Below are positions 1 to 64,000 of a DNA stretch of 64,000 nt, piece after piece (position 1 is the first letter of the stretch; each line of letters starts with the position of its first letter). The stretch covers positions 62,001 to 126,000 of the forward strand of contig NZ_JASNWF010000021.1 in the NCBI RefSeq assembly GCF_030283205.1, given 5' to 3'. Under the pieces are notes generated by a model that was not told the origin of the DNA, did no database searches, and saw only the letters and a program-made list of their open reading frames with translations. The translations under genes were made by a program, and so were the position numbers. This DNA is from Actinomadura opuntiae. Lineage in GTDB: Bacteria; Actinomycetota; Actinomycetes; Streptosporangiales; Streptosporangiaceae.

Positions 1-869
1 GCGTCGGCCTTCTGCTCGGCGCCGTTGTAGACCTTCTCGAACACCCGCGGGACGGCCAGCAGGAACGTGGGCCGGAACGAGGCGAGGTCGGGCAGCAGGC
101 TGGGGATGTCGCTGTGCCCGAGCACGATGCCGCCCTCGATGGTGGCGACCTCGATCAGCCGGGCGAACACGTGCGCCAGCGGCAGGAACAGCAGCGTGGA
201 GCTGCCGTCCACGGCGATCTCGGAGATGGCGCCCTGCACGGCGTTGCGGGCGGTCCGGACGAGGTTGCCGTGGGTGATCTCACAGCCCTTGGGGCGGCCG
301 GTGGTGCCGGAGGTGTAGACGAGGGTCGCCACGTCGGCGGCGGTGCGCGAGCGGCGGCGCTCGGAGATCGCCGCGTCGGTGACGTCCTTCCCGAGCCCGG
401 TGACCTCGGCGACGCCGCCGGCGTCGATGCCCCAGACGTGCGCGAGGCCCGGGAGCCGGTCGCGGACCTGCGCGACCAGCGCCAGGTGCGCGTCGGTCTC
501 GGCGAACAGCGCCTTGGCGCCGGAGTCGCCGGTGATCCACTCGATCTGCTCGGCGGAGGACGTCTCGTAGATCGGGACCGCGACCGCGCCGGCCGTCCAG
601 ATCGCGTAGTCCAGCAGCGTCCACTCGTAGCGGGTGCGCGACAGCAGGGCGACCCGGTCGCCGGGCTCGACGCCCGCGGCCACCAGGCCCTTGGCGACCG
701 CCGCCGCCTCCGCCGCGAACTCCGCCGCGGTGACGGCGCTCCACGCGCTCCCGCTGCGGCGGCGCAGCACGATGCGGCCGGGTTCCTCGGCGGCCCGGGT
801 GAAGGGCGCGTCGGTCAGATTGGCGGAGTCGGGGACCTCCACCATCGCGGGGACGCTGAACTCGCGCAC
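1..869 (-). CDS. Long-chain fatty acid-CoA ligase (AMP-forming), C-terminus cut by window edge
   Basis: This is the N-terminal 289 residues of an acyl-adenylate-forming ligase that would activate long-chain fatty acids to acyl-AMP and then acyl-CoA. The frame is open from the GTG at 869 to the window edge. The ATP/AMP-binding P-loop YTSGTTGRPKG lies near residues 185-195, and LPLAHVFARL follows as in FadD15-type enzymes. The GTG is preceded by AGGAGTGG at a normal distance. The gene is divergent from cutC. The missing part should carry the adenylate-binding and hinge motifs. Substrate chain length cannot be read from the sequence. Confidence 0.9.
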   Translation of the reverse strand, partial: MREFSVPAMVEVPDSANLTDAPFTRAAEEPGRIVLRRRSGSAWSAVTAAEFAAEAAAVAKGLVAAGVEPGDRVALLSRTRYEWTLLDYAIWTAGAVAVPIYETSSAEQIEWITGDSGAKALFAETDAHLALVAQVRDRLPGLAHVWGIDAGGVAEVTGLGKDVTDAAISERRRSRTAADVATLVYTSGTTGRPKGCEITHGNLVRTARNAVQGAISEIAVDGSSTLLFLPLAHVFARLIEVATIEGGIVLGHSDIPSLLPDLASFRPTFLLAVPRVFEKVYNGAEQKAD

Positions 870-1101
870 GGCCCACTCCTGTAGTCGATCTTCGGGGACG
901 GCGGGGGAACCTGCCGGTCCCTCCGAAGCTGAATGATACCCACGAGTAGGAATATCGCCGGGAAGTGAGCATCGCCTCCCGCGCCGGCCTCCGGATCGAC
1001 GGTTAACGGCACGGCAAAGACCGCTCGTCGCAGCCGGGCGGCCGCCGGTCCTTCCCCTACCCTTGACCTGGTCGTATACGGAATCCGGTCGGGGGAGGGC
1101 C

Positions 1102-1797
1102 ATGGCGCTGCTCGAAGTGATCGCGCTGACGGCCGCGGACGCGCGCGCCGCGCAGGACGGCGGCGCCGACCGGATCGAGGTCGTCGCCGACATGGGCGCC
1201 GACGGGCTCACCCCGGATCCGGACGTGGTGAAGGCGGTGCGGGCCGCCACCGCGCTGCCGATGCGGGTGATGCTGCGGGCCAACGCCGGGTTCCGCACCA
1301 CCGGCGCGGAGCTGGACCGGCTCGTGCGCGCCGCCGCCGACCTCGCCGCCGCCGGGGCCGACGGGTTCGTGCTCGGCTTCCTCGACTCCTCCGGCCATGT
1401 CGACGCGGGCGCGACGGGCAAGCTCGCGTCCGGCTGCGCGCCGCTGCCGTGGACGTTCCACCGCGCGGTCGACCACGCCGCCGACCCCGTCCAGGCGTGG
1501 GAGGCGGTCCGGGCGCTGGACGGCGGCCTGGACACCGTGCTCACGGCCGGTTCGGCGCGCGGCGTGGACGCCGGGGTCGACGTGCTGGTCCGGCGCGCCG
1601 CGGAGGACCCGCGCTCGGCCGCGATGATCATGGCGGGCGGCGGGCTGCGCCGCAAGCACGTCGCGGTGCTCGCCGCGGCCGGCGTCACCGCGTTCCACGT
1701 CGGCACCGCCGTCCGCCCGGACGGGTCGTGGGACGCCCCGGTCGACCCGGCGCTGGTGGGGGAGTGGCGTGCGCTGGTGTCCGCCGCCGCGGGCTGA
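1102..1797 (+). CDS. cutC: CutC-family protein (copper homeostasis family)
   Basis: A 231-residue TIM-barrel protein of the CutC family. The start MALLEVIALTAADARAAQDG matches the family's N-terminal strand and first helix, and a GGGGGAGG ribosome site precedes the ATG at 1102. An upstream in-frame start at 1063 would add 13 residues of no family likeness. Other family marks are RIEVVADMGADGLTPD, MLRANAGF (normally MIRPR-GF), the WTFHRAVDH motif and AGGGLRR near the C-terminus. The family was named for copper tolerance in E. coli, but its biochemical role is unsettled. It is not next to any copper transporter here, so a copper role is not supported by context. Confidence 0.85.
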   Translation: MALLEVIALTAADARAAQDGGADRIEVVADMGADGLTPDPDVVKAVRAATALPMRVMLRANAGFRTTGAELDRLVRAAADLAAAGADGFVLGFLDSSGHVDAGATGKLASGCAPLPWTFHRAVDHAADPVQAWEAVRALDGGLDTVLTAGSARGVDAGVDVLVRRAAEDPRSAAMIMAGGGLRRKHVAVLAAAGVTAFHVGTAVRPDGSWDAPVDPALVGEWRALVSAAAG

Positions 1798-1881
1798 CGC
1801 CTGCCCGCCTGCTCGCGCGGACGCCGGCGCCCCGGAGGGCCGCCCGTTTTCGGGGGAGTAGTGCCCTATTAGAGTCGCGTC

Positions 1882-2649
1882 ATGAGGATCCACGTGGTGA
1901 GCGACGTCCATGGCCGCGCGGACGCGCTGCGCAGCGCGGGCGACGGTGCGGACGCGCTCATCTGCCTGGGCGACCTGATCCTGTTCGTCGACTACTCCGA
2001 CCACGGCCAGGGCATCTTCGCGGACCTGTTCGGCCAGGAGAACGCCGACCGCTTCATCGCGCTGCGGACGCAGAAGCGCTTCGACGAGGCCCGGGAGTTC
2101 TCCCGCGGCCTGTGGGCGTCCCTGGAGGGGGACGCGTGGCCGCACATCGAGCGCGCCGTCGACCGCCAGTACGCCGAGCTTTTCGCCGCGATGCCGACCC
2201 CCGCCTACCTCACCTACGGCAACGTCGACATCCCGCGTATGTGGGCGCCGCACCTGCGCGACGGGCACCGCGTCCTGGACGGGGAGACCGCCGAGATCGG
2301 CGGGCTGCGGTTCGGGTTCGTCGGCGGCGGGCTGCGCACCGAGTACCGCACCCCCTACGAGCTGGACGACGACGCGTACGCGGCCAAGGTCGAGGCGGTG
2401 GGGGAGGTGGACGTGCTGTGCTGCCACATCCCGCCCGCCGTCCCCGACCTGCTCTACGACACCGTCGCCCGGCGGTTCGAGCGGGGCAGCGAGGCGATCC
2501 TGGACGCGATCCACCGCACGCAGCCGAAATACGTGCTGTTCGGCCACGTCCACCAGCCGCTCGCCGCCCGCACCCGCATCGGCCGCACCGAATGCGTGAA
2601 CGTGGGCCACTTCCGCGCGCGCGGGGTGCCGTACGTCCTGACGGTGTGA
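1882..2649 (+). CDS. Calcineurin-like metallophosphoesterase
   Basis: A 255-residue single-domain metallophosphoesterase. Metal-ligand motifs are visible in order: D8-x-H10 in SDVHG, G30-D31 in CLGDL, YGNVD in the middle, CCHIPP, and a C-terminal FGHVHQP. These are the five blocks of the dimetal phosphoesterase fold. A family-atypical stretch between residues 36 and 80 (FVDYSDHGQG onward) may form a lid. The substrate is unknown; relatives cleave phosphomonoesters, phosphodiesters or nucleotides. It lies in the order acyl-CoA ligase, CutC, phosphoesterase, SRPBCC, DUF5304-like, glucokinase; as I recall, Streptomyces has most of this order around its glucokinase gene. Confidence 0.85.
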   Translation: MRIHVVSDVHGRADALRSAGDGADALICLGDLILFVDYSDHGQGIFADLFGQENADRFIALRTQKRFDEAREFSRGLWASLEGDAWPHIERAVDRQYAELFAAMPTPAYLTYGNVDIPRMWAPHLRDGHRVLDGETAEIGGLRFGFVGGGLRTEYRTPYELDDDAYAAKVEAVGEVDVLCCHIPPAVPDLLYDTVARRFERGSEAILDAIHRTQPKYVLFGHVHQPLAARTRIGRTECVNVGHFRARGVPYVLTV

Positions 2650-2714
2650 CGGCTACCGTGCTGTAGGACAGCGGGCCCGGGCGCGGGTTCACGGCGAGCC
2701 GGAGGGAAACGCAG

Positions 2715-3149
2715 ATGGCGGACCGCACGAGTTCTTCCATCACGATCAAGGCCGCGAAGGCCGACATCATGGCGGTGATCGCCGATCTGGAGGCCTATCC
2801 GGACTGGGCGAGCGGGATCCGCGAGTTCACCGTCCAGGAGACCGGCCCGGACGGCCGGGCGCTGCGCGGCCGGCTGACCTTCGACGGCGGCCCGTTCAGC
2901 GACACCGTCGGCCTCGCCTACACCTGGGAGGGCGACGACCGGGTGAGCTGGGAGCTGGTGGAGAAGGGCGCCGTCGTCACCGGGCTGCACGGCACCTACG
3001 CGCTCGCCGGCGCCGGCGACGCCACCGAGGTCACCTACGAGCTGGCGGTGGACGTGCGCGTCCCGATGATCGGCATGGTGAAGCGCAAGGGCGAGAAGCG
3101 CATCATCGACTCGGCGCTCAAGGGCCTCAAGCGCCGCGTCGAGAGCTGA
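2715..3149 (+). CDS. SRPBCC-family protein (cyclase/dehydrase-like fold)
   Basis: A 144-residue START/Bet v1-like protein. It opens with SSSITIKAAKADIMAVIADL and has EAYPDWASGIREF, the classic Tyr-Pro-x-Trp turn of polyketide cyclase/coenzyme Q-binding SRPBCC proteins. It closes with a long basic helix (RVPMIGMVKRKGEKRIIDSA). The ATG has a strong GGAGGGAAACG site. The fold binds a hydrophobic ligand, but no catalytic residues can be assigned. Neighbours suggest a link to lipid or polyprenol handling, which is inference only. Confidence 0.8.
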   Translation: MADRTSSSITIKAAKADIMAVIADLEAYPDWASGIREFTVQETGPDGRALRGRLTFDGGPFSDTVGLAYTWEGDDRVSWELVEKGAVVTGLHGTYALAGAGDATEVTYELAVDVRVPMIGMVKRKGEKRIIDSALKGLKRRVES

Positions 3150-3188
3150 GCACGCCCGGGAGGCGGTACCGTTTCACGCCGATGACGG

Positions 3189-3788
3189 ATGGATGATGGA
3201 GTCATGACCGATCAGCCGGGTGACCTGATCAACGAGGCGGGCAAGCTCTTCGACGCGGTGCTGAAGCGGGTGGTCGGCGGCGGGTCCGCCGACGACCGCG
3301 ACGACCGCGCCGAACGCGAGGAGCGCCCGCGCGGCGACCGGCCGCGCGAGGGCGGCGGCGGCGACGCGTGGGCGACCGCGACCGCCGCGCCGCCGCGCTA
3401 CGCCACCGGCGCCCCCGAGTGCTGCCACTGCCCGGTCTGCCGGGCCATCGCGGTGTCCCGCGAGTCGGGGCCCGACATCGGCCGGCACGTCCGGGACGCC
3501 GGGCAGTCGCTGCTGGCCGCCGCGCTGGACGTGGTGCAGGGCTTCGACCGCACCCGCCCGGAGCCGAACCGGGACCGGCCCCCGCGGCCGCGCGATGCGT
3601 CGGCGGGCCCCCGGGCGGGTACGTCCGAGCGGTCGGGACGGTCGCCCCGCGAGGAGGCCCCGCGCCACGAGGCCGCCCCGAGCGGCGAGACCCCGCGCGG
3701 CGAGGCGCCGCGCGCGGAGGCGCCGGGCGGGGAGCCGGGCGACCCGTGGGCGGCCGCCACCGGCGGCGACTCCATCGACATCGGGTAG
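3189..3788 (+). CDS. Hypothetical protein, DUF5304-like, with CxxC pair
   Basis: A 199-residue hydrophilic protein. The N-terminal half has a helix (DLINEAGKLFDAVLKRVV) and a central CCHCPVCRAIAV motif that could bind zinc or a thiol cofactor. An amphipathic segment follows (VRDAGQSLLAAALDVVQGF). The last 80 residues are a Pro/Arg/Glu-rich tail without predicted structure. The combination and position just before a ROK glucokinase match the actinobacterial DUF5304 family as I remember it. The start is uncertain between ATG 3189 and ATG 3204, neither with a clear ribosome site. Function unknown. Confidence 0.7.
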   Translation: MDDGVMTDQPGDLINEAGKLFDAVLKRVVGGGSADDRDDRAEREERPRGDRPREGGGGDAWATATAAPPRYATGAPECCHCPVCRAIAVSRESGPDIGRHVRDAGQSLLAAALDVVQGFDRTRPEPNRDRPPRPRDASAGPRAGTSERSGRSPREEAPRHEAAPSGETPRGEAPRAEAPGGEPGDPWAAATGGDSIDIG

Positions 3789-3837
3789 TGGTGCGGACGG
3801 GCTCCAGCCAGGGGCGCGCGAGGAGGAGGAAGCGTAC

Positions 3838-4806
3838 ATGGCCCTGACCATCGGCGTGGACGTAGGCGGCACGAAGGTCGCCGCCGGCGTCGTCGACGAC
3901 CGGGGAACGATCCTGGAGAAGGTCCGGCGGCCGACTCCCTCGACCAACCCCAAGGAGACCGCCGAGACCATCGCCGAGGTCGTCGACCTGCTCAAGGGCA
4001 AGTACGCGGAGGTGTCGGCGGTCGGCCTCGGCGCCGCCGGGTTCGTCGACGAGACCCGCTCCCACGTGCTGTTCGCGCCGAACCTCGCCTGGCGCGAGGA
4101 GCCGATCAGGGAGAAGGTCGAGCACCTGGTCGGGCTGCCGGTCGTGGTGGAGAACGACGGCAACGCCACCGCCTGGGGCGAGGCGAAGTTCGGCGCGGGC
4201 CGCGGCGAGAACTTCCTGGTGCTGGTGGCCCTCGGCACCGGCATCGGCGGCGGCATCATCATCAACGGCGAGCTGTACCGGGGCCGGTTCGGGATCGGCG
4301 CCGAGATGGGGCACTTCCGGGTCGTCCCGGACGGGCGCCGCTGCGGCTGCGGCAACCGCGGCTGCTGGGAGCAGTACGCCAGCGGCAACGCGCTCGTGCA
4401 CGAGGCCCGCGACCTGGCGCGGGTCGCGCCGGCGATGGCGGGCCGGCTGCTGGAGCTCGGCGGCGGCCGGCCGGAGGGCATCAGCGGCCCCGAGGTGTCG
4501 CAGGCGGCCCGCGAGGGCGACAAGGCCGCGCTGGAGTGCTTCCGGACGATCGCGCATTGGGCGGGCCAGGGCCTGGCCGACCTCAGCGCGATCCTGGACC
4601 CGGGCGCGTTCATCATCGGCGGCGGCCTGTCCGACGCCGGCGACCTGCTGCTCGACCCGATCCGCGTCGCGTTCGAGGAGGCGCTGACCGGCCGCGGGCA
4701 CCGTCCGCTGCCCGACATCCGGATCGCCGAGCTCGGCTCGGCCGCCGGGATCGTCGGCGCCGCCGACCTCGCCCGCGTCCGGCCCCTCCACGAGGCGCCC
4801 GTCTAG
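3838..4806 (+). CDS. glkA: ROK-family glucokinase
   Basis: A 322-residue glucokinase that phosphorylates glucose with ATP in the cytoplasm. The phosphate-binding motif DVGGTK begins at residue 8, ENDGNATAWGE forms the sugar site, and LGTGIGGGIIINGE is the second phosphate loop. EMGHFRV carries the ROK histidine, and CGCGNRGCWEQYAS has the three zinc cysteines that define bacterial ROK kinases. The ATG at 3838 has the run AGGAGGAGGAAG upstream, which favours it over longer in-frame starts. In Streptomyces the orthologue also mediates glucose repression; the same dual role here is inference. Confidence 0.95.
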   Translation: MALTIGVDVGGTKVAAGVVDDRGTILEKVRRPTPSTNPKETAETIAEVVDLLKGKYAEVSAVGLGAAGFVDETRSHVLFAPNLAWREEPIREKVEHLVGLPVVVENDGNATAWGEAKFGAGRGENFLVLVALGTGIGGGIIINGELYRGRFGIGAEMGHFRVVPDGRRCGCGNRGCWEQYASGNALVHEARDLARVAPAMAGRLLELGGGRPEGISGPEVSQAAREGDKAALECFRTIAHWAGQGLADLSAILDPGAFIIGGGLSDAGDLLLDPIRVAFEEALTGRGHRPLPDIRIAELGSAAGIVGAADLARVRPLHEAPV

Positions 4807-4816
4807 GCCCGGCGCC

Positions 4817-5551
4817 GTGGCGACGCCGGTGCGGGTGCTGAGCTACAACATCCGGTCCCTGCGCGACGACCCGGAGGCCGTGGCGCGCGTCGTCCGCGCG
4901 AACGACCCGGACGTGCTGTGCCTGCAGGAGGTGCCGCGGTTCTGGGGCTGGCGCGCGCAGCGGCGCCGGCTGGCGCGGGCGTGCGGGATGGACGTGGCGG
5001 CGGGCCGCCGGGCGTGCGGCCTCGCCGTCCTCGCGGCGCCGCGCGTCCGCCGGGTCCGCCGCGAGTTCCACCTGCTGACGCCGGACGAGGGCCTGCACCG
5101 CCGGGCGCTGGCGATCGCGGTGCTGGAGATCGGGCCGGCGCGGCTGATCGCGGCGAGCACCCACCTCGACCTCGCCGACGGGCCGAGGCTGCGGCACGTC
5201 CACGAGGTGCTGGCGCACCTCGACCGAGCCCGCGCCCTGTACAGCGCGCCGGTCGTGCTCGCGGGCGACATCAACGAGGAGCCCGGGGGCCCGTCCTGGA
5301 CGCTGCTCACCGACCATTTCCAGGACGGCTACGCGACCGCGCCGGCGGGGGAGGAGCTCACCTTCTCCGCCCGCGACCCGCGCCGCCGCATCGACGGGGT
5401 GTTCGCCGATCCGGGCGTCGAGGTGGCGGGCTGCGGCGTTCCGCCGGACGAATCGGACGAGCCGGGCGACCACGTCCGCGCCACCGACCACCGGCCGCTG
5501 CGCGCCGACCTGCGCGTACCCGAGCTCCGCGTGCGCGAGCCGAAGGGCTAG
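4817..5551 (+). CDS. Endonuclease/exonuclease/phosphatase (EEP) family protein
   Basis: A 244-residue EEP-fold hydrolase. LSYNIRSLRDD gives the first Asn, DVLCLQEVP the metal-binding Glu, STHLDL the conserved His, VVLAGDINEEPGG the catalytic Asp-x-Asn, and ATDHRPLRADL the C-terminal Asp-His pair. All catalytic positions are therefore intact. It starts with GTG only 10 bp after the glucokinase stop, so it is probably co-transcribed. It lacks a signal peptide. Family members cleave nucleic acids, inositol phosphates or sphingomyelin; the substrate cannot be chosen from sequence. Confidence 0.85.
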   Translation: MATPVRVLSYNIRSLRDDPEAVARVVRANDPDVLCLQEVPRFWGWRAQRRRLARACGMDVAAGRRACGLAVLAAPRVRRVRREFHLLTPDEGLHRRALAIAVLEIGPARLIAASTHLDLADGPRLRHVHEVLAHLDRARALYSAPVVLAGDINEEPGGPSWTLLTDHFQDGYATAPAGEELTFSARDPRRRIDGVFADPGVEVAGCGVPPDESDEPGDHVRATDHRPLRADLRVPELRVREPKG

Positions 5552-6492
5552 ACGACGGCGCCGTCGTCAGGGTCGCGGGGCTCGTCGCCCATCCGCAGCA
5601 CCAGCGTCACGAACCCGCCGATGAACGCGGCGACGGCCAGGAACGCGGCCCAGCCGGGCACCTCCCAGTCGAGGATCACGGTGACCAGCAGGTAGACCGG
5701 GCCGCCGATCAGCGCGACCCAGGCGCCCTTGGTGAGCGGGTCCGCGCTCGGCAGCGGCGGAGGCGGCGGCGGGATGTAGTGGCCCTCCTCGTCGTCGCCG
5801 GGCGGGAACTCGGGGGCGTCGTCGGCGGGGCGGATCACCCGCGCCCGCGGCAGCCGGCCGGTGCGGTCGTCGCCCTCGCGCGGCGGCCGGGGCCGGTCGT
5901 CGATGTTCTCCTGGTCGGGCCAGGGGACCTCGTCGCCTTCCGGCGCGGTGTCGAACCCCGCGACGATCTGCGCCCAGATCGCGTCCTCGTCGAGGTCGCG
6001 GTCGCGGCCCGGCTCGTCGGCGCCGTCGCCCTTGCCGGACGCGCCGGACCCGCCCTCGGACCCGGCGTCGCCCCGCCGGCCGGACGCCGCCGCGTCGAAC
6101 ACGTCGAACGCCCCGTCGAACGCGCCGTCGCGCGGCCCGTCGTGGGCCCCGTCGCGGCCGGGCGACGGATCGGGCCCCGGATCGGCCAGGTCGGTCTCGG
6201 GCCGGCCGTCGCCGTCGCCGCGCACCCCGGCGTCCCGCAGCCGCGCCAGGTGCGCGCGCAGGATGCCCTCGGCGGCCGGCTTCATCTCCACGTCCACGTA
6301 CAGCCGGTCCAGGACGTCGCCGACCGCGTCGCCGGCCGTCCCGGCGATCTCGGGCAGGCCGTCCGGCGACGTGGCGTAGGCCGCCACGCCCGCCTCGCCG
6401 AGCGCGGCCAGCATCGCGTCGGCCAGATGCGGGGCGAGGTCGACCAGCGGCGCGTAGGTGTCGGCGGACAGTCCATTGCCACGGCGATTCAC
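5548..6492 (-). CDS. Hypothetical acidic protein with two C-terminal membrane segments
   Basis: A 314-residue actinobacterial protein. Residues 1-70 form a helical domain (VNRRGNGLSADTYAPLVDL onward). The middle 150 residues are rich in Asp, Gly and Pro and likely disordered, with a poly-proline run (YIPPPPPPLPS). Two membrane helices follow near the end (GAWVALIGGPVYLLVTVIL and FLAVAAFIGGFVTLVLRM). The GTG at 6492 is preceded by AAGGAG at 8 nt; a longer frame to 6606 lacks likeness. Its stop overlaps the end of the convergent EEP gene by 4 bp. Likely a membrane-anchored protein with cytoplasmic N-terminus; function unknown. Confidence 0.75.
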   Translation of the reverse strand: MNRRGNGLSADTYAPLVDLAPHLADAMLAALGEAGVAAYATSPDGLPEIAGTAGDAVGDVLDRLYVDVEMKPAAEGILRAHLARLRDAGVRGDGDGRPETDLADPGPDPSPGRDGAHDGPRDGAFDGAFDVFDAAASGRRGDAGSEGGSGASGKGDGADEPGRDRDLDEDAIWAQIVAGFDTAPEGDEVPWPDQENIDDRPRPPREGDDRTGRLPRARVIRPADDAPEFPPGDDEEGHYIPPPPPPLPSADPLTKGAWVALIGGPVYLLVTVILDWEVPGWAAFLAVAAFIGGFVTLVLRMGDEPRDPDDGAVV

Positions 6493-6889
6493 GGGGCCGG
6501 CTCCTTCGACGACTCCGGCGTGACCGACAGCACCGGCATGGCGGCCTCCGCTCCCCCATTGAGGCGGGCGCCCGGCCTCCCGGACGACCCGAAACGTGTG
6601 TCCCACGGTATTCGCTGCGCCGCGCTGGACAAGCCCCCGGGCGCACCCGATTGAGATTTCCGGTCAGTATCCCCCGAGGGGCCGCGGCCCCCCGCCCCTC
6701 CCGGACCGACTGCGTCGCGACCACAGCCTACGGTCATCCGGCGGGACGCGCGGGACCGTCCGGCGGGACCGGGACAGTGGTGTGGGCGTGCGCCGCACGG
6801 GATGCGAAGATGTCCCATCATTACCCCCCTCGGACGGGGACTTGGACGTGCGCGCCGCAGGCACACGCGGTTCGGAGGAAGGTGTCGGC

Positions 6890-7624
6890 ATGCTCTGGTT
6901 CTGGATCCTGCTGAGGGTCGTGCTCTCTCCCATCATGTACGGCGCGTGGTGGCCGCGGAACCGGGGCATGAAGAACGTCCCCAAGCGCGGGCCCGCCCTG
7001 CTGGCCTCCAATCACCAGTCGTTCGCCGACCACTTCTTCGGCCCGCTGCCGCTGATGCGGCCGATCTTCTTCATCGGCAAGGCCGACTACTTCACCGGCA
7101 CGGGGATCAAGGGCCTGATCAGCAAGGGGTTCTTCACCGGCGTGGGGGTCGTCCCGGTCGACCGGACCGGCGGGCCCGAGGCGGACGCGGCGCTGCAGAC
7201 CGGGCTGCGCATCCTCGGCGAGGGCAAGCTGCTCGGCATCTACCCCGAGGGCACCCGGGCGCCGGACGAGCGGCTGTACCGCGGCAAGACGGGGGTGGCG
7301 CGGCTCGCGCTGAAGTCCCGCGTCCCGGTGATCCCGATGGCGATGATCAACACGTTCAAGCTGATGCCGCCCGGGCAGCCGTACCCGCGCCTCGGGATCC
7401 GCCCGGGGGTGCGGTTCGGCGAGCCGATGGACTTCTCCCGCTACTTCGGCCGCGAGGACGACCGCGAGGTGCTCCGCGCGGTCACCGACGAGATCATGCA
7501 GGCGATCCGGAAGCTGTCCGGGCAGGAGTACGTCGACCGGTACGCCGCCGAGGTCAAGGCGGAGATGGACGGCAAGCCCGTCCGCCCGGTCGAGGACGGC
7601 GACGAGGGCTTCACCGAGGACTGA
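6890..7624 (+). CDS. 1-acyl-sn-glycerol-3-phosphate acyltransferase-like (PlsC family)
   Basis: A 244-residue lysophospholipid acyltransferase-type protein. The catalytic HX4D is H42-D47 in NHQSFADHFF, and the substrate-phosphate motif is YPEGTRAPD at 118-126. A single hydrophobic N-terminal segment (WFWILLRVVLSPIMYGAW) anchors it to the membrane. The ATG at 6890 has GGAGGA upstream; the frame is open further 5' but without family likeness. The gene should transfer an acyl chain to lysophosphatidic acid or a related acceptor. It lies directly before the macS/macR pair with 6 bp spacing, so the three may be co-transcribed. Confidence 0.88.
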   Translation: MLWFWILLRVVLSPIMYGAWWPRNRGMKNVPKRGPALLASNHQSFADHFFGPLPLMRPIFFIGKADYFTGTGIKGLISKGFFTGVGVVPVDRTGGPEADAALQTGLRILGEGKLLGIYPEGTRAPDERLYRGKTGVARLALKSRVPVIPMAMINTFKLMPPGQPYPRLGIRPGVRFGEPMDFSRYFGREDDREVLRAVTDEIMQAIRKLSGQEYVDRYAAEVKAEMDGKPVRPVEDGDEGFTED

Positions 7625-7630
7625 TCCCCG

Positions 7631-8869
7631 GTGCCCGTGCACGAGGACCGCGCGGCCCGCGAGGAGCGCGGGCAGGACGCCGCCGCGACCGGCGCGGCCC
7701 TGGACGCGGCGCTGTGGCGGTCGGTGGCGGTGTACCGGGCGCTGGCGCTGGTGTACGCCGCCGTCGTGATCGTGAAGAACTCCGGCGGGTACGCGCGGCC
7801 GCTCGGGGGCTGGGCCGTCCTCGCGGTGCTGGCCGTCTGGACGGGCGTGGCGACGCTGGCGTACCGGGACCCGGCGCGCCGCGGATGGCCACTGCTGGCC
7901 GCCGACCTCGCCGTCGCGTTCGGGTGCATCGTCACGACCGCGTGGGTGGAGACCCCCGCGCACATCGCGGCGGGCCGCCCGACGCTGCCGGTGTCGTGGG
8001 TCGCGGCGTCCGTGCTGGCCTGGGCGGTCGCGGGCGGGCGGCGGTTCGGCGTCGCCGCCGCGCTGGTGCTCGGCGTCGCGAACCTGCTGGTGCACGCCGT
8101 CGCCGGGACGGCCGGCGGGATGGGCAACACCACCCTGAACGGCATCGTGCTGCTGCTCCTCGCCGGCCTGGTCGTCGGGCAGGTGGTGCGGCTGGCGCGG
8201 GAGGCGGAGGCGCGGCTGGCCCGGGCCGTGGAGATGGAGGCGGCGACCCGGGAGCGCGAGCGGCTGGCGCGCCGCATCCACGACTCGGTGCTGCAGGTCC
8301 TGGCGATGGTGCAGCGGCGCGGCGGCGAGGCGGGCGGCGAGGCGGCCGAGCTGGGCCGGCTGGCGGGGGAGCAGGAGGCCGCGCTGCGCGCCCTGATCGG
8401 CGCGGGCCCGTCCGCCTCCGGCCGGGTGCACGCCGCGCCGGCGCCGGGCCCTTCCGCCGGCGCCGGGCGCGGGACCGACCTGCGGCCGCTGCTGACCGGC
8501 CAGGCGTCCGCGTCGGTGACCGTGTCGACGCCGGCGACGCCGGTGACGCTGCCCGAGCACGCCGCCGCGGAGCTCGCGGCGGCGGTCGCGGCGGCGCTGG
8601 ACAACGTCCGGCGGCACTGCGGCGACGGCGCCCGCGCCTGGGTCCTGCTGGAGGACGACCCCGCCGCGGTCACCGTCAGCGTCCGCGACGACGGCCCCGG
8701 CATGCCGCCCGGGCGGCTCGACGACGCCGCCGCGTCCGGCCGGCTCGGCGTCGCCCAGTCCATCCGGGGCCGCGTCCGCGACCTCGGCGGCACCGTCGCG
8801 ATCGACTCGGCGCCCGGCGAGGGCACCGAGATCGAGATGACCGTGCCTCGTTCGTCCAGGTCTGTCTAA
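7631..8869 (+). CDS. macS: MacS-like sensor histidine kinase
   Basis: A 412-residue membrane histidine kinase of the NarL-partner (HisKA_3) type. Four to five hydrophobic segments occupy about residues 32-185, and MGNTTLNGIVLLLLAGLVVG is the last of them. The phospho-accepting histidine is H217 in LARRIHDSVLQVL. The ATPase domain has LDNVRRHC (N-box), DDGPGMP (G1) and GEGTEIEMTV. A short Ala/Pro-rich insert separates the H-box helix from the ATPase domain. The partner regulator follows 6 bp downstream. The pair and its acyltransferase neighbour resemble MacRS of Streptomyces; the symbol rests on this recognition. The GTG start has no strong ribosome site. Confidence 0.85.
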   Translation: MPVHEDRAAREERGQDAAATGAALDAALWRSVAVYRALALVYAAVVIVKNSGGYARPLGGWAVLAVLAVWTGVATLAYRDPARRGWPLLAADLAVAFGCIVTTAWVETPAHIAAGRPTLPVSWVAASVLAWAVAGGRRFGVAAALVLGVANLLVHAVAGTAGGMGNTTLNGIVLLLLAGLVVGQVVRLAREAEARLARAVEMEAATRERERLARRIHDSVLQVLAMVQRRGGEAGGEAAELGRLAGEQEAALRALIGAGPSASGRVHAAPAPGPSAGAGRGTDLRPLLTGQASASVTVSTPATPVTLPEHAAAELAAAVAAALDNVRRHCGDGARAWVLLEDDPAAVTVSVRDDGPGMPPGRLDDAAASGRLGVAQSIRGRVRDLGGTVAIDSAPGEGTEIEMTVPRSSRSV

Positions 8870-8875
8870 GGTGTG

Positions 8876-9541
8876 ATGGTGAGCGAGGTTCCGTTGAGGG
8901 TCATGGTCGTCGACGACCATCCGATGTGGCGCGAGGCGGTCGCCCGCGACCTGGCCGAGGCCGGGCACGAGGTCGTCGCCACCGCCGGCGAGGGCCGCGC
9001 CGCCGTCCGGATCGCCGCCGCCGCGCGCCCTCGCGTCGCCGTCGTCGACCTGCAGCTGCCCGACATCAGCGGCGTCGAGGTCACCCGGCACCTGGCCGCC
9101 GCCGACCCGCCCGTCCGCGTGCTGGTGCTGTCGGCCAGCGGCGAGCAGCAGGACGTCCTGGAGGCGGTGAAGGCGGGCGCCACCGGATACCTGCTCAAGT
9201 CCGCCGGGCGCGAGGAGTTCCTGGACGCCGTCCGGCGCACCGCCGACGGCGACGCGGTGTTCACCCCCGGGCTGGCCGGCCTCGTCCTCGGCGAGTACCG
9301 CAGGCTCGCCGCCGCGCCCGCCCGCGAGGACGACGACGCGCCCCGGCTCACCGACCGCGAGACCGAGGTGCTGCGCCTGGTCGCGAAGGGCCTGACGTAC
9401 AAGCAGATCGCCCAGCGGCTCGTCCTGTCGCACCGCACGGTGCAGAACCACGTGCAGAACACCCTGGGCAAGCTCCAGCTCCACAACCGCGTCGAACTCG
9501 TCCGCTACGCCATCGAGAAGGGCCTGGACGACGAGGAGTAG
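8876..9541 (+). CDS. macR: MacR-like response regulator (NarL/LuxR type)
   Basis: A 221-residue cytoplasmic response regulator. The receiver domain has the acidic pair DD at 13-14, the phosphorylation site D58 in VVDLQLPD, and conserved Thr/Lys positions around LSAS and LLKSAG. The C-terminal LuxR-type helix-turn-helix runs through LTDRETEVLRLVAKGLTYK and HRTVQNHVQNTLGKL. ATG 8876 sits 4 nt and GTG 8879 7 nt from AAGG, so the exact start is open. It pairs with the kinase just upstream. Targets in Streptomyces include cell-envelope genes, but none can be assigned here. Confidence 0.87.
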   Translation: MVSEVPLRVMVVDDHPMWREAVARDLAEAGHEVVATAGEGRAAVRIAAAARPRVAVVDLQLPDISGVEVTRHLAAADPPVRVLVLSASGEQQDVLEAVKAGATGYLLKSAGREEFLDAVRRTADGDAVFTPGLAGLVLGEYRRLAAAPAREDDDAPRLTDRETEVLRLVAKGLTYKQIAQRLVLSHRTVQNHVQNTLGKLQLHNRVELVRYAIEKGLDDEE

Positions 9542-9630
9542 GCCGGTTCCGGCCGTGCCCGCCTCCAACTCCCGCCGGGACGCGTGCGTCTGATCCGCGA
9601 CGACGACGCCGACTGACGGGAGCGTGTTCG

Positions 9631-10638
9631 GTGGACGAGACGCTGTGGCTCCTCGCGCTGCACTTCCTGGTCGGGCTCGCGCTGGTCGCGGTCCTGTGGC
9701 GGCAGAGATCGGCCCTGGTGCGCGGCACGCCGCCGACGCGCGACCCGCACCCGTACGAGATCGCCTACCTGCAGGGCGGGGGGCGCCACGCGATCGCCGC
9801 GTCGCTGGCGGCGCTGCGGGTGGACGGCGCGGTCGACGCCCACGGCGACGGGCGCATGACGGCGGTCCCGCCGCCGTCCGGCGCGTCGCGCACCGCCGGC
9901 CATCCGCTGGACGGCGCGGTCTTCGAAGCGATCGCGGGCGGACGCGCCGGCACGCTCGCCGAGCTGACCGCCGACACGGGCGTGTCGACCGCGCTCGACG
10001 AGCTCCGCGACGGCCTGATCGAGCAGGGGCTGCTGATCCGCCTCGGCATGCGGCCGGGTCTGTGGGCGGTCCGGTGGCTCCTGCGCGCCTGGGTGCTCGC
10101 CGGCTTCGTCTACTTCTTCCTGATCGGTGACGCCTTCGACGGCTTCCCGAAGGCCCTGATCGTGTTCGCGCCGCTCGCCGCCCTGTCCGGGGCGGCGGTC
10201 GGGCTCGCGGCCGGCCACGGCCCGACGAAGGAGGGCGAGCGGGCCGTCGCGCAGGCCAGGTCGGCCGGCCCGCACCTCGACCCGGCGCAGGGCGCCTCCT
10301 ACGCCGGCCTGCCCGGCCCGGACGTCGTCATGGGCGTCGCGCTGTTCGGCACGGCCGCGCTGATGGCGTTCGACGAGATGTTCGCCCAGACGGTCGGGCT
10401 CGGCCGCTACCTCCAGCTGACCGGGGTGGCGGCGGCCTCGGGCGGGTACACGGGCTCGGCCTGCTCGGCGTCCGCGCCCGTCTGCTCGTCCGCTTCCTGC
10501 GGTGGCGGCGGTTCCGGCGGCGGCCACCATCACGGCTGCGGCGGCGGCTCCGGCGGCGGCCACCACTCCTGTGGCGGCGGCGGTGGGTGCGGGAGCAGTT
10601 GCGGCGGTGGCGGCAGCAGCTGCGGTGGCGGGAGCTGA
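9631..10638 (+). CDS. TIGR04222-domain membrane protein with Cys/Gly/His-rich tail
   Basis: A 335-residue protein in three parts. An N-terminal hydrophobic helix (LALHFLVGLALVAVLW) precedes a cytoplasmic winged-helix-like region (YEIAYLQGGGRHAIAASLA, then TLAELTADTGVSTALDELRD). Two to three further membrane segments follow (AWVLAGFVYFFLIG, ALIVFAPLAALSGAAVGLA). The last 67 residues form a low-complexity tail with eight Cys and five His among runs of Gly and Ser, such as CGGGGSGGGHHHGC. This architecture is that of TIGR04222 proteins. The next gene (1-bp gap) encodes a DUF692/MNIO enzyme, a family that oxidises Cys residues in peptides, so the tail is its likely substrate (inference). The GTG has GGGAG at about 8 nt. 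Confidence 0.85.
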   Translation: MDETLWLLALHFLVGLALVAVLWRQRSALVRGTPPTRDPHPYEIAYLQGGGRHAIAASLAALRVDGAVDAHGDGRMTAVPPPSGASRTAGHPLDGAVFEAIAGGRAGTLAELTADTGVSTALDELRDGLIEQGLLIRLGMRPGLWAVRWLLRAWVLAGFVYFFLIGDAFDGFPKALIVFAPLAALSGAAVGLAAGHGPTKEGERAVAQARSAGPHLDPAQGASYAGLPGPDVVMGVALFGTAALMAFDEMFAQTVGLGRYLQLTGVAAASGGYTGSACSASAPVCSSASCGGGGSGGGHHHGCGGGSGGGHHSCGGGGGCGSSCGGGGSSCGGGS

Positions 10639-10639
10639 C

Positions 10640-11449
10640 ATGGACCTGGGCGTCGGGATCGGGTGGCGGCCGGAGATCGCCGGGTTCGTGGGCGCGCTGC
10701 CCGGCCTGCGCTTCACCGAGGTGATCGCGGAGTCCGTGCACCCGGCGCACCCCGCTCCCGAACTCCTCGGACTGCGCGAGCGCGGCGCGGCGGTCGTCCC
10801 GCACGGGGTGAAGCTGTCGCTGGGCGGCGCCGAACCGGTCGCCGCCGAGCGTGTCGCGCACCTGGCCGCCTGCGCCGAGGCGCTCGGCTCACCGATGGTC
10901 AGCGAGCACGTCGCGTTCGTCCGCGCGGGCGGGATCGAGGCCGGGCACCTGCTGCCGGTGCCCCGCACCCGGGCGGCGCTGGACGCGCTCACCGCCAACA
11001 TCCGCCGCACCCAGGCCGAACTGCCCGTCCCGCTGGCCGTCGAGCCCATCGCGACGCTCTTCGACTGGCCGGACGCCGAGTACACCGAAGGCGACTTCCT
11101 CACCGAACTGCTCGAACGCACCGGCGCCCTGCTCCTGCTGGACGTCGCGAACGTGTACGCCAACGCCCGCAACCGCGGCGAGGACCCCGTCCGGCTGCTC
11201 GACCGGCTGCCGCTGGAGCGCGTCGCGTACTGCCATGTCGCGGGCGGCGTCGAGCAGGGCGGCCGGTACCACGACACGCACACCGCCGCCGTCCCGCCGG
11301 ACGTCCTGGACCTGATCACCGCACTGTGCGCGCGACACCGCCCGCCCGGCTTCCTGCTGGAACGCGACGGCCACTACCCGCCGATCGGCGAGATGCGCGC
11401 CGAGCTGGACGCCATCGCCGCCGCGTCCGGGCTGGCGGCCATCACATGA
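10640..11449 (+). CDS. DUF692-family protein (multinuclear non-heme iron oxidase, MNIO)
   Basis: A 269-residue TIM-barrel protein of the DUF692/MNIO family, whose characterised members use two or three iron ions to oxidise Cys in ribosomally made peptides. Expected metal ligands are visible in order: H55 in PHGVKLSLGG, E89-H90 in SEHVAFV, E135 in VEPI, D168 and N171 in LLLDVANVYANA, H199 in CHVAGG, D212 and H214 in DTHTAAV, and E241 in ERDGHYPP. All appear present, so the enzyme looks active. It begins 1 bp after the Cys-rich TIGR04222 gene and overlaps the next gene by ATGA, so the three are one operon. MNIO activity here is inference from family and context. Confidence 0.88.
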   Translation: MDLGVGIGWRPEIAGFVGALPGLRFTEVIAESVHPAHPAPELLGLRERGAAVVPHGVKLSLGGAEPVAAERVAHLAACAEALGSPMVSEHVAFVRAGGIEAGHLLPVPRTRAALDALTANIRRTQAELPVPLAVEPIATLFDWPDAEYTEGDFLTELLERTGALLLLDVANVYANARNRGEDPVRLLDRLPLERVAYCHVAGGVEQGGRYHDTHTAAVPPDVLDLITALCARHRPPGFLLERDGHYPPIGEMRAELDAIAAASGLAAIT

Positions 11450-11895
11450 GCGAGTCGGGACACGCGGGGCTGGCGGCGGCGCAGGAGGCGCTAGTGCGGG
11501 CGATGGCGGCGGGCGGCCCCGTGCCCGGCGGGTTCGACGCGGACGCGGTCCAGGCCGCCGCGTACGGCATCCTGCTGAAGCGGGCCGGCGAGGTGGCGTG
11601 CGCCTGGCCCGCGCTCGCCGCCGCGTACGGCACGTCCTGGAAGGCGGAGTTCGCTGCGTGGGCGGCCGGACGCCCGACCCGGGGCTCCTTCCGCGACGGA
11701 TGGGACTTCGCGCGGGCGCACCGTGACGGCCTCGCCGGGGACGCCGCGCGGGAACTGGCGCTGGCGGAGATCAGTTGGGCCTACGACGGCGCGTCCGCGC
11801 CGCGTCCCCGGCGGGCGGCGCTGCGGCGCGTCCCCGGGGGAGTGGCGGTGCGGTTCCGGGGAAGGGTCCGGACCCTCGGGCGCCCGCGGGCCTGA
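11446..11895 (+). CDS. Small helical partner protein of the MNIO cassette
   Basis: A 149-residue protein without a recognised name. It is rich in Ala and likely all-helical in its first 110 residues (LAAAQEALVRAMAAGG; AYGILLKRAGEVACAWPALA; WKAEFAAWAAGRPTRG). A short basic, probably beta-stranded tail follows (RRVPGGVAVRFRGRVRTLG). Its ATG overlaps the stop of the MNIO gene (ATGA), implying coupled translation. MNIO enzymes in other systems need a small partner that presents the substrate, and position and size fit such a role. This is inference; no sequence motif proves it. Confidence 0.65.
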   Translation: MSESGHAGLAAAQEALVRAMAAGGPVPGGFDADAVQAAAYGILLKRAGEVACAWPALAAAYGTSWKAEFAAWAAGRPTRGSFRDGWDFARAHRDGLAGDAARELALAEISWAYDGASAPRPRRAALRRVPGGVAVRFRGRVRTLGRPRA

Positions 11896-11940
11896 TGCGC
11901 CGGACGGCCGGACGGCGTGCCGCGGCGCGCCCCCGGGGAC

Positions 11941-11956
11941 TATGGTCTAGACCAAT
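11941..11956. promoter_or_regulatory. DasR-like operator (dre)
   Basis: The core TGGTCTAGACCA at 11943-11954 is a perfect 12-bp palindrome and is identical to the core of the DasR-responsive element of Streptomyces (AGTGGTCTAGACCACT); over 16 bp, 13 positions agree. It lies 108 bp before the phosphofructokinase start and just after the MNIO operon. DasR represses amino-sugar genes and releases DNA on binding glucosamine-6-phosphate. Regulation of the downstream gene is inferred from position only. Confidence 0.65.
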
Positions 11957-12063
11957 GGCGGCGCGCCGGTCCGGCCGGCGAATGCCCTGCGTGGTCATGC
12001 CCTGACTACTAGTCTGGCCGTGTGAATCGAGGGAGGAGCCCGGTGGCGGGAGAAGGAGACGGC

Positions 12064-13089
12064 ATGCGAGTCGGAGTGCTCACCGGAGGTGGGGACTGCC
12101 CCGGCCTGAACGCGGTCATCCGCGCGGTCGTCCGCAAGGGCGTGCAGGTCTTCGGCTACGAGTTCGTGGGCTTCCGGGCCGGCTGGCGCGGGCCCCTCGA
12201 AGGCGACACCGTCGCCCTGGACGTGCAGGCCGTGCGCGGGATCCTGCCGCGCGGCGGGACGATCCTCGGCTCGTCGCGGACCAACCCGGTCAAGGTCGAG
12301 GGCGGCATCGAGCGGATCAAGGACAACCTCGCCGGCCTCGGCGTGGACGCGCTCATCGCCATCGGCGGCGAGGACACCCTCGGCGTCGCGCGCGAGCTGT
12401 ACGCCAACGGCGTCAACGTCGTCGGCGTCCCCAAGACGATCGACAACGACCTCAACGCCACCGACTACACCTTCGGGTTCGACACCGCGGTGAACATCGG
12501 CATGGAGGCCGTCGACCGGCTGCACACCACCGCCGAGAGCCACCACCGCGCGCTGATCTGCGAGGTCATGGGCCGGCACGCGGGCTGGATCGCGCTGCAC
12601 GTCGGCATGGCCGCCGGCGCCAACGTCATCCTGATCCCCGAGCGGCCGTTCGACATCGACAAGGTCGTCGAGTACGTCGAGAGCCGGTTCAAGACCCGCT
12701 ACGCGCCGATCATCGTCGTGTCGGAGGGCGCGCACCCGATCGACGGGCAGATGCAGCTCCAGACCGGCGAGCGCGACTCGTTCGGGCACGTCCGCCTCGG
12801 CGGCATCGGCCAGGCCCTCGCCGACGAGATCGAGAAGCGCACCGGCAAGGAGGCCCGCGCCACCGTGCTCGGCCACATCCAGCGCGGCGGCACCCCGACC
12901 GCGTTCGACCGCGTCCTCGCCACCCGCTTCGGCCTGCAAGCCATCGACGCCGTCCGCGACGGCGACTACGGCAAGATGGTCGCGCTGCAGGGCACCGACA
13001 TCGTCCGGGTCGGCCTCGACGAGGCCACCAAGGAGCTGAAGACCGTCCCGCTGGAGCGCTACGCCGAGGCCGAGGTCTTCTTCGGCTGA
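12064..13089 (+). CDS. pfkA: 6-phosphofructokinase, residues of the PPi-dependent type
   Basis: A 341-residue group III phosphofructokinase, converting fructose 6-phosphate to the 1,6-bisphosphate. GGGDCPGLN at 8-16 is the phosphate loop, SSRTNP follows at 70-75, and the catalytic stretch is PKTIDND at 123-129. At the two positions that separate donors it has D104 (GGEDT) and K124, as in PPi-dependent enzymes, where ATP enzymes of E. coli type have Gly at both. PPi use is therefore predicted but not proven. ATG 12064 has GAAGGAGACGGC directly upstream; an in-frame GTG at 12022 is less likely. A DasR-like site precedes it. Confidence 0.9.
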   Translation: MRVGVLTGGGDCPGLNAVIRAVVRKGVQVFGYEFVGFRAGWRGPLEGDTVALDVQAVRGILPRGGTILGSSRTNPVKVEGGIERIKDNLAGLGVDALIAIGGEDTLGVARELYANGVNVVGVPKTIDNDLNATDYTFGFDTAVNIGMEAVDRLHTTAESHHRALICEVMGRHAGWIALHVGMAAGANVILIPERPFDIDKVVEYVESRFKTRYAPIIVVSEGAHPIDGQMQLQTGERDSFGHVRLGGIGQALADEIEKRTGKEARATVLGHIQRGGTPTAFDRVLATRFGLQAIDAVRDGDYGKMVALQGTDIVRVGLDEATKELKTVPLERYAEAEVFFG

Positions 13090-13096
13090 ACCGGTG

Positions 13097-13186
13097 CCTC
13101 CCGGCGGGAACACCCTTTCCGGGTCGCGATGTTGGGTTCAGTGGGCCACACTGGAGACCGCCCCACGACCTGTTCCCGCCGGGAGG
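13097..13186 (+). promoter_or_regulatory. 15-bp inverted repeat enclosing thiI leader and covering its ribosome site
   Basis: CCTCCCGGCGGGAAC at 13097-13111 is the exact reverse complement of GTTCCCGCCGGGAGG at 13172-13186. The right arm contains GGGAGG, the ribosome-binding site of thiI (ATG 13194). If both arms are in one transcript, pairing would hide that site; if transcription starts between the arms, it would be free. The left arm lies 8 bp after the pfkA stop. Function as a terminator or translation switch is inference. Confidence 0.5.
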
Positions 13187-13193
13187 ACCACGC

Positions 13194-14405
13194 ATGACCA
13201 CGCTCGAGACCGCGCCCGCGGACATCCGGGAGCAGTCCCCGGTCGACGGTGAGCCGTGCGTGCTGCTCAAGCTCGGCGAGGTCGTCCTCAAGGGCAAGAA
13301 CCGCGAGCAGTTCGAGCGGCGCCTCGCCGACAACGTCCGGCAGGCCGTCCGCCCCATCGCCCGCGTCGACGTGATCCGCCGGCACGGCGTCTTCATCGTC
13401 CGCAAGCACGATGCCGACCTGGCCACCATGGAGCAGGTCGCGGCGCGGGTCACCGACGTCATGGGCATCGTCTGGGCGCACCGCGCCTGGCGGGTCGGCA
13501 AGGACGTCGCCAGCGTCGAGCGCGCCGCCCTCGAGCTCATGGACGGCCGCACCGGCACGTTCGCCGTCCGGTCCCGGCGCCGCGACAAGCGGTTCCCGCT
13601 GACCTCCATGGAACTCGACCGGCACATCGGCGCCCTCGTCGCCGACCGCTACGGCCAGCCCGTCCGGCTGAAGGACCCCGAGCACACCCTGTCGATCGAG
13701 GTCGACCGCGACGAGGTGTTCGTCTACTCCGGCGGCCTCCCCGGCCAGGGCGGCCTGCCCGTCGGGATGTCCGGCCGCGCCCTGGTGCTGATGTCCGGCG
13801 GCATCGACTCGCCCGTCGCCGCCTACCGGATGATGCGCCGCGGCCTGCGCGTCGACTACCTGCACTTCTCCGGCATGCCGTTCACCGGCCCCGAGTCGAT
13901 CTACAAGGCGTACGCACTGGTCCGCGAGCTGGACAAGTTCCAGGGCGGGTCGCGGCTGTTCGTCGTCCCGTTCGGCAAGGCGCAGCAGCAGATCAAGTCG
14001 TCGGGCGCCGACCGGCTCGCCGTCATCGCCCAGCGCCGGCTGATGCTGCGCACCGGCGAGGTGCTCGCCCGCCGCCTGCGCGGCTCCGCGCTGATCACCG
14101 GCGACGCGCTCGGCCAGGTCTCCAGCCAGACCCTGGCCAACATCACCGCGCTGGACGACGCCGTCGAGCTGCCGATCCTGCGCCCCCTCGTCGGCATGGA
14201 CAAGATCGAGATCATGGACCAGGCGCGCCGCATCCGCACGCTGTCCATCTCCGAGCTGCCCGACGAGGACTGCTGCACGATGCTCGCCCCGCGCCGCGCG
14301 GAGACCCGCGCCAAGATCGACGACCTCCGCCAGATCGAGAAGCGCCTCGACGTCGGCGAACTCGCCGACCAACTCGCCGACTCCGTCCAAGAGCATCGGA
14401 TTTAG
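13194..14405 (+). CDS. thiI: tRNA 4-thiouridine synthetase ThiI, without rhodanese domain
   Basis: A 403-residue ThiI. It would adenylate U8 of tRNA for sulfur transfer. An N-terminal ferredoxin-like and THUMP region spans about 20-180 (LLKLGEVVLKGKNREQFERR; VGKDVASVERAAL). The PP-loop SGGIDSPVA is at 201-209, and LITGDALGQVSSQTLANI is the conserved ThiI block. The C-terminal rhodanese domain of E. coli ThiI is absent, as in many Gram-positive forms, so sulfur must be passed differently. A double Cys (DEDCCTML) lies near the C-terminus. The ATG has GGGAGG at a normal distance, placed in an inverted repeat. Confidence 0.9.
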   Translation: MTTLETAPADIREQSPVDGEPCVLLKLGEVVLKGKNREQFERRLADNVRQAVRPIARVDVIRRHGVFIVRKHDADLATMEQVAARVTDVMGIVWAHRAWRVGKDVASVERAALELMDGRTGTFAVRSRRRDKRFPLTSMELDRHIGALVADRYGQPVRLKDPEHTLSIEVDRDEVFVYSGGLPGQGGLPVGMSGRALVLMSGGIDSPVAAYRMMRRGLRVDYLHFSGMPFTGPESIYKAYALVRELDKFQGGSRLFVVPFGKAQQQIKSSGADRLAVIAQRRLMLRTGEVLARRLRGSALITGDALGQVSSQTLANITALDDAVELPILRPLVGMDKIEIMDQARRIRTLSISELPDEDCCTMLAPRRAETRAKIDDLRQIEKRLDVGELADQLADSVQEHRI

Positions 14406-14496
14406 CTGCAGTTGATCCGGCCGATCGCTCCGGCAGGAAGCCGCAACCTGGCAGAGCCGCAGCGGAGGCACGCCCTAACCTCAGCCGCCGGCGACC

Positions 14497-14652
14497 GCAA
14501 CGTTGCGATCGCGTGCGAAGCCAAGTTCGAGCTTGCGAGAACTTGATCGCGCAGCGAGGCCCCCAGGGCCGAGCCGGAGCGATGCAGCGATCGCACGCAG
14601 TGCCCGCCGAAGGAGGGCGCCCCAGCGCCCGACGCCAAGGGCACTGCAATCA
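14497..14652 (-). repeat. Dispersed structured repeat, copy A
   Basis: One of four copies of an approximately 150-bp element. Read on the minus strand it starts TGATTGCAGTGCCCTTGGCG and ends GCGATCGCAACG. Its first TGA is the stop codon of the DUF5954 gene (14652-14650). Stems in this copy: GCAGTGCCC/GGGCACTGC, GGGCGC/GCGCCC, CAAGTTC/GAACTTG. These arms differ from those of copies B and C, but each still pairs perfectly, which indicates selection for structure. It fills most of the space between the convergent thiI and DUF5954 genes and may end both transcripts. Confidence 0.85.
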
Positions 14653-15588
14653 AATACGGGTGTCGAAGTCTGTGGCTCTCGGTGGTTCGGGGCCGTTGGG
14701 GCCCATGAGGGTGATGCGTTCGATGCGGACGATGCGGAAGCGGCGGCCCGCGACGGCGATGCCGTTGCGGCGGGGCTCCTCCGTCAGCAGTTCGGCGGCC
14801 TCGGCGTAGGCGGACGCCTGGGCCTCGGCGAGGCCCTCCACGACGGGCGCCACGTCGCGCAGGTAGCCGATCAGCGAGTCGCGGGCCCGCTGCGGGGTGG
14901 CGTGCAGCCGGCCGACCGGGCGCCAGCGGCGCCTGCGCCCGGGCGGTCCCGCGGGGACGCGTTCGGCGACGGTGAACGCGGGCGCGAGCGTGACCGGGGT
15001 GAGGAACGCGCCGGACGGCTCGTTGCCGGCGCCGGCCGCCGCGTCGAGCACCTGGCACAGCAGCTCGGCGGTGGCGAGGTCGGATCCGGTGCCCTCGTCG
15101 GACAGCAGGTCGTAGGGGCGGCGGTAGGAGGCGGGGAGGGACGCGGGGCGCGGGTCGGGGTCGCTCGGGCGGGGCGGCTCGGGGCCGTCCGGGCCGGTCC
15201 GCACCAGCTGCTCGACCCGGACGATCGCGAACCGGCGGCCGTCCGCCGTCACCGCGTCGCACGGCCCGGACCGCAGCGCGTCCGCCGCCCGCCGGAACCC
15301 GTCCGCGGCCGCGCCGTCCAGCGGGGCGGCGAGGTCGTCGAGATGGTCGGCGAGCAGCTCGCGGGCGCCCTGCGGCAGCGGGTCGGGCGGGCAGACGACC
15401 TGCCAGCCGCCGCCGACCCGCTCGGCGGCGGTGAACAGCGCGCCGACCGCCACCAGGTCGGGGTAGGCGGCGAGGGACCGGCAGGCGTCCGCCAGCATCA
15501 CGGCGGCGACCGGGTCGACGCCGTCGAGGTCCTCCGGGAACAGCCGGCCCCCGGCGTCGCCATCGCCCATCGTCATGCCGGACATCAT
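14650..15588 (-). CDS. DUF5954-like protein with internal duplication
   Basis: A 312-residue soluble protein. Two homologous halves are evident: both end in the same block, first FAIVRVEQLVRTGPDGPEPP and then FRIVRIERITLMGPNGPEPP, each followed by RPSD or RATD. Each half also has a helix pair of the type QGARELLADHLDDLA or RARDSLIGYLRDVA. This matches the Streptomyces DUF5954 family as I recognise it; function unknown. ATG 15588 has GGGAGG at 8 nt; further in-frame ATGs at 15585, 15576 and 15570 are possible. The stop codon is the first triplet of dispersed repeat copy A. Confidence 0.8.
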   Translation of the reverse strand: MMSGMTMGDGDAGGRLFPEDLDGVDPVAAVMLADACRSLAAYPDLVAVGALFTAAERVGGGWQVVCPPDPLPQGARELLADHLDDLAAPLDGAAADGFRRAADALRSGPCDAVTADGRRFAIVRVEQLVRTGPDGPEPPRPSDPDPRPASLPASYRRPYDLLSDEGTGSDLATAELLCQVLDAAAGAGNEPSGAFLTPVTLAPAFTVAERVPAGPPGRRRRWRPVGRLHATPQRARDSLIGYLRDVAPVVEGLAEAQASAYAEAAELLTEEPRRNGIAVAGRRFRIVRIERITLMGPNGPEPPRATDFDTRI

Positions 15589-15626
15589 CCTCGCCGCCTC
15601 CCGTTCTGGCGAGTGGTTCAGACCAA

Positions 15627-16601
15627 TTAGTCGCTCCGGCCGCCGCGGTTCCCGTGCTTTCGCGGGCGCCGGACGGGCGCGACGAGCACGACGAGGCTGG
15701 CGGCGAGCAGGGCGAGGCCGACGCAGGCGACCGCGCCGAGGTGCTCGCCGAGCACCGCCGTGCCGAGGACCGCGGCGACGGCGGGCTCGGCGAGCGTCAG
15801 CGTCGTCGCGGTCGTGGCGGGCGTGCCGCGCAGGCCGCGCGTGAACAGCACGTAGCCGAGGCCGGTGGTGACGGCGCCGAGATAGAGCGCGGTCGCCGCG
15901 CCGGAGGCGGTGAGCAGCCACCCGGCGGACCCGGCCGCCAGGACGGGCAGCAGCAGCACCGCCGCGCCGCCGAACAGCGCCCCGGCGACCGCCCGGTCGT
16001 CCTCGCCGCGGATGATCAGGACGGACGCGGCCGTCGCGTACACCGCGTACGACAGCCCGGACAGCAGCGCCAGCGCGATGCCCGCCGGTTCGACGCCGGA
16101 GCCGTGCCCGGCGCCGACGAGCAGGGCGCAGCCGGCGACGGCGCCCGCCGTCGCGAGCGTCCAGCGGCGGGTGAGGACCGCGCGGCGCGTCGCCAGGCCG
16201 ATCAGCCCGGTGAACGCGGGGGCGCTGCCGATCGTGACGACGGTGCCGACGGCCACGCCGGTCCGGGTCACCGCGACGAAGAACGCGGTCTGATAGACGG
16301 CGACCGCCACGGCGCCGAGGGCGAGCAGCGCCCGGTCGCGGCGGCCGGTGAGGAGGCGGCGCAGGCCGTCGCGGCGGGTGAGCGCGGCGAGCGCGAGCAG
16401 CAGCAGCCCGCCGATGACGATCCGGGCGGCGGCGACGGAGACGCTGGAGGCGCCGCCGCCGGCGAAGGTGCGGGCCGTCCCGGTCGTGCCCCACAGGGAC
16501 GCGGCGAGCAGGATGTCGGCGTCGCCGCCGCGCGGGCGCCGGGAGGGCGCGGAGAGGCGCCGCTTGGAGGTTCTGGACGTTCTGGACGTGTGCAGTGACA
16601 C
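15627..16601 (-). CDS. EamA/DMT-superfamily transporter
   Basis: A 324-residue membrane protein with about ten hydrophobic helices arranged as two EamA repeats, e.g. IVIGGLLLLALAALTRR, ALGAVAVAVYQTAFFVAVT and, in the second half, ALYLGAVTTGLGYVLFTRGL and LAEPAVAAVLGTAVLGEHLG. The last block is the usual EamA signature near helix 9. The N-terminus is basic and contains a TSRTSRTSK repeat. It probably exports an amino acid or other metabolite, but the substrate cannot be assigned. The GTG start has GGAG at 9 nt. It lies downstream of aroF in the same direction, 262 bp apart. Confidence 0.85.
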   Translation of the reverse strand: MSLHTSRTSRTSKRRLSAPSRRPRGGDADILLAASLWGTTGTARTFAGGGASSVSVAAARIVIGGLLLLALAALTRRDGLRRLLTGRRDRALLALGAVAVAVYQTAFFVAVTRTGVAVGTVVTIGSAPAFTGLIGLATRRAVLTRRWTLATAGAVAGCALLVGAGHGSGVEPAGIALALLSGLSYAVYATAASVLIIRGEDDRAVAGALFGGAAVLLLPVLAAGSAGWLLTASGAATALYLGAVTTGLGYVLFTRGLRGTPATTATTLTLAEPAVAAVLGTAVLGEHLGAVACVGLALLAASLVVLVAPVRRPRKHGNRGGRSD

Positions 16602-16863
16602 GGTGGGTGCTCCTGGGCTCGAATCGGAAGAGAAGATCCGGATCCGGGGCGCAGGAGAACGCGGGCCGGGCGCGGGTGCGCCGGTCCGTCAGGACTCGTG
16701 GGGTTCCGTCACCGCGCCCCGTCAGGAGCGAGGCGGTCCGAGGTCAGGGGTCCAGTACGCCATGCCGACGACCGTACCAGCGCCGTAACACCGGTGGGGC
16801 TGCGGCGAGCCGGAGTCATGAGCCGCGTCACAGCGACGGCTCGCCGCACGTCGACGGCAGGGG

Positions 16864-17904
16864 TCAGGCGAGGACGGGGCCGGGGGCCGCGGTCAGGGTG
16901 CGGCCGACGATGGGAGGCAGGTCGCGCACGAGCTTGGCGAGCTCGCGCAGGTCGCCGTCCACCAGGGCCTGCGGGCCGTCGCACAGCGCGGTCTCCGGGT
17001 GCGGGTGCACGTCGATGATCACGCCGTCGGCGCCGACCGCGACGGCCGCGCGGGTCAGCGGCAGCACCAGGTCGCGGCTGCCGCCCGAGTGCGACGGGTC
17101 CACGATCACCGGCAGGTGGGACAGGCGCTGCGCCACCGGGACCGCGGAGATGTCGAGGGTGTTGCGGGTGGCCTTCTCGAACGTGCGGATGCCGCGCTCG
17201 CACAGCACGATGTCGAGGTTGCCGCGCTGCGCGACGTACTCGGCGGCCATCAGCCACTCCTCGATCGTGCCGTTCATGCCGCGCTTGAGCATCACCGGCT
17301 TGCCGGCCTCGCCGGCGGCCTGCAGCAGCGAGAAGTTCTGCGCGTTGCGGGTGCCGATCTGCAGCATGTCGGCGTAGGACGCGACGAGGTCGACGTCCCC
17401 GGCGTCCACCACCTCGGTGACGATCGGCATGCCCGTCTCCTCCCGCACGTCCGCGAGGATCCGCAGGCCGGCCTCGCCGAGGCCCTGGAAGGCGTACGGG
17501 GAGGTGCGCGGCTTGAACGCGCCGCCGCGCAGCAGGGTCGCGCCCGCCGCCTGCGCCATCTGCGCCGCGCCGAGCGTCTGCTCCGGGGTCTCCACCGCGC
17601 ACGGGCCGGCGATCAGCGTCATCGTGCCGGGGCCGATCGGCACGCCGCCGACCCGCACCACCGAGCGCTCGGCGTGGTGCTCGCGGCTGACGAGCTTGTA
17701 GGGCACCGAGATCCGCACCACGTCGCGGACGCCGCGCATGGCGCGCAGGTTCAGCGAGCCGAACTGCTGGACGTCGCCGACGAGCCCGACGATGGTCCGT
17801 TCCACGCCGCGGCTGACGAACGCCTCGCCCCCCGCCGTCCCGACCAGCGAGACGACGGCCTGGATATCGGCTTCGGTGGCCTCCGGGCCCATGACGACGA
17901 CCAT
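16864..17904 (-). CDS. aroF: 3-deoxy-7-phosphoheptulonate (DAHP) synthase, type I-beta
   Basis: A 346-residue DAHP synthase, the first step of the shikimate pathway (phosphoenolpyruvate plus erythrose 4-phosphate). The N-terminal 70-90 residues form a ferredoxin-like regulatory domain (VVVMGPEATEADIQAVVSLV). The catalytic barrel begins at IAGPCAVETPEQ, has LRGGAFKPRTSPYAFQG, IGTRNAQNF, LKRGMNGTIEEW, CERGIRTFE and the metal-binding VDPSHSGG and IDVHPHP motifs. All are typical of the I-beta family. A leader peptide with aromatic codons and a terminator lie upstream, so expression probably responds to charged aromatic tRNAs. Confidence 0.95.
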   Translation of the reverse strand: MVVVMGPEATEADIQAVVSLVGTAGGEAFVSRGVERTIVGLVGDVQQFGSLNLRAMRGVRDVVRISVPYKLVSREHHAERSVVRVGGVPIGPGTMTLIAGPCAVETPEQTLGAAQMAQAAGATLLRGGAFKPRTSPYAFQGLGEAGLRILADVREETGMPIVTEVVDAGDVDLVASYADMLQIGTRNAQNFSLLQAAGEAGKPVMLKRGMNGTIEEWLMAAEYVAQRGNLDIVLCERGIRTFEKATRNTLDISAVPVAQRLSHLPVIVDPSHSGGSRDLVLPLTRAAVAVGADGVIIDVHPHPETALCDGPQALVDGDLRELAKLVRDLPPIVGRTLTAAPGPVLA

Positions 17905-17977
17905 GGTGTGCTGCCTCTCTCCATCACGCGGACCGCGCGGGATCCCGGCCGGATCCCGCGGGCGGCCCTGCAGAAAC

Positions 17978-18016
17978 GACGAGAGCCCCGGGCCGATGGG
18001 GCCCGGGGCTCTCGTC
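17978..18016 (-). terminator. Attenuator terminator before aroF
   Basis: A perfect 17-bp stem (17978-17994 with 18000-18016, loop of 5 nt) reads GACGAGAGCCCCGGGCC on the minus strand and is followed by GTTTCT. It lies between the leader peptide stop (18027) and the aroF start (17904), the position of a transcription attenuator. The leader region also contains GCCCGGGC, which could pair with the stem's CCCGGG parts and act as antiterminator. Confidence 0.75.
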
Positions 18017-18026
18017 TTGTGGTCTG

Positions 18027-18101
18027 TCAGCGCAACGTCTGGCAGACCAGCCGCCCGGGCTGGTCGAACCAGAAGAAATACACGGTGTTGCGCACGGACA
18101 T
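18027..18101 (-). CDS. Aromatic leader peptide of aroF attenuator
   Basis: A 24-codon frame beginning MSVRNTVYFFWF and ending in TGA. Five consecutive codons specify Tyr-Phe-Phe-Trp-Phe, an arrangement expected by chance very rarely and typical of leaders sensing aromatic amino-acid supply. It is followed after 10 nt by a strong terminator hairpin and then by aroF, the entry enzyme of aromatic synthesis. No clear ribosome site precedes the ATG. Mechanism (ribosome stalling at aromatic codons preventing terminator formation) is inferred from the trp leader model. Confidence 0.7.
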   Translation of the reverse strand: MSVRNTVYFFWFDQPGRLVCQTLR

Positions 18102-18184
18102 CAGCGTAGCCGATGCGGGGAGCGCAGTCCCGCGAGCCCCCCGAATATGGCTCAGCTCACGCCGGATGGCAGGATGGCCGCGTC

Positions 18185-18808
18185 ATGTCCCACCCCGAAC
18201 AGCCCGCACCGCAGCCGCGGGACCTGCCGCCCGGCCAGTACGTCCCCCGGGGCTGGCCGGTCCTGCACTACGGACCCGTCCCGAAGTTCCGTCCCAAGGA
18301 CTGGGATTTCCGGGTCTTCGGCGCGACCGCGTCGGGGGAGCAGCACCGGTGGAGCTGGGAGGAGTTCGACGCGCTGCCGAAGGCGCGGGCCGTCTCCGAC
18401 TTCCACTGCGTCACCAAGTTCACGATCCCCGGCAACCGGTGGGAGGGCGTCCCCGGCACCGCGATCGTGGAGCTGGCGCCGCCCGCGCCGGACGTCACGC
18501 ACGTGATGGTGTGGGCCGAGTACGGCTACAGCGCCAACATCCGGATGAGCGACTTCCTCGCCGACGGGACGATGTTCGCCACCCACCACGACGGGGAGCG
18601 GCTCACCCCCGACCACGGGTTCCCGACCCGGATCGTCGTCCCGCACCTGTACGCGTGGAAGAGCGTGAAGTGGGTCCGCGGCGTGGAGTACCTGGTCAAG
18701 GACCGCCGCGGGTTCTGGGAGGAGCGCGGCTACCACAACGTCGCCGATCCCTGGTCGGAGCAGCGGTACTCCTACCAGGAGGACGAGGGCCAGGCCCCGC
18801 CCCTGTGA
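18185..18808 (+). CDS. Sulfite oxidase-like molybdopterin oxidoreductase
   Basis: A 207-residue cytoplasmic protein of the oxidoreductase molybdopterin-binding family (YedY/sulfite oxidase fold, short actinobacterial form). It starts near PPGQYVPRGWPVLHYGPVPK. C75 in SDFHCVTKFT is the expected molybdenum ligand. VWAEYGYSANIRMSDFLADG and WKSVKWVRGVEYL are conserved cofactor-pocket blocks. No Tat signal or heme domain is present. The physiological substrate is unknown. The 3' end, including the stop, is duplicated in tandem (18791-18832). Confidence 0.85.
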   Translation: MSHPEQPAPQPRDLPPGQYVPRGWPVLHYGPVPKFRPKDWDFRVFGATASGEQHRWSWEEFDALPKARAVSDFHCVTKFTIPGNRWEGVPGTAIVELAPPAPDVTHVMVWAEYGYSANIRMSDFLADGTMFATHHDGERLTPDHGFPTRIVVPHLYAWKSVKWVRGVEYLVKDRRGFWEERGYHNVADPWSEQRYSYQEDEGQAPPL

Positions 18809-18832
18809 CCGCAGGCCCCGCCCCTGTGACCG
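18791..18832 (+). repeat. 21-bp tandem duplication of a gene's 3' end
   Basis: The 21-bp unit CAGGCCCCGCCCCTGTGACC(G) occurs twice without a gap. The first copy holds the last codons and TGA stop of the oxidoreductase gene; the second lies in the untranslated region and keeps a second in-frame TGA. The unit length is a multiple of three. Confidence 0.9.
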
Positions 18833-18903
18833 CGGGGGAGCGCCGGCCGGCGAGGGCGCGTCGGACACCGTCGTAAATCGGCAACACGCCGTCCCGAGCG
18901 GAA

Positions 18904-18926
18904 GACAACCGTTACCGTACGTTGTC
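18904..18926 (+). promoter_or_regulatory. Inverted repeat at the histidine kinase start
   Basis: GACAAC at 18904-18909 and GTTGTC at 18921-18926 are exact inverted copies that end directly before the ATG at 18927. No ribosome site is visible, and TACCGT at 18913 resembles a -10 element, so the mRNA may be leaderless and the repeat an operator. Low-certainty inference. Confidence 0.3.
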
Positions 18927-20264
18927 ATGGTCCTACCGTCCGTCGCGGACATTCTGGCGGGCGCCCTCGCCGCGGGCGCCGCCGCGGCAGCCGTCGCGCT
19001 GCGCGGGCGGCTGCGGCTCCCGCGCCGCGGCCCCGCCGGCCCGGCGGAGCAGGCCGCGTTCGCGGCCCTGCACACCATCGCCCGCCTGTCGCCGCCGCTG
19101 CGGGCCGGGCTGACCCCCGACTCGGCCCGCAAGGCCGCCCGTCCCCTGCGGGCGCTGCTCGGCGCCGAGGCCGTCGCGTTCGTCGGCGTCCCGGCCGGTG
19201 ACGACGACCCCTTCGCCGACGACGATCCGTATCTCGAGGACCCCGGCGAGGAGCGCGACGCGGCGGACGGCGAGCCCGCCCCCCGGCTGCTGGCCTGGGA
19301 CGGCGCCGGCCGCGACGGGCACGCCGCCGACGCCGTCGGGCACACGCTGCCGGTGCTCGCCTCCGGCCGCCCCCGCGTGATCCCCCCGGAACTGCTCGGC
19401 TGCCACGACCCGCTGTGCCGCATCCGGGTCGCCATGGTCGCGCCGCTCACCATCGAGGGACGCGTCGAGGGCGCGCTCGCCGCCTACTGGACGGGGCCGT
19501 CCACCGCGCGCGTCCGCGCCGTCGGCGAGGCGGCCCGGCTGGTCACCGGCCAGCTGGAACTGGCCGGGCTGGACGCCGCCCGGATCCGGCTCGCCGAGGC
19601 CGAGATGCGGGCGCTGCGCGCGCAGATCTCCCCGCACTTCGTCTACAACTCGCTGACCACGATCGCCTCGTTCGTCCGCACCGACCCCGAGCGCGCCCGC
19701 GGCCTGCTGCTGGACTTCGCCGACTTCGCCCGCTACTCCTTCCGCAACCCGCGCGACTTCACCACGCTCGCCGACGAGCTGCGCTCCATCGACCGCTACC
19801 TGCTGCTGGAGCGGGCCAGGTTCGGCGAGCGGCTCCGGTTCGACGTGCAGGTCGCGCCCGAGGTGCTGCCGGTCGCCGTCCCGTTCCTGGCCCTGCAGCC
19901 GCTGGTGGAGAACGCGATCCGGCACGGCATGAAGGGCACCCGCGGCCCGCTGCACATCTCGATCGTGGCGCGCGACTCCGGTGCCGAGGCGGCGATCAGC
20001 GTCGAGGACGACGGCGTCGGCATGGACCCCGAACGGCTCCAGGAGATCCTCGCCGCCCCGGTCGGCCGGCCCGGCCCCACCGGATGGGGGAGCGTCGCCA
20101 CCCCCGACCGGCGCGGCGGCGGGATCGGGCTCGCCAACGTCGACGAGCGGATGCGCCAGGTCTACGGAGAGGAGTACGGCCTGACCGTCGAGACAGCGCT
20201 CGGCGCCGGAACCAAGGTCAGATTGCGCGTTCCGAAGTACCGTCCGGGCGTGTTTCCGGACTGA
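18927..20264 (+). CDS. LytS-type sensor histidine kinase with GAF-like domain
   Basis: A 445-residue kinase of the His_kinase/LytS family. One short hydrophobic N-terminal helix is followed by a GAF-like domain (about 45-215, containing LLGCHDPLCRIRVAMVAPLT). The phospho-accepting His is in RAQISPHFVYNSLTTIASF. The ATPase domain has PLVENAIRHGMKG (N-box) and EDDGVGMD (G1). Acidic residues are dense around 90-110 (DDDPFADDDPYLEDPGEERD). The gene is followed by a LytTR regulator and a sodium:solute symporter system, so it probably senses the transported compound or its metabolite. Substrate unknown. Confidence 0.87.
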   Translation: MVLPSVADILAGALAAGAAAAAVALRGRLRLPRRGPAGPAEQAAFAALHTIARLSPPLRAGLTPDSARKAARPLRALLGAEAVAFVGVPAGDDDPFADDDPYLEDPGEERDAADGEPAPRLLAWDGAGRDGHAADAVGHTLPVLASGRPRVIPPELLGCHDPLCRIRVAMVAPLTIEGRVEGALAAYWTGPSTARVRAVGEAARLVTGQLELAGLDAARIRLAEAEMRALRAQISPHFVYNSLTTIASFVRTDPERARGLLLDFADFARYSFRNPRDFTTLADELRSIDRYLLLERARFGERLRFDVQVAPEVLPVAVPFLALQPLVENAIRHGMKGTRGPLHISIVARDSGAEAAISVEDDGVGMDPERLQEILAAPVGRPGPTGWGSVATPDRRGGGIGLANVDERMRQVYGEEYGLTVETALGAGTKVRLRVPKYRPGVFPD

Positions 20265-20340
20265 GCGGCCCCACCGCCGCGGCTCACTCACTTTTTGGAA
20301 TCGATTGCGGACAGACGGTAATCGCGGCAAAGTCGCCCTC

Positions 20341-21138
20341 ATGCTTCACGTCCTGGCCGTCGACGATGAGCGCCCCGCCCTGGAGGAGCTGACCCATCTG
20401 CTCCGCGAGGACCCGAGGATCGGGCGGGTCACCGGCGCGGAGGACGCCTCGTCGGCGCTGCGCGACCTCAGCCGGATGCTCGTCGAGGGCGAGCGCCTGG
20501 ACGCGGTGTTCCTGGACATCCGGATGCCCGGGCTCGACGGCCTGGACTTCACCCGGCTGCTGACCGGCTTCGCCGCGCCCCCGCACGTGGTGTTCGTCAC
20601 CGCGCACGACGACTGCGCCGTCACCGCCTACGAGCTCGGCGCGCTCGACTACCTGCTGAAGCCGGTCCGGCCCGAGCGGCTCGCCGAGGCGGTCCGGCGG
20701 GTCGCGCGGGCGGCGCGCTGGACCGGCCCGCCGGGCGAGGACGCCCCGGGCGCCGGCGCCGACGACGAGATGATCCCGGTCGAGCTCGGCGGCCGCACCC
20801 GGCTGGTGTCGCGGCGGACCGTCACGCACGTGGAGGCGCAGGGCGACTACGTCCGGCTGCACACCGCCGACGGCGGCTACCTGGTGCGGATGCCGCTGAC
20901 GGCGCTGACCAAGCGGTGGGAGGGCGCCGGGTTCATCCGGATCCACCGCAGCACGCTCGTCGCGTCCGCGCACATCACCGAGCTGCGTTTCGACGGCGGG
21001 CGGGCCGCCGTGCAGATCGGCGACGCGCTGCTGCCGGTGAGCCGCCGGCACACCCGCGAGGTCCGCGACCTGCTGGTGCGCAGGTTCCACCACGCGCCGG
21101 AGGGCGCCGGGGACGGCGGCGGCCATGACGGCGGCTGA
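20341..21138 (+). CDS. LytTR-family response regulator
   Basis: A 265-residue regulator. The receiver has VDDE at 7-10, D59 in VFLDIRMPG, and the conserved Lys in YLLKPV. The C-terminal LytTR DNA-binding domain runs from about 145 (MIPVELGGRTRLVSRRTVTH) through VEAQGDYVRLHT to IRIHRSTLVA and LPVSRRHTREV. It follows its kinase by 76 bp and overlaps the next membrane protein by 14 bp. No ribosome site is evident at ATG 20341; an in-frame TTG at 20305 is an alternative. Likely activates the adjacent symporter genes. Confidence 0.87.
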   Translation: MLHVLAVDDERPALEELTHLLREDPRIGRVTGAEDASSALRDLSRMLVEGERLDAVFLDIRMPGLDGLDFTRLLTGFAAPPHVVFVTAHDDCAVTAYELGALDYLLKPVRPERLAEAVRRVARAARWTGPPGEDAPGAGADDEMIPVELGGRTRLVSRRTVTHVEAQGDYVRLHTADGGYLVRMPLTALTKRWEGAGFIRIHRSTLVASAHITELRFDGGRAAVQIGDALLPVSRRHTREVRDLLVRRFHHAPEGAGDGGGHDGG

Positions 21139-21619
21139 CCCGCGCGGCACGGCGCTCCCCGGCCCGCCCGCGGCCCCCGCCCGGCGCGCGGGCGGCGGCC
21201 CGGCCGCCTCCGACACCGCGGGCCAGGACGCCCCCGACGCCGACCCACCCGATACCGCCGCGGCCGCCCCGGCCCCACGCCCACGTCCCGGCCTGGACGG
21301 GGCGGAGCCGGCGCCGGACGCGGCCGATCCGCACACCGCCGCGCGCGCGGACGGGCCGCCCGATGTGCGGGCGCTCGTCAGGGCGCAGCTGCGGATCGCG
21401 CTGGAGACCGCCGCGATCGTGCTGGCCGTGGCGGCGGCGGTCCCGGCGCTGCCCGTCCTGGCGCCGGGCCTCGGCCGGATCCGGCCGTTCGGCGTCCCGC
21501 TGTCGTGGCTGCTGCCGGTCCTCGTCGTCCAGCCGCTGTGGATGCTCGCCGCCCTCCGGCACCTGCGCCGCGCCGAACGCGCCGAACGCGACCTCACGAG
21601 GCCGGCGGGCCGTCGGTGA
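21125..21619 (+). CDS. Small two-helix membrane protein upstream of symporter
   Basis: A 164-residue protein. The first 85 residues are Ala/Pro/Asp-rich and probably disordered. Two membrane helices follow (LETAAIVLAVAAAVPALPVL and VPLSWLLPVLVVQPLWMLAA), with a basic tail. Its position right before an SSS transporter, with GTGA stop/start overlap, matches the small companion membrane protein (DUF485-like) seen before acetate-type symporters. The pairing is by position and topology, not by clear sequence likeness. Confidence 0.7.
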   Translation: MTAADPRGTALPGPPAAPARRAGGGPAASDTAGQDAPDADPPDTAAAAPAPRPRPGLDGAEPAPDAADPHTAARADGPPDVRALVRAQLRIALETAAIVLAVAAAVPALPVLAPGLGRIRPFGVPLSWLLPVLVVQPLWMLAALRHLRRAERAERDLTRPAGRR

Positions 21620-23334
21620 CCGCCCCGGCGGTGCCGGCCGCGCTCACCGCCCTGGCCGTCGTGCTGGCGCTGACGGCGGCCCTCGGACTGCACGGCCGCC
21701 GCGCCGCCCGCACCCCCGCCGACTTCCTGGTCGCCTCCCGCGGCGTCAGCCCGCTGTGGAACGCCACCGCGATCGGCAGCGAGTACATCTCCGCCGCCGC
21801 CTACCTCGGCACCGCCGGGCTCATCCTCGCCTACGGCGCCGACATGCTGTGGCTGCCGATCGGGGCGACCGCCGGGTACGTGTTGCTGCTGGCGTTCGTG
21901 GCCGCCCCGCTGCGCCGCTCGGGCGCCTACACGCTCTCCGACTTCGCCGAATGGCGGCTCGGATCGCGGGCCGTCCGCCGCGCCGTCACCTGCTGCGTCT
22001 GCTTCGTCGGCTGGTTCTACCTGCTGCCCCAGTTCCAGGGCGCCGGCGTGACGCTGCGGGTCCTGACCGGAGCGCCCGTGTGGACCGGCTGGGCCGTGAT
22101 CGTCGCGGTGGCGCTCGCCCTCGTCGCCTCCGGCGGCATGCGCGGCATCACCGCCGTCCAGGCCGTCCAGTTCTGGGTGAAGCTGCTCGCCGTCGCGATC
22201 CCCGCCGTCGCGCTGCTGGCCTGCTGGCACCTCCACGCACCCGGCGCCCCCACCGCGGACCGGCCCATGCGCTTCGAGCACGCCACGCGCGTCCACGTCC
22301 GCACCGGCACCGCGGTGACCGTCCCCGCCGCCGTGACCGTCACCACCACGGGACGCGTCGACGGCGCCCGCCACGACGCCGCCGCGGTGCCGCTGCCCCC
22401 CGGCCGCCACACCCTCGGCGCGGGCACCGAACTGGTGTTCCCGCGCGGCGCGGCCGTCCCGCGCGCCGAACGGCTGCCCGCCCGCCAGGACGGGACGTGG
22501 CCCGCGCCGTTCGGCCGCGCGGCCGGCCACGGCGCCTACACCACCTACTCGACGCTCCTGGGCGTCCTGCTCGGGACGATGGGCCTGCCCCACATCCTGA
22601 TGCGCTTCTACACCAACACCTGCGGACGGGCCGCTCGCCGCACCGCCGCGCTCGTCCCCGGCCTGCTCGCGCTCTTCTACGTCTTCCCGGCCGTCCACGG
22701 GGCGCTCGGCCGCCTCTACACCCCCGAACTGCTGATGACCGGCGACATCGACGCCACCATCCTGCTGCTCCCGGGCAGGGCGGCCCCCGGCCCCGCCGGC
22801 GCGCTGCTGACCGGCGTCGTCGCCGCCGGCGCGTTCGCCGCGTTCATCTCCACCTCCTGCGGGCTCGTCATGGCCATCGCCGGGACGGTCACCCAGCGGA
22901 TGCGGCACCGCGACGGCGTCACCGCGTTCCGGATCGGCGTGGTGCTCGCGCTGGCCGCGCCGCTCGCCGCGCTCCCCGGCATCGCCCCGCACGACGCCGC
23001 CGACCTCGTCACCACCGCGCTGTGCGTGTCGGCGTGCTCGCTGTGCCCGCTGCTCGTCCTCGGCATCTGGTGGCGCGGCCTCACCGCCGCCGGAGCCTGC
23101 GCCGGCGTCGTCACCGGCGGCGGGCTCGCGGTCGCCGCCGGCGTCACCCGGCTCGCGTCCGCCCCGCGGACGGGCTGGGCCGCGGCACTGCTCGCCCAGC
23201 CCACCCTCGCCGTCGCCCCCGCCGCGTTCGCCGCCATGATCGCGGTGTCGCTGCTCACCCGCCGCCGCGCCCCCCGCCGCACGGACCGCGCCATGGCCCG
23301 GCTGCACCTCCCCGAACACGCCGCCGCCCGCTGA
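21616..23334 (+). CDS. Sodium:solute symporter (SSS family) with large extramembrane insert
   Basis: A 572-residue transporter with about 13 hydrophobic helices. SRGVSPLWNATAIGSEYISA in helix 1-2, FYLLPQFQGAGVTL in helix 4, and FAAFISTSCGLVMAIAGTV in helix 8-9 are SSS hallmarks of the acetate/pyruvate symporter branch. A roughly 100-residue insert (about 207-308) between helices 6 and 7 is beta-rich (RVHVRTGTAVTVPAAVTVT) and not part of the core fold; similar inserts occur in some actinobacterial members. The partner small protein overlaps at GTGA. The LytS/LytTR pair upstream likely controls it. Confidence 0.88.
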   Translation: MTAPAVPAALTALAVVLALTAALGLHGRRAARTPADFLVASRGVSPLWNATAIGSEYISAAAYLGTAGLILAYGADMLWLPIGATAGYVLLLAFVAAPLRRSGAYTLSDFAEWRLGSRAVRRAVTCCVCFVGWFYLLPQFQGAGVTLRVLTGAPVWTGWAVIVAVALALVASGGMRGITAVQAVQFWVKLLAVAIPAVALLACWHLHAPGAPTADRPMRFEHATRVHVRTGTAVTVPAAVTVTTTGRVDGARHDAAAVPLPPGRHTLGAGTELVFPRGAAVPRAERLPARQDGTWPAPFGRAAGHGAYTTYSTLLGVLLGTMGLPHILMRFYTNTCGRAARRTAALVPGLLALFYVFPAVHGALGRLYTPELLMTGDIDATILLLPGRAAPGPAGALLTGVVAAGAFAAFISTSCGLVMAIAGTVTQRMRHRDGVTAFRIGVVLALAAPLAALPGIAPHDAADLVTTALCVSACSLCPLLVLGIWWRGLTAAGACAGVVTGGGLAVAAGVTRLASAPRTGWAAALLAQPTLAVAPAAFAAMIAVSLLTRRRAPRRTDRAMARLHLPEHAAAR

Positions 23335-24010
23335 GAACCCGGCGAACCGGACGCGACACCGTCCCGTGATTTTCCTTCGGAACCGCTCACCGCCGTGTGG
23401 ACCGTTCCTGGACACCGCCGCGCCCGCTCGTCGCGCGAAACCGACCGCCCGCCGTGCAACTACTCTCCGCACATCTATGACTACGAACCGTTTACCGAGC
23501 CTTGTGCTTCCCGGGTGCCGAACGGAGGCATCAGACCTCTAGTGTTCTCAGTGGCACCACACGCCACACCGCTCCGGAGGAGCGGGCGACGGACCGGACG
23601 GCCCCACCGTCCACCGCCGCGAAACCTCCCACAAAAGCAAATCCGGAGATCCGGCGAACGCCAGTCGAACGCCGGATCGTGAGTCGCCGGGTCCCGTACC
23701 GGGGGGGTGGGACCCGACGACCTGTGGCTCGGGCGCCGTTGGACAGTCGGGGGGTTGTTCAGCGGCGCCCGAGTCCTATTTATTGCATTGCCCTTGGCGT
23801 CAGGCCCTAGAGGGCCTTCCTTCGGCGGGCAATGCGGCGATCGCTGCATCGCTTCGACTCGGCCCTGGGGGCCTCGCTTCGCGATCAGATTCTTGCTTCG
23901 CTCGAATCTGGCTTCGCACGCGATCGCAACGTTCCGGTCGTTGGGGGCTTGGGTTACGGACGATCGTCTGGCGGTCCGTTGTGGCTGATGCCTCCGGCTG
24001 GGGTCGTCCG
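23335..24010. other. 676-bp non-coding region with hairpins and a dispersed repeat
   Basis: No credible gene is seen: open frames here are short, and change composition at the repeat. It holds, from left to right, CCGCTCC/GGAGCGG around 23570, GGGTCCC/GGGACCC near 23691-23715, an 11-bp stem CTCGGGCGCCG (23728-23738 with 23763-23773), and dispersed repeat copy B. The AT-richer stretch 23440-23560 may contain a promoter, but no standard boxes are convincing. Confidence 0.6.
23782..23933 (+). repeat. Dispersed structured repeat, copy B
   Basis: Same element as at 14.5 and 42.9-43.3 kb, plus orientation, starting ATTGCATTGCCCTTGGCG. Arms differ from the other copies but remain complementary: GCATTGCCC/GGGCAATGC, AGGCCCT/AGGGCCT, CAGATTC/GAATCTG. 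It lies 77 bp beyond the stop of the convergent-facing endonuclease IV gene, in inverted orientation to it. Confidence 0.85.
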
Positions 24011-24862
24011 CTAGTCGCCTCTTTGGGTTTTCAGGGTGGTGATGTCTTTGGCGTGGGGGGCGGGGGCTCGGCCGGGGGTCTCGATGATGAGGGGGACGCC
24101 GGCCGCGGCGGGGTGGCGGAGGAGGTCGCCGAACGGGCGCTCGCCGATCTGGCCGGCGCCGATGTTCTCGTGGCGGTCCTTGGCGGAGCCGCAGGCGTCC
24201 TTGGAGTCGTTGGCGTGGACCAGCTTCAGGCGGCCCTCGCCGACGGTCGCGACCAGCGCGTCGATGGTGTCCTTGACGCCGCCGGGGGCGGCGAGGTCGT
24301 GGCCGGCGGCGAACGCGTGGCAGGTGTCGAAGCAGACGCCGAGCTTCGGATGGTGCTCGAGCCGCTCGAAGAACGGGCCGAGGTCCTGGACCTTCGCACA
24401 CAGCATCTTTCCCTGGCCCGCCATCGGCTCCAGGAGGAGGTCGGGGCCGTCCTCGGGGATCTCCTCCAGCAGCGGGAGCACGTGCTCGTGGATCTGGGCC
24501 ATGGCCGCGTCGTAGCTCTGGCTGACGGCGGAGCCGGTGTGGACGACCACGCCGCGGGCGCCGATCGCGCGGCCCCGGACCAGGGAGTGCCGGACGGTCG
24601 AGATCGACTTGGCGAGGGTCTCCTCGCTGGGCGAGCCGAAGTTGACCAGGTACGGGGCGTGCACGTAGACGGGCACGTCGGTGCGCGCGAGGAGCTTGGC
24701 GTCCTCGGCCGGCCTGCCCTCGGGCAGCGCCCAGCCGCGCGGGTTGGAGACGAACACCTGGATCGCCTCGGCGCCGATCTCGGCGGCGTACTTCAGGCCG
24801 CCGGTGGCGAGCCCGCCGGCCACGGGAACATGCGCCCCGACGGGGCTCTGCGGTGCGGTCAT
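24011..24862 (-). CDS. nfo: Deoxyribonuclease IV (AP endonuclease)
   Basis: A 283-residue endonuclease IV that cuts DNA at abasic sites in base-excision repair. The barrel carries zinc ligands in VHAPYLVNFGSPSEETLAKS, VVVHTGS, LLLEPMAGQG, GVCFDTCHAFAAGHD, LVHANDSKDACGS, DRHENIGAGQIGE and LIIETPG, all of them family signatures. The conserved DRHENIG block is intact. It is transcribed towards the repeat-containing gap and starts 43 bp from the end of the PASTA kinase gene, in the same direction. Confidence 0.95.
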   Translation of the reverse strand: MTAPQSPVGAHVPVAGGLATGGLKYAAEIGAEAIQVFVSNPRGWALPEGRPAEDAKLLARTDVPVYVHAPYLVNFGSPSEETLAKSISTVRHSLVRGRAIGARGVVVHTGSAVSQSYDAAMAQIHEHVLPLLEEIPEDGPDLLLEPMAGQGKMLCAKVQDLGPFFERLEHHPKLGVCFDTCHAFAAGHDLAAPGGVKDTIDALVATVGEGRLKLVHANDSKDACGSAKDRHENIGAGQIGERPFGDLLRHPAAAGVPLIIETPGRAPAPHAKDITTLKTQRGD

Positions 24863-24904
24863 AGCCCGTCCAGCCTAGTCGCCGGGCGCGGGTGGACGGG
24901 CCGG

Positions 24905-26848
24905 TCAGGGGCCCTTCACCAGGGTGACGGTGGAGCCGCGCGGCGCCTCGCCGTCGCTCGGGCTCTGGAACCGGACGGTGTTGCCGCCGAAGCCGGTGAC
25001 GTTCACCTGGAACCCGGAGTCCTCCAGGGCCTTCCTGGCGTCCGGGACGCTGCGGCCGGTCACGTTCGGGACCGGGATGTTCTGCTGCGGGTCGCCGTCG
25101 TTGCAGCCGATGTGCACCCCGCCGACGTTCACCAGGCAGTCGCGCTCGTTGACCACGAGGGTGACGTCGTCGCCGCGGGACACGCCGGTGCCCTCGGACG
25201 GGTCCTGGCTGATCACGGTGTCGGCGGGCTTGCCGTCGACCTTCTTCTTCGTGACCTTGACGTTCAGGCCCATCGAGCGCAGCTGGTTGGCGGCCGTGTC
25301 GCCGTCGTCGCCGACGACGTTCGGCATCGACATGCCGCTGCTGACGACGACGTCGACGGGCTTGTCGGGGGACAGCTTCTCGCCCGCGTCCGGATCGGTG
25401 CCGATGACCTTGCCCTTGCCGACCCGCTGGGACGGCGCGGTGCTGGTCCTGCCGACGGTGAAGCCCTTGCTCTGCAGGGCCTGCTTCGCGTCGTCGAGCG
25501 ACTTGCCCGACACGTCCGGGATCTCGCGGGGCGTGATGCCCTTGGACGGTGTCAGCGTGACGGTCTCGCCCTTGGCGACGCGGGCCCCGGCGGGCGGGTC
25601 GCTCCTGGCGACCATGCCCTTGTGGACGTGGTCGTCGTAGACGGCGGTGGCGACCCGCACGTCCAGGCCGGCGTGGTCGAGCTCGCGCTGGGCGTCCGCG
25701 ACCTTCATCCCGATGATCTGGGACGGGACGTGGTCGTACTGGCCGGACGTCTGGTACCAGACGGCCCAGCCGAGGATCACCGCGGCGATTGCGCCGATGG
25801 CGATCAGCACGTACTTGCCGGTGAGCGCGCCGAGCGCCCGGTCGGTGCGGGAGCGCGGGACCCGGCCCCCCGGGAGCGTCTCGGGCGGCAGGGTGCTCGC
25901 GTCCATGACGGCGGTGCGGCCCTGCGGCGGCGCCGGGGGCGGCGACTCCAGCACGCTGGTGGCGTTGCGGGACGCCTCCTCCATCCGGCGGTCGAAGTCG
26001 CGCGGCAGCCCGCCGTAGACCTCGGCGACCTCCGCGAGGTACTGGTTGGCGTCCTCCGGCCGGCGGGACGGGTCGTGGGCCGTGGCGTCGGTGACCAGCT
26101 CGTCCACCCGCCGCGGGATGCCCGGCACGACGCCGGACGGCGGCGGGACGACCTCGTTGACGTGCTTGTAGGCGACCGCGAGCGGCGTGTCGGCCACGTG
26201 CGGGAGCCGCCCGGTGAGCAGCTCGAACAGCATGATCCCGGCGGCGTAGACGTCGGAGCGGACGTCGGCGCGGCCGGCCATCACCTGCTCCGGCGCGAGG
26301 TAGCCGACCGTGCCGATGATCATGCCGGTCTTGGTCATCTTGCTCGCGGTCTCGGCCCGGGCGAGCCCGAAGTCGGCGACCTTGACCGTGCCGTCCTCGC
26401 AGATCAGCACGTTCTCCGGCTTGACGTCCCGGTGCACCAGCCCGGCCCGGTGCGCGGCGCCGAGGGCCGCCAGCACCGGCTGCATGACCTCCAGGGCGGA
26501 GCGCGGGCCGAGCCGGCCGAGCTCGGTGAGCGCGTCGCGCAGCGTCCGGCCGGGGACGTACTCCATCACCAGGAAGACGTGCTCGCCGTCGGAGCGCTGG
26601 TCGTAGACGGCGACGACGTTGGGGTGGGAGAGCGCCGCCGCGGCCTTGGCCTCGCCGATGAAGCGGGCGACGAAGTCCTCGTCGGAGGCGAGCCCGGCGT
26701 GCATCACCTTGATCGCGACCGTGCGGTCGAGCCGGATGTCGCGGGCCACGTACACGGTGGCCATGCCGCCGCGCGCGATCCGGGACTCAATGCGGTAGCG
26801 CCCGTCGAGCACCTGCCCGACGAGTGGATCTGCAACCGACGTGTCCAT
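24905..26848 (-). CDS. PASTA-domain Ser/Thr protein kinase (PknB/Stk1 type)
   Basis: A 647-residue membrane kinase. The kinase domain (about 15-275) has the Gly loop ARGGMATVY, Lys in VAIKVM, HRDVKPENVL, DFGLA and APEQ, all needed for activity. A Thr/Lys-rich activation loop (ETASKMTKTGMIIGTVG) could be autophosphorylated. A Pro-rich linker and one membrane helix (YVLIAIGAIAAVILGWAVW) follow, then four extracellular PASTA repeats. The fourth contains two Cys (CLVNVGGVHIGC) that could form a disulfide. PASTA kinases sense muropeptides and control cell-wall growth. It is not in the usual division operon, and may be the PknL-like paralogue, since an Rv2175c-like protein is encoded nearby. Confidence 0.93.
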   Translation of the reverse strand: MDTSVADPLVGQVLDGRYRIESRIARGGMATVYVARDIRLDRTVAIKVMHAGLASDEDFVARFIGEAKAAAALSHPNVVAVYDQRSDGEHVFLVMEYVPGRTLRDALTELGRLGPRSALEVMQPVLAALGAAHRAGLVHRDVKPENVLICEDGTVKVADFGLARAETASKMTKTGMIIGTVGYLAPEQVMAGRADVRSDVYAAGIMLFELLTGRLPHVADTPLAVAYKHVNEVVPPPSGVVPGIPRRVDELVTDATAHDPSRRPEDANQYLAEVAEVYGGLPRDFDRRMEEASRNATSVLESPPPAPPQGRTAVMDASTLPPETLPGGRVPRSRTDRALGALTGKYVLIAIGAIAAVILGWAVWYQTSGQYDHVPSQIIGMKVADAQRELDHAGLDVRVATAVYDDHVHKGMVARSDPPAGARVAKGETVTLTPSKGITPREIPDVSGKSLDDAKQALQSKGFTVGRTSTAPSQRVGKGKVIGTDPDAGEKLSPDKPVDVVVSSGMSMPNVVGDDGDTAANQLRSMGLNVKVTKKKVDGKPADTVISQDPSEGTGVSRGDDVTLVVNERDCLVNVGGVHIGCNDGDPQQNIPVPNVTGRSVPDARKALEDSGFQVNVTGFGGNTVRFQSPSDGEAPRGSTVTLVKGP

Positions 26849-26884
26849 CGGTGCGAGTTTACGGGCGAATGACGGATGTTCTCA

Positions 26885-27871
26885 TCACTCGGGAGTATGA
26901 GCATCGATGAGCCCCGGGTCGGATCCGGCGGCGGCGGCCGCCGCCACGGGGTCCGCCGGGACGGCCGGAGCGGCGCGGCGGAGGCCGCGGGTGCTGCGGG
27001 AGACGGCGACGCCGGCCAGGCACAGGACGCCGCCGGCCAGCGTGATCAGCCCGGGCACCTCGTCGAGGAACAGCCACGACATCGCCACCACGAGCGCGGG
27101 CGCCGCGTAGGTGGTGGCGCCCATCTTCCCGGCGGACGTGCGGGCCAGCGCGTAAGCCCAGGTGGTGAAGGCGATCGCGGTGGGGAAGACGCCGAGGTAG
27201 ACCATGTTCAGGGTCGCGCCGGCCGGGGCGTGCGCGGCCTGCGAGACCAGCTGCGGCGCGAACGGCAGGCACGCGATGGCGCCGATGGCGCAGGCCCACG
27301 TGGTGAACTGCAGCGGCGAGGCGTGCCGGAGCGCGGGCTTCTGGCTGACGACGCCGAACGCGTAGGTCACGGCGGCGACCAGGCACAGCAGCACGCCGCC
27401 GACCGAGGCGCTCCCGTCCCCGGACATCGACAGCCCCACGACGGCGGCGCCCGCGAACGAGACCGCCATGCCGGCCAGCAGCCGGGGCGCGAACCCCTCC
27501 TTGAGCAGCCAGCCGCCGAGCAGCGCGATCAGGATCGGGCCGATGTTGACGACGAGGGCCGCGGTGCCGGCGTCCACGAGCCGCTCGCCCCAGTTCAGCG
27601 CGACCATGTAGGCGCCGAACCACAGCACGCCCGCGGCGACGATGCCGGGCCAGGCGCCCCTCGGCGGCAGGCCCTCGCGCCGGACGAGGCAGAACGCGGC
27701 GAGGACGACGGTCCCGGACAGGAGCCGGCCGAGGGCGAGGGCGCCGGGCCCGTACTCGTCGCCGGCGCTGCGGATCGCGACGAACGCCGACGCCCACAGC
27801 ACGACCGTGACGGCCGCCGCCGCGACGGCGAGCCGGTCGACGCCCGTTCGCCGGGCACTGCCCTGTTGCAT
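26885..27871 (-). CDS. EamA/DMT-superfamily transporter
   Basis: A 328-residue ten-helix transporter. The first EamA repeat has VVLWASAFVAIRSAGDEYGP and LALGRLLSGTVVL; the second has VTYAFGVVSQKPALR, FPTAIAFTTWAYALARTSAG and the closing motif APALVVAMSWLFLDEVPG. The C-terminal tail is Ala-rich and cytoplasmic. ATG 27871 sits 8 nt after AAGG, better placed than GTG 27880. Substrate unknown; members export amino acids or drug-like metabolites. It lies 36 bp upstream of the PASTA kinase gene in the same direction. Confidence 0.87.
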   Translation of the reverse strand: MQQGSARRTGVDRLAVAAAAVTVVLWASAFVAIRSAGDEYGPGALALGRLLSGTVVLAAFCLVRREGLPPRGAWPGIVAAGVLWFGAYMVALNWGERLVDAGTAALVVNIGPILIALLGGWLLKEGFAPRLLAGMAVSFAGAAVVGLSMSGDGSASVGGVLLCLVAAVTYAFGVVSQKPALRHASPLQFTTWACAIGAIACLPFAPQLVSQAAHAPAGATLNMVYLGVFPTAIAFTTWAYALARTSAGKMGATTYAAPALVVAMSWLFLDEVPGLITLAGGVLCLAGVAVSRSTRGLRRAAPAVPADPVAAAAAAGSDPGLIDAHTPE

Positions 27872-28034
27872 GTCACGCACCTTAGGGTCGGAACGTTTCC
27901 AGGAACACCGAAGGGCCGTGCGCGGTTGCGGGCGGGCCTTCGGTGGACGCCCCTCAGTCTGGGGACGCCCACCGTTCAGGTCCAGCGAATATTTCTTCAG
28001 CCGAAGCTTTAGCGTTGCTTCAGCCGGGCCCGGG

Positions 28035-28829
<795 letters not shown>

Positions 28830-29030
28830 TCAGCCTCCCTGTACCGCGGTCAGCACCTCGAGGCGGTCCGCCTCGCGCAGCGTCGTCGCCTCCCACGCCG
28901 ACCGCCGGACGACCTCGTCGTTCAGCGCGGCGGCCACCCCGGACGCGGCGGTGGTCACCGACGCGACGGCCTGCGCCACCGACGCGCCGTCGGGCAGCTC
29001 GCGCGGCTCTCCATTGACGGTGATCTTCAT
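28830..29030 (-). CDS. thiS: Sulfur carrier protein ThiS
   Basis: A 66-residue ubiquitin-like protein. The start MKITVNGEPRELPDG and the C-terminal EVLTAVQGG with the essential terminal Gly-Gly are diagnostic. The terminal Gly is adenylated by ThiF and loaded with sulfur for ThiG. It lies between thiO (16 bp) and thiG (3 bp). Confidence 0.93.
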   Translation of the reverse strand: MKITVNGEPRELPDGASVAQAVASVTTAASGVAAALNDEVVRRSAWEATTLREADRLEVLTAVQGG

Positions 29031-29046
29031 TTCTGCACGACCTTCA

Positions 29047-30171
29047 TCACTGCGGCTCGGGGGCGAAGCGGGCGGGGGAGAACGGGGCGGCCACGTCCGG
29101 GACGGGCCCGTCCAGCAGCATCGCGGCCAGGGCGTCGGCGCTGACGGGCGCGAGCAGGACGCCGTTGCGGAAGTGCCCGGTGCCGAGGAGGAGGCCGGGC
29201 AGCGCGGTGGGGCCCATCAGCGGCGCGTTGTCCGGGGAGCCGGGCCGCAGCCCGGCGTTGACCTCGGCGAACTCCAGCTCGGTGATGCCGGGCAGCAGCT
29301 CGCGGGCGTCCCGCAGCAGCTCCCACAGGCCGCCCGCGGTGACGCGCGTGTCGAAGCCCAGCTCCTCCTGCGTCGCGCCGATGACGATCTCGCCGTCCGC
29401 TCGCGGCACCAGGTACACCGACGAGCCGCGCACCACGCCGCGGGTGGTGCGCCGCAGGAACGGCACCGGCGTGCGGAGCCGGATCACCTGGCCCTTGACC
29501 GGCCGGACGGGTGGAACGGTCCCGGCGGGCAGGCCCTCCAGGTCGCCCGACCACGGCCCGGCGGCCAGCAGCACCCTGTCCGCGCCGATCTCGGTGCCGT
29601 CGTCCAGCCGGACCCCGGCGGCGGCGTCGTGCTCGACGAGCACGCCCCGCGCCCGCCGCCGCACCAGCCGGACGCCCAGCCGCTCGCCCGCCGCCAGCAG
29701 CGCCGCGGCGAGCCGACGCGGGTCGACCGAGCCGTCCTCGGGGGCGAGCAGGCCGCCGCGCACGCCGGGCGCGAGCATCGGCTCGGCCCTGCGGCACTCG
29801 CGGCCGCTCAGCGGCTCGACGGGGATGCCGAGCTCCTCCTGGAAGGCGCGCAGGTCGTCCAGGATCTTCAGGTCGTCGGAGTCGAACGCGACCTGGAGCG
29901 TTCCGTCGTCGCGGTAGCCGGTCTCCAGGCCGGTGGCCTCGGCGAGCTCGGCGGCGAACGCGCCGTAGCGGTCGCGGGAGGCCAGGCCGAGGCGCAGCAG
30001 CGGCTCCTCGCCGTAGGTCAGCTCGCTGACCGGGGTGAGCATGCCGGCCGCCACCGACGACGCGCCGCTCGCGGGCGCCGGGTCGACCAGGGTCACGGCG
30101 GCGCCGCCCTGCGCGGCCCGCCACGCGGTGGCCAGCCCGATGACCCCGGCCCCGATGATCACGATTCGCAC
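29047..30171 (-). CDS. thiO: Glycine oxidase ThiO
   Basis: A 374-residue FAD-dependent amine oxidase of the DAO family that oxidises glycine to dehydroglycine, the ThiG substrate. IVIIGAGVIGLATAWRAAQG is the FAD-binding Rossmann motif with its acidic end VDPA. Other marks are VRPVKGQVIRLR, YLVPRADGEIVIGATQE and the C-terminal LLGTGHFRNGVLLAP. The GTG start is directly behind a TPP riboswitch. First gene of the thiazole operon. Use of ThiO rather than ThiH implies oxygen-dependent thiazole synthesis. Confidence 0.93.
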   Translation of the reverse strand: MRIVIIGAGVIGLATAWRAAQGGAAVTLVDPAPASGASSVAAGMLTPVSELTYGEEPLLRLGLASRDRYGAFAAELAEATGLETGYRDDGTLQVAFDSDDLKILDDLRAFQEELGIPVEPLSGRECRRAEPMLAPGVRGGLLAPEDGSVDPRRLAAALLAAGERLGVRLVRRRARGVLVEHDAAAGVRLDDGTEIGADRVLLAAGPWSGDLEGLPAGTVPPVRPVKGQVIRLRTPVPFLRRTTRGVVRGSSVYLVPRADGEIVIGATQEELGFDTRVTAGGLWELLRDARELLPGITELEFAEVNAGLRPGSPDNAPLMGPTALPGLLLGTGHFRNGVLLAPVSADALAAMLLDGPVPDVAAPFSPARFAPEPQ

Positions 30172-30178
30172 TGCGCGC

Positions 30179-30276
30179 TCCCTTCGCCGGCATGATCCGG
30201 ATCAGGTCGTGGCGGTCGGCGGCCCGCTCAGCCGCCCTCTCAGCCCGGTCGCACCGGACTCCCGCGCCCTGTTGTG
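30179..30276 (-). promoter_or_regulatory. TPP riboswitch (THI element)
   Basis: On the minus strand the aptamer shows the conserved GGGCTGAGA block and the downstream ACCTGATCCGGATCATGCCG, followed by GCGAAGGGA, all hallmarks of thiamine pyrophosphate aptamers. The final GAAGGGAG is also the probable ribosome site of thiO (GTG 30171), so TPP binding is likely to block translation. No T-run terminator is seen between it and thiO. Confidence 0.93.
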
Positions 30277-30383
30277 TTGTAGATGTGCGGTTCTCCCCTT
30301 CCACCATACGGCCAACGGCCCGGGACCGGCTGTCTGGACACCAGTCCAACTCCCTGCGGACGGGCCCGTTAGGGTGGGCGCCC

Positions 30384-31607
30384 ATGAACAGGGTCATCGT
30401 GGTGGGCGGCGGGCTGGCGGGCGTGCGGGCCGCCGAGGCACTGAGGAGCAAGGGCTACGGGGGCGCGCTGACCCTCGTCTCGGCCGAGCGGCACATGCCC
30501 TACGACCGGCCGCCGCTGTCGAAGGCGGTGCTGGCGGGGGACTCCGACGACACGACCGTCGACGCCGACTGGGACGCGCTCCGCTGCGACCTGCTGCTCG
30601 GCGAGCGGGCCACCGGCCTGCGCCTGGACGCGCCGGGACGCGGCGGCACCGTCGCCACCACCGCGGGCGACCTGCCCTTCGACGGCCTGGTGATCGCGAC
30701 CGGGGCGGAGCCGGTCACGCTGCCCGGCGACGGCCGCCAGCACGTCCTGCGCACCATCGAGGACGCCCGCGACCTGCGCGGCCGGCTCACCGAGGGCGCC
30801 CGGATCGTCATCGTCGGCGCCGGCTGGATCGGCGCCGAGGTCGCCACGACGGCGGCGAAGAAGGGCTGCGCCGTCACCGTCGTCGAGGCCGCCGACACCC
30901 CGCTCGCGGTCGCGATGGGCCCCGAGATCGGCGCGCTCACCGCCCCCTGGTACGCCGAGGCGGGCGTCGAGCTGCGCACCGGCGTCAAGGTCGCCGCGGT
31001 CGAGCACGGCGGCCTCGCCCTCGCCGGCCCGGACGGCGGCGAGCGGATCGGCGCCGACGAGGTCGTGGTCGGCATCGGCGTGCGACCCGCGCTCGGCTGG
31101 CTGGACGGCTCCGGCCTGCTGCTGGAGCGCGGCGTCGTCACCGACGGCTCGTTCCGCACCGTCACCGACGACGAGGACGGCACCGTCCGCCCCGACGTCG
31201 TCGCGGTCGGCGACTGCGCCGCCTGGTGGTCGCAGCGGTACGGGCGGCGGCTGCTCGTCGAGCACTGGGACACCGCCCTCAACGCTCCCGACGTCGCCGC
31301 CGCCACCCTGCTCGGCCAGGACGCGGCCTACGACGCCGCCCCCTACTTCTGGTCCGAGCAGTTCGGCCGGATGGTGCAGTACGCCGGGAACCACGCGCGC
31401 TCGGAGCGGCTCGTGCACCGCGGCGACCCGTCCGGCCGCAAGTGGGCGGTGGCGTGGCTGACCGGCGACCGGCTGGACGCGATCCTGACCGTCGACCGGC
31501 CCCGCGACCTGGTGCAGGCGAGGCGGGTGATCGCGGCCGGGACGCCCGTCGATCCGGAGGCGATCGCGGACCCCGACGTGCCCGTCCGCCAGGCCGTTCG
31601 CGGGTAG
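30384..31607 (+). CDS. FAD/NAD(P)-dependent oxidoreductase (ferredoxin reductase type)
   Basis: A 407-residue flavoprotein similar to oxygenase-coupled ferredoxin reductases. VIVVGGGLAGVRAAEALRSK binds FAD; PYDRPPLSKAVLAGD is the family's second motif; RIVIVGAGWIGAEVATTAAK binds NAD(P)H with an acidic strand end (VVEAAD, suggesting NADH). DVVAVGDCAAW is the second FAD motif, and the C-terminal domain has PYFWSEQFGRMVQYAG. The partner ferredoxin is not encoded nearby. It is divergent from thiO; the inverted repeat TGGAC-ACCA-GTCCA at 30335-30348 lies in the shared upstream region. Confidence 0.88.
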   Translation: MNRVIVVGGGLAGVRAAEALRSKGYGGALTLVSAERHMPYDRPPLSKAVLAGDSDDTTVDADWDALRCDLLLGERATGLRLDAPGRGGTVATTAGDLPFDGLVIATGAEPVTLPGDGRQHVLRTIEDARDLRGRLTEGARIVIVGAGWIGAEVATTAAKKGCAVTVVEAADTPLAVAMGPEIGALTAPWYAEAGVELRTGVKVAAVEHGGLALAGPDGGERIGADEVVVGIGVRPALGWLDGSGLLLERGVVTDGSFRTVTDDEDGTVRPDVVAVGDCAAWWSQRYGRRLLVEHWDTALNAPDVAAATLLGQDAAYDAAPYFWSEQFGRMVQYAGNHARSERLVHRGDPSGRKWAVAWLTGDRLDAILTVDRPRDLVQARRVIAAGTPVDPEAIADPDVPVRQAVRG

Positions 31608-31676
31608 CGGACGGTGACCGGCGGTAACGGCTGCGCGGGGGGTTTGCGGCTTCCGAAGGCGTGGTAGCAAGGAGGC

Positions 31677-32060
31677 GTGACCCAGACGCACGCAACCGTT
31701 GACAGCGCACTGGACCCCCGCACCGACGCCCTCGCCGGCGACTGGCTCTCCCTCCGGGAGACGGCGGAGCGGCTCGGCATCAAGACCAGCCGGATCAAGC
31801 AGCTCATCAGCGAGCGCAAGCTGCTCGCGGTCCGCCGCGGCGGCGAGCCGATGGTGCCGGCGGCGTTCATCCGCGACGGCCAGGTCATCAAGGGCCTGCC
31901 CGGCACGCTGACGCTGCTGTCGGACGCCGGCTTCGACGAGGTCGAGACCGTCCGCTGGCTGTTCACCGCCGACGACACGCTGCCCGGCACGCCCGTCCAG
32001 GCGCTCAGCGAGAACCGGGGGACCGAGGTGCGCCGCCGCGCCCAGGCCCTGGCATTCTGA
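31677..32060 (+). CDS. Rv2175c-like DNA-binding protein
   Basis: A 127-residue protein. The N-terminal winged helix-turn-helix is [20 protein letters not shown] with [20 protein letters not shown]. The C-terminal helical domain ([40 protein letters not shown]) is that of the Mycobacterium Rv2175c family. Rv2175c binds DNA and is a substrate of the kinase PknL; two Ser/Thr kinases lie within 6 kb here. The GTG at 31677 is only 1 nt after AGGAGG, unusually close. Threonines in the disordered first 15 residues (MTQTHAT) resemble the phosphorylated tail of Rv2175c. Confidence 0.85.
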
Positions 32061-32154
32061 CCGGCACGACCACGGAGCATCCGCCCGCGGGGCCACGCCG
32101 CCGTGCGTGGCCCCGCGACCCGTGCCCGCCCCGCGAAAGGAAACCGCCCCCACC

Positions 32155-32826
32155 GTGTCCAGGCACATCCCGAACGAACGGGCCGTGGCGCTGCGCGCCC
32201 GGCTCAGCCGCGCCCGCCTCTATCTCTGCACGGACGCGAGGGAGCGGCAGGGGGACCTTCCCGCGTTCCTGGACGCGGTGCTGGGCGGCGGCGTCGACAT
32301 CGTCCAGCTGCGCCAGAAGGGCCTGGAGGCCCGGCAGGAGATGGCGTACCTGGAGGTGTTCCGGGCGGCGTGCGAGCGGCACGGGGCGCTGCTGGCGGTC
32401 AACGACCGCGCCGACGTCGCCCGCGCGGTCGGCGCGGACGTGCTGCACCTCGGGCAGGACGACCTGCCGGTGCCGGCCGCCCGCGAGATCGTCGGCGGGG
32501 ACGTGCTGATCGGCCGGTCCACGCACTCCGACGAGCAGGCGTCGGCGGCGTCCGCCGAGCCGGGCGTGGACTACTTCTGCGCGGGCCCGGTGTGGCCCAC
32601 GCCGACCAAGCCGGGACGCCCCGCGCCCGGCCCGAAGCTGCTGGAGTACGTGGCGGCGCAGCGCCAGCCGCGACCCTGGTTCGCGATCGGCGGCGTCGAC
32701 CTGGCCAACCTCGGCGAGGTGCTGGACGCCGGCGCCGAGCGCGTCGTGGTGGTCCGGGCGATCACCGAGGCCGGCGACCCGGGCGCCGCCGCCGCGGAGT
32801 TCGCCCGCCGCCTGGCGGCCGCCTGA
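32155..32826 (+). CDS. thiE: Thiamine-phosphate synthase
   Basis: A 223-residue TIM-barrel enzyme that joins the pyrimidine and thiazole moieties. Signatures: [14 protein letters not shown] (pyrimidine pyrophosphate site), [46 protein letters not shown] and FAIGGVD. GTG 32155 is preceded by GAAAGGA at a rather long distance; an in-frame GTG at 32107 adds 16 residues without likeness. No TPP aptamer is seen before it, unlike thiO. It is convergent in pathway but not in operon with thiO-thiS-thiG. Confidence 0.92.
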
Positions 32827-32893
32827 GCGGGGCTGGCGAGCGGCGACGGGGATCACGGTGCGGGCGGTGCGCCCGATGACCGACAATGGGATC

Positions 32894-33055
32894 ATGACCG
32901 TGGGACCCGACGACGACCGGCCGGTCGACCTGGGCGACGACCTGGAGATCCTGCCGGACCAGACCGCCGACGACACCGACACCGGATGGGGCGAGTGGCG
33001 CGGCGACGGCGACGACGACGCGCGGCTGCTGGACGAGCGCCCACCACACTGGTGA
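32894..33055 (+). CDS. Small acidic protein ending PPHW
   Basis: A 53-residue very acidic protein (DLGDDLEILPDQTADDTDTG, then WGEWR and LLDERPPHW). Small proteins of this kind, with WGEW and a C-terminal ERPPHW, recur in actinobacteria as far as I remember; function unknown. ATG 32894 or ATG 32876 could be the start; no strong ribosome site helps. The last two codons and the stop belong to a five-fold 15-bp tandem repeat. Confidence 0.6.
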   Translation: MTVGPDDDRPVDLGDDLEILPDQTADDTDTGWGEWRGDGDDDARLLDERPPHW

Positions 33056-33120
33056 GCCCTGCACTGGTGAGCCCCGCACTGGTGAGCCCTGCACTGGTGA
33101 CCAGCGCACCGGTGAGCTCT
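33046..33120 (+). repeat. Five tandem 15-bp repeats at a gene's 3' end
   Basis: The unit GCACTGGTGAGCCCT is repeated five times in a row with few changes (the fourth and fifth copies are more diverged). The first copy contains His-Trp-stop of the small acidic gene; each following copy repeats a CACTGGTGA or close variant. It lies between that gene and the end of the convergent kinase gene. Confidence 0.9.
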
Positions 33121-33131
33121 GGTGAGCGCCG

Positions 33132-34283
<1,152 letters not shown>

Positions 34284-34369
34284 GGGGGGACTCCGACTCG
34301 GCGGGGACGGACGAAGAATCCCTCATTTCTACCGTGTGACCGCCGAGTAGGGCAGGGGAACCCGGATCT

Positions 34370-36550
34370 TTACTTGGCGGGACACGTCCCGAAGCTCCCC
34401 TTCTGCGCGATGTCGCGCTCGGAGCCGCCGACCATGACCTGGTAGCAGCCGCTCGCGACCTTCCACGCCTTGGCGCCCTGGTTCCAGTACGCCATCGACC
34501 GCGCGGTCAGCGGGAACGTCACCCGCCTGCTCTCGCCGGGCGCCAGGGCGACCTTGGCGTAGCCCTTCAGCTGCCGGGGCGGCTGCGGGACGTCCACGCC
34601 CGGCGAGGGCATCCCGAGATACAGCTGCGGGACGGCGGTCCCCGCCCGCGGGCCGGTGTTGGTCACCGTGACCTGCACCGACGTGGACGACGCGGTGAGC
34701 CCGCTGTAGCGGAACGCGGTGTAGGACAGGCCGTGCCCGAACGGGAACGCCGGCGCGATCCGCTTGGCGTCGTAGTGCCGGTAGCCGACCATGACGCCCT
34801 CGGAGAACGTGGTGGTCTTGTTCACGCCGGGGAACTGGGCGGGGTTCCCGGCCGTCGGCGCGTCGTTCTCGGCCGCGGGGAAGGTGACGGGCAGCCGCCC
34901 GCCCGGGTCGACGTCCCCGTACAGGACGCGGGCCAGCGCGTTCCCGCCCTCCTGGCCGGGATACCAGGCCTCGACGATGCCCTTCACCTGGTCGCGCCAC
35001 GGCGTCAGCACGGGACCGCCGGTCTCCAGCACCACGATCGTGTTGGGGTTGGCCTTGGCGACGGCGCTGATCAGCGCGTCCTGGTCGCCGCGCAGCGGGT
35101 CGCCGCACTGCAGCGTCAGGCAGGACCGGTCGAAGAACTCGCCCTCGCTGTCGGTGGCGAACACGATCGCGACGTCGGCTTTGCGGGCGGCCTCGGCGGC
35201 GGCGTCGCGGTTCCCGCCGTCGGTGTAGGTGACCTTGGTGCCGGAGCCCGCGCGGCGGGCGATGCCGTCCTGCGCGCCGACGGAGGTGAACGGGACGACG
35301 TTCGCCGAGCCCGATCCGCTCTGGCTCTCCCGCGCCGCCTGCCCGACCAGCGCGATGGACGACGGCGACTTCAGCGGCAGGATCCCGCCGGCGTTGCGCA
35401 GCAGCGTGATGCCGCCCTCGGCGAGCCTCCGCGCGGCGTTCTCGCTCGCCGTCCGGTCGATCCTCCCCAGGTCGTTAGGGTAGGCGGGCCGGTCGAACAC
35501 CCCGAACGCGAACATCGTCCGCAGGACGTTGCGGACGTGCCCGTCGATCGTCGCCCACGTGACCTTCTTCTGCGCGACCGCCTGCTTGAGCAGGAACGCG
35601 TTGTACTTCATCCCGATCGGCAGCTCCATGTCGACGCCGCCGTTGGCGCCGGCCACGGTGTCCTGCACGGCGGTGTGGTCGGACGGCACGAACCCCCTGA
35701 AGCCCCACTCCGACCGCAGGATCTTGTTGAGGGCGCCGTCGTCCTGGCAGGCCCAGCGGCCGTTCAGCTTCCCGAACCCGCACATGACGGTGGCCGCGCC
35801 GCCCTGCTTCACCGCCGCCTCGAACGGCGGCAGGTAGATCTCGCGCAGCGTGCGCGGGTCCACCCGCATGTCCAGCGACAGCCGGTCGGTCTCCTGGGTG
35901 TAGACGGCCATGTGCTTGACCGACGCCATGACGCCCTGCGCCTGCGCGCCGCGGATCCAGGCCGCCCCCAGCCCGGACGACAGGTACGGGTCCTCGCCGA
36001 ACCCCTCGAACGAGCGGCCGTTGCGCGGCGCGCGCAGCACGTCCACGGTCGGCCCGAAGATCAGGTCGTTGCCGCGGTGCCTGGCCTCCCACCCGACCGT
36101 CCCGCCGTACAGCCGCGCCGCGTCCGGGTCGAAGCCGGCGGCCAGCGCGATCGGCGCGGGCAGCCGGGTCGCCTTGCCCTGCCGGACGCCCGCCGGGCCG
36201 TCGGCCATGTAGAGCGGCGGAATGCCCAGTCGAGGGATGCCGCCGTTGGTGTCGGCGTGCGCGGTGTCGATGAAGCCGCCGAGCGGGCCGCCCAGCGGGT
36301 CGTCCGACGCGAGCATCGCGATCTTCTCGTCGTCGGTCATCTTCGCCATCAGCAGGGCGGTCCGCCGGTCCGCGCCGAGCGCCGTGGCGCACCAGGGGCG
36401 CTGTGCGGGGTCGCCGCACCGGGTCTGCGTCGCCCGCGCCGGTAACGCGGCGGAGACGGGCGCGGCGAGCGCGAGCACGGACACCAGCGCCCCCGCGGCC
36501 GGCGTCCACCTTCCCGTCCGCCGTCCCGCCCGCCTCGTGAAGGGCCGCAT
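34370..36550 (-). CDS. Secreted glycoside hydrolase family 3 (beta-glucosidase-like)
   Basis: A 726-residue exported glycosidase. A Sec signal (GALVSVLALAAPVSA) ends near residue 35. The GH3 N-terminal barrel contains LGIPPLYMADGPAGVR, GEDPYLSSGLGAAWIRGAQA and FVPSDHTAV, in which the Asp is the expected nucleophile. The C-terminal sandwich begins GGITLLRNAGGILPL and has FPFGHGLSYTAF followed by a fibronectin III-like domain. The usual KHF-N motif reads KHMAVYTQE here, so substrate contacts may differ. Two Cys pairs suggest disulfides. Its ATG overlaps the stop of the CMD gene (TGATG). Likely cleaves plant or microbial beta-glycosides outside the cell. Confidence 0.9.
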   Translation of the reverse strand: MRPFTRRAGRRTGRWTPAAGALVSVLALAAPVSAALPARATQTRCGDPAQRPWCATALGADRRTALLMAKMTDDEKIAMLASDDPLGGPLGGFIDTAHADTNGGIPRLGIPPLYMADGPAGVRQGKATRLPAPIALAAGFDPDAARLYGGTVGWEARHRGNDLIFGPTVDVLRAPRNGRSFEGFGEDPYLSSGLGAAWIRGAQAQGVMASVKHMAVYTQETDRLSLDMRVDPRTLREIYLPPFEAAVKQGGAATVMCGFGKLNGRWACQDDGALNKILRSEWGFRGFVPSDHTAVQDTVAGANGGVDMELPIGMKYNAFLLKQAVAQKKVTWATIDGHVRNVLRTMFAFGVFDRPAYPNDLGRIDRTASENAARRLAEGGITLLRNAGGILPLKSPSSIALVGQAARESQSGSGSANVVPFTSVGAQDGIARRAGSGTKVTYTDGGNRDAAAEAARKADVAIVFATDSEGEFFDRSCLTLQCGDPLRGDQDALISAVAKANPNTIVVLETGGPVLTPWRDQVKGIVEAWYPGQEGGNALARVLYGDVDPGGRLPVTFPAAENDAPTAGNPAQFPGVNKTTTFSEGVMVGYRHYDAKRIAPAFPFGHGLSYTAFRYSGLTASSTSVQVTVTNTGPRAGTAVPQLYLGMPSPGVDVPQPPRQLKGYAKVALAPGESRRVTFPLTARSMAYWNQGAKAWKVASGCYQVMVGGSERDIAQKGSFGTCPAK

Positions 36551-37092
36551 CAGTGCTCCTCCTCGTCCTGGACGCGCAGGGCGTTCAGCGCGAAGGCGAC
36601 CATGTGGTAGTGCCCGACGAGCATCACCAGCTCGATCAGCTCCCGCTCGCCGAACCGGGCCGACAGCGCCGCCCACGTCGCGTCGGTGAGCGTGCTGCGC
36701 TCGTTCAGCTCGTCCGCCGCGGTCAGCACCATCAGGTCGTCCTCGTCCCACGCGTGGTCGTCGAGGGGCAGCCGGAGCGCGGCGATCTCGGTCTCGGTCA
36801 GGCCCGCGGCCAGTGCGAGCCGGCGATGGTGCCCCCACTCGTACGCGCAGTCCCGCAGGTGCGCCGTGCGCATGATCGCGAGCTCCCGGTCGCGGTCGCC
36901 CAGCAGGCCCTTCATCAGCAGCGCCGTGCCGAGGCCGATCCAGCTCCTGAACAGCTTCGGGTGGCGGCCGAGCGTCGTCAGGACGTTCAGCGGCCCGATC
37001 GACGCGGTCGCGGCCTTGAGCGTGTCGTCCCACTCCGCCTCGGGCAGCGGGGCGATGCGCGGCACGCGGTTCCCGGGGTTGTCTGCGCACAT
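36550..37092 (-). CDS. Carboxymuconolactone decarboxylase-family protein
   Basis: A 180-residue all-helical CMD/AhpD-fold protein. LFRSWIGLGTALLMKGLLGD and RELAIMRTAHLRDCAYEWGH form the core motif; a single Cys (DCAYEW) replaces the CxxC of AhpD, so peroxidase-type disulfide chemistry is unlikely. It is translationally coupled to the GH3 gene, suggesting a role in using the released aglycone (for example a phenolic); inference. A CCACCA-AA-TGGTGG palindrome lies 14 bp upstream of the start. Confidence 0.85.
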   Translation of the reverse strand: MCADNPGNRVPRIAPLPEAEWDDTLKAATASIGPLNVLTTLGRHPKLFRSWIGLGTALLMKGLLGDRDRELAIMRTAHLRDCAYEWGHHRRLALAAGLTETEIAALRLPLDDHAWDEDDLMVLTAADELNERSTLTDATWAALSARFGERELIELVMLVGHYHMVAFALNALRVQDEEEH

Positions 37093-37105
37093 GGCGACAT
37101 TTCTG

Positions 37106-37119
37106 CCACCAAATGGTGG
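37106..37119. promoter_or_regulatory. Palindromic operator candidate before CMD-GH3
   Basis: CCACCA and TGGTGG are exact inverted copies around AA. The site lies 14 bp before the CMD start on the minus strand, where a bound repressor would block transcription or initiation. No dedicated regulator gene lies next to it. Confidence 0.4.
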
Positions 37120-37199
37120 GACAGTGCTACCCCGGCGGCCTCACTTGGCCCAATTGTTACATTTCGATCACACGCCCGATCGCGGGCGGGACGCCGGGT

Positions 37200-38309
37200 T
37201 CAGGTGCGGCGCGCGGTGGCGGCGACCGCGAGGCCGGCGAGCGCGTCGCGGGCCTCCCCGGCGATCGGCGCGCCGTCCAGCGCCCGGCCGGCCTCGTCCA
37301 GATAGCGGTCGATCATCGCCTCGCAGGCCGCCAGGCCGCCGGTCTCCTCGATGATCGCGCGCGCCTCGTCCACCCCGGGGCGGTCCAGCCCCGGGTCGCC
37401 GAGCCGGCGCTCCAGCGCCGCCGCCTGCGCCGCCGTGGCGCGTTCCAGCGTGAGCGCGACCAGCACGGTCCGCTTGCCCTCGCGCAGGTCGTCGCCGGCC
37501 GGCTTGCCGGTCTCGGCGGGGTCGCCGAACACCCCGAGCACGTCGTCGCGCAGCTGGAAGGCGATGCCGAGCGGCAGGCCGTAGCCGGTGAGCGCGGCGG
37601 TCACCCGCGGGTCCGCGCCGGCCAGCGCGGCGCCCAGGTGCAGCGGCCGCTCGATCGTGTACTTGGCGCTCTTGAACTCCACCACCCGCAGCGCCGTCTC
37701 CGCCGTCGCCCGGCCGCGGGTGCCCTCCAGCATGTCCAGGTACTGGCCGCACATGACCTCGGTGCGCATCAGGTCGTAGACGGCCCGGCCGCGGCGGCGC
37801 CGCTCCTCGTCCAGGCCGCACGTCTCGAACATCTCGCTCGACCAGGCCAGGCACAGGTCGCCGAGCAGGATCGCGGTGCCCGCGCCGAACGGCACGGCGG
37901 CGCCCGGCCAGCCCTGCGCGTGGTGCAGCGCCTCGAACCGGCGGTGCACCGACGGCTGCCCGCGCCGGGTGTCGCTGGAGTCCATCACGTCGTCGTGGAT
38001 CAGCGCGCTGGCCTGCAGCAGCTCCAGGGACGCCGCCGCGTGCACGATCGCGGGGTCGTCGGTTCCGCCGTCCGCCGCGCGCCACCCCCAGTAGCAGAAC
38101 GCCGGACGCAGCCGCTTGCCGCCCTCCAGCAGCGCGTCCAGCGCCGACAGCAGCGGCCCGAGGTCGTCGCTGATGGACAGCAGGCCGGGGCGCTGGCGGT
38201 CGACGAAGGCCAGCAGCGCCTCGTCGACCTCCTTGCGGATGCGGCTCCAGGGCGAGCCGGGCGATCCGGGGGATGCGGGGGGTCGTCCTCCCGCAGGCAG
38301 CCTCGACAT
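37200..38309 (-). CDS. Polyprenyl (trans-isoprenyl) diphosphate synthase
   Basis: About 369 residues. The first Asp-rich motif is DDVMDSSDTRRG (DDxxD), with Gly-Lys-Arg-Leu-Arg-Pro before it. The second motif is QLRDDVLGVFGD with GKPAGDDLREGKRT following, all typical of geranylgeranyl or longer-chain synthases. The fifth residue before DDxxD region is aliphatic/aromatic-poor (LLQASALIHDD), compatible with a product longer than farnesyl diphosphate, but chain length is not certain. Start ATG 38309 or GTG 38342; neither has a strong ribosome site. Transcribed divergently from metF. Confidence 0.88.
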   Translation of the reverse strand: MSRLPAGGRPPASPGSPGSPWSRIRKEVDEALLAFVDRQRPGLLSISDDLGPLLSALDALLEGGKRLRPAFCYWGWRAADGGTDDPAIVHAAASLELLQASALIHDDVMDSSDTRRGQPSVHRRFEALHHAQGWPGAAVPFGAGTAILLGDLCLAWSSEMFETCGLDEERRRRGRAVYDLMRTEVMCGQYLDMLEGTRGRATAETALRVVEFKSAKYTIERPLHLGAALAGADPRVTAALTGYGLPLGIAFQLRDDVLGVFGDPAETGKPAGDDLREGKRTVLVALTLERATAAQAAALERRLGDPGLDRPGVDEARAIIEETGGLAACEAMIDRYLDEAGRALDGAPIAGEARDALAGLAVAATARRT

Positions 38310-38491
38310 GCCCGCGATCGTATCCAGCCGGACGGAATCCACCCGCCAGCTATCGGGGGATATGTCAGTCGATCACAGGAAATAGAGGCATTACGTTGGT
38401 GTGGACGTGTGCAGGATCACCCGTAATGGAGCCGGCCGCCCGGCCCGGCGGCGGGCGGGTCCCCGGCCGGGCCCGCCTGTAGGCTTGGGGG

Positions 38492-39427
38492 ATGCGACCC
38501 GTACGTCCCGACCGGCCCCCGACCGTCCGCGACCTGCTGGCCTCGGGCGAGCGGTCCTTCTCGTTCGAGTTCTCCCCGCCCAAGACCGACAAGGGCGTCC
38601 GGAACCTGTGGCGTACGATCCGCGAGCTGGAGCCCCTGCACCCGACGTTCGTGTCGGTCACCTACGGGGCGGGCGGCGGCACCCGCGACACGACCGTCGA
38701 CATCGTCGAGCGGATCGCCACCGACACCACCCTCACCCCGGTCGCGCACTTCACCGCCGTGAACCACTCCCAGGCCGAGCTGCGCAACCTGATCGGCCGG
38801 TTCGCCGCCGCCGGCGTCCGCAACGTGCTCGCGCTGCGCGGCGACCCGCCCGGCGACCCGACGGGGGAGTGGGTCAAGCACCCCGAGGGCGTCGAGTACG
38901 CCGCCGAGCTCGTCCGCATGATCCGCTCCTACGGCGACTTCTGCGTCGGCGTCGCCGCGTTCCCCTACAAGCACCCGCGCTCGCCCGACATCGAGAGCGA
39001 CACCCGCTTCTTCGTCGACAAGTGCCGCGCCGGCGCCGACTACGCGATCACGCAGATGTTCTTCCGCGCCGACGACTACTTCCGGCTGCGCGACCGGGTC
39101 GCCGCCGTGGGCTGCGAGACGCCGATCATCCCCGGCATCATGCCGGTCACCAAGTACAGCACCATCGAGCGGTCCGAGCAGCTGTCCGGCGCGCCGTTCC
39201 CGCCCGAGGTCAGGGCCCGCTTCGACGCCGTCGCCGACGACCCGGAGGCGGTGCGGCGGCTCGGCATCGAGCACGCCGCCGACCTGTGCCGCGACCTGCT
39301 CGAGCAGGACGCGCCCGGCATCCACTTCATCACCTTCAACCAGTCGACCGCCACGCGCGAGGTCTACGGGCTGCTGGAGTCCGGCGGGTACGGCGCCAGG
39401 GGCAGCGTCCCGCCCATGACCGCGTAG
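38492..39427 (+). CDS. metF: Methylenetetrahydrofolate reductase
   Basis: A 311-residue MetF-type flavoprotein that reduces 5,10-methylene- to 5-methyl-tetrahydrofolate for methionine synthesis. The barrel has [12 protein letters not shown] (catalytic Glu), [34 protein letters not shown] and [14 protein letters not shown]. Length equals bacterial MetF without a regulatory domain. Its end overlaps the convergent GNAT gene by 64 bp. Functionally linked to metK at 61 kb through the methyl cycle. Confidence 0.93.
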
Positions 39428-39966
39428 CGGGGGCCGCCGCCGGGGAACTCGAAGTCGGTCAGCAGGTCCACCATGCCGACCGAGCGGTACAGCCGGCGGG
39501 CCGGCGTCTCGGGCCTGCGGTCCAGCGTCGACAGCACGACCGTCCGCTCCGGACGGCCCTCGCACAGCGCCGTCAGCAGCGCCCGCCCGAGCCCCCGTCC
39601 CTGCGCCTGAGGGTGCACGTGCAGCTCCGCCACCTCGAACGAGTCGTCCATCCACGACTCGGCGTGCGCGGCGCCGCCGACGTCGATGAGCGCCTGGTAC
39701 ACCACGTCGTGCCACCACTGCCCGCGCGTCCCGCGGAACCCGTAGGCGAACCCGTGGACCGGTCCCGGCAGGCCGGGCAGCGCGGCGCGCCGCTCCGCGA
39801 CGAACGCGCGGAACGACGGGTACGACGCGTGCCGCTCCATGATGGTGTGCCGGCCCGGCAACTGCTCCTCCGGCGGCTCCATCGCGGCCCGGTACACCTC
39901 GAGCATGGGGTTGAGCCGCCGTAGGAAGGCGCGTTCGTCGATCTCGCGCAGCTTCGGGTCCCTCAC
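39364..39966 (-). CDS. GNAT-family N-acetyltransferase
   Basis: A 200-residue acetyltransferase. The acetyl-CoA motif is [20 protein letters not shown], followed by [20 protein letters not shown] typical of motif B. An N-terminal helical stretch of about 60 residues ([20 protein letters not shown]) with [18 protein letters not shown] is shared with actinobacterial GNAT proteins found beside metF. Acceptor unknown. The last 64 bp overlap metF in opposite direction. Confidence 0.85.
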
Positions 39967-39976
39967 CCGGAAGAGA

Positions 39977-40309
39977 CTAGACCCGCGGGGTGGTCCGCTG
40001 CGTGGACGACAGCCGGTCGTAGATGTCCCACAGGATCCGGTCGGCGGCCTTCCTCAGCGTCCCGCGCCGGGAGTCGAGCTGGGCGCCCCACTCGCGCGCC
40101 TCCGGGCCCAGCCACGCGTCGGACGAGCCGAGCGTCCGCGCGGGCGCGTCCAGGGCCCGCCGCACCTGGTCGATGCTGCCGTAGGCGTCGGCGTAGGCGC
40201 GGTACAGCCGCTCGTACTCGGGGTTCGGCTGCTCGGTGGGCGACAGCTGGGCCGCGCCCGCGGCGGTGTACGGCGGGGGCAGGCTCCCCGGAGGCGGCGG
40301 AGCGGCCAT
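39977..40309 (-). CDS. Small helical protein, second member of an ESX-like pair
   Basis: A 110-residue protein with a Pro-rich start (MAAPPPPGSLPPPYTAAG) and a helical pair (NPEYERLYRAYADAYGSIDQ; RGTLRKAADRILWDIYDRLS). The Leu/Trp/Tyr spacing resembles small WXG100-like helical hairpins, without a strict WxG. It lies 12 bp downstream of the larger helical protein, in the same direction, so they are probably co-expressed. No export motif is certain. Function unknown. Confidence 0.55.
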   Translation of the reverse strand: MAAPPPPGSLPPPYTAAGAAQLSPTEQPNPEYERLYRAYADAYGSIDQVRRALDAPARTLGSSDAWLGPEAREWGAQLDSRRGTLRKAADRILWDIYDRLSSTQRTTPRV

Positions 40310-40321
40310 GGCGACCTCACA

Positions 40322-41254
40322 TCAGGCGACGTTGCTGGGCGTGCTGCTGTGGCTCGGTGCGTCCGTGCCGCCGGGCGCGCCGTGGCCCGGTCCGCTCCCC
40401 GGACGCGCGGGAGCGGACTGCGTGTGCATCACCGGGTCCAGATGGAGCCTGGCGATGGCCTCGCGGGTCCTGCCGCTCATATCGGCCTCGGTGACCACCT
40501 GGACGGCCGCCGGACGCACCCCGGCGCGGTCGGCCTCGGCGAGGAAGGCGCGCAGCCACGTCACGTCCATCGCCAGATGGTGGCTGGAGGTGCCGAGCGA
40601 CTCCTCGATCACCTTCAGCCGCGCCGCGTCGCCGTGCGCCGCCTCGACCAGGCCGGCGGCGCCGACGGGGCCGAGGCGCTCGTACAGCGTCTCGGTGTAG
40701 TCGGGGTCGCGGGCGTCGGCCTTCAGCCGCTTCCAGACCGCGTCCGGGACGGCCCGGCCGCCCTGGACGGCGGCGGCGACGGCCAGCGCGTCCGCCCTCG
40801 CGGCCTTCTGCGCGGCCGGGCGGTCCGGGTAGCCGCCGAGGTCGCCGGCGCCCCGAGGCGTCGGCGCGACCTTGCGCACCGGGGACGTCCGGCGCGGCGG
40901 ACGCACCGGAGAAGGCGTCCCGCCCGGGCCGGGCGCCTTCGTCGGAGGAGGCGTCGGCGCCGGCGCGGGTGCGGGAGGGGCGTCCACCCCGCCGCCCGCG
41001 TCGGGGTGGGTGACCGCGAAGTTGTACCGCCGCGTCAGCATCCCGAGCTGCGCGGCGGCCCAGTGCGCGACCTCGTCGGCCTGCCGGTACCCGGCCTGCG
41101 ACACCCCGGCCGGCGGGCGGTGCCCGTTCAGCCAGCCGGAGATCGCCGCCTGCGCGTCGCGCAGCTGCCGGATCACCTGGTCCAGCGCGGGCGGGTCGAT
41201 GCCCCGGAACTCCGGGTCGCGCGCGGCCGGGCCCGTGCGCATCTGAGCGCTCAT
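40322..41254 (-). CDS. Hypothetical helical protein with Pro-rich linker
   Basis: A 310-residue protein. The N-terminal helical domain (about 15-85) has LDQVIRQLRDAQAAISGWLN, a GH-RPPAGVS turn and ADEVAHWAAAQLGMLTRRYN, similar to WXG/LXG-type helical modules of actinobacterial type VII proteins. A 60-residue Ala/Pro linker follows. The C-terminal helical domain (about 145-280) contains VWKRLKADARDPDYTETLYE and LGTSSHHLAMDVTWLRAFLA, as in the PPW-type hypothetical proteins of Streptosporangiales. The last 35 residues are His/Ser/Pro-rich. Function unknown; secretion is speculation. Confidence 0.55.
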   Translation of the reverse strand: MSAQMRTGPAARDPEFRGIDPPALDQVIRQLRDAQAAISGWLNGHRPPAGVSQAGYRQADEVAHWAAAQLGMLTRRYNFAVTHPDAGGGVDAPPAPAPAPTPPPTKAPGPGGTPSPVRPPRRTSPVRKVAPTPRGAGDLGGYPDRPAAQKAARADALAVAAAVQGGRAVPDAVWKRLKADARDPDYTETLYERLGPVGAAGLVEAAHGDAARLKVIEESLGTSSHHLAMDVTWLRAFLAEADRAGVRPAAVQVVTEADMSGRTREAIARLHLDPVMHTQSAPARPGSGPGHGAPGGTDAPSHSSTPSNVA

Positions 41255-41326
41255 CGCCCCTCCCGGACGTCACTCATCGTCGGCATGGAACGCCGCAGCG
41301 TTCCGATCCCCAGAATCACACCCGCA

Positions 41327-41677
41327 TCAGCGGCTGTCGAGGGCCTTCCTGACCGATTCCGGGTCCCGCGCCACGACGGCCTCCCCGCCGGTCAGCACGA
41401 TCGGACGCTGGATCAGCACCGGGTTCGCCACCATGATCTCGATCCACCGGGCGCGGTCGTGCTCGAGGTCCTTCAGGCCCAGCTCCCTGGCGACCGGCTC
41501 GCCGAGCCGCGCCACGTCCCACGGCTCCGCGCCGATCCGCTTCAGCACCGCGTCCAGCTCGTCCGCCGTGGGCGGCTCGTCCAGATAGCGGCGCTCGGTG
41601 TACTCCACGCCCGCCTCGTCCAGCGCGGCCTTGGCGGCACGGCTCTTCGAGCAGCGCGGGTTGTGCCAGATCTCCAT
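41327..41677 (-). CDS. ArsC/Spx-family protein (glutaredoxin-dependent arsenate reductase-like)
   Basis: A 116-residue thioredoxin-fold protein. The start MEIWHNPRCSKSRAAKAALD has the catalytic Cys in NPRCSKSR, the arsenate reductase motif. RYLDEPPTADELDAVLKRIG and MVANPVLIQRPIVL are typical of ArsC, with the Arg of QRPIV present. All residues expected for arsenate reduction are therefore seen. No arsenite exporter lies nearby. ATG 41677 has AGGA at 7 nt. Eleven bp follow the YbaK gene end in the same direction. Confidence 0.87.
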   Translation of the reverse strand: MEIWHNPRCSKSRAAKAALDEAGVEYTERRYLDEPPTADELDAVLKRIGAEPWDVARLGEPVARELGLKDLEHDRARWIEIMVANPVLIQRPIVLTGGEAVVARDPESVRKALDSR

Positions 41678-41688
41678 GCCCAGTCCTC

Positions 41689-42153
41689 TCAACCCACCTC
41701 GGCCGGGGCGCCCCCGGTGATCCTCAGCAGTTCCTCGTACGTGGTCGGGAAGACCGTGTGCGGATGCCCGCCCGCCGCCCACACCTCGTCGTACTTGTCC
41801 AGCCACACGTCCACCAGCGTGCGGATCGGCGCCGGATGCCCGACCGGCGCGACGCCGCCGATCGGCTGCCCGGTCGCCTCCCGGACGAACTCGGGCGTCG
41901 CCCGCCCCACCTTCTCCGCCCCCACCAGGAGCGCGACCTTGCCGGTGTCCACGCGGTGCGCGCCGCTCGTCATCACCAGCAGCGGCGCCCCGTCGGCGTC
42001 GAACACCAGGCTGTTGGCGATCGCGCCGACCTCGCAGCCGAGCTGGTCCGCGGCGGCCTGCGCGGTGCGGGCCGAATCCGGCAGCTCGACGATCTGGCCC
42101 GCCGCGCCCTGCGCGCGCAGCGCCGCGGCGACCCGTTCGACATTCGGATGCAT
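41689..42153 (-). CDS. YbaK/EbsC-family aminoacyl-tRNA editing protein
   Basis: A 154-residue protein of the YbaK/ProX superfamily. LPDSARTAQAAADQLGCEVG, ANSLVFDADG, GKVALLVGAEKVGRATPEFV and the signature GQPIGGVAPVGHP are all present, including the Lys and Gly residues used in deacylation. It most likely hydrolyses mischarged tRNA; whether Cys-tRNA(Pro), Ala-tRNA(Pro) or another is uncertain. It precedes the ArsC-like gene in the same direction and is divergent from the HEPN gene. Confidence 0.88.
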   Translation of the reverse strand: MHPNVERVAAALRAQGAAGQIVELPDSARTAQAAADQLGCEVGAIANSLVFDADGAPLLVMTSGAHRVDTGKVALLVGAEKVGRATPEFVREATGQPIGGVAPVGHPAPIRTLVDVWLDKYDEVWAAGGHPHTVFPTTYEELLRITGGAPAEVG

Positions 42154-42246
42154 GCCAGCACCCTACGGTGCGGTGGCCCGTCCCATCCCGCCGTTCTCCT
42201 GCGGATATGCCGTCGGCGCAGGTCGGGCGGCGTGCGTTCGAACACG

Positions 42247-42275
42247 TTGACGAATCGGCGACAGGGCGCTTTACT
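42247..42275 (+). promoter_or_regulatory. Promoter before HEPN gene
   Basis: TTGACG (42247-42252), a 17-bp spacer and TTTACT (42270-42275) match the vegetative sigma consensus well for a GC-rich genome. The SOS box begins 10 bp downstream, covering the expected transcription start region. Confidence 0.55.
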
Positions 42276-42284
42276 GTGAGTGCG

Positions 42285-42300
42285 TCGAACTTATGTTCGA
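42285..42300. promoter_or_regulatory. LexA (SOS) box
   Basis: TCGAAC-TTAT-GTTCGA is a perfect 16-bp palindrome in its arms and fits the actinobacterial LexA consensus (GAAC-N4-GTTC core). Its place just after a -10-like element is ideal for repression. It lies 134 bp before the HEPN start. Confidence 0.8.
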
Positions 42301-42434
42301 TGTGGCGCGGGACTCGCGGCCCGCGCCAGGGCGACGTCCCCGACCGGCGCAGCAGTGGCCGGCGGGACGGACGGCCGGGCGGAGTGAGGGGAAGCTCTCC
42401 GCCCGGCCGGCCCGAGCCCCGGAAGGAGGCAGTC

Positions 42435-42911
42435 ATGTCCGCAACGACGGCCGCGCGCGGAGCCCACTCCGCCGCCCAGCCCGCGCCGCCCCCGCGCCAC
42501 CGCGCGCTCCCGGCGCCGCGCCCGGCGCACACGGCGGTCGGCCAGCTGCACGCCGCCCGCATGGGCCTCGCCGAGGCCGCCGAGGCGACCTCGCCCGCCG
42601 TCCGCTACGTCTGCGCCCACCTCGCCGCGCTGCGCGCCGCCGCCGCGGTGCTGGCGTCCAAGGAGCCCCTGGAGACCCACCGGCGCGGACGCCCGCGCAG
42701 CGTCTGGGTCCTGCTGCCCGAAGCCGAACCCGCCCTGCGCGAATGGGCCGCGTTCTTCGCCGCCGGCGCCGACAAGCGCGCCGCCGCCGAAGCCGGCCTC
42801 CCGCGCGCCGTCACCCCGCGCGAAGCGGAGGAACTCCTCCACGACGCCGAAGTCTTCGTCACCCTCGTCGAAGACACCCTCGGCATCACCAGCCAACCCA
42901 CTCTGCCTTGA
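42435..42911 (+). CDS. SAV_6107-family HEPN-domain protein, SOS-controlled
   Basis: A 158-residue helical protein. The first 35 residues are Ala/Pro-rich; then HTAVGQLHAARMGLAEAAEA and AVRYVCAHLAALRAAAAVLA form the HEPN helices, with SVWVLLPEAEPALREWAAFF, as in SAV_6107. In Streptomyces such a gene sits with the error-prone ImuB/DnaE2 cassette, as I recall; here no such partner is seen. A LexA box and promoter precede it, so it should be DNA damage-inducible. ATG 42435 has a full AGGAGG site. Its TGA stop is the first triplet of dispersed repeat copy C. Confidence 0.82.
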   Translation: MSATTAARGAHSAAQPAPPPRHRALPAPRPAHTAVGQLHAARMGLAEAAEATSPAVRYVCAHLAALRAAAAVLASKEPLETHRRGRPRSVWVLLPEAEPALREWAAFFAAGADKRAAAEAGLPRAVTPREAEELLHDAEVFVTLVEDTLGITSQPTLP

Positions 42912-43064
42912 TTGCAGTGCCCTTGGCGGTCGGGCCCTGGGGGCCCTCCCTTCGGCGGGCACTGCGTGCGATCGCTGCATCGCTCCGGCTCGGCCCTGGG
43001 GGCCTCGCTGCGCGATCGGATTCTCGCTTCGCTCGAATCCGGCTTCGCTCGCGATCGCGACGGT
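42909..43064 (+). repeat. Dispersed structured repeat, copy C
   Basis: Begins TGATTGCAGTGCCCTTGGCG with the TGA being the HEPN stop codon, ends near GCGATCGCGACGG. Stems: GCAGTGCCC/GGGCACTGC, GGGCCC/GGGCCC (loop TGG), CGGATTC/GAATCCG, and a long-range GATCGC/GCGATC pair. Copy D follows 110 bp later in the same direction. Confidence 0.88.
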
Positions 43065-43518
43065 TCGGGTCGGCGCAGGGCTGAGGAGAGCAACAACTGA
43101 AGACACTCCGAGCCGGCCGCGCCGGCGCCGGTCGCATCCCCCCGAGCCGACCGGCCCGGCGCGGTCCGAGTTGTTTTGCAGTGCCCTTGGCGGTCGGGCC
43201 CTGGGGGCCCTCCCTTCGGCGGGCACTGCGTGCGATCGCTGCATCGCTTCGACTCGGCCCTGGGGGCCTCGCTGCGCGATCAAGTTCTCGCTTCGCTCGA
43301 AGTTGGCTTCGCTCGCGATCGCAACGGTCCAGGTCGGCGCGGGGCTGGGGGAGGACGGCTGGGGGCGCGGGATCGGTGGGTCTCGCTTTGCTCGCGATCG
43401 CGGCGGGTCGGGGCGGCGCGTGGTTGGGGTTGCCGGTTGCGGTGGTGTGTTGGGGGTCTCGGCTGAGGGCGGTGGGGCGGCGGTGGGGGGTTGGGTGGGG
43501 GTGCGCATACTCGGTGGG
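42912..43518. other. 607-bp non-coding region with two repeat copies
   Basis: Between the HEPN stop and the CoA-transferase start no credible gene is seen. It contains repeat copies C and D, and between them the stretch GAGCCGGCCGCGCCGGC forming a hairpin near 43110. A partial third unit (CTCGCTTTGCTCGCGATCGC, 43382-43401) follows copy D, and then a strongly G/T-skewed stretch 43420-43505 on the plus strand. Confidence 0.65.
43175..43327 (+). repeat. Dispersed structured repeat, copy D
   Basis: Nearly identical to copy C over its first 100 bp (GCAGTGCCC/GGGCACTGC and GGGCCC/GGGCCC stems kept). In the third stem it has CAAGTTC against GAAGTTG, one mismatch, the only imperfect pairing among the four copies. 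It is preceded by TTGTTT rather than a stop codon. Confidence 0.88.
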
Positions 43519-44721
43519 ATGCAGAGTGATGCGACGTTGCCGTTGGCGGGGCTGCGGGTGATCGAGCTGTCCAGCTTCGTCGCCTCGCCGCTCGGCGGGA
43601 TGACCCTCGCCCAGCTGGGCGCTGACGTGATCCGGGTCGATCAGGTGGGGGGAGGGCCCGACATCGACCGCTGGCCGCTCGCGCCGTCCGGGCGGAGCTT
43701 GTACTGGGCCGGGCTGAACAAGGGGAAGCGGTCGCTGACCGTCGACCTGCGGTCGGCCGAGGGGCGGGCGCTCGTCGCTCGGCTGGCGGGCGAGGCCGGC
43801 GTCGTGCTGACGAACGCGCCGCCGCGCGACGGGCTGACCTACGAGGCGCTGCGGGAGGCGCGGCCGGATCTGATCCATGTGCAGCTGCTCGGTACGCGGG
43901 ACGGCGGCAACGCCGTCGACTACACGGTGAACGCCGCGCTGGGGTTCCCGTCGATCACCGGGCCGTCCGGGAGCGCCGAGCCGTCCAACCACGTGATGCC
44001 GGCCTGGGACGTGGCGTGCGGGCTGTACCTCGCGATCGGGCTGCTGGCCGCCGAGCGGCACCGGCTGCGCACCGGCGAGGGGACCCGGCTGCGGGTCGCG
44101 CTGTCCGATGTGGCGCTCGCCACGGCCGGGAACCTCGGGATGCTCGCGGAGGCGCAGCTCGGGCAGGTGCGGCCGCGCCTGGGGAACCGGCTGTTCGGCG
44201 ACTTCGGGCGCGACTTCGTCACCAGCGACGGACGGGTCATGGTCGCGGTGCTGACCGCGCGGCACTGGCGCGACCTGGTCGCCGCCACGGGGCTCGCCGA
44301 GGTCGCCGAGGCGCTGGAGCGGGCCCTCGGCGCCGACTTCCGCACCGCCGTCGACCGGTACGCCTACCGGGACGCGCTCGGCGGCGTCCTCGCCCCCTGG
44401 TTCGCGTCCCGCACCTGCGCGGAGGTCGAGGACGGGCTGAAGGGCACCTCCGTGCTGTGCTCCCGGTACCGCGACTTCGCCGAGGTCGCCGCCGGCCTGC
44501 ACGACGAGCCGCTCATGGCCGAGCTCGACGAGCCGGGGATCGGCCCCCATCTCGCCCCGGCGTCGCCGCTGCGGCTGGGTGAGGACGTTCCCGTCCCGGC
44601 GCACGCGCCGGTGCTCGGCGCCGACACCGACGAGGTCCTCCGCGAGGTGCTGGGCGTCCCGGCGGACGAGGCGCGGTCGCTGCGGGAGCGCGGCATCGTC
44701 GGCGAGCCCGCCATGAAATGA
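43519..44721 (+). CDS. CaiB/BaiF (type III) CoA-transferase
   Basis: A 400-residue type III CoA-transferase. PLAGLRVIELSSFVASPLGG with LGADVIRVDQ opens the family fold; LNKGKRSLTVDLRS is next. The catalytic Asp is expected in PSNHVMPAWDVACGLYLAIG. Racemase-type and transferase-type members cannot be told apart with certainty; length agrees with both. ATG 43519 is chosen because upstream sequence is repeat-derived. It is followed after 64 bp by an MFS gene. Acyl substrate unknown. Confidence 0.87.
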   Translation: MQSDATLPLAGLRVIELSSFVASPLGGMTLAQLGADVIRVDQVGGGPDIDRWPLAPSGRSLYWAGLNKGKRSLTVDLRSAEGRALVARLAGEAGVVLTNAPPRDGLTYEALREARPDLIHVQLLGTRDGGNAVDYTVNAALGFPSITGPSGSAEPSNHVMPAWDVACGLYLAIGLLAAERHRLRTGEGTRLRVALSDVALATAGNLGMLAEAQLGQVRPRLGNRLFGDFGRDFVTSDGRVMVAVLTARHWRDLVAATGLAEVAEALERALGADFRTAVDRYAYRDALGGVLAPWFASRTCAEVEDGLKGTSVLCSRYRDFAEVAAGLHDEPLMAELDEPGIGPHLAPASPLRLGEDVPVPAHAPVLGADTDEVLREVLGVPADEARSLRERGIVGEPAMK

Positions 44722-44785
44722 CCCGCTTTGTCCCTGCTTCGTCCGTCCATGAGATCGTTAGGGCGGCGAAGTAAAGGAGGGCGTG

Positions 44786-46195
44786 GTGACGGCGCGGGGC
44801 GGACGAGGGCTGGTGCCGCTGCTGGCGTTCCTCGGCATGATGGCGTACTCGCTGTCCATGGCCGTCGTGACCCCCGCGCTCGCGCTGATCCAGCAGGGCC
44901 TGCACACTTCGGCGGCCGGGGCCGCCTGGGCGATCACCGCGATGACGCTGTCGGCGGCCGTGTCCACGCCGGTGATCGGCCGGCTCGGCGACCTGTACGG
45001 CCCGCGCCGCGTGCTGCTGGCCGTGCTGGTGGTCGCCACCGCCGGGATGGTCGTCGCGGCGGCGGCCGGGTCGCTGCCGCTGATGCTGGCCGGACGGATG
45101 CTCGGCGGGATCGGCGGCGGTGTCTTCCCGCTCGCCTACACGATCATCCGCGACGTCTACCCGCCCGCCCGGACGGCGTCGGCGGTCGGCCTGATGTCGT
45201 CCATGCTCGGCCTCGGCGGCGCGATCTCCTGGTGCATCGCCGGGCCGATCATCGACCTGGTGGGCTGGCGCTGGCTGCTGTGGGTGCCGGTGGCCGGGCT
45301 CCTGCCGGGCCTCGTGCTCGCCTGGTGGATCGTTCCCACGTCCCCGCCGCGCGACGCGGCCAGGGTCGACTGGTGGGGCGCCGCGCTGTTCGCCGGCTGG
45401 CTGGTGGCCGCGCTGACCGCGCTCACCGAGGGGATGGACTGGGGCTGGGCGTCCCCCGGCGTGCTCGGCCTGCTCGCCCTGGCGGCGGTGCTGGCGGCGG
45501 TGTGGCTGCGGGTCGAGGCCCGCGTCGCCGAACCGCTGGTCGACCTGCGCCTGATGCGGCTGCGCGGGGTGTGGACGGCGAACGCCGCCTCGCTGCTGTC
45601 CGGGTACGCGCTGATGGCGGGCGGGCTGCTGTTCCCGCTCCTCGTCCAGCTGCCGGCGGGCACCGGCTACGGCTTCGGCGGGACGGCCACGCAGGCGGCC
45701 CTGCTCCAGCTGCCCGCCAGCATCGGGATGACGGCGGCGGGCATGGTCGCCGGGATCCTCGACCGCCGGATCGGGTCCCGGATGGTCCTGCTCGGCGGCG
45801 CGGTGATGACCGCCGCCGGCTACGCGTTCGTGACCGTCCAGCACGCGGCCATGTGGCAGCTCTACGCCGGCGGCCTGGGACGCGGCATCGGGCTCGGGTT
45901 CGCCTACGCCGCCGTCGCGAACCTCGTCGTCGCGGCGGTCCCGGCGGGGGAGACGGGCGTCGCCACCGGCATCAACACCCTCATCCGGACGGTCGGCGCG
46001 TCCCTCGGCACCCAGGTCAGCGCCGTGATCGTCGCCGGCCTGCCGGGCGAGCGCGGCTTCTCGACCGGGTTCGCGGTCAGCTCCGCCGTCATGGCCGCCG
46101 TCCTCCCGCTCGCTCTGCTCGTGCCCCGGCGGGGCCGTCCGCGCAGGTGCGCGCCCCTCGCGGGCAAGGAGTGTCGCACCGCTCCGGTGGGGTGA
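44786..46195 (+). CDS. MFS transporter (multidrug-type)
   Basis: A 469-residue transporter with about 13-14 membrane helices. GRLGDLYGPRRVLLA is the loop 2-3 motif A, and LAGRMLGGIGGGVFPLAYTI lies in helices 4-5, including the proton/antiport-type Gly pattern. DVYPPARTASAVGLMSSMLG and the late ATGINTLIRTVGASLGTQVS are typical of the DHA2 drug:proton branch. GTG 44786 lies 5 nt from AAAGGAGG; GTG 44783 is too close. Substrate unknown. Confidence 0.87.
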   Translation: MTARGGRGLVPLLAFLGMMAYSLSMAVVTPALALIQQGLHTSAAGAAWAITAMTLSAAVSTPVIGRLGDLYGPRRVLLAVLVVATAGMVVAAAAGSLPLMLAGRMLGGIGGGVFPLAYTIIRDVYPPARTASAVGLMSSMLGLGGAISWCIAGPIIDLVGWRWLLWVPVAGLLPGLVLAWWIVPTSPPRDAARVDWWGAALFAGWLVAALTALTEGMDWGWASPGVLGLLALAAVLAAVWLRVEARVAEPLVDLRLMRLRGVWTANAASLLSGYALMAGGLLFPLLVQLPAGTGYGFGGTATQAALLQLPASIGMTAAGMVAGILDRRIGSRMVLLGGAVMTAAGYAFVTVQHAAMWQLYAGGLGRGIGLGFAYAAVANLVVAAVPAGETGVATGINTLIRTVGASLGTQVSAVIVAGLPGERGFSTGFAVSSAVMAAVLPLALLVPRRGRPRRCAPLAGKECRTAPVG

Positions 46196-46476
46196 CGCGG
46201 GAGGTTGGACGCAGAGTGATCGATGCGCCGCGTGGGCCGGGGGAACCGGCGAGTGCGGGAGAGGCCGCCGGGCTTTTCGGGGAAATTCCATGCCCCCGGT
46301 GGATTGCGGGAGGAATCGCTATCGAGTTCGGCGCGCGGCGCCCGATCGGGAACGGCGCGCGGGCGCGGAACTGCGGGCGGGCGCGGAACGGGGCCCGGCC
46401 GGCGGCCGGGCCCCGTCTCGGTGGTGCGGCGGGGGCGGTGCCTTTCGCGGGGGAAGGCCCCCCGCGCCCCCGCGGG
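46196..46476. other. Non-coding gap with bidirectional terminator
   Basis: Between the convergent MFS and bldD genes. The only clear structure is ACGGGGCCCGGCC (46388-46400) paired with GGCCGGGCCCCGT (46404-46416), a perfect 13-bp stem with a 3-nt loop. No gene is seen. Confidence 0.6.
46388..46416. terminator. Strong hairpin between MFS gene and bldD
   Basis: Perfect 13-bp GC-rich stem, loop GGC. No T-run on either side, as is usual for actinobacterial terminators. It lies between two gene ends and could stop both. Confidence 0.65.
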
Positions 46477-46971
46477 TCAGAACGACTCGACGGCGCGGCG
46501 CGCCTCCGGGTCGAGCACGCCCCAGGTGATGAGCTCCTCGGTCAGCTCGGTCGGGGACTTGTCATAGATGACCGCCAGGGACCGTAGGTCTTCCTGGCGG
46601 ATGGACAGGACCTTTCCGTTGTAGTCGCCCCGCTGGCTCTGGATCGTCGCGGCGTAGCGGGCGAGAGGACCGGCCTTGTCCTTCGGAAGCTGCTGCAGCC
46701 GCTCAAGGTCGATGACGAGCTTGGGCGTAGGCCCGAGCGGGCTCGGCGCGGCTCCGCCGGGCAGCAACTCGGAAACCGGCACGCCGTAGAAATCGGCGAG
46801 CTCGGCCAGCTTCTGAACGGTGACGGCGCGGTCGCCCCGCTCGTACGAACCCACGACGACGGCCTTCCAGCGGCCGCGGGACTTCTCCTCCACACCGTGC
46901 AGCGACAGCCCCTGCTGGGTGCGGATGGCGCGCAGGCGCGCGCCGAGAGCCTTTGCGTATTCAGACGGCAT
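46477..46971 (-). CDS. bldD: Developmental regulator BldD
   Basis: A 164-residue protein nearly identical in its key parts to Streptomyces BldD. The N-terminal helix-turn-helix (LGARLRAIRTQQGLSLHGVE, GSYERGDRAVTVQKLAELAD) binds DNA. The C-terminal domain has R114-G-D116 and R125-x-x-D128 (SQRGDYNGKVLSIRQEDLRS), the known RxD-x8-RxxD cyclic-di-GMP site, at the same residue numbers. It should repress sporulation and development genes when bound to tetrameric c-di-GMP. A BldD box-like sequence lies about 108 bp before its start, in line with autoregulation. It is divergent from the pyr operon, as in Streptomyces. Confidence 0.96.
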   Translation of the reverse strand: MPSEYAKALGARLRAIRTQQGLSLHGVEEKSRGRWKAVVVGSYERGDRAVTVQKLAELADFYGVPVSELLPGGAAPSPLGPTPKLVIDLERLQQLPKDKAGPLARYAATIQSQRGDYNGKVLSIRQEDLRSLAVIYDKSPTELTEELITWGVLDPEARRAVESF

Positions 46972-47078
46972 TCTGCGGCCCCCCAGGCTCACTTTCGTCG
47001 TCGTTGGACCCCGGCGGGAGGCCGGGGGGAGACAGTTTCCCGGCGCCATTGGGCCCCAAGACCCTGTCTCCAGGGATG

Positions 47079-47093
47079 GTTACGGACAGTGAC
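47079..47093 (-). promoter_or_regulatory. BldD box-like site
   Basis: Read on the minus strand, GTCACTGTCCGTAAC agrees with the BldD consensus nTnACnC(A/T)GnGTnAn at seven of nine fixed positions. It is placed about 108 bp before the bldD start, where BldD represses its own gene in Streptomyces. Role inferred. Confidence 0.4.
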
Positions 47094-47341
47094 GGTAAAA
47101 CGGGGAAGGCCCTAGGTCAAGCTGATTGGAAAAAAGCGGTCGAATCCGCAGGTCTCGATCCGGGTCGTCCGGATCCCCGGAAGGCCCGGCGCGGCGGGCC
47201 CCCGGCGGCCGCGCGGCCGCCGGGCGGGCCCGGCCGGCGGCCCGGAATGTGACCCCTCTCACCCCGTCTCACCAGGCAGGACGCTCGACGGGCCCGGTGC
47301 GGGGCAGCCGCGCCCGGCTGCTACCGTGGTCGGGACAAGGC

Positions 47342-47378
47342 GTCCTTTAAGACCCGTCCCGTGAGGCGGGAAAGGAGG
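47342..47378 (+). promoter_or_regulatory. PyrR-binding RNA leader of pyr operon
   Basis: CCTTTAAGACCCGTCCCGTG followed by AGGCGGGAAAGGAGG is the actinobacterial PyrR-binding loop. The outer stem pairs CCTTT (47344-47348) with AAAGG (47371-47375), and the inner part holds the conserved CCCGTGAGGCGGG. The closing strand AAAGGAGG is the ribosome site of pyrR (GTG 47387), so PyrR-UMP binding would block translation. No terminator is seen, which agrees with translational control. Confidence 0.85.
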
Positions 47379-47386
47379 TTCCGGCG

Positions 47387-48007
47387 GTGAATGCTGCCTC
47401 CAGGCCGGTCCGGCCTGCCGGGGCGCGCGCGGACGGAGATCCCCGGCCCAAGGCCGTTCTCGAGGGTCCCGACATCAGACGCGCGCTGACCCGGATCGCG
47501 CACGAGATCCTCGAACGCACCAAGGGCGGGCACGACGTCCTGCTCCTCGGCATCCAGACGCGCGGCGTGACGCTCGCCGAGCGGCTCGCCGGGCTGCTGC
47601 ACGACGTCGAGGGCCGGCCGGTGCCGTGGGGGTCCCTCGACGTCACCATGTACCGCGACGACCTGCGCATGCGCCCCGCCCGCGCGCTCGGCCGCACCGA
47701 GCTGCCGTCCGACGGGATCGACGACCGCGTGGTGGTGCTGGTCGACGACGTGCTGTTCTCCGGCCGGACGGTCCGCGCCGCGCTCGACGCGCTCAACGAC
47801 CTCGGCCGCCCGCGCGCCGTCCAGCTCGCCGTCCTGGTGGACCGCGGGCACCGGGAACTGCCCATCCGCGCCGACTACGTGGGCAAGAACCTGCCCACCT
47901 CGATGCGCGAGAACGTGAAGGTGCTGCTGGCCGAGAACGACGGCCGCGACGCCGTGCTGCTCGGCCCCGCGGCAGGGGCGCCCGCGCCCGCGGAGGGAGC
48001 CAAGTGA
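47387..48007 (+). CDS. pyrR: PyrR, pyr operon RNA-binding attenuation protein / uracil phosphoribosyltransferase
   Basis: A 206-residue PyrR. The phosphoribosyltransferase core has [31 protein letters not shown] and the PRPP motif [40 protein letters not shown] is the family C-terminal block. An N-terminal extension of about 25 residues is specific to this type. It binds the leader RNA with UMP/UTP and may also make UMP from uracil. First gene of a tightly packed operon; its TGA overlaps the pyrB GTG. Confidence 0.95.
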
Positions 48008-48945
48008 AACGCCATCTGATCTCGGCGGCCGACCTCACCCGCGACGACGCGCTGCTGGTGCTGGACACGGCCGAGGAGCTGGCCCAGATCGCGAGCCGCG
48101 CCGTCAAGAAGCTGCCGACGCTGCGCGGCCGGACGGTCGTCAACCTGTTCTTCGAGGACTCCACCCGCACCCGGATCTCGTTCGAGGCGGCCGCCAAGCG
48201 GCTGTCCGCCGACGTGATCAACTTCTCCGCGAAGGGGTCCAGCGTGTCCAAGGGCGAGAGCCTGAAGGACACCGCGCTCACCCTGGAGGCGATGGGCGCC
48301 GACGGCGTCGTCATCCGGCACGGCGCGTCCGGCGCGCCGCACCGGCTGGCGGGCTGGGTGCAGGGCAGCGTCGTCAACGCCGGCGACGGCACCCACGAGC
48401 ACCCGACGCAGGCGCTGCTGGACGCGTTCACGATGCGCAAGCGGCTCGGCGACCTGGAGGGCCGCCGCGTCACGATCGTCGGCGACGTCCTGCACAGCCG
48501 GGTGGCACGATCCAACGTGCTGCTGCTGAACACGCTCGGCGCCGACGTCACCGTCGTCGCGCCGCCGACGCTGCTGCCGGTCGCGATCGACACCTGGCCC
48601 TGCTCGGTCTCCTACGACCTGGACGGCGTGCTCCCCAAGAGCGACGTCATCATGATGCTGCGCGTCCAGCAGGAGCGGATGAACGCCGCCTACTTCCCGA
48701 CGGTCCGCGAGTACAGCCGCCGCTACGGCCTGGACGCCGAGCGCATGGCGGCGCTGCCCGACCACGCCATCGTCATGCACCCCGGACCGATGAACCGCGG
48801 CGTCGAGATCGCCGCAGAGGTCGCCGACTCCGTCCGTTCCACCATCGTCGAGCAGGTCGCCAACGGCGTCAGCGCCCGCATGGCGGTCCTGTACCTGCTG
48901 CTCGGGGGCTCCGAGCCGGCGATCGGCCAGGAGGTCTCCCAGTGA
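48004..48945 (+). CDS. pyrB: Aspartate carbamoyltransferase catalytic subunit
   Basis: A 313-residue ATCase that joins carbamoyl phosphate and aspartate. [19 protein letters not shown] is the carbamoyl-phosphate site, [16 protein letters not shown] follows, and [13 protein letters not shown] is the aspartate domain motif. [20 protein letters not shown] carries the loop 80s residues. No pyrI regulatory subunit is present; the next gene is dihydroorotase. GTGA overlaps at both ends support coupled translation. Confidence 0.96.
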
Positions 48946-50228
48946 GCACGCACATCATCAAGGGCGCCCGGATCCTGGGCGGCGAGCCGGCCGATCTCCT
49001 GGTCCGCGACGGCGTCATCGCCGAGGTCGGGACCGGCCTGGACGAGGCCGGCGCGCAGGTCGTCGACGCCGAGGGCCTGGTGGCGCTGCCCGGCCTGGTC
49101 GACCTGCACACCCACCTGCGCGAGCCCGGACGCGAGGACGCCGAGACCGTCGAGTCCGGCACGAAGGCGGCCGCGATGGGCGGCTACACCGCCGTCCACG
49201 CGATGGCCAACACCGACCCGGTCGCCGACACCGCCGGCGTGGTCGAGCAGGTCTGGCGGCTCGGCCGCGAGGCCGGGTACTGCGACGTCCAGCCCGTCGG
49301 GGCCGTGACGCGCGGGATCGCCGGCGAGAAGCTCGCCGAGCTCGGCGCGATGGCCGACTCCGCCGCGCGGGTCCGGGTGTTCTCCGACGACGGGCACTGC
49401 GTGTCCGACGCGGTGATCATGCGGCGGGCGCTGGAGTACGTGAAGGCGTTCGACGGCGTCGTCGCCCAGCACGCGCAGGAGCCCCGGCTCACCGAGGGCG
49501 CGCAGATGAACGAGGGCGAGATGTCGGCGGCGCTCGGGCTGCGCGGCTGGCCCGCGGTCGCCGAGGAGGCGATCATCGCCCGGGACGTGCTGCTCGCCCA
49601 GCACGTCGGGTCGCGGCTGCACGTCTGCCACGTCTCCACCGCCGGCTCGGTGGAGATCATCCGGTGGGCCAAGAGCAAGGGCTGCCCGGTGACCGCCGAG
49701 GTCACCCCGCACCACCTGCTGCTCAACGACGCCAGGGCCGGGACGTACGACCCGATCTTCAAGGTCAACCCGCCGCTGCGCACCGCCGACGACGTCACCG
49801 CGCTGCGGCACGCGCTCGCCGACGGCACCATCGACTGCGTCGCCACCGACCACGCCCCCCACCCGGTCGAGGCCAAGGAGACCGAGTGGGCGGTCGCGGC
49901 GATGGGCATGATCGGCCTGGAGACGGCGCTGCCGGTCGTCCAGGAGGCCATGATCGAGACCGGCCTGCTGGACTGGGCCGGGGTCGCCGACCGCATGTCG
50001 CTCCGTCCCGCGAAGATCGGCCGCCTTACCGGACAGGGTCGTCCGCTGGAGGCAGGTTCGCCCGCCAACATCACGCTGTACGACCCGTCGCCGCGCCGCG
50101 CCGTGGACCCGTCGGCGATGACCTCCAAGAGCCGCAACACCCCGTTCGCGGGGCTGGAGCTGCCGGGCCGGGTCGTCGCGACGTTCCTGCGCGGCGCGCC
50201 GACCGTCCTGGAAGGGAAGCTTCAGTGA
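48942..50228 (+). CDS. pyrC: Dihydroorotase
   Basis: A 428-residue class I dihydroorotase. [16 protein letters not shown] has the first metal histidines, [11 protein letters not shown] follows, [13 protein letters not shown] and [11 protein letters not shown] are the later ligands, and [16 protein letters not shown] has the catalytic Asp. The set is complete, so the protein should be active by itself. GTGA overlaps link it to pyrB and carA. It may associate with PyrB as in other type I systems. Confidence 0.95.
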
Positions 50229-51342
50229 CCCCTGCTCTGCTCGTTCTGGAAGACGGCAGGGTCTTCCACGGGGCCGCCTACGGCGCCACGGGGGAGACCT
50301 TCGGCGAGATGGTCTTCAACACCGGCATGACCGGCTACCAGGAGACGCTCACCGACCCCTCCTACGCCCGCCAGATCGTGGCCATGACGTCCCCCCACAT
50401 CGGCAACACCGGGATCAACACCGAGGACCCGGAGTCCAAGCGCATCCAGGTCGCCGGGTACGTGGTGCGCGAGCCCGCGCGCGTGGCCTCCAACTGGCGC
50501 GCCACCGGCTCGCTCGGGTCGGCGCTGCGCGACCAGGGGATCGTCGGCATCGCGATCCCCGGCACCCGCGCGCTGACGCGGCACCTGCGCGACAGGGGCG
50601 CGATGCGCGCCGCGATCTTCAGCGGCCCGGACGCCCTCGCGCCCGGCGAGGACGCGCTGCTGGAGCGCGTCCGGCAAAGCCCGTCGATGGAGGGCGCCGA
50701 CCTCGCCCGCGACGTCTCGGCCGCCGAGCCCTACGTCGTCCAGGCGCAGGGCGAGAAGCGCTACACCGTCGCCGCCGTCGACCTCGGCATCAAGTCGATG
50801 ACGCCGTACCGGATGTCCGAGCGCGGCTGCGAGGTGCACGTGCTGCCCGCGGGCAGCACCGCCGAGGACATCCTCGCGCTGAACCCCGACGGGGTGTTCT
50901 TCTCCAACGGCCCCGGCGACCCCGCCGCCGCCGGCTACGCCGTGGACGCGCTGCGCGGCGTCCTGGACGCCGGCAAGCCGTTCTTCGGCATCTGCTTCGG
51001 CAACCAGATCTTCGGCCGCGCGCTCGGCCTCGGCACCTACAAGCTGCGGTTCGGGCACCGGGGCATCAACCAGCCCGTCCAGGACCGCGCGACCGGCAAG
51101 GTCGACGTGTCGGCGCACAACCACGGGTTCGCCGTGGACGCCCCCACCGACGGCCCCTTCGACACCCCCTACGGGCGCGCCGAGGTCAGCCACGTGAACC
51201 TCAACGACGGCTGCGTCGAGGGGCTGCGGCTCCTGGACCGCCCGGCGTTCAGCGTCCAGTACCACCCGGAGGCGGCGGCGGGCCCGCACGACGCGTCCGG
51301 CCTCTTCGACCGTTTCTGCGACCTGATGGAGGCGTCGAAGTA

Positions 51343-51343
<1 letters not shown>
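50225..51343 (+). CDS. carA: Carbamoyl-phosphate synthase small (glutaminase) subunit
   Basis: A 372-residue CarA that feeds ammonia from glutamine to CarB. The N-terminal domain has [20 protein letters not shown]. The class I amidotransferase domain has [35 protein letters not shown] with the nucleophilic Cys, and [14 protein letters not shown] with His and Glu of the triad (glutamate in HPE). Starts with GTGA and ends in TAATG, overlapping carB by one base. Confidence 0.96.
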
Positions 51344-54714
<3,371 letters not shown>

Positions 54715-54780
54715 CAGCCGCCGCGCGGGCGGGACCAGGCGTCCCGCCCGCGCGGCGAACGCGACGAGAGAGGGAGACGG

Positions 54781-55668
54781 GTGTCCGACACGCCGGTGCA
54801 GACGTCGGCGACGGTCCTCACGGTCCGCCAGGTGCAGGACTACCACGCGATGACGCTGGTGGCGCCCGCCATCGCCGAGCGGTTCCGGCCCGGCCAGTTC
54901 GTGGCCGTCGCCGTCGGCGGCGAGCACACCGCCCGGCTGGTGCGCCGCTGCTTCGGCGTCCACCAGGTGCAGTCCGACTACGGCGGCACCGTCGAGGTCG
55001 TGTTCGCCGACACCGAGCCCGGCACCGGCTGGCTCGCCGGCCGCCGCTCCCGCGACCAGCTCGACCTGCTCGGCCCGCTCGGCCGCCCGTTCCGGCTGCC
55101 CCGCGACCCCGTCAGCTGCCTGCTGGCCGCCGGCGGCCCCGGCGGCGCCGCGGTGTTCGCGCTCGCCGACACGCTGCTGCGGCGCGGCTGCCAGGTGCAC
55201 TTCGTGCTCGCCGGGCCGTCCGCCCGGCAGGTGTTCGGGTCCCGGATGGCGCAGCGCATCGGCGACTCCGCCACCGTCGTCACCGAGGACGGCTCGCTCG
55301 GCGAGAAGGGCGCCATGCGCGACGTGCTGCCCCGCGTCGTGCAGGAGACCGGCGCCGACGTCGTCTACGCCTGCGGGCCGACCGGGCTGCTGCGCTCGGT
55401 CACCCAGATCGCCGGCGAGTTCGGGCTGCCGTCCCAGGTGTCGGTGGAGGAGTTCCTGCAGCGGACCGGCGCCTGCGGCATCGGCGCCTGCATGACGTGC
55501 ATGCTGCCGATCCACGGCGAGGACGGCGTCACCCGCATGGTCCGCGCCTGCGCCGACGGGCCCGTCCTGCGCGGCGACCGCGTCCGCTGGGGCGACCTCG
55601 GCACCATCCCGTTCGACGCGCTGGGCGCCCCGCGCGTCCTGAGCGTCACGGAAGGGGGCCCGAAGTGA
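54781..55668 (+). CDS. pyrK: Dihydroorotate dehydrogenase electron-transfer subunit
   Basis: A 295-residue PyrK-type iron-sulfur flavoprotein. An FAD-binding barrel ([20 protein letters not shown]) and NAD-binding domain ([28 protein letters not shown]) are followed by a [2Fe-2S] cluster motif [18 protein letters not shown] with a distant Cys in MVRAC. These are the ligands of PyrK. It passes electrons from PyrD to NAD. The gap of 66 bp after carB is the largest in the operon; GTG start with GAGAGGGAGACGG upstream. Confidence 0.93.
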
Positions 55669-56645
55669 GCGACCGGGTCACGACCACCCTCGGCGCCCTG
55701 GAGCTCCCCAATCCCGTCCTGACGGCCTCCGGGTGCGGCGGGACGGGACGCGAGCTGGCCCAGTTCTTCGAACTGTCCCGCCTCGGCGCGTTCGTCACCA
55801 CCTCGGTGATGTCCCAGGCGCGCGCGGGACGCCCCACCCCGCGCGTGACCGAGACGCCCAGCGGCCTGCTCACCGCCATGGGCCTGCCCGGCCCCGGCGT
55901 CGAGGCGTTCCTGGAACGCGACCTCCCCTGGCTCATCGAGCAGGACGTCCGCACCATCGTGTCCATCGCGGGCAACAGCGTCGAGGAGTTCGGCGACCTC
56001 GCCCGCCGGCTCCGCAACGTCCCCGGCGTCGCCGCCATCGAGGTCAACGTCGCCTGCCCCAACGTCGAGGACCGCGGCCGCATGTTCGGCTGGCATCCCT
56101 CGGCCGCCGCGTCGGTGCTGCGCGCCGTCCGCGCCGGCGCCCGGCCCGGCACCCCGGTCTTCGCCAAGCTCGCCCCCGACGTCACCGACATCGTCGGCAT
56201 CGCGCTGGCCTGCGTCGACGCCGGCGCCGACGGCCTCACCCTGATCAACACGATGGACGGCCTGGCGATCGACCCGCAGACCCTGCGGCCCGCCCTCACC
56301 GGCGTCTCCGGCGGGCTGTCGGGGCCCGCGATCCGGCCCGTCGCGGTCCGCTGCGTCTACCAGGTGCACGCCGCGCTGCCGACGACCCCGATCATCGGCG
56401 TCGGCGGCGTCTCGACCGGCCTGGACGCGCTGGAGTTCATCCTCGCCGGCGCGTCCGCCGTCGCCGTCGGCACCGCCCTGTTCCACGACCCCGCGGCCGG
56501 GCCCCGCGTCCTGCGCGAGCTGGAGGAGGCCCTCGCGGCCCGCCGCATCGGACGCCTGGCCGACGCCGTCGGGCTCGCCCACAAGCCCGCCGGCTACGTG
56601 CCGCCCCAGGTGCGGCCGACCGAGCCCGAGAAGGAGAAGCCGTGA
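55665..56645 (+). CDS. pyrD: Dihydroorotate dehydrogenase, class 1B
   Basis: A 326-residue catalytic subunit. [35 protein letters not shown] (here [15 protein letters not shown]) with the catalytic Cys in place of the Ser of class 2, [23 protein letters not shown] and [20 protein letters not shown] are family marks. Together with adjacent pyrK this is the NAD-linked class 1B enzyme rather than the quinone-linked class 2. GTGA overlaps both neighbours. The C-terminal tail is Pro/Glu/Lys-rich. Confidence 0.95.
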
Positions 56646-57370
56646 CCGCAGCCCCCATCGCCGTCGCGCTGGACGCCCCCGACCTGGAGACCGCCGCGCG
56701 CTGGGCCACCCTGGTCACGCCGCACGTCACCACCGTCAAGGTGGGCCTGGAGCTGTACCTGCGCTACGGCCCCGACGTCGTCGCCAGCGTCCGCGGCGCC
56801 AGCCGCGTCCAGGTGTTCCTGGACCTGAAGCTGCACGACATCCCCGCGACCGTGCGCGGCGCCGCCCGCGCCGTCGCCCGGCTCAAGCCCGCGTACCTGA
56901 CCGTGCACGCCGCCGGCGGCCCCGCCATGATCCGCGAGGCGGTCGAGGCCGCCCCCGCCACCAGGATCGCCGCGGTGACGGTGCTGACCTCCCTGGACGA
57001 GGCGGACCTGCGCGCCGTCGGCGTCGCGGGCCCCGCCCCCGACGCGGTCCGCCGGCTGGCCGCCCTCGCCGTCGGCGCCGGCGCCCAAGCCCTCGTCTGC
57101 TCCCCGCAGGAGGCCGCCGCCGTGCGCGCCGAGGTCGGCCCCGACATCACCCTCATCACCCCCGGCGTGCGGCCCGCCGGCGCCGACACCCAGGACCAGG
57201 CCCGGGTCGCCACCCCCGAGGCCGCCCTCGCCGCCGGCGCGGACCTGCTGGTCATCGGCCGCCCCATCACCGGCGCCCCCGACCCCGGCGCCGCCGCGGC
57301 GGCGATGGCGGCCGCGCTCCGGAGATTCCCGGGGGAGCGACCCCCCGGAACCCCCCGTCACGGCCGGTAG
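56642..57370 (+). CDS. pyrF: Orotidine 5'-phosphate decarboxylase
   Basis: A 242-residue OMP decarboxylase for the last step to [23 protein letters not shown] starts the barrel; [20 protein letters not shown] contains the Asp-x-Lys-x-x-Asp catalytic array; [17 protein letters not shown] and [10 protein letters not shown] complete the phosphate site. GTGA overlaps pyrD. The TAG stop lies in the left arm of a long hairpin. The C-terminal extension beyond RRF is Pro/Gly-rich. pyrE is not in the operon. Confidence 0.95.
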
Positions 57371-57418
57371 GCCGTCTCCCGCTCCGCTGGCGCTCCGCGC
57401 GAAACGGCCTACCGGCCG
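57361..57418. terminator. Hairpin terminator of the pyr operon
   Basis: CGGCCGGTAGGCCGT (57361-57375) pairs perfectly with ACGGCCTACCGGCCG (57404-57418). The pyrF stop codon TAG (57368-57370) lies inside the left arm. The loop contains GCTCCGCTGGCGCTCCGC. No T-run follows. Confidence 0.75.
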
Positions 57419-58257
57419 CCGGGCATGCCCGCTCCGCTCGCTGCGCTCGCTCCGCGTGCCTGCCCGTGCCGGTGGCTGGGCTCTGGCCTTCCGCGGCGTG
57501 CTCAGCCGGGTCCACGTCCGGATACGGGTGCTGGGGATTGGGGGCGGGGGGGTGGATTTGGTTTTAGGGGTTGATTTAGCGCGGGTGTTGTCGGGCGTGC
57601 GGGAGCGCGCATTGTCGTTTTTCGCTTGCGAATGCCGGGGCGGGGATCCGCAAAGCGATACGGGCGGACGGCGAAGTCGGTTCGATTCGCGGTCCGGGAC
57701 GCCCGCGGGGCCGGACGGGGGTCCGGGCGCACCGGGGAGGCGGGCGTGCGCGGGAGGGGGAGCTGGGGGTGCGGGAGGGGGCGCCTCCGGGAGCGGGGAA
57801 CGATCTTGGCGGGTGTGCTGTCGAGGATGGCAGTTGCGGTGCGGCCGCGACGTGCGGAACGGCCCGGCGTGACGAGCGTCACTCGGTCGGGAGCGGTTGT
57901 GGGGGACTTCACACCGGGGCCGGACCGGGGGGCCGGATCCGGGTCCGCGGGGGGTGGCGGGATCATGGCGGGGAGGCCCCCGGCGGGCGCGGACCGCCGC
58001 GCCGGGGCGGTGCCCGGTGCCGCAAAACGGGGCAGAATGGGCGGATTTTCACGATCATGCGAAAGTCCCAGCAAGGCAGGGGGATGGGCCGCCGGAGGCC
58101 CCAAGTCGAGTACACTCTGTATTCAGGACACTCCGGGGAGTGATTTTCGTGATTTTGTGGCGGGCTAAACGGCACTTCACGTTGCCTTATGGGGCGTGAA
58201 CTCGCTAGTTTCCCAACCCGTCCGACTCCGTCGAGTGGAAACCTGAGGTGACCCGGC
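57371..58257. other. 887-bp region without a convincing gene before ihf
   Basis: No open frame here has the codon pattern of the neighbours; the longest (57626-58168 plus, 57502-58104 minus) are Arg/Gly or Pro/Arg-rich and overlap each other. It contains the pyrF hairpin, the repeat CGCTCGCTGCGCTCGCTC near 57435, a strongly G-rich plus strand (57530-57780), and an AT-richer stretch 58040-58240 with the ihf promoter and direct repeat GTGATTTTCGTGATTTTG (58140s). Confidence 0.6.
58182..58211 (+). promoter_or_regulatory. Promoter candidate for ihf
   Basis: TTGCCT (58182-58187), an 18-bp spacer and TAGTTT (58206-58211) lie 47 bp before the ihf GTG. A TCACG/CGTGA inverted repeat (58177 and 58195 regions) overlaps it. 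The local base composition is much less GC-rich than the neighbourhood. Confidence 0.4.
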
Positions 58258-58584
58258 GTGGCTCTTCCGCCCCTAACCCCCGAACAGCGCGCCGCAGCCC
58301 TGGAGAAGGCTGCCAAGGCTCGCAAGGAGCGGGCCGAGGTTAAGAACAAGCTCAAGCACGGGGGGACCTCGCTGGCCGAGGTTCTCAAGGAGGGTCAGTC
58401 CGACGACGTCATCGGGAAGATGAAGGTGTCGGCCCTCCTGGAGTCCCTGCCCGGTGTGGGCAAGGTCCGTGCGAAGCAGATCATGGAGCGCCTGGGCATC
58501 GCCGAGTCCCGCCGCGTGCGGGGCCTCGGCGCCAACCAGCGCGCCTCCCTGGAGCGTGAGTTCGGCGGAAGTGCGAACCGCTGA
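58258..58584 (+). CDS. mihF: Actinobacterial integration host factor (mIHF/sIHF)
   Basis: A 108-residue nucleoid protein. The N-terminal helix ([20 protein letters not shown]) and helix-two-turn-helix core ([20 protein letters not shown]) with [20 protein letters not shown] match Streptomyces sIHF closely. It binds DNA without sequence preference and alters topology; required for normal nucleoid and sporulation in Streptomyces. The GTG start has TGAGGTGACCCG before it. It precedes gmk, rpoZ and coaBC in a conserved actinobacterial order. Confidence 0.95.
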
Positions 58585-58732
58585 CGCGCGACTCTCGGGC
58601 GGGCGCGGCGGCTCCTGGCAAGAGGAGGCCGCCGCGGCCGGGTCCGGGCTCCACGGAACCGGCACCATCCCGTCCGGCTCCGGCGCACCCATCACTGCGC
58701 CGGAGGGCTCCGAACAACCGCATGGCCCGCTC

Positions 58733-59281
58733 GTGTCCCGCCTGACGGTCCTGTCCGGACCGTCGGGCGTCGGCAAGAGCACGGTCGTCGCCGAGATCCG
58801 GCGCTCACACCCCCGGGTGTGGCTGTCGGTCTCGGTGACCACCCGGTCCCCCCGGCCGGGTGAGACCCACGGTGTGCAGTACTTCTTCGTCGACGACGCC
58901 GGTTTCGACCGGCTCGTCGCCGAAGGGGAGCTGCTCGAGTGGGCCGAGTTCGCGGGCAACCGCTACGGCACCCCGCGCCGGCCCGTCCAGGAGCGCCTCG
59001 CCCGCGGCGAGCCGGTCCTGCTGGAGATCGACCTGCAGGGCGCCCGGCAGGTCCGCGAGACGATGCCCGGCGCGCGGCTGGTCTTCCTCGCGCCGCCCAG
59101 CTGGGAGGAGCTCGTCCGCCGCCTCACCGGCCGCGGCACCGAGCCGCCCGAGGTGATCGAGCGCCGGCTGGAGGCCGCCCGGGTGGAACTGGCCGCCGAG
59201 AAGGAGTTCGACGTCACCCTGGTGAACACGTCCGTCCAGGACGTGTGCGACGAGCTGCTAGCCTTGATGGTTGTTCGTTAG
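58733..59281 (+). CDS. gmk: Guanylate kinase
   Basis: A 182-residue enzyme phosphorylating GMP to GDP. The P-loop is [32 protein letters not shown] and [14 protein letters not shown] are the GMP-binding blocks; [20 protein letters not shown] and [20 protein letters not shown] follow. Family length is about 185-205, so GTG 58733 is favoured, but no ribosome site is seen. An in-frame GTG at 58571, overlapping ihf, would add 54 Gly/Ala-rich residues and allow coupled translation; this remains open. Confidence 0.92.
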
Positions 59282-59343
59282 TGTCGGCGACCGCCGTGTC
59301 CGGCGGCCGGCACCGCAGTGAATCACTAGGGGAAGGCCACGGA

Positions 59344-59598
59344 GTGGCAGCCAGCAGCGAAGGCATCACCAACCCGTCGATCGACGAGCTCCTCGAGGTC
59401 GTCGAGACCAAGTACGGCCTCGTGAGCATCGCGGCCAAGCGCGCCCGGCAGATCAACGCCTACTACGCCCAGCTCGGCGAGGGCCTGCTGGAGTACGTCG
59501 GCCCGCTCGTCGAGACGCAGGTGCAGGAGAAGCCCCTGTCGATCGCGCTGCGCGAGACCCGCGAGGGCCTCCTCAACGCCGAGCCGATCGAGGGCTGA
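59344..59598 (+). CDS. rpoZ: RNA polymerase omega subunit
   Basis: An 84-residue omega subunit that helps assemble beta-prime. [20 protein letters not shown] with [20 protein letters not shown] is the family core; [16 protein letters not shown] is the C-terminal helix. The GTG at 59344 is preceded by GGGGAAGG. It is the third gene of ihf-gmk-rpoZ-coaBC. Confidence 0.95.
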
Positions 59599-59749
59599 GC
59601 CCCACCCGACCGGACGGGACGGCCCACGGCCCACGCCGCTCATCGGCCCACCCGCGCTCATCGGCCGTTCTCGCCGCGGCGCCGTCCTGGGAAGCGGCCC
59701 TGAGACCCCCGGTGGGCGCCCGTCCGGCGCGTGATGGGATCGTGTGCGC

Positions 59750-60970
59750 ATGACCTCCCGAAAGCCGCGCGTCGTCCTCGGTGTGAGCGCCGGGATCGCC
59801 GCGTACAAGGTGTGCGAGCTGCTGCGGCGGCTCACCGAGTCGGGCCACGACGTCACCGTGGTCCCGACCGAGGACGCGCTCCGCTTCGTCGGCGAGCCGA
59901 CCTGGGCGGCGCTGTCGGGCAACCCGGTGTCCACCGCGGTGTGGGACGGGGTCTCCCAGGTCCCGCACGTCCGGCTGGGGCAGGGCGCCGACCTGGTGTT
60001 CGTCGCCCCCGCCACCGCCGACCTGCTCGCCCGGGCCGCGCACGGCCTGGCCGACGACCTGCTCACCAACACCCTGCTCACCGCCCGCTGCCCGGTGGTG
60101 TTCGCGCCCGCGATGCACACCGAGATGTGGGAGCACCCCGCGACGCAGGCCAACGTCGCGACGCTGCGCGAGCGCGGCGCGGTCGTCGTGGAGCCCGCCT
60201 CCGGCCGGCTCACCGGCAGGGACACCGGCCCCGGCCGGCTGCCCGACCCCGCCGAGCTGTTCGAGGTGGCCCGGCACGTGCTCGCCCGCGGCGCCGCCGG
60301 ACGCGACCTCGCCGGACGGCACGTGGTCGTGTCCGCCGGCGGCACCCGCGAGCCGATCGACCCCGTCCGGTTCATCGGCAACCGCTCGTCCGGGCTGCAG
60401 GGCTACGCGCTGGCCCGCACGGCGGCGGCGCGCGGCGCGCGGGTGACGCTCGTCGCGGCCAACGTGGCGCTGCCCGACCCGGCCGGCGCCCGGGTCGTGC
60501 CCGTCGGGTCGGCGGAGGACATGCGCAAGGCCGTCCTGGAGGCCGCCGGCTCCGCCGACGCGGTGGTGATGGCCGCCGCCGTCGCCGACTTCCGCCCGGT
60601 CGACTACCGCGGCTCGAAGATCAAGAAGACCGAGGACGGCGAGCCGGAGCCGATCCGGCTCGCCAAGAACCCCGACATCCTGGCCGAGCTCGGCGAGCGC
60701 CGGCGGGCCGGGCAGGTGATCGTCGGTTTCGCGGCCGAGACCGACGACGTGCTCGCCAACGGCCGCGCCAAGCTCGCCCGCAAGCGCAGCGACCTGCTCG
60801 TGGTCAACCAGGTGGGGGAGGACCTCACCTTCGGCCGCCCCGACAACGCCGCGGTGATCCTCGGCGCCGACGGGTCGGGCACCGAGGTGCCGCGCGGCGC
60901 CAAGGAGGCGCTCGCCGAGGTCGTCTGGGACCTGGTCGCCGCGCGCCTGGACCCGCTGCCCGCGGATTGA
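59750..60970 (+). CDS. coaBC: Bifunctional phosphopantothenoylcysteine decarboxylase / phosphopantothenate-cysteine ligase
   Basis: A 406-residue CoA-biosynthesis enzyme (Dfp). The N-terminal flavodoxin-like decarboxylase has VVLGVSAGIAAYKVCELLRR, ATADLLARAAHGLADDLLTN and FAPAMHTEMWEHPATQAN (PAMN motif as PAMH here). The C-terminal ligase has VVSAGGTREPIDPVRFIGNR, AAAVADFRPVDYRGSKIKK and VGFAAETDD. ATG 59750 or GTG 59744 could start it. The PAMH in place of the usual PAMN is a change at a conserved catalytic-side Asn and deserves a check. Confidence 0.93.
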   Translation: MTSRKPRVVLGVSAGIAAYKVCELLRRLTESGHDVTVVPTEDALRFVGEPTWAALSGNPVSTAVWDGVSQVPHVRLGQGADLVFVAPATADLLARAAHGLADDLLTNTLLTARCPVVFAPAMHTEMWEHPATQANVATLRERGAVVVEPASGRLTGRDTGPGRLPDPAELFEVARHVLARGAAGRDLAGRHVVVSAGGTREPIDPVRFIGNRSSGLQGYALARTAAARGARVTLVAANVALPDPAGARVVPVGSAEDMRKAVLEAAGSADAVVMAAAVADFRPVDYRGSKIKKTEDGEPEPIRLAKNPDILAELGERRRAGQVIVGFAAETDDVLANGRAKLARKRSDLLVVNQVGEDLTFGRPDNAAVILGADGSGTEVPRGAKEALAEVVWDLVAARLDPLPAD

Positions 60971-61134
60971 CCGCGGCCGCCGGCCGCGGCCGAGCCCATT
61001 CCGGCGCCCGGCGGCGATCGGGCTAGACTGCGGGCTTACACCTTGGATACCCGCGCGGGGGACGTCCCCGCCGAACTCGATGACATATCCGTCCTGCGAC
61101 GCCAGTCAGCAGCCGCTGCAAGGAGTTCACGTAC

Positions 61135-62340
<1,206 letters not shown>

Positions 62341-62366
62341 GCCGCCGGCACCGCTGATCGCCGCCG

Positions 62367-62400
62367 AGAGGGCCCTGGAGACGTTCCGGGGCCCTCTTTG
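62367..62400 (+). terminator. metK terminator
   Basis: AGAGGGCCC (62367-62375) pairs with GGGCCCTCT (62389-62397) and is followed by TTG, a short T-run extending the stem. It lies 27 bp after the metK stop. Confidence 0.75.
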
Positions 62401-62632
62401 CATGTCGGGCACTCCCGACCCCTCGAAAGCCGCCACACGCCGCCTGACGCCCGCAGACGCCCAGAGCCGCACAAATCCTCCAAGCGATCCGCAGCGCGCC
62501 GACGAGAACTCGTCAGAAACCTCAGCCGTCACGCGAGCGCGTTATCTGACCGGTGGGGCGAAGCCGAAGGCGAGCCCCCACCGGGAAGCTCGCGAAGCGA
62601 GGTCGCGCTCGCCCAAGCACGGTCAGCGGGCG

Positions 62633-62699
62633 AGCCGCTAGGCGAGCGCGCTGGGCCGGGATTGTGGAAACACAGCCGCTAGGCGAGCGCCTTGGGCCG
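62633..62699. repeat. Two direct copies of a 26-bp motif
   Basis: AGCCGCTAGGCGAGCGCGCT with GGGCCG (62633-62658) recurs at 62674-62699 as AGCCGCTAGGCGAGCGCCTT with GGGCCG. The period is 41 bp. They lie just downstream (minus strand) of the stop of the membrane protein gene. Confidence 0.8.
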
Positions 62700-62707
62700 C
62701 GCTTGTT

Positions 62708-64000
62708 CTAAGCAGCAGGACAGTGGTTGCCGCGGTGGAGGCCGTAGTGGGCGGCGATCGTGTAGCGGCCGGCGTCCTGGGCCTTCATGCGGACGAACTC
62801 GCCCGCGCGGGCGAGGCAGGCGTCGCCGCGGCCGGTGACGCTCAGCCACGGCGACCAGGAGACCCGGACCAGCACCGAGCCGGGCGACGGCATGTCCACG
62901 ACCAGCTCGCCGGAGTTGACCTCGTGGACGGTGGCGGGCGGGTCGACCAGCTGGGTGGGGTAGGAGACCCGGAACAGCCGCCAGTGCTCGTCGTGCCACA
63001 CCTCCGCCAGGTACGGCTGGCCGGCCTTCACCAGGGCGGCCTCGTCCCTGCCGGACCAGTCGTTCTCCTGCTTGGGGAGCACGACGTACTGGACCGCCCA
63101 CTTGTGCAGCCAGTCGCGGTAGGACGCGGGGGTGAGCGCGTCCTTCTCGTAGAACAGCTCGTGGCGTTCGGCGTCGACCTGCCGGTTCCAGCCGCGCGCG
63201 AGGATGAAGTGCCGGCTCATCCCGGCCGCCTCCCAGTGCGAGCGCAGCGGGACGACCTCGATGCGGGTGCGCTGCGCGCCGAGCGCGTGCAGCTCGTCGA
63301 CGAGGCCCTGGGCGTTCGCGGCGGCCGAGGCGGCGGGGACGGTGTGGACGAGGTCCTCCATCGGCTTCACGACCTGCCACGAGGCCGTGAAGATGAACGC
63401 CACCGACAGCACGGCGATGCGGACCCCGCCGTGCGCGCGCGCGACGGCCGACAGGCAGAACATGCCGCCGAACACCAGCGACAGGCGCTCGACGTTGCTG
63501 CCGACGGGCGAGGGGATCAGCCAGGTGAGGGCGATGCCGAGCAGGTAGATGCCGGCGCCGATCCGGACGAACCGCCAGCTCGGCGGCGCGAACACCAGGA
63601 TCGCGATGACGCTGACGATGCACCACACCACGATCGCGGTGAACGAGATCGGCTGGACGCCGCTGAACGGGAACAGCAGGCTCGTGGTCCCGACGACGAC
63701 GGGCATGCCGATCGCGAGGGAGATCCCGGCGCGGCGCCGTCCGGTCACGAAGAGGGTGGCGGCCAGCACCAGCAGGAACAGCCCCGCGACGGGGCTGGAC
63801 GCCGTCGCCAGCAGGCCGAGGCCGACCATCCCGGCGAAGCGCAGCGCGGGGGTGCCGCGCGGCGTGAACGCGACGATCACCGCCATCAGCGCGAACATCA
63901 GGCCGAGCCCGAACGTGACGCGGCCGGAGGCGGTGTTGCACGACAGCGCGAACGCGGCCCACAGCGCGGCGGGCAGCGCCATCGGCGCCTTGAAGCGGAC
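62708..64000 (-). CDS. Multi-spanning membrane protein, N-terminus cut by window edge
   Basis: At least 430 residues; the frame stays open to the window edge (an internal ATG at 63982 exists, but upstream codons also look coding). About eight to ten hydrophobic helices fill the first 220 visible residues (LPAALWAAFALSC, FGLGLMFALMAVIVAFT, LFLLVLAATLFVTG). The remaining 200 residues are hydrophilic and probably extracellular, with RHFILARGWNRQVDAERHEL, WAVQYVVLPKQENDWSGRD and a C-terminal Cys pair. The layout resembles membrane glycosyltransferases or YfhO-like proteins, but no catalytic motif is visible here. Function unknown. Confidence 0.7.
   Translation of the reverse strand, partial: VRFKAPMALPAALWAAFALSCNTASGRVTFGLGLMFALMAVIVAFTPRGTPALRFAGMVGLGLLATASSPVAGLFLLVLAATLFVTGRRRAGISLAIGMPVVVGTTSLLFPFSGVQPISFTAIVVWCIVSVIAILVFAPPSWRFVRIGAGIYLLGIALTWLIPSPVGSNVERLSLVFGGMFCLSAVARAHGGVRIAVLSVAFIFTASWQVVKPMEDLVHTVPAASAAANAQGLVDELHALGAQRTRIEVVPLRSHWEAAGMSRHFILARGWNRQVDAERHELFYEKDALTPASYRDWLHKWAVQYVVLPKQENDWSGRDEAALVKAGQPYLAEVWHDEHWRLFRVSYPTQLVDPPATVHEVNSGELVVDMPSPGSVLVRVSWSPWLSVTGRGDACLARAGEFVRMKAQDAGRYTIAAHYGLHRGNHCPAA

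Follow-up and report, generated by a model that had tools for sequence, protein, structure and literature searches.

A folded mobile repeat of about 200 nucleotides that prefers sites behind stop codons in Actinomadura

The 64,000-nt stretch of the Actinomadura opuntiae genome analyzed here (hereafter, the window) contains several copies of a mobile, folded repeat of ~200 nt, which prefers the site just behind a stop codon, in the sense orientation to the gene it follows, and which, as far as our searches show, represents an undescribed family. The repeat is present in most of the sampled species of a large genus, where it often marks the ends of genes. On balance, we favor the interpretation that it is a genus-specific, non-coding, REPIN-like mobile 3′-end element with a transcribed, terminator-like or stable 3′ end.

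The original prediction placed 4 copies of the element in the window, at positions 14497–14652 on the minus strand and 23782–23933, 42909–43064, and 43175–43327 on the plus strand (copies A to D), and all 4 were recovered in these places and on these strands. The predicted extent of ~150 bp, however, was too short, the unit measuring ~200 nt once its leader and tail are counted. Each unit begins with a leader (consensus CTGTGTTNATTGC) and continues with a hairpin (P1), a branched domain (P2) that is flanked by a GCGATCGC motif on either side, and a G/T-rich tail. In copy C (plus strand), the leader at 42903–42913 reads CTGCCTTGATT, compared with the family consensus CTGTGTTNATTGC, and includes the TGA (42909–42911) that serves as the stop codon of the HEPN_SAV_6107 gene (42168–42911). 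P1 follows at 42914–42965 (GCAGTGCCC … GGGCACTGC, with the internal loops kept), P2 at 42968–43058, with GCGATCGC at each border, and the G/T-rich tail of ~47 nt, which is weakly conserved in a profile of 110 copies, at 43059–43105. The structured cores (P1 and P2) of the other copies span 14505–14652 on the minus strand (copy A, adjoining on the 3′ side the stop codon of a DUF5954 gene at 14650–16494, minus strand), 23780–23927 on the plus strand (copy B, orthologous in genomes G001, G009, and G015, with the paired changes in place), and 43173–43322 on the plus strand (copy D). A fifth copy, near 43375–43430 on the plus strand, is a remnant comprising a right end (GGTCTCGCTTTGCTCGCGATCGCGGCGGGTC…) without the left end. 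Alignment of the 4 copies reproduced the letters originally given for the first and second stems, as well as those of the third stem in copies A, B, and C; copy D, omitted from the original description of this stem, reads CAAGTTC/GAAGTTG and has one pair broken by a G-G mismatch. The remark that the loops are better kept than the arms is borne out for the internal loops of P1 in 37 aligned copies from the own genome. Some copies (23780–23965 in the window, L006, and L012 near position 3000) have another tail, ending in TTACGGACGATC, with a possible extra small hairpin.

The boundaries of the unit are defined by the tail, which in a profile of 110 copies stays conserved for ~47 nt past the second GCGATCGC, by the period of ~200 bp in tandem arrays of other species, and by the letters kept at junctions between copies. 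At 28 nested or tandem junctions among 186 leader-anchored copies, each letter of the CTGTGT preceding TNATTGC is kept in 71%–85%, whereas the remaining 158 copies keep these letters less well, revealing a defined 5′ end of the element. An outer stem joining leader and tail, suspected from a few copies, was ruled out, because in 79 copies leader and tail are no more complementary to each other than after shuffling of the pairs (155 of 200 shuffles scored as high), and no terminal inverted repeat between leader and tail was seen by eye. Many copies have TTNAT before P1 and, judged by eye, nested copies seemingly carry TTNAT into sites without it; elements derived from IS200/IS605 keep a fixed target, such as TTGAT, at their left end.

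Several variants of this architecture were encountered. A distinct subfamily with a different P1 type (CACGAGCTGCGCTCG…) forms nested and tandem arrays in Actinomadura sp. NBRC 104412 (L168, L194, and L164). In L067–L071, L178, and L193, P2 is similar but P1 has a second loop type, CTCCTCCTTCGGGC … CCATCGTCG, in place of the TTGGCGTC/CTTCGGCGG loops, as though by an exchange of modules. The ends of the element also occur in short tandem repeats, with 3 leaders in series in L012 (7552–7720, minus strand), 2 leaders in L014, and, in L030, a unit of 24 nt from the tail that is present 3 times. The distant copies L016 and L017 have ~120 bp behind P2 in common at 84% identity, which exceeds the usual tail and perhaps reflects an additional repeat or an extended tail.

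The stems display extensive covariation, supporting the original proposal of a dispersed structured element with compensatory changes. In 82 copies aligned by fitting to the model, a procedure that leans towards structure, 97.4% of the pair cells are standard and 16 of the 40 pairs have changed on both sides. A second set of 113 further distinct copies from other named genomes, aligned in the same way, gave 93.2% pairing cells and 22 double-changed pairs out of 40. None of 500 shuffles, which ignore relatedness among the copies, reached the observed values in either set, and slid controls paired in at most 44.4% and 43.1% of the cells, respectively. Both larger sets of copies covary, and the covariation persists among orthologous copies. 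At the site of copy B, both flanks and the element are common to 4 species (the own genome G000, G001, G009, and G015, the comparison leaving aside G044 with its contig break), and the arms of P1 read GCATTGCCC/GGGCAATGC, GCTTCGCCC/GGGCGAAGC and, in 2 of the species, GCTTTGCCC/GGGCAAAGC. All 21 pairs checked (9 of the outer and 6 of the inner P1 stem, and 6 of the last P2 stem) form in all 4 species, and 5 of them have changed on both sides.

The core folds better than shuffled sequences in each of 3 single copies (z of −3.2 to −3.9), and a 213-nt region of copy C that includes leader and tail gave a z of −0.9 on the plus strand and −3.5 on the minus strand. Wobble pairs are distributed differently in the 2 domains. 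Among the wobble cells of P2, read on the sense strand, G-U outnumbers A-C by 121 to 12 in the first set and by 140 to 18 in the second. When counted by column, the excess is small and involves few pairs (13 versus 7 and 13 versus 6), and hence provides a hint rather than proof. In the outer stem of P1 the relation is reversed, with 15 A-C versus 2 G-U cells in the first set and 38 versus 12 in the second, G-U making up only 2 of 641 and 12 of 865 cells despite the many changes on both sides.

The original prediction took the paired changes to show selection for a folded structure; the changes are real, but this conclusion is not fully supported. Some P1 hairpins are perfect palindromes of 20–24 bp, as template switching during replication would yield, and covariation alone is therefore no proof of RNA. 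In 259 regions preceding a P2, collected with a pattern that may have admitted a few false ones, the perfect arm of P1 is at most 7 bp long in 252 and 20–24 bp long in 7, intermediate lengths being absent. The arm letters differ among the 7 palindromes, 2 of which (L093 and L104) are orthologous. Behind the AHCY gene, the sister genomes G029 and G043 carry an ordinary P1 and a perfect palindrome, respectively, the 3′ arm of the latter being the complement of its 5′ arm. A listed internal loop on the 3′ side of P1 is kept in 215 of the 259 regions. Template switching is a published source of compensatory changes and can create and maintain RNA hairpins (PMC8794818). The palindromes and the A-C excess in the outer stem of P1 fit such a process at the DNA level, and selection on the fold and DNA-level copying of one arm from the other probably both act on the stems.

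One and the same locus can hold the element in full, in truncated form, in the opposite orientation, or not at all, which shows that it is mobile. The AHCY gene was found in 61 places across 60 genomes, in each of which its last 150 residues are alignable as far as the terminus. A forward element lies no more than ~12 nt behind it in 27 of the 60 genomes; in 6 others (G010, G031, G026, G037, G043, and G048) there are stub, inverted, or palindrome-only forms, and in 27 there is no element. This tally was made by eye and agrees with a signature scan, which found a forward P2 in 26 genomes, in addition to G014, where the copy is cut by a contig end. In 6 genomes (G014, G016, G021, G041, G042, and G057), the stub of an older copy, ending at an internal point, is followed by a new copy that begins at the leader (the new copy in G014 reaches the contig end). 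Deletion footprints were also observed behind AHCY, the leader being fused straight to the tail, with loss of the folded core, in G031 (L087), and only a leader-like stub being left in G010 (L092). G015 has 2 AHCY copies with equal match scores on separate contigs, representing either a duplication or an assembly artefact.

Two loci of the window provide further comparisons. Behind the HEPN gene, the element (copies C and D) is found in G000 and G001 and is absent from G044, G009, and G015, where, judged by eye, the gene ends 2 codons later than in the filled genomes. The copies of G000 and G001 differ over much of the inner stem, and ~150 bp of native sequence appears by eye to be missing from the filled site. 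Between the DUF5954 and ThiI genes (copy A), the element is full in G000 and truncated in G044, in both cases sense to DUF5954, whereas in G009 it faces the other way, sense to ThiI; G015 retains what looks by eye like a tail remnant, and G001 is empty but for a plain perfect hairpin. In comparisons of filled with empty sites, which concern old events and diverged sequences, native DNA is missing at the filled site.

The element prefers the site just behind a stop codon, sense to the gene concerned, and often supplies the stop codon itself from its leader or P1 loop. Neighboring genes were assigned with a simple gene caller, which can err, in 2 sets of copies that may share species. The first set comprised 69 copies (78 of 82 hits were used, with 4 weak or partial ones omitted, and 9 more were dropped for overlap with gene calls), and the second 54 (99 of 114 hits were used, with the 15 lowest-scoring omitted, after which copies were set aside for lying close to a locus end (20), for following another copy (15), for overlap with a gene call (9), or for having no neighbor (1)). 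The nearest upstream gene is in the sense orientation for 54 of the 69 and 40 of the 54 copies, and within 30 nt sense outnumbers antisense by 37 to 4 and by 24 to 10. Taken together, 61 of the 123 copies lie within 30 nt of the stop codon of a sense gene and 14 equally near an antisense gene, the sense share of the near copies (61 of 75; binomial p = 3.8e-8) being computed over copies that, where orthologous, are not independent. The other 62 have no sense stop codon within 30 nt upstream. A hand count of 32 copies with a sense stop codon near their start placed this codon in the leader in 18 and as a TAG in the P1 loop in 6. More copies lie between convergent genes (31 of 69 and 22 of 54) than in any other setting, few lie between divergent ones (3 and 6), and the genes followed by the element look unrelated.

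The own genome (10.5 Mb in 62 contigs) yielded 42 blast matches, 38 of them near full length (at least 126 of 156 query bases). In the genus, a blast search that scored a capped number of matches per genome was positive in at least 43 of 60 sampled genomes, a lower bound since G024, which scored none, carries the element behind AHCY. A covariance-model search of relatives, suggested alongside the original prediction, was run with strict filters and scoring of the best 7–12 candidates per genome; within the order it detected the element in 25 of 249 genomes, every one of them from a single genus out of 56, and within the phylum in 1 of 396, namely, the own genome. Among the matches listed in a DNA pattern scan of named genomes, 79 of 80 belong to Actinomadura and 1 to Spirillospora albida. 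Presence is clustered on a rough AHCY tree of 444 bases, requiring 6 changes compared with a mean of 15.1 after shuffling. Carriage by plasmids or phages was considered and rejected, a single copy used as the query having no match in either. A telomeric origin, considered because Streptomyces telomeres have stable GCTTCGC loops, was likewise dismissed, no P2 match being found in the first 1200 bases of 7 single-contig chromosomes or in the last 1200 bases of 3 of these. Rfam contains no family matching the window at the gathering level. One weak minus-strand match to RtT (26.8 bits against a cut-off of 45, E of 0.0055) was discarded, and it was not reproduced in 12 other loci when hits with E values of as much as 1 were admitted, that search being larger and its filters tighter. 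No such repeat of Actinomadura is named in the literature searched, which covers part of the whole. The earlier statement that no named family has this pattern holds, as far as searched, for the family itself but not for its kind, which is known from REPINs (PMC3116915).

Candidate enzymes were sought by their protein families. PF01797 (Y1_Tnp) has no match in the own genome (a draft, 97.9% complete) and is present in 12 of 43 element-bearing versus 4 of 17 element-free genomes; a RAYT/Y1 helper was accordingly rejected. The reverse transcriptase family PF00078 has 2 matches in the own genome and occurs in 19 of the 43 bearing and 4 of the 17 free genomes, and is not required, 24 of the 43 bearing genomes having no match. 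TnpB-like proteins (PF07282) are not required either: 10 of the 43 bearing genomes lack a match, against 33 that have one, and 12 of the 17 free genomes have one as well. No autonomous parent with an internal gene was seen by eye among 89 left and 58 right orphan ends, in loci most of which span at most 8 kb, and no transposase-like neighbor was found among the 25 largest clusters of near-copy proteins, as judged from the protein ends, read without annotation. The preference for stop codons, if mechanistic, points to a new mover.

According to the interpretation we favor, transcription would include the element in the 3′ untranslated region of the upstream mRNA, where P1 and P2 would be terminator-like or would provide a stable, protective 3′ end; located there, the element may do the genes no harm or be of use to them. 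It would propagate in trans through an enzyme, or through copying of its hairpins during repair or replication. Some older copies break off at an internal point, and a new copy beginning with the leader follows. Selection for the fold of the sense strand, combined with template switching from arm to arm, would maintain the covariation of the stems. Several observations speak against this interpretation. No U-run was seen by eye behind the hairpins of the own-genome copies, 62 of the 123 copies are not near a sense stop codon, copy C with its leader and tail folds little better than shuffled sequences on the plus strand, the excess of G-U in P2 involves few pairs and is reversed in the outer stem of P1, and leader and tail form no outer stem. 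Native terminator-like hairpins persist, judged by eye, downstream at some filled loci, so that the element is not the sole possible terminator and its role may be redundant. More speculatively, and in our estimation doubtful, the element could be a portable transcript end with its own copying machinery, which targets stop codons in sense, supplies both a stop and a folded 3′ end, overwrites resident copies, and has its stems rewritten by template switching.

The alternative to which we give the most weight, possible although hardly probable, is a purely DNA-level selfish hairpin, single-stranded or cruciform, without any role of an RNA fold, in which the paired changes result from template switching and exchange between copies and the site behind stop codons is merely where insertion is tolerated. 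The bimodal arms of P1 with 7 perfect palindromes of 20–24 bp in 259 regions, the ordinary and palindromic versions behind AHCY in G029 and G043, the scarcity of G-U in an outer P1 stem with many changes on both sides, the divergence of the inner stem between the HEPN copies of G000 and G001, and the good fold of the minus strand (z of −3.5) all point in this direction. Tolerance alone, however, does not explain why copies lying no more than 30 nt from a stop codon are mostly in the sense orientation; template switching would erase the internal loops, which are kept (a listed 3′-side loop in 215 of the 259 regions); and wobbles in P2 are mostly sense-strand G-U, albeit in few columns. Selection for RNA could also be the whole story, the element being a functional cis-regulatory or small RNA family that is held at conserved loci and spreads by descent and recombination only, as occupation of the same gene ends across species (AHCY in 27 of 60 genomes, copy B in 4) and the strong covariation in 2 sets of copies might suggest. 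This is improbable, given that presence, orientation, and variant differ between close relatives at one site, that nested, tandem, and truncated copies exist, that the genes served look unrelated, and that the window has no Rfam match at the gathering level, the weak RtT match not being repeated.

We regard it as very unlikely that the element is one of those REP/REPIN families that depend for their movement on a RAYT (Y1 HUH) transposase or on some other enzyme of the IS200/IS605 type. It is extragenic and hairpin-forming, with tandem arrays and compensatory changes, as reported for REPINs (PMC3116915), and PMC3733652 describes CGTC-tagged REPs that likewise have no dedicated transposase. Nevertheless, PF01797 is absent from the own genome and no more tied to element-bearing genomes (12 of 43) than to element-free ones (4 of 17), PF07282 is missing in 10 of the 43 bearing genomes, GTAG precedes P1 in only 3 of 38 own copies, and CGTC, found in or near P1 in 20 of the 38, lies in the loop and not at an end, as read. 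Least credible of all is a classical MITE, which would have arisen by deletion from an insertion sequence and would possess terminal inverted repeats and a target-site duplication: the element is dispersed, short, and non-coding, but no terminal inverted repeat was seen by eye, leader and tail are not complementary in excess, at the filled HEPN site, which is old and diverged, native DNA appears to be missing and no duplication was seen, and no gene-carrying version was recognized by eye among the orphan ends.

Among known repeats, the mycobacterial MIRU is an intergenic unit located at the stop codon of the preceding gene and inserted at DTGA stop sites of operon genes; it is shorter and tied to operon junctions. 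Our element resembles it in being an actinobacterial intergenic unit that often abuts the stop codon of the preceding gene and differs in its strong fold and its commonest setting, which is the convergent gene pair (31 of 69 and 22 of 54) rather than the operon junction. Correia/NEMIS, ERIC, RUP, and CIR are, like the element, small folded mobile intergenic repeats; they are described in PMC2229807 as mostly MITE-like, CIR only partly so, with terminal inverted repeats and target duplications that are not seen in the element, and ERIC as co-transcribed and linked to mRNA stability. REPs and REPINs are similar, with many extragenic copies, hairpins, compensatory changes in the stems, ordered tandem clusters, and presumed non-autonomy (PMC3116915, PMC3733652), the compensatory changes and tandem clusters being reported for REPINs in PMC3116915. 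The element shares the dispersed, extragenic, and hairpin-forming character and the compensatory changes, but whereas REPs, as characterized in PMC3733652, are palindromes of 20–40 bp, in tagged classes with an unpaired GTAG or CGTC at one end, it measures ~200 nt, has 2 structured domains and a leader, lacks either tag at an end, and often abuts stop codons in sense. Since it has neither such a tag nor a Y1 transposase in its own genome or an association with one across the genus, we do not file it as a REP or REPIN, although it is REPIN-like. Finally, the RNA hairpins attributed to template switching in PMC8794818 share with the element perfect arms and multi-base compensatory changes per event; those are described for RNA genes, whereas here the structure belongs to a mobile repeat, the versions of which can be compared at orthologous sites. 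As covariation is routinely taken as proof of functional RNA, the question of an RNA or DNA source is a general one, and the different versions found at one gene end in many species constitute a natural series for separating selection on RNA from template switching.
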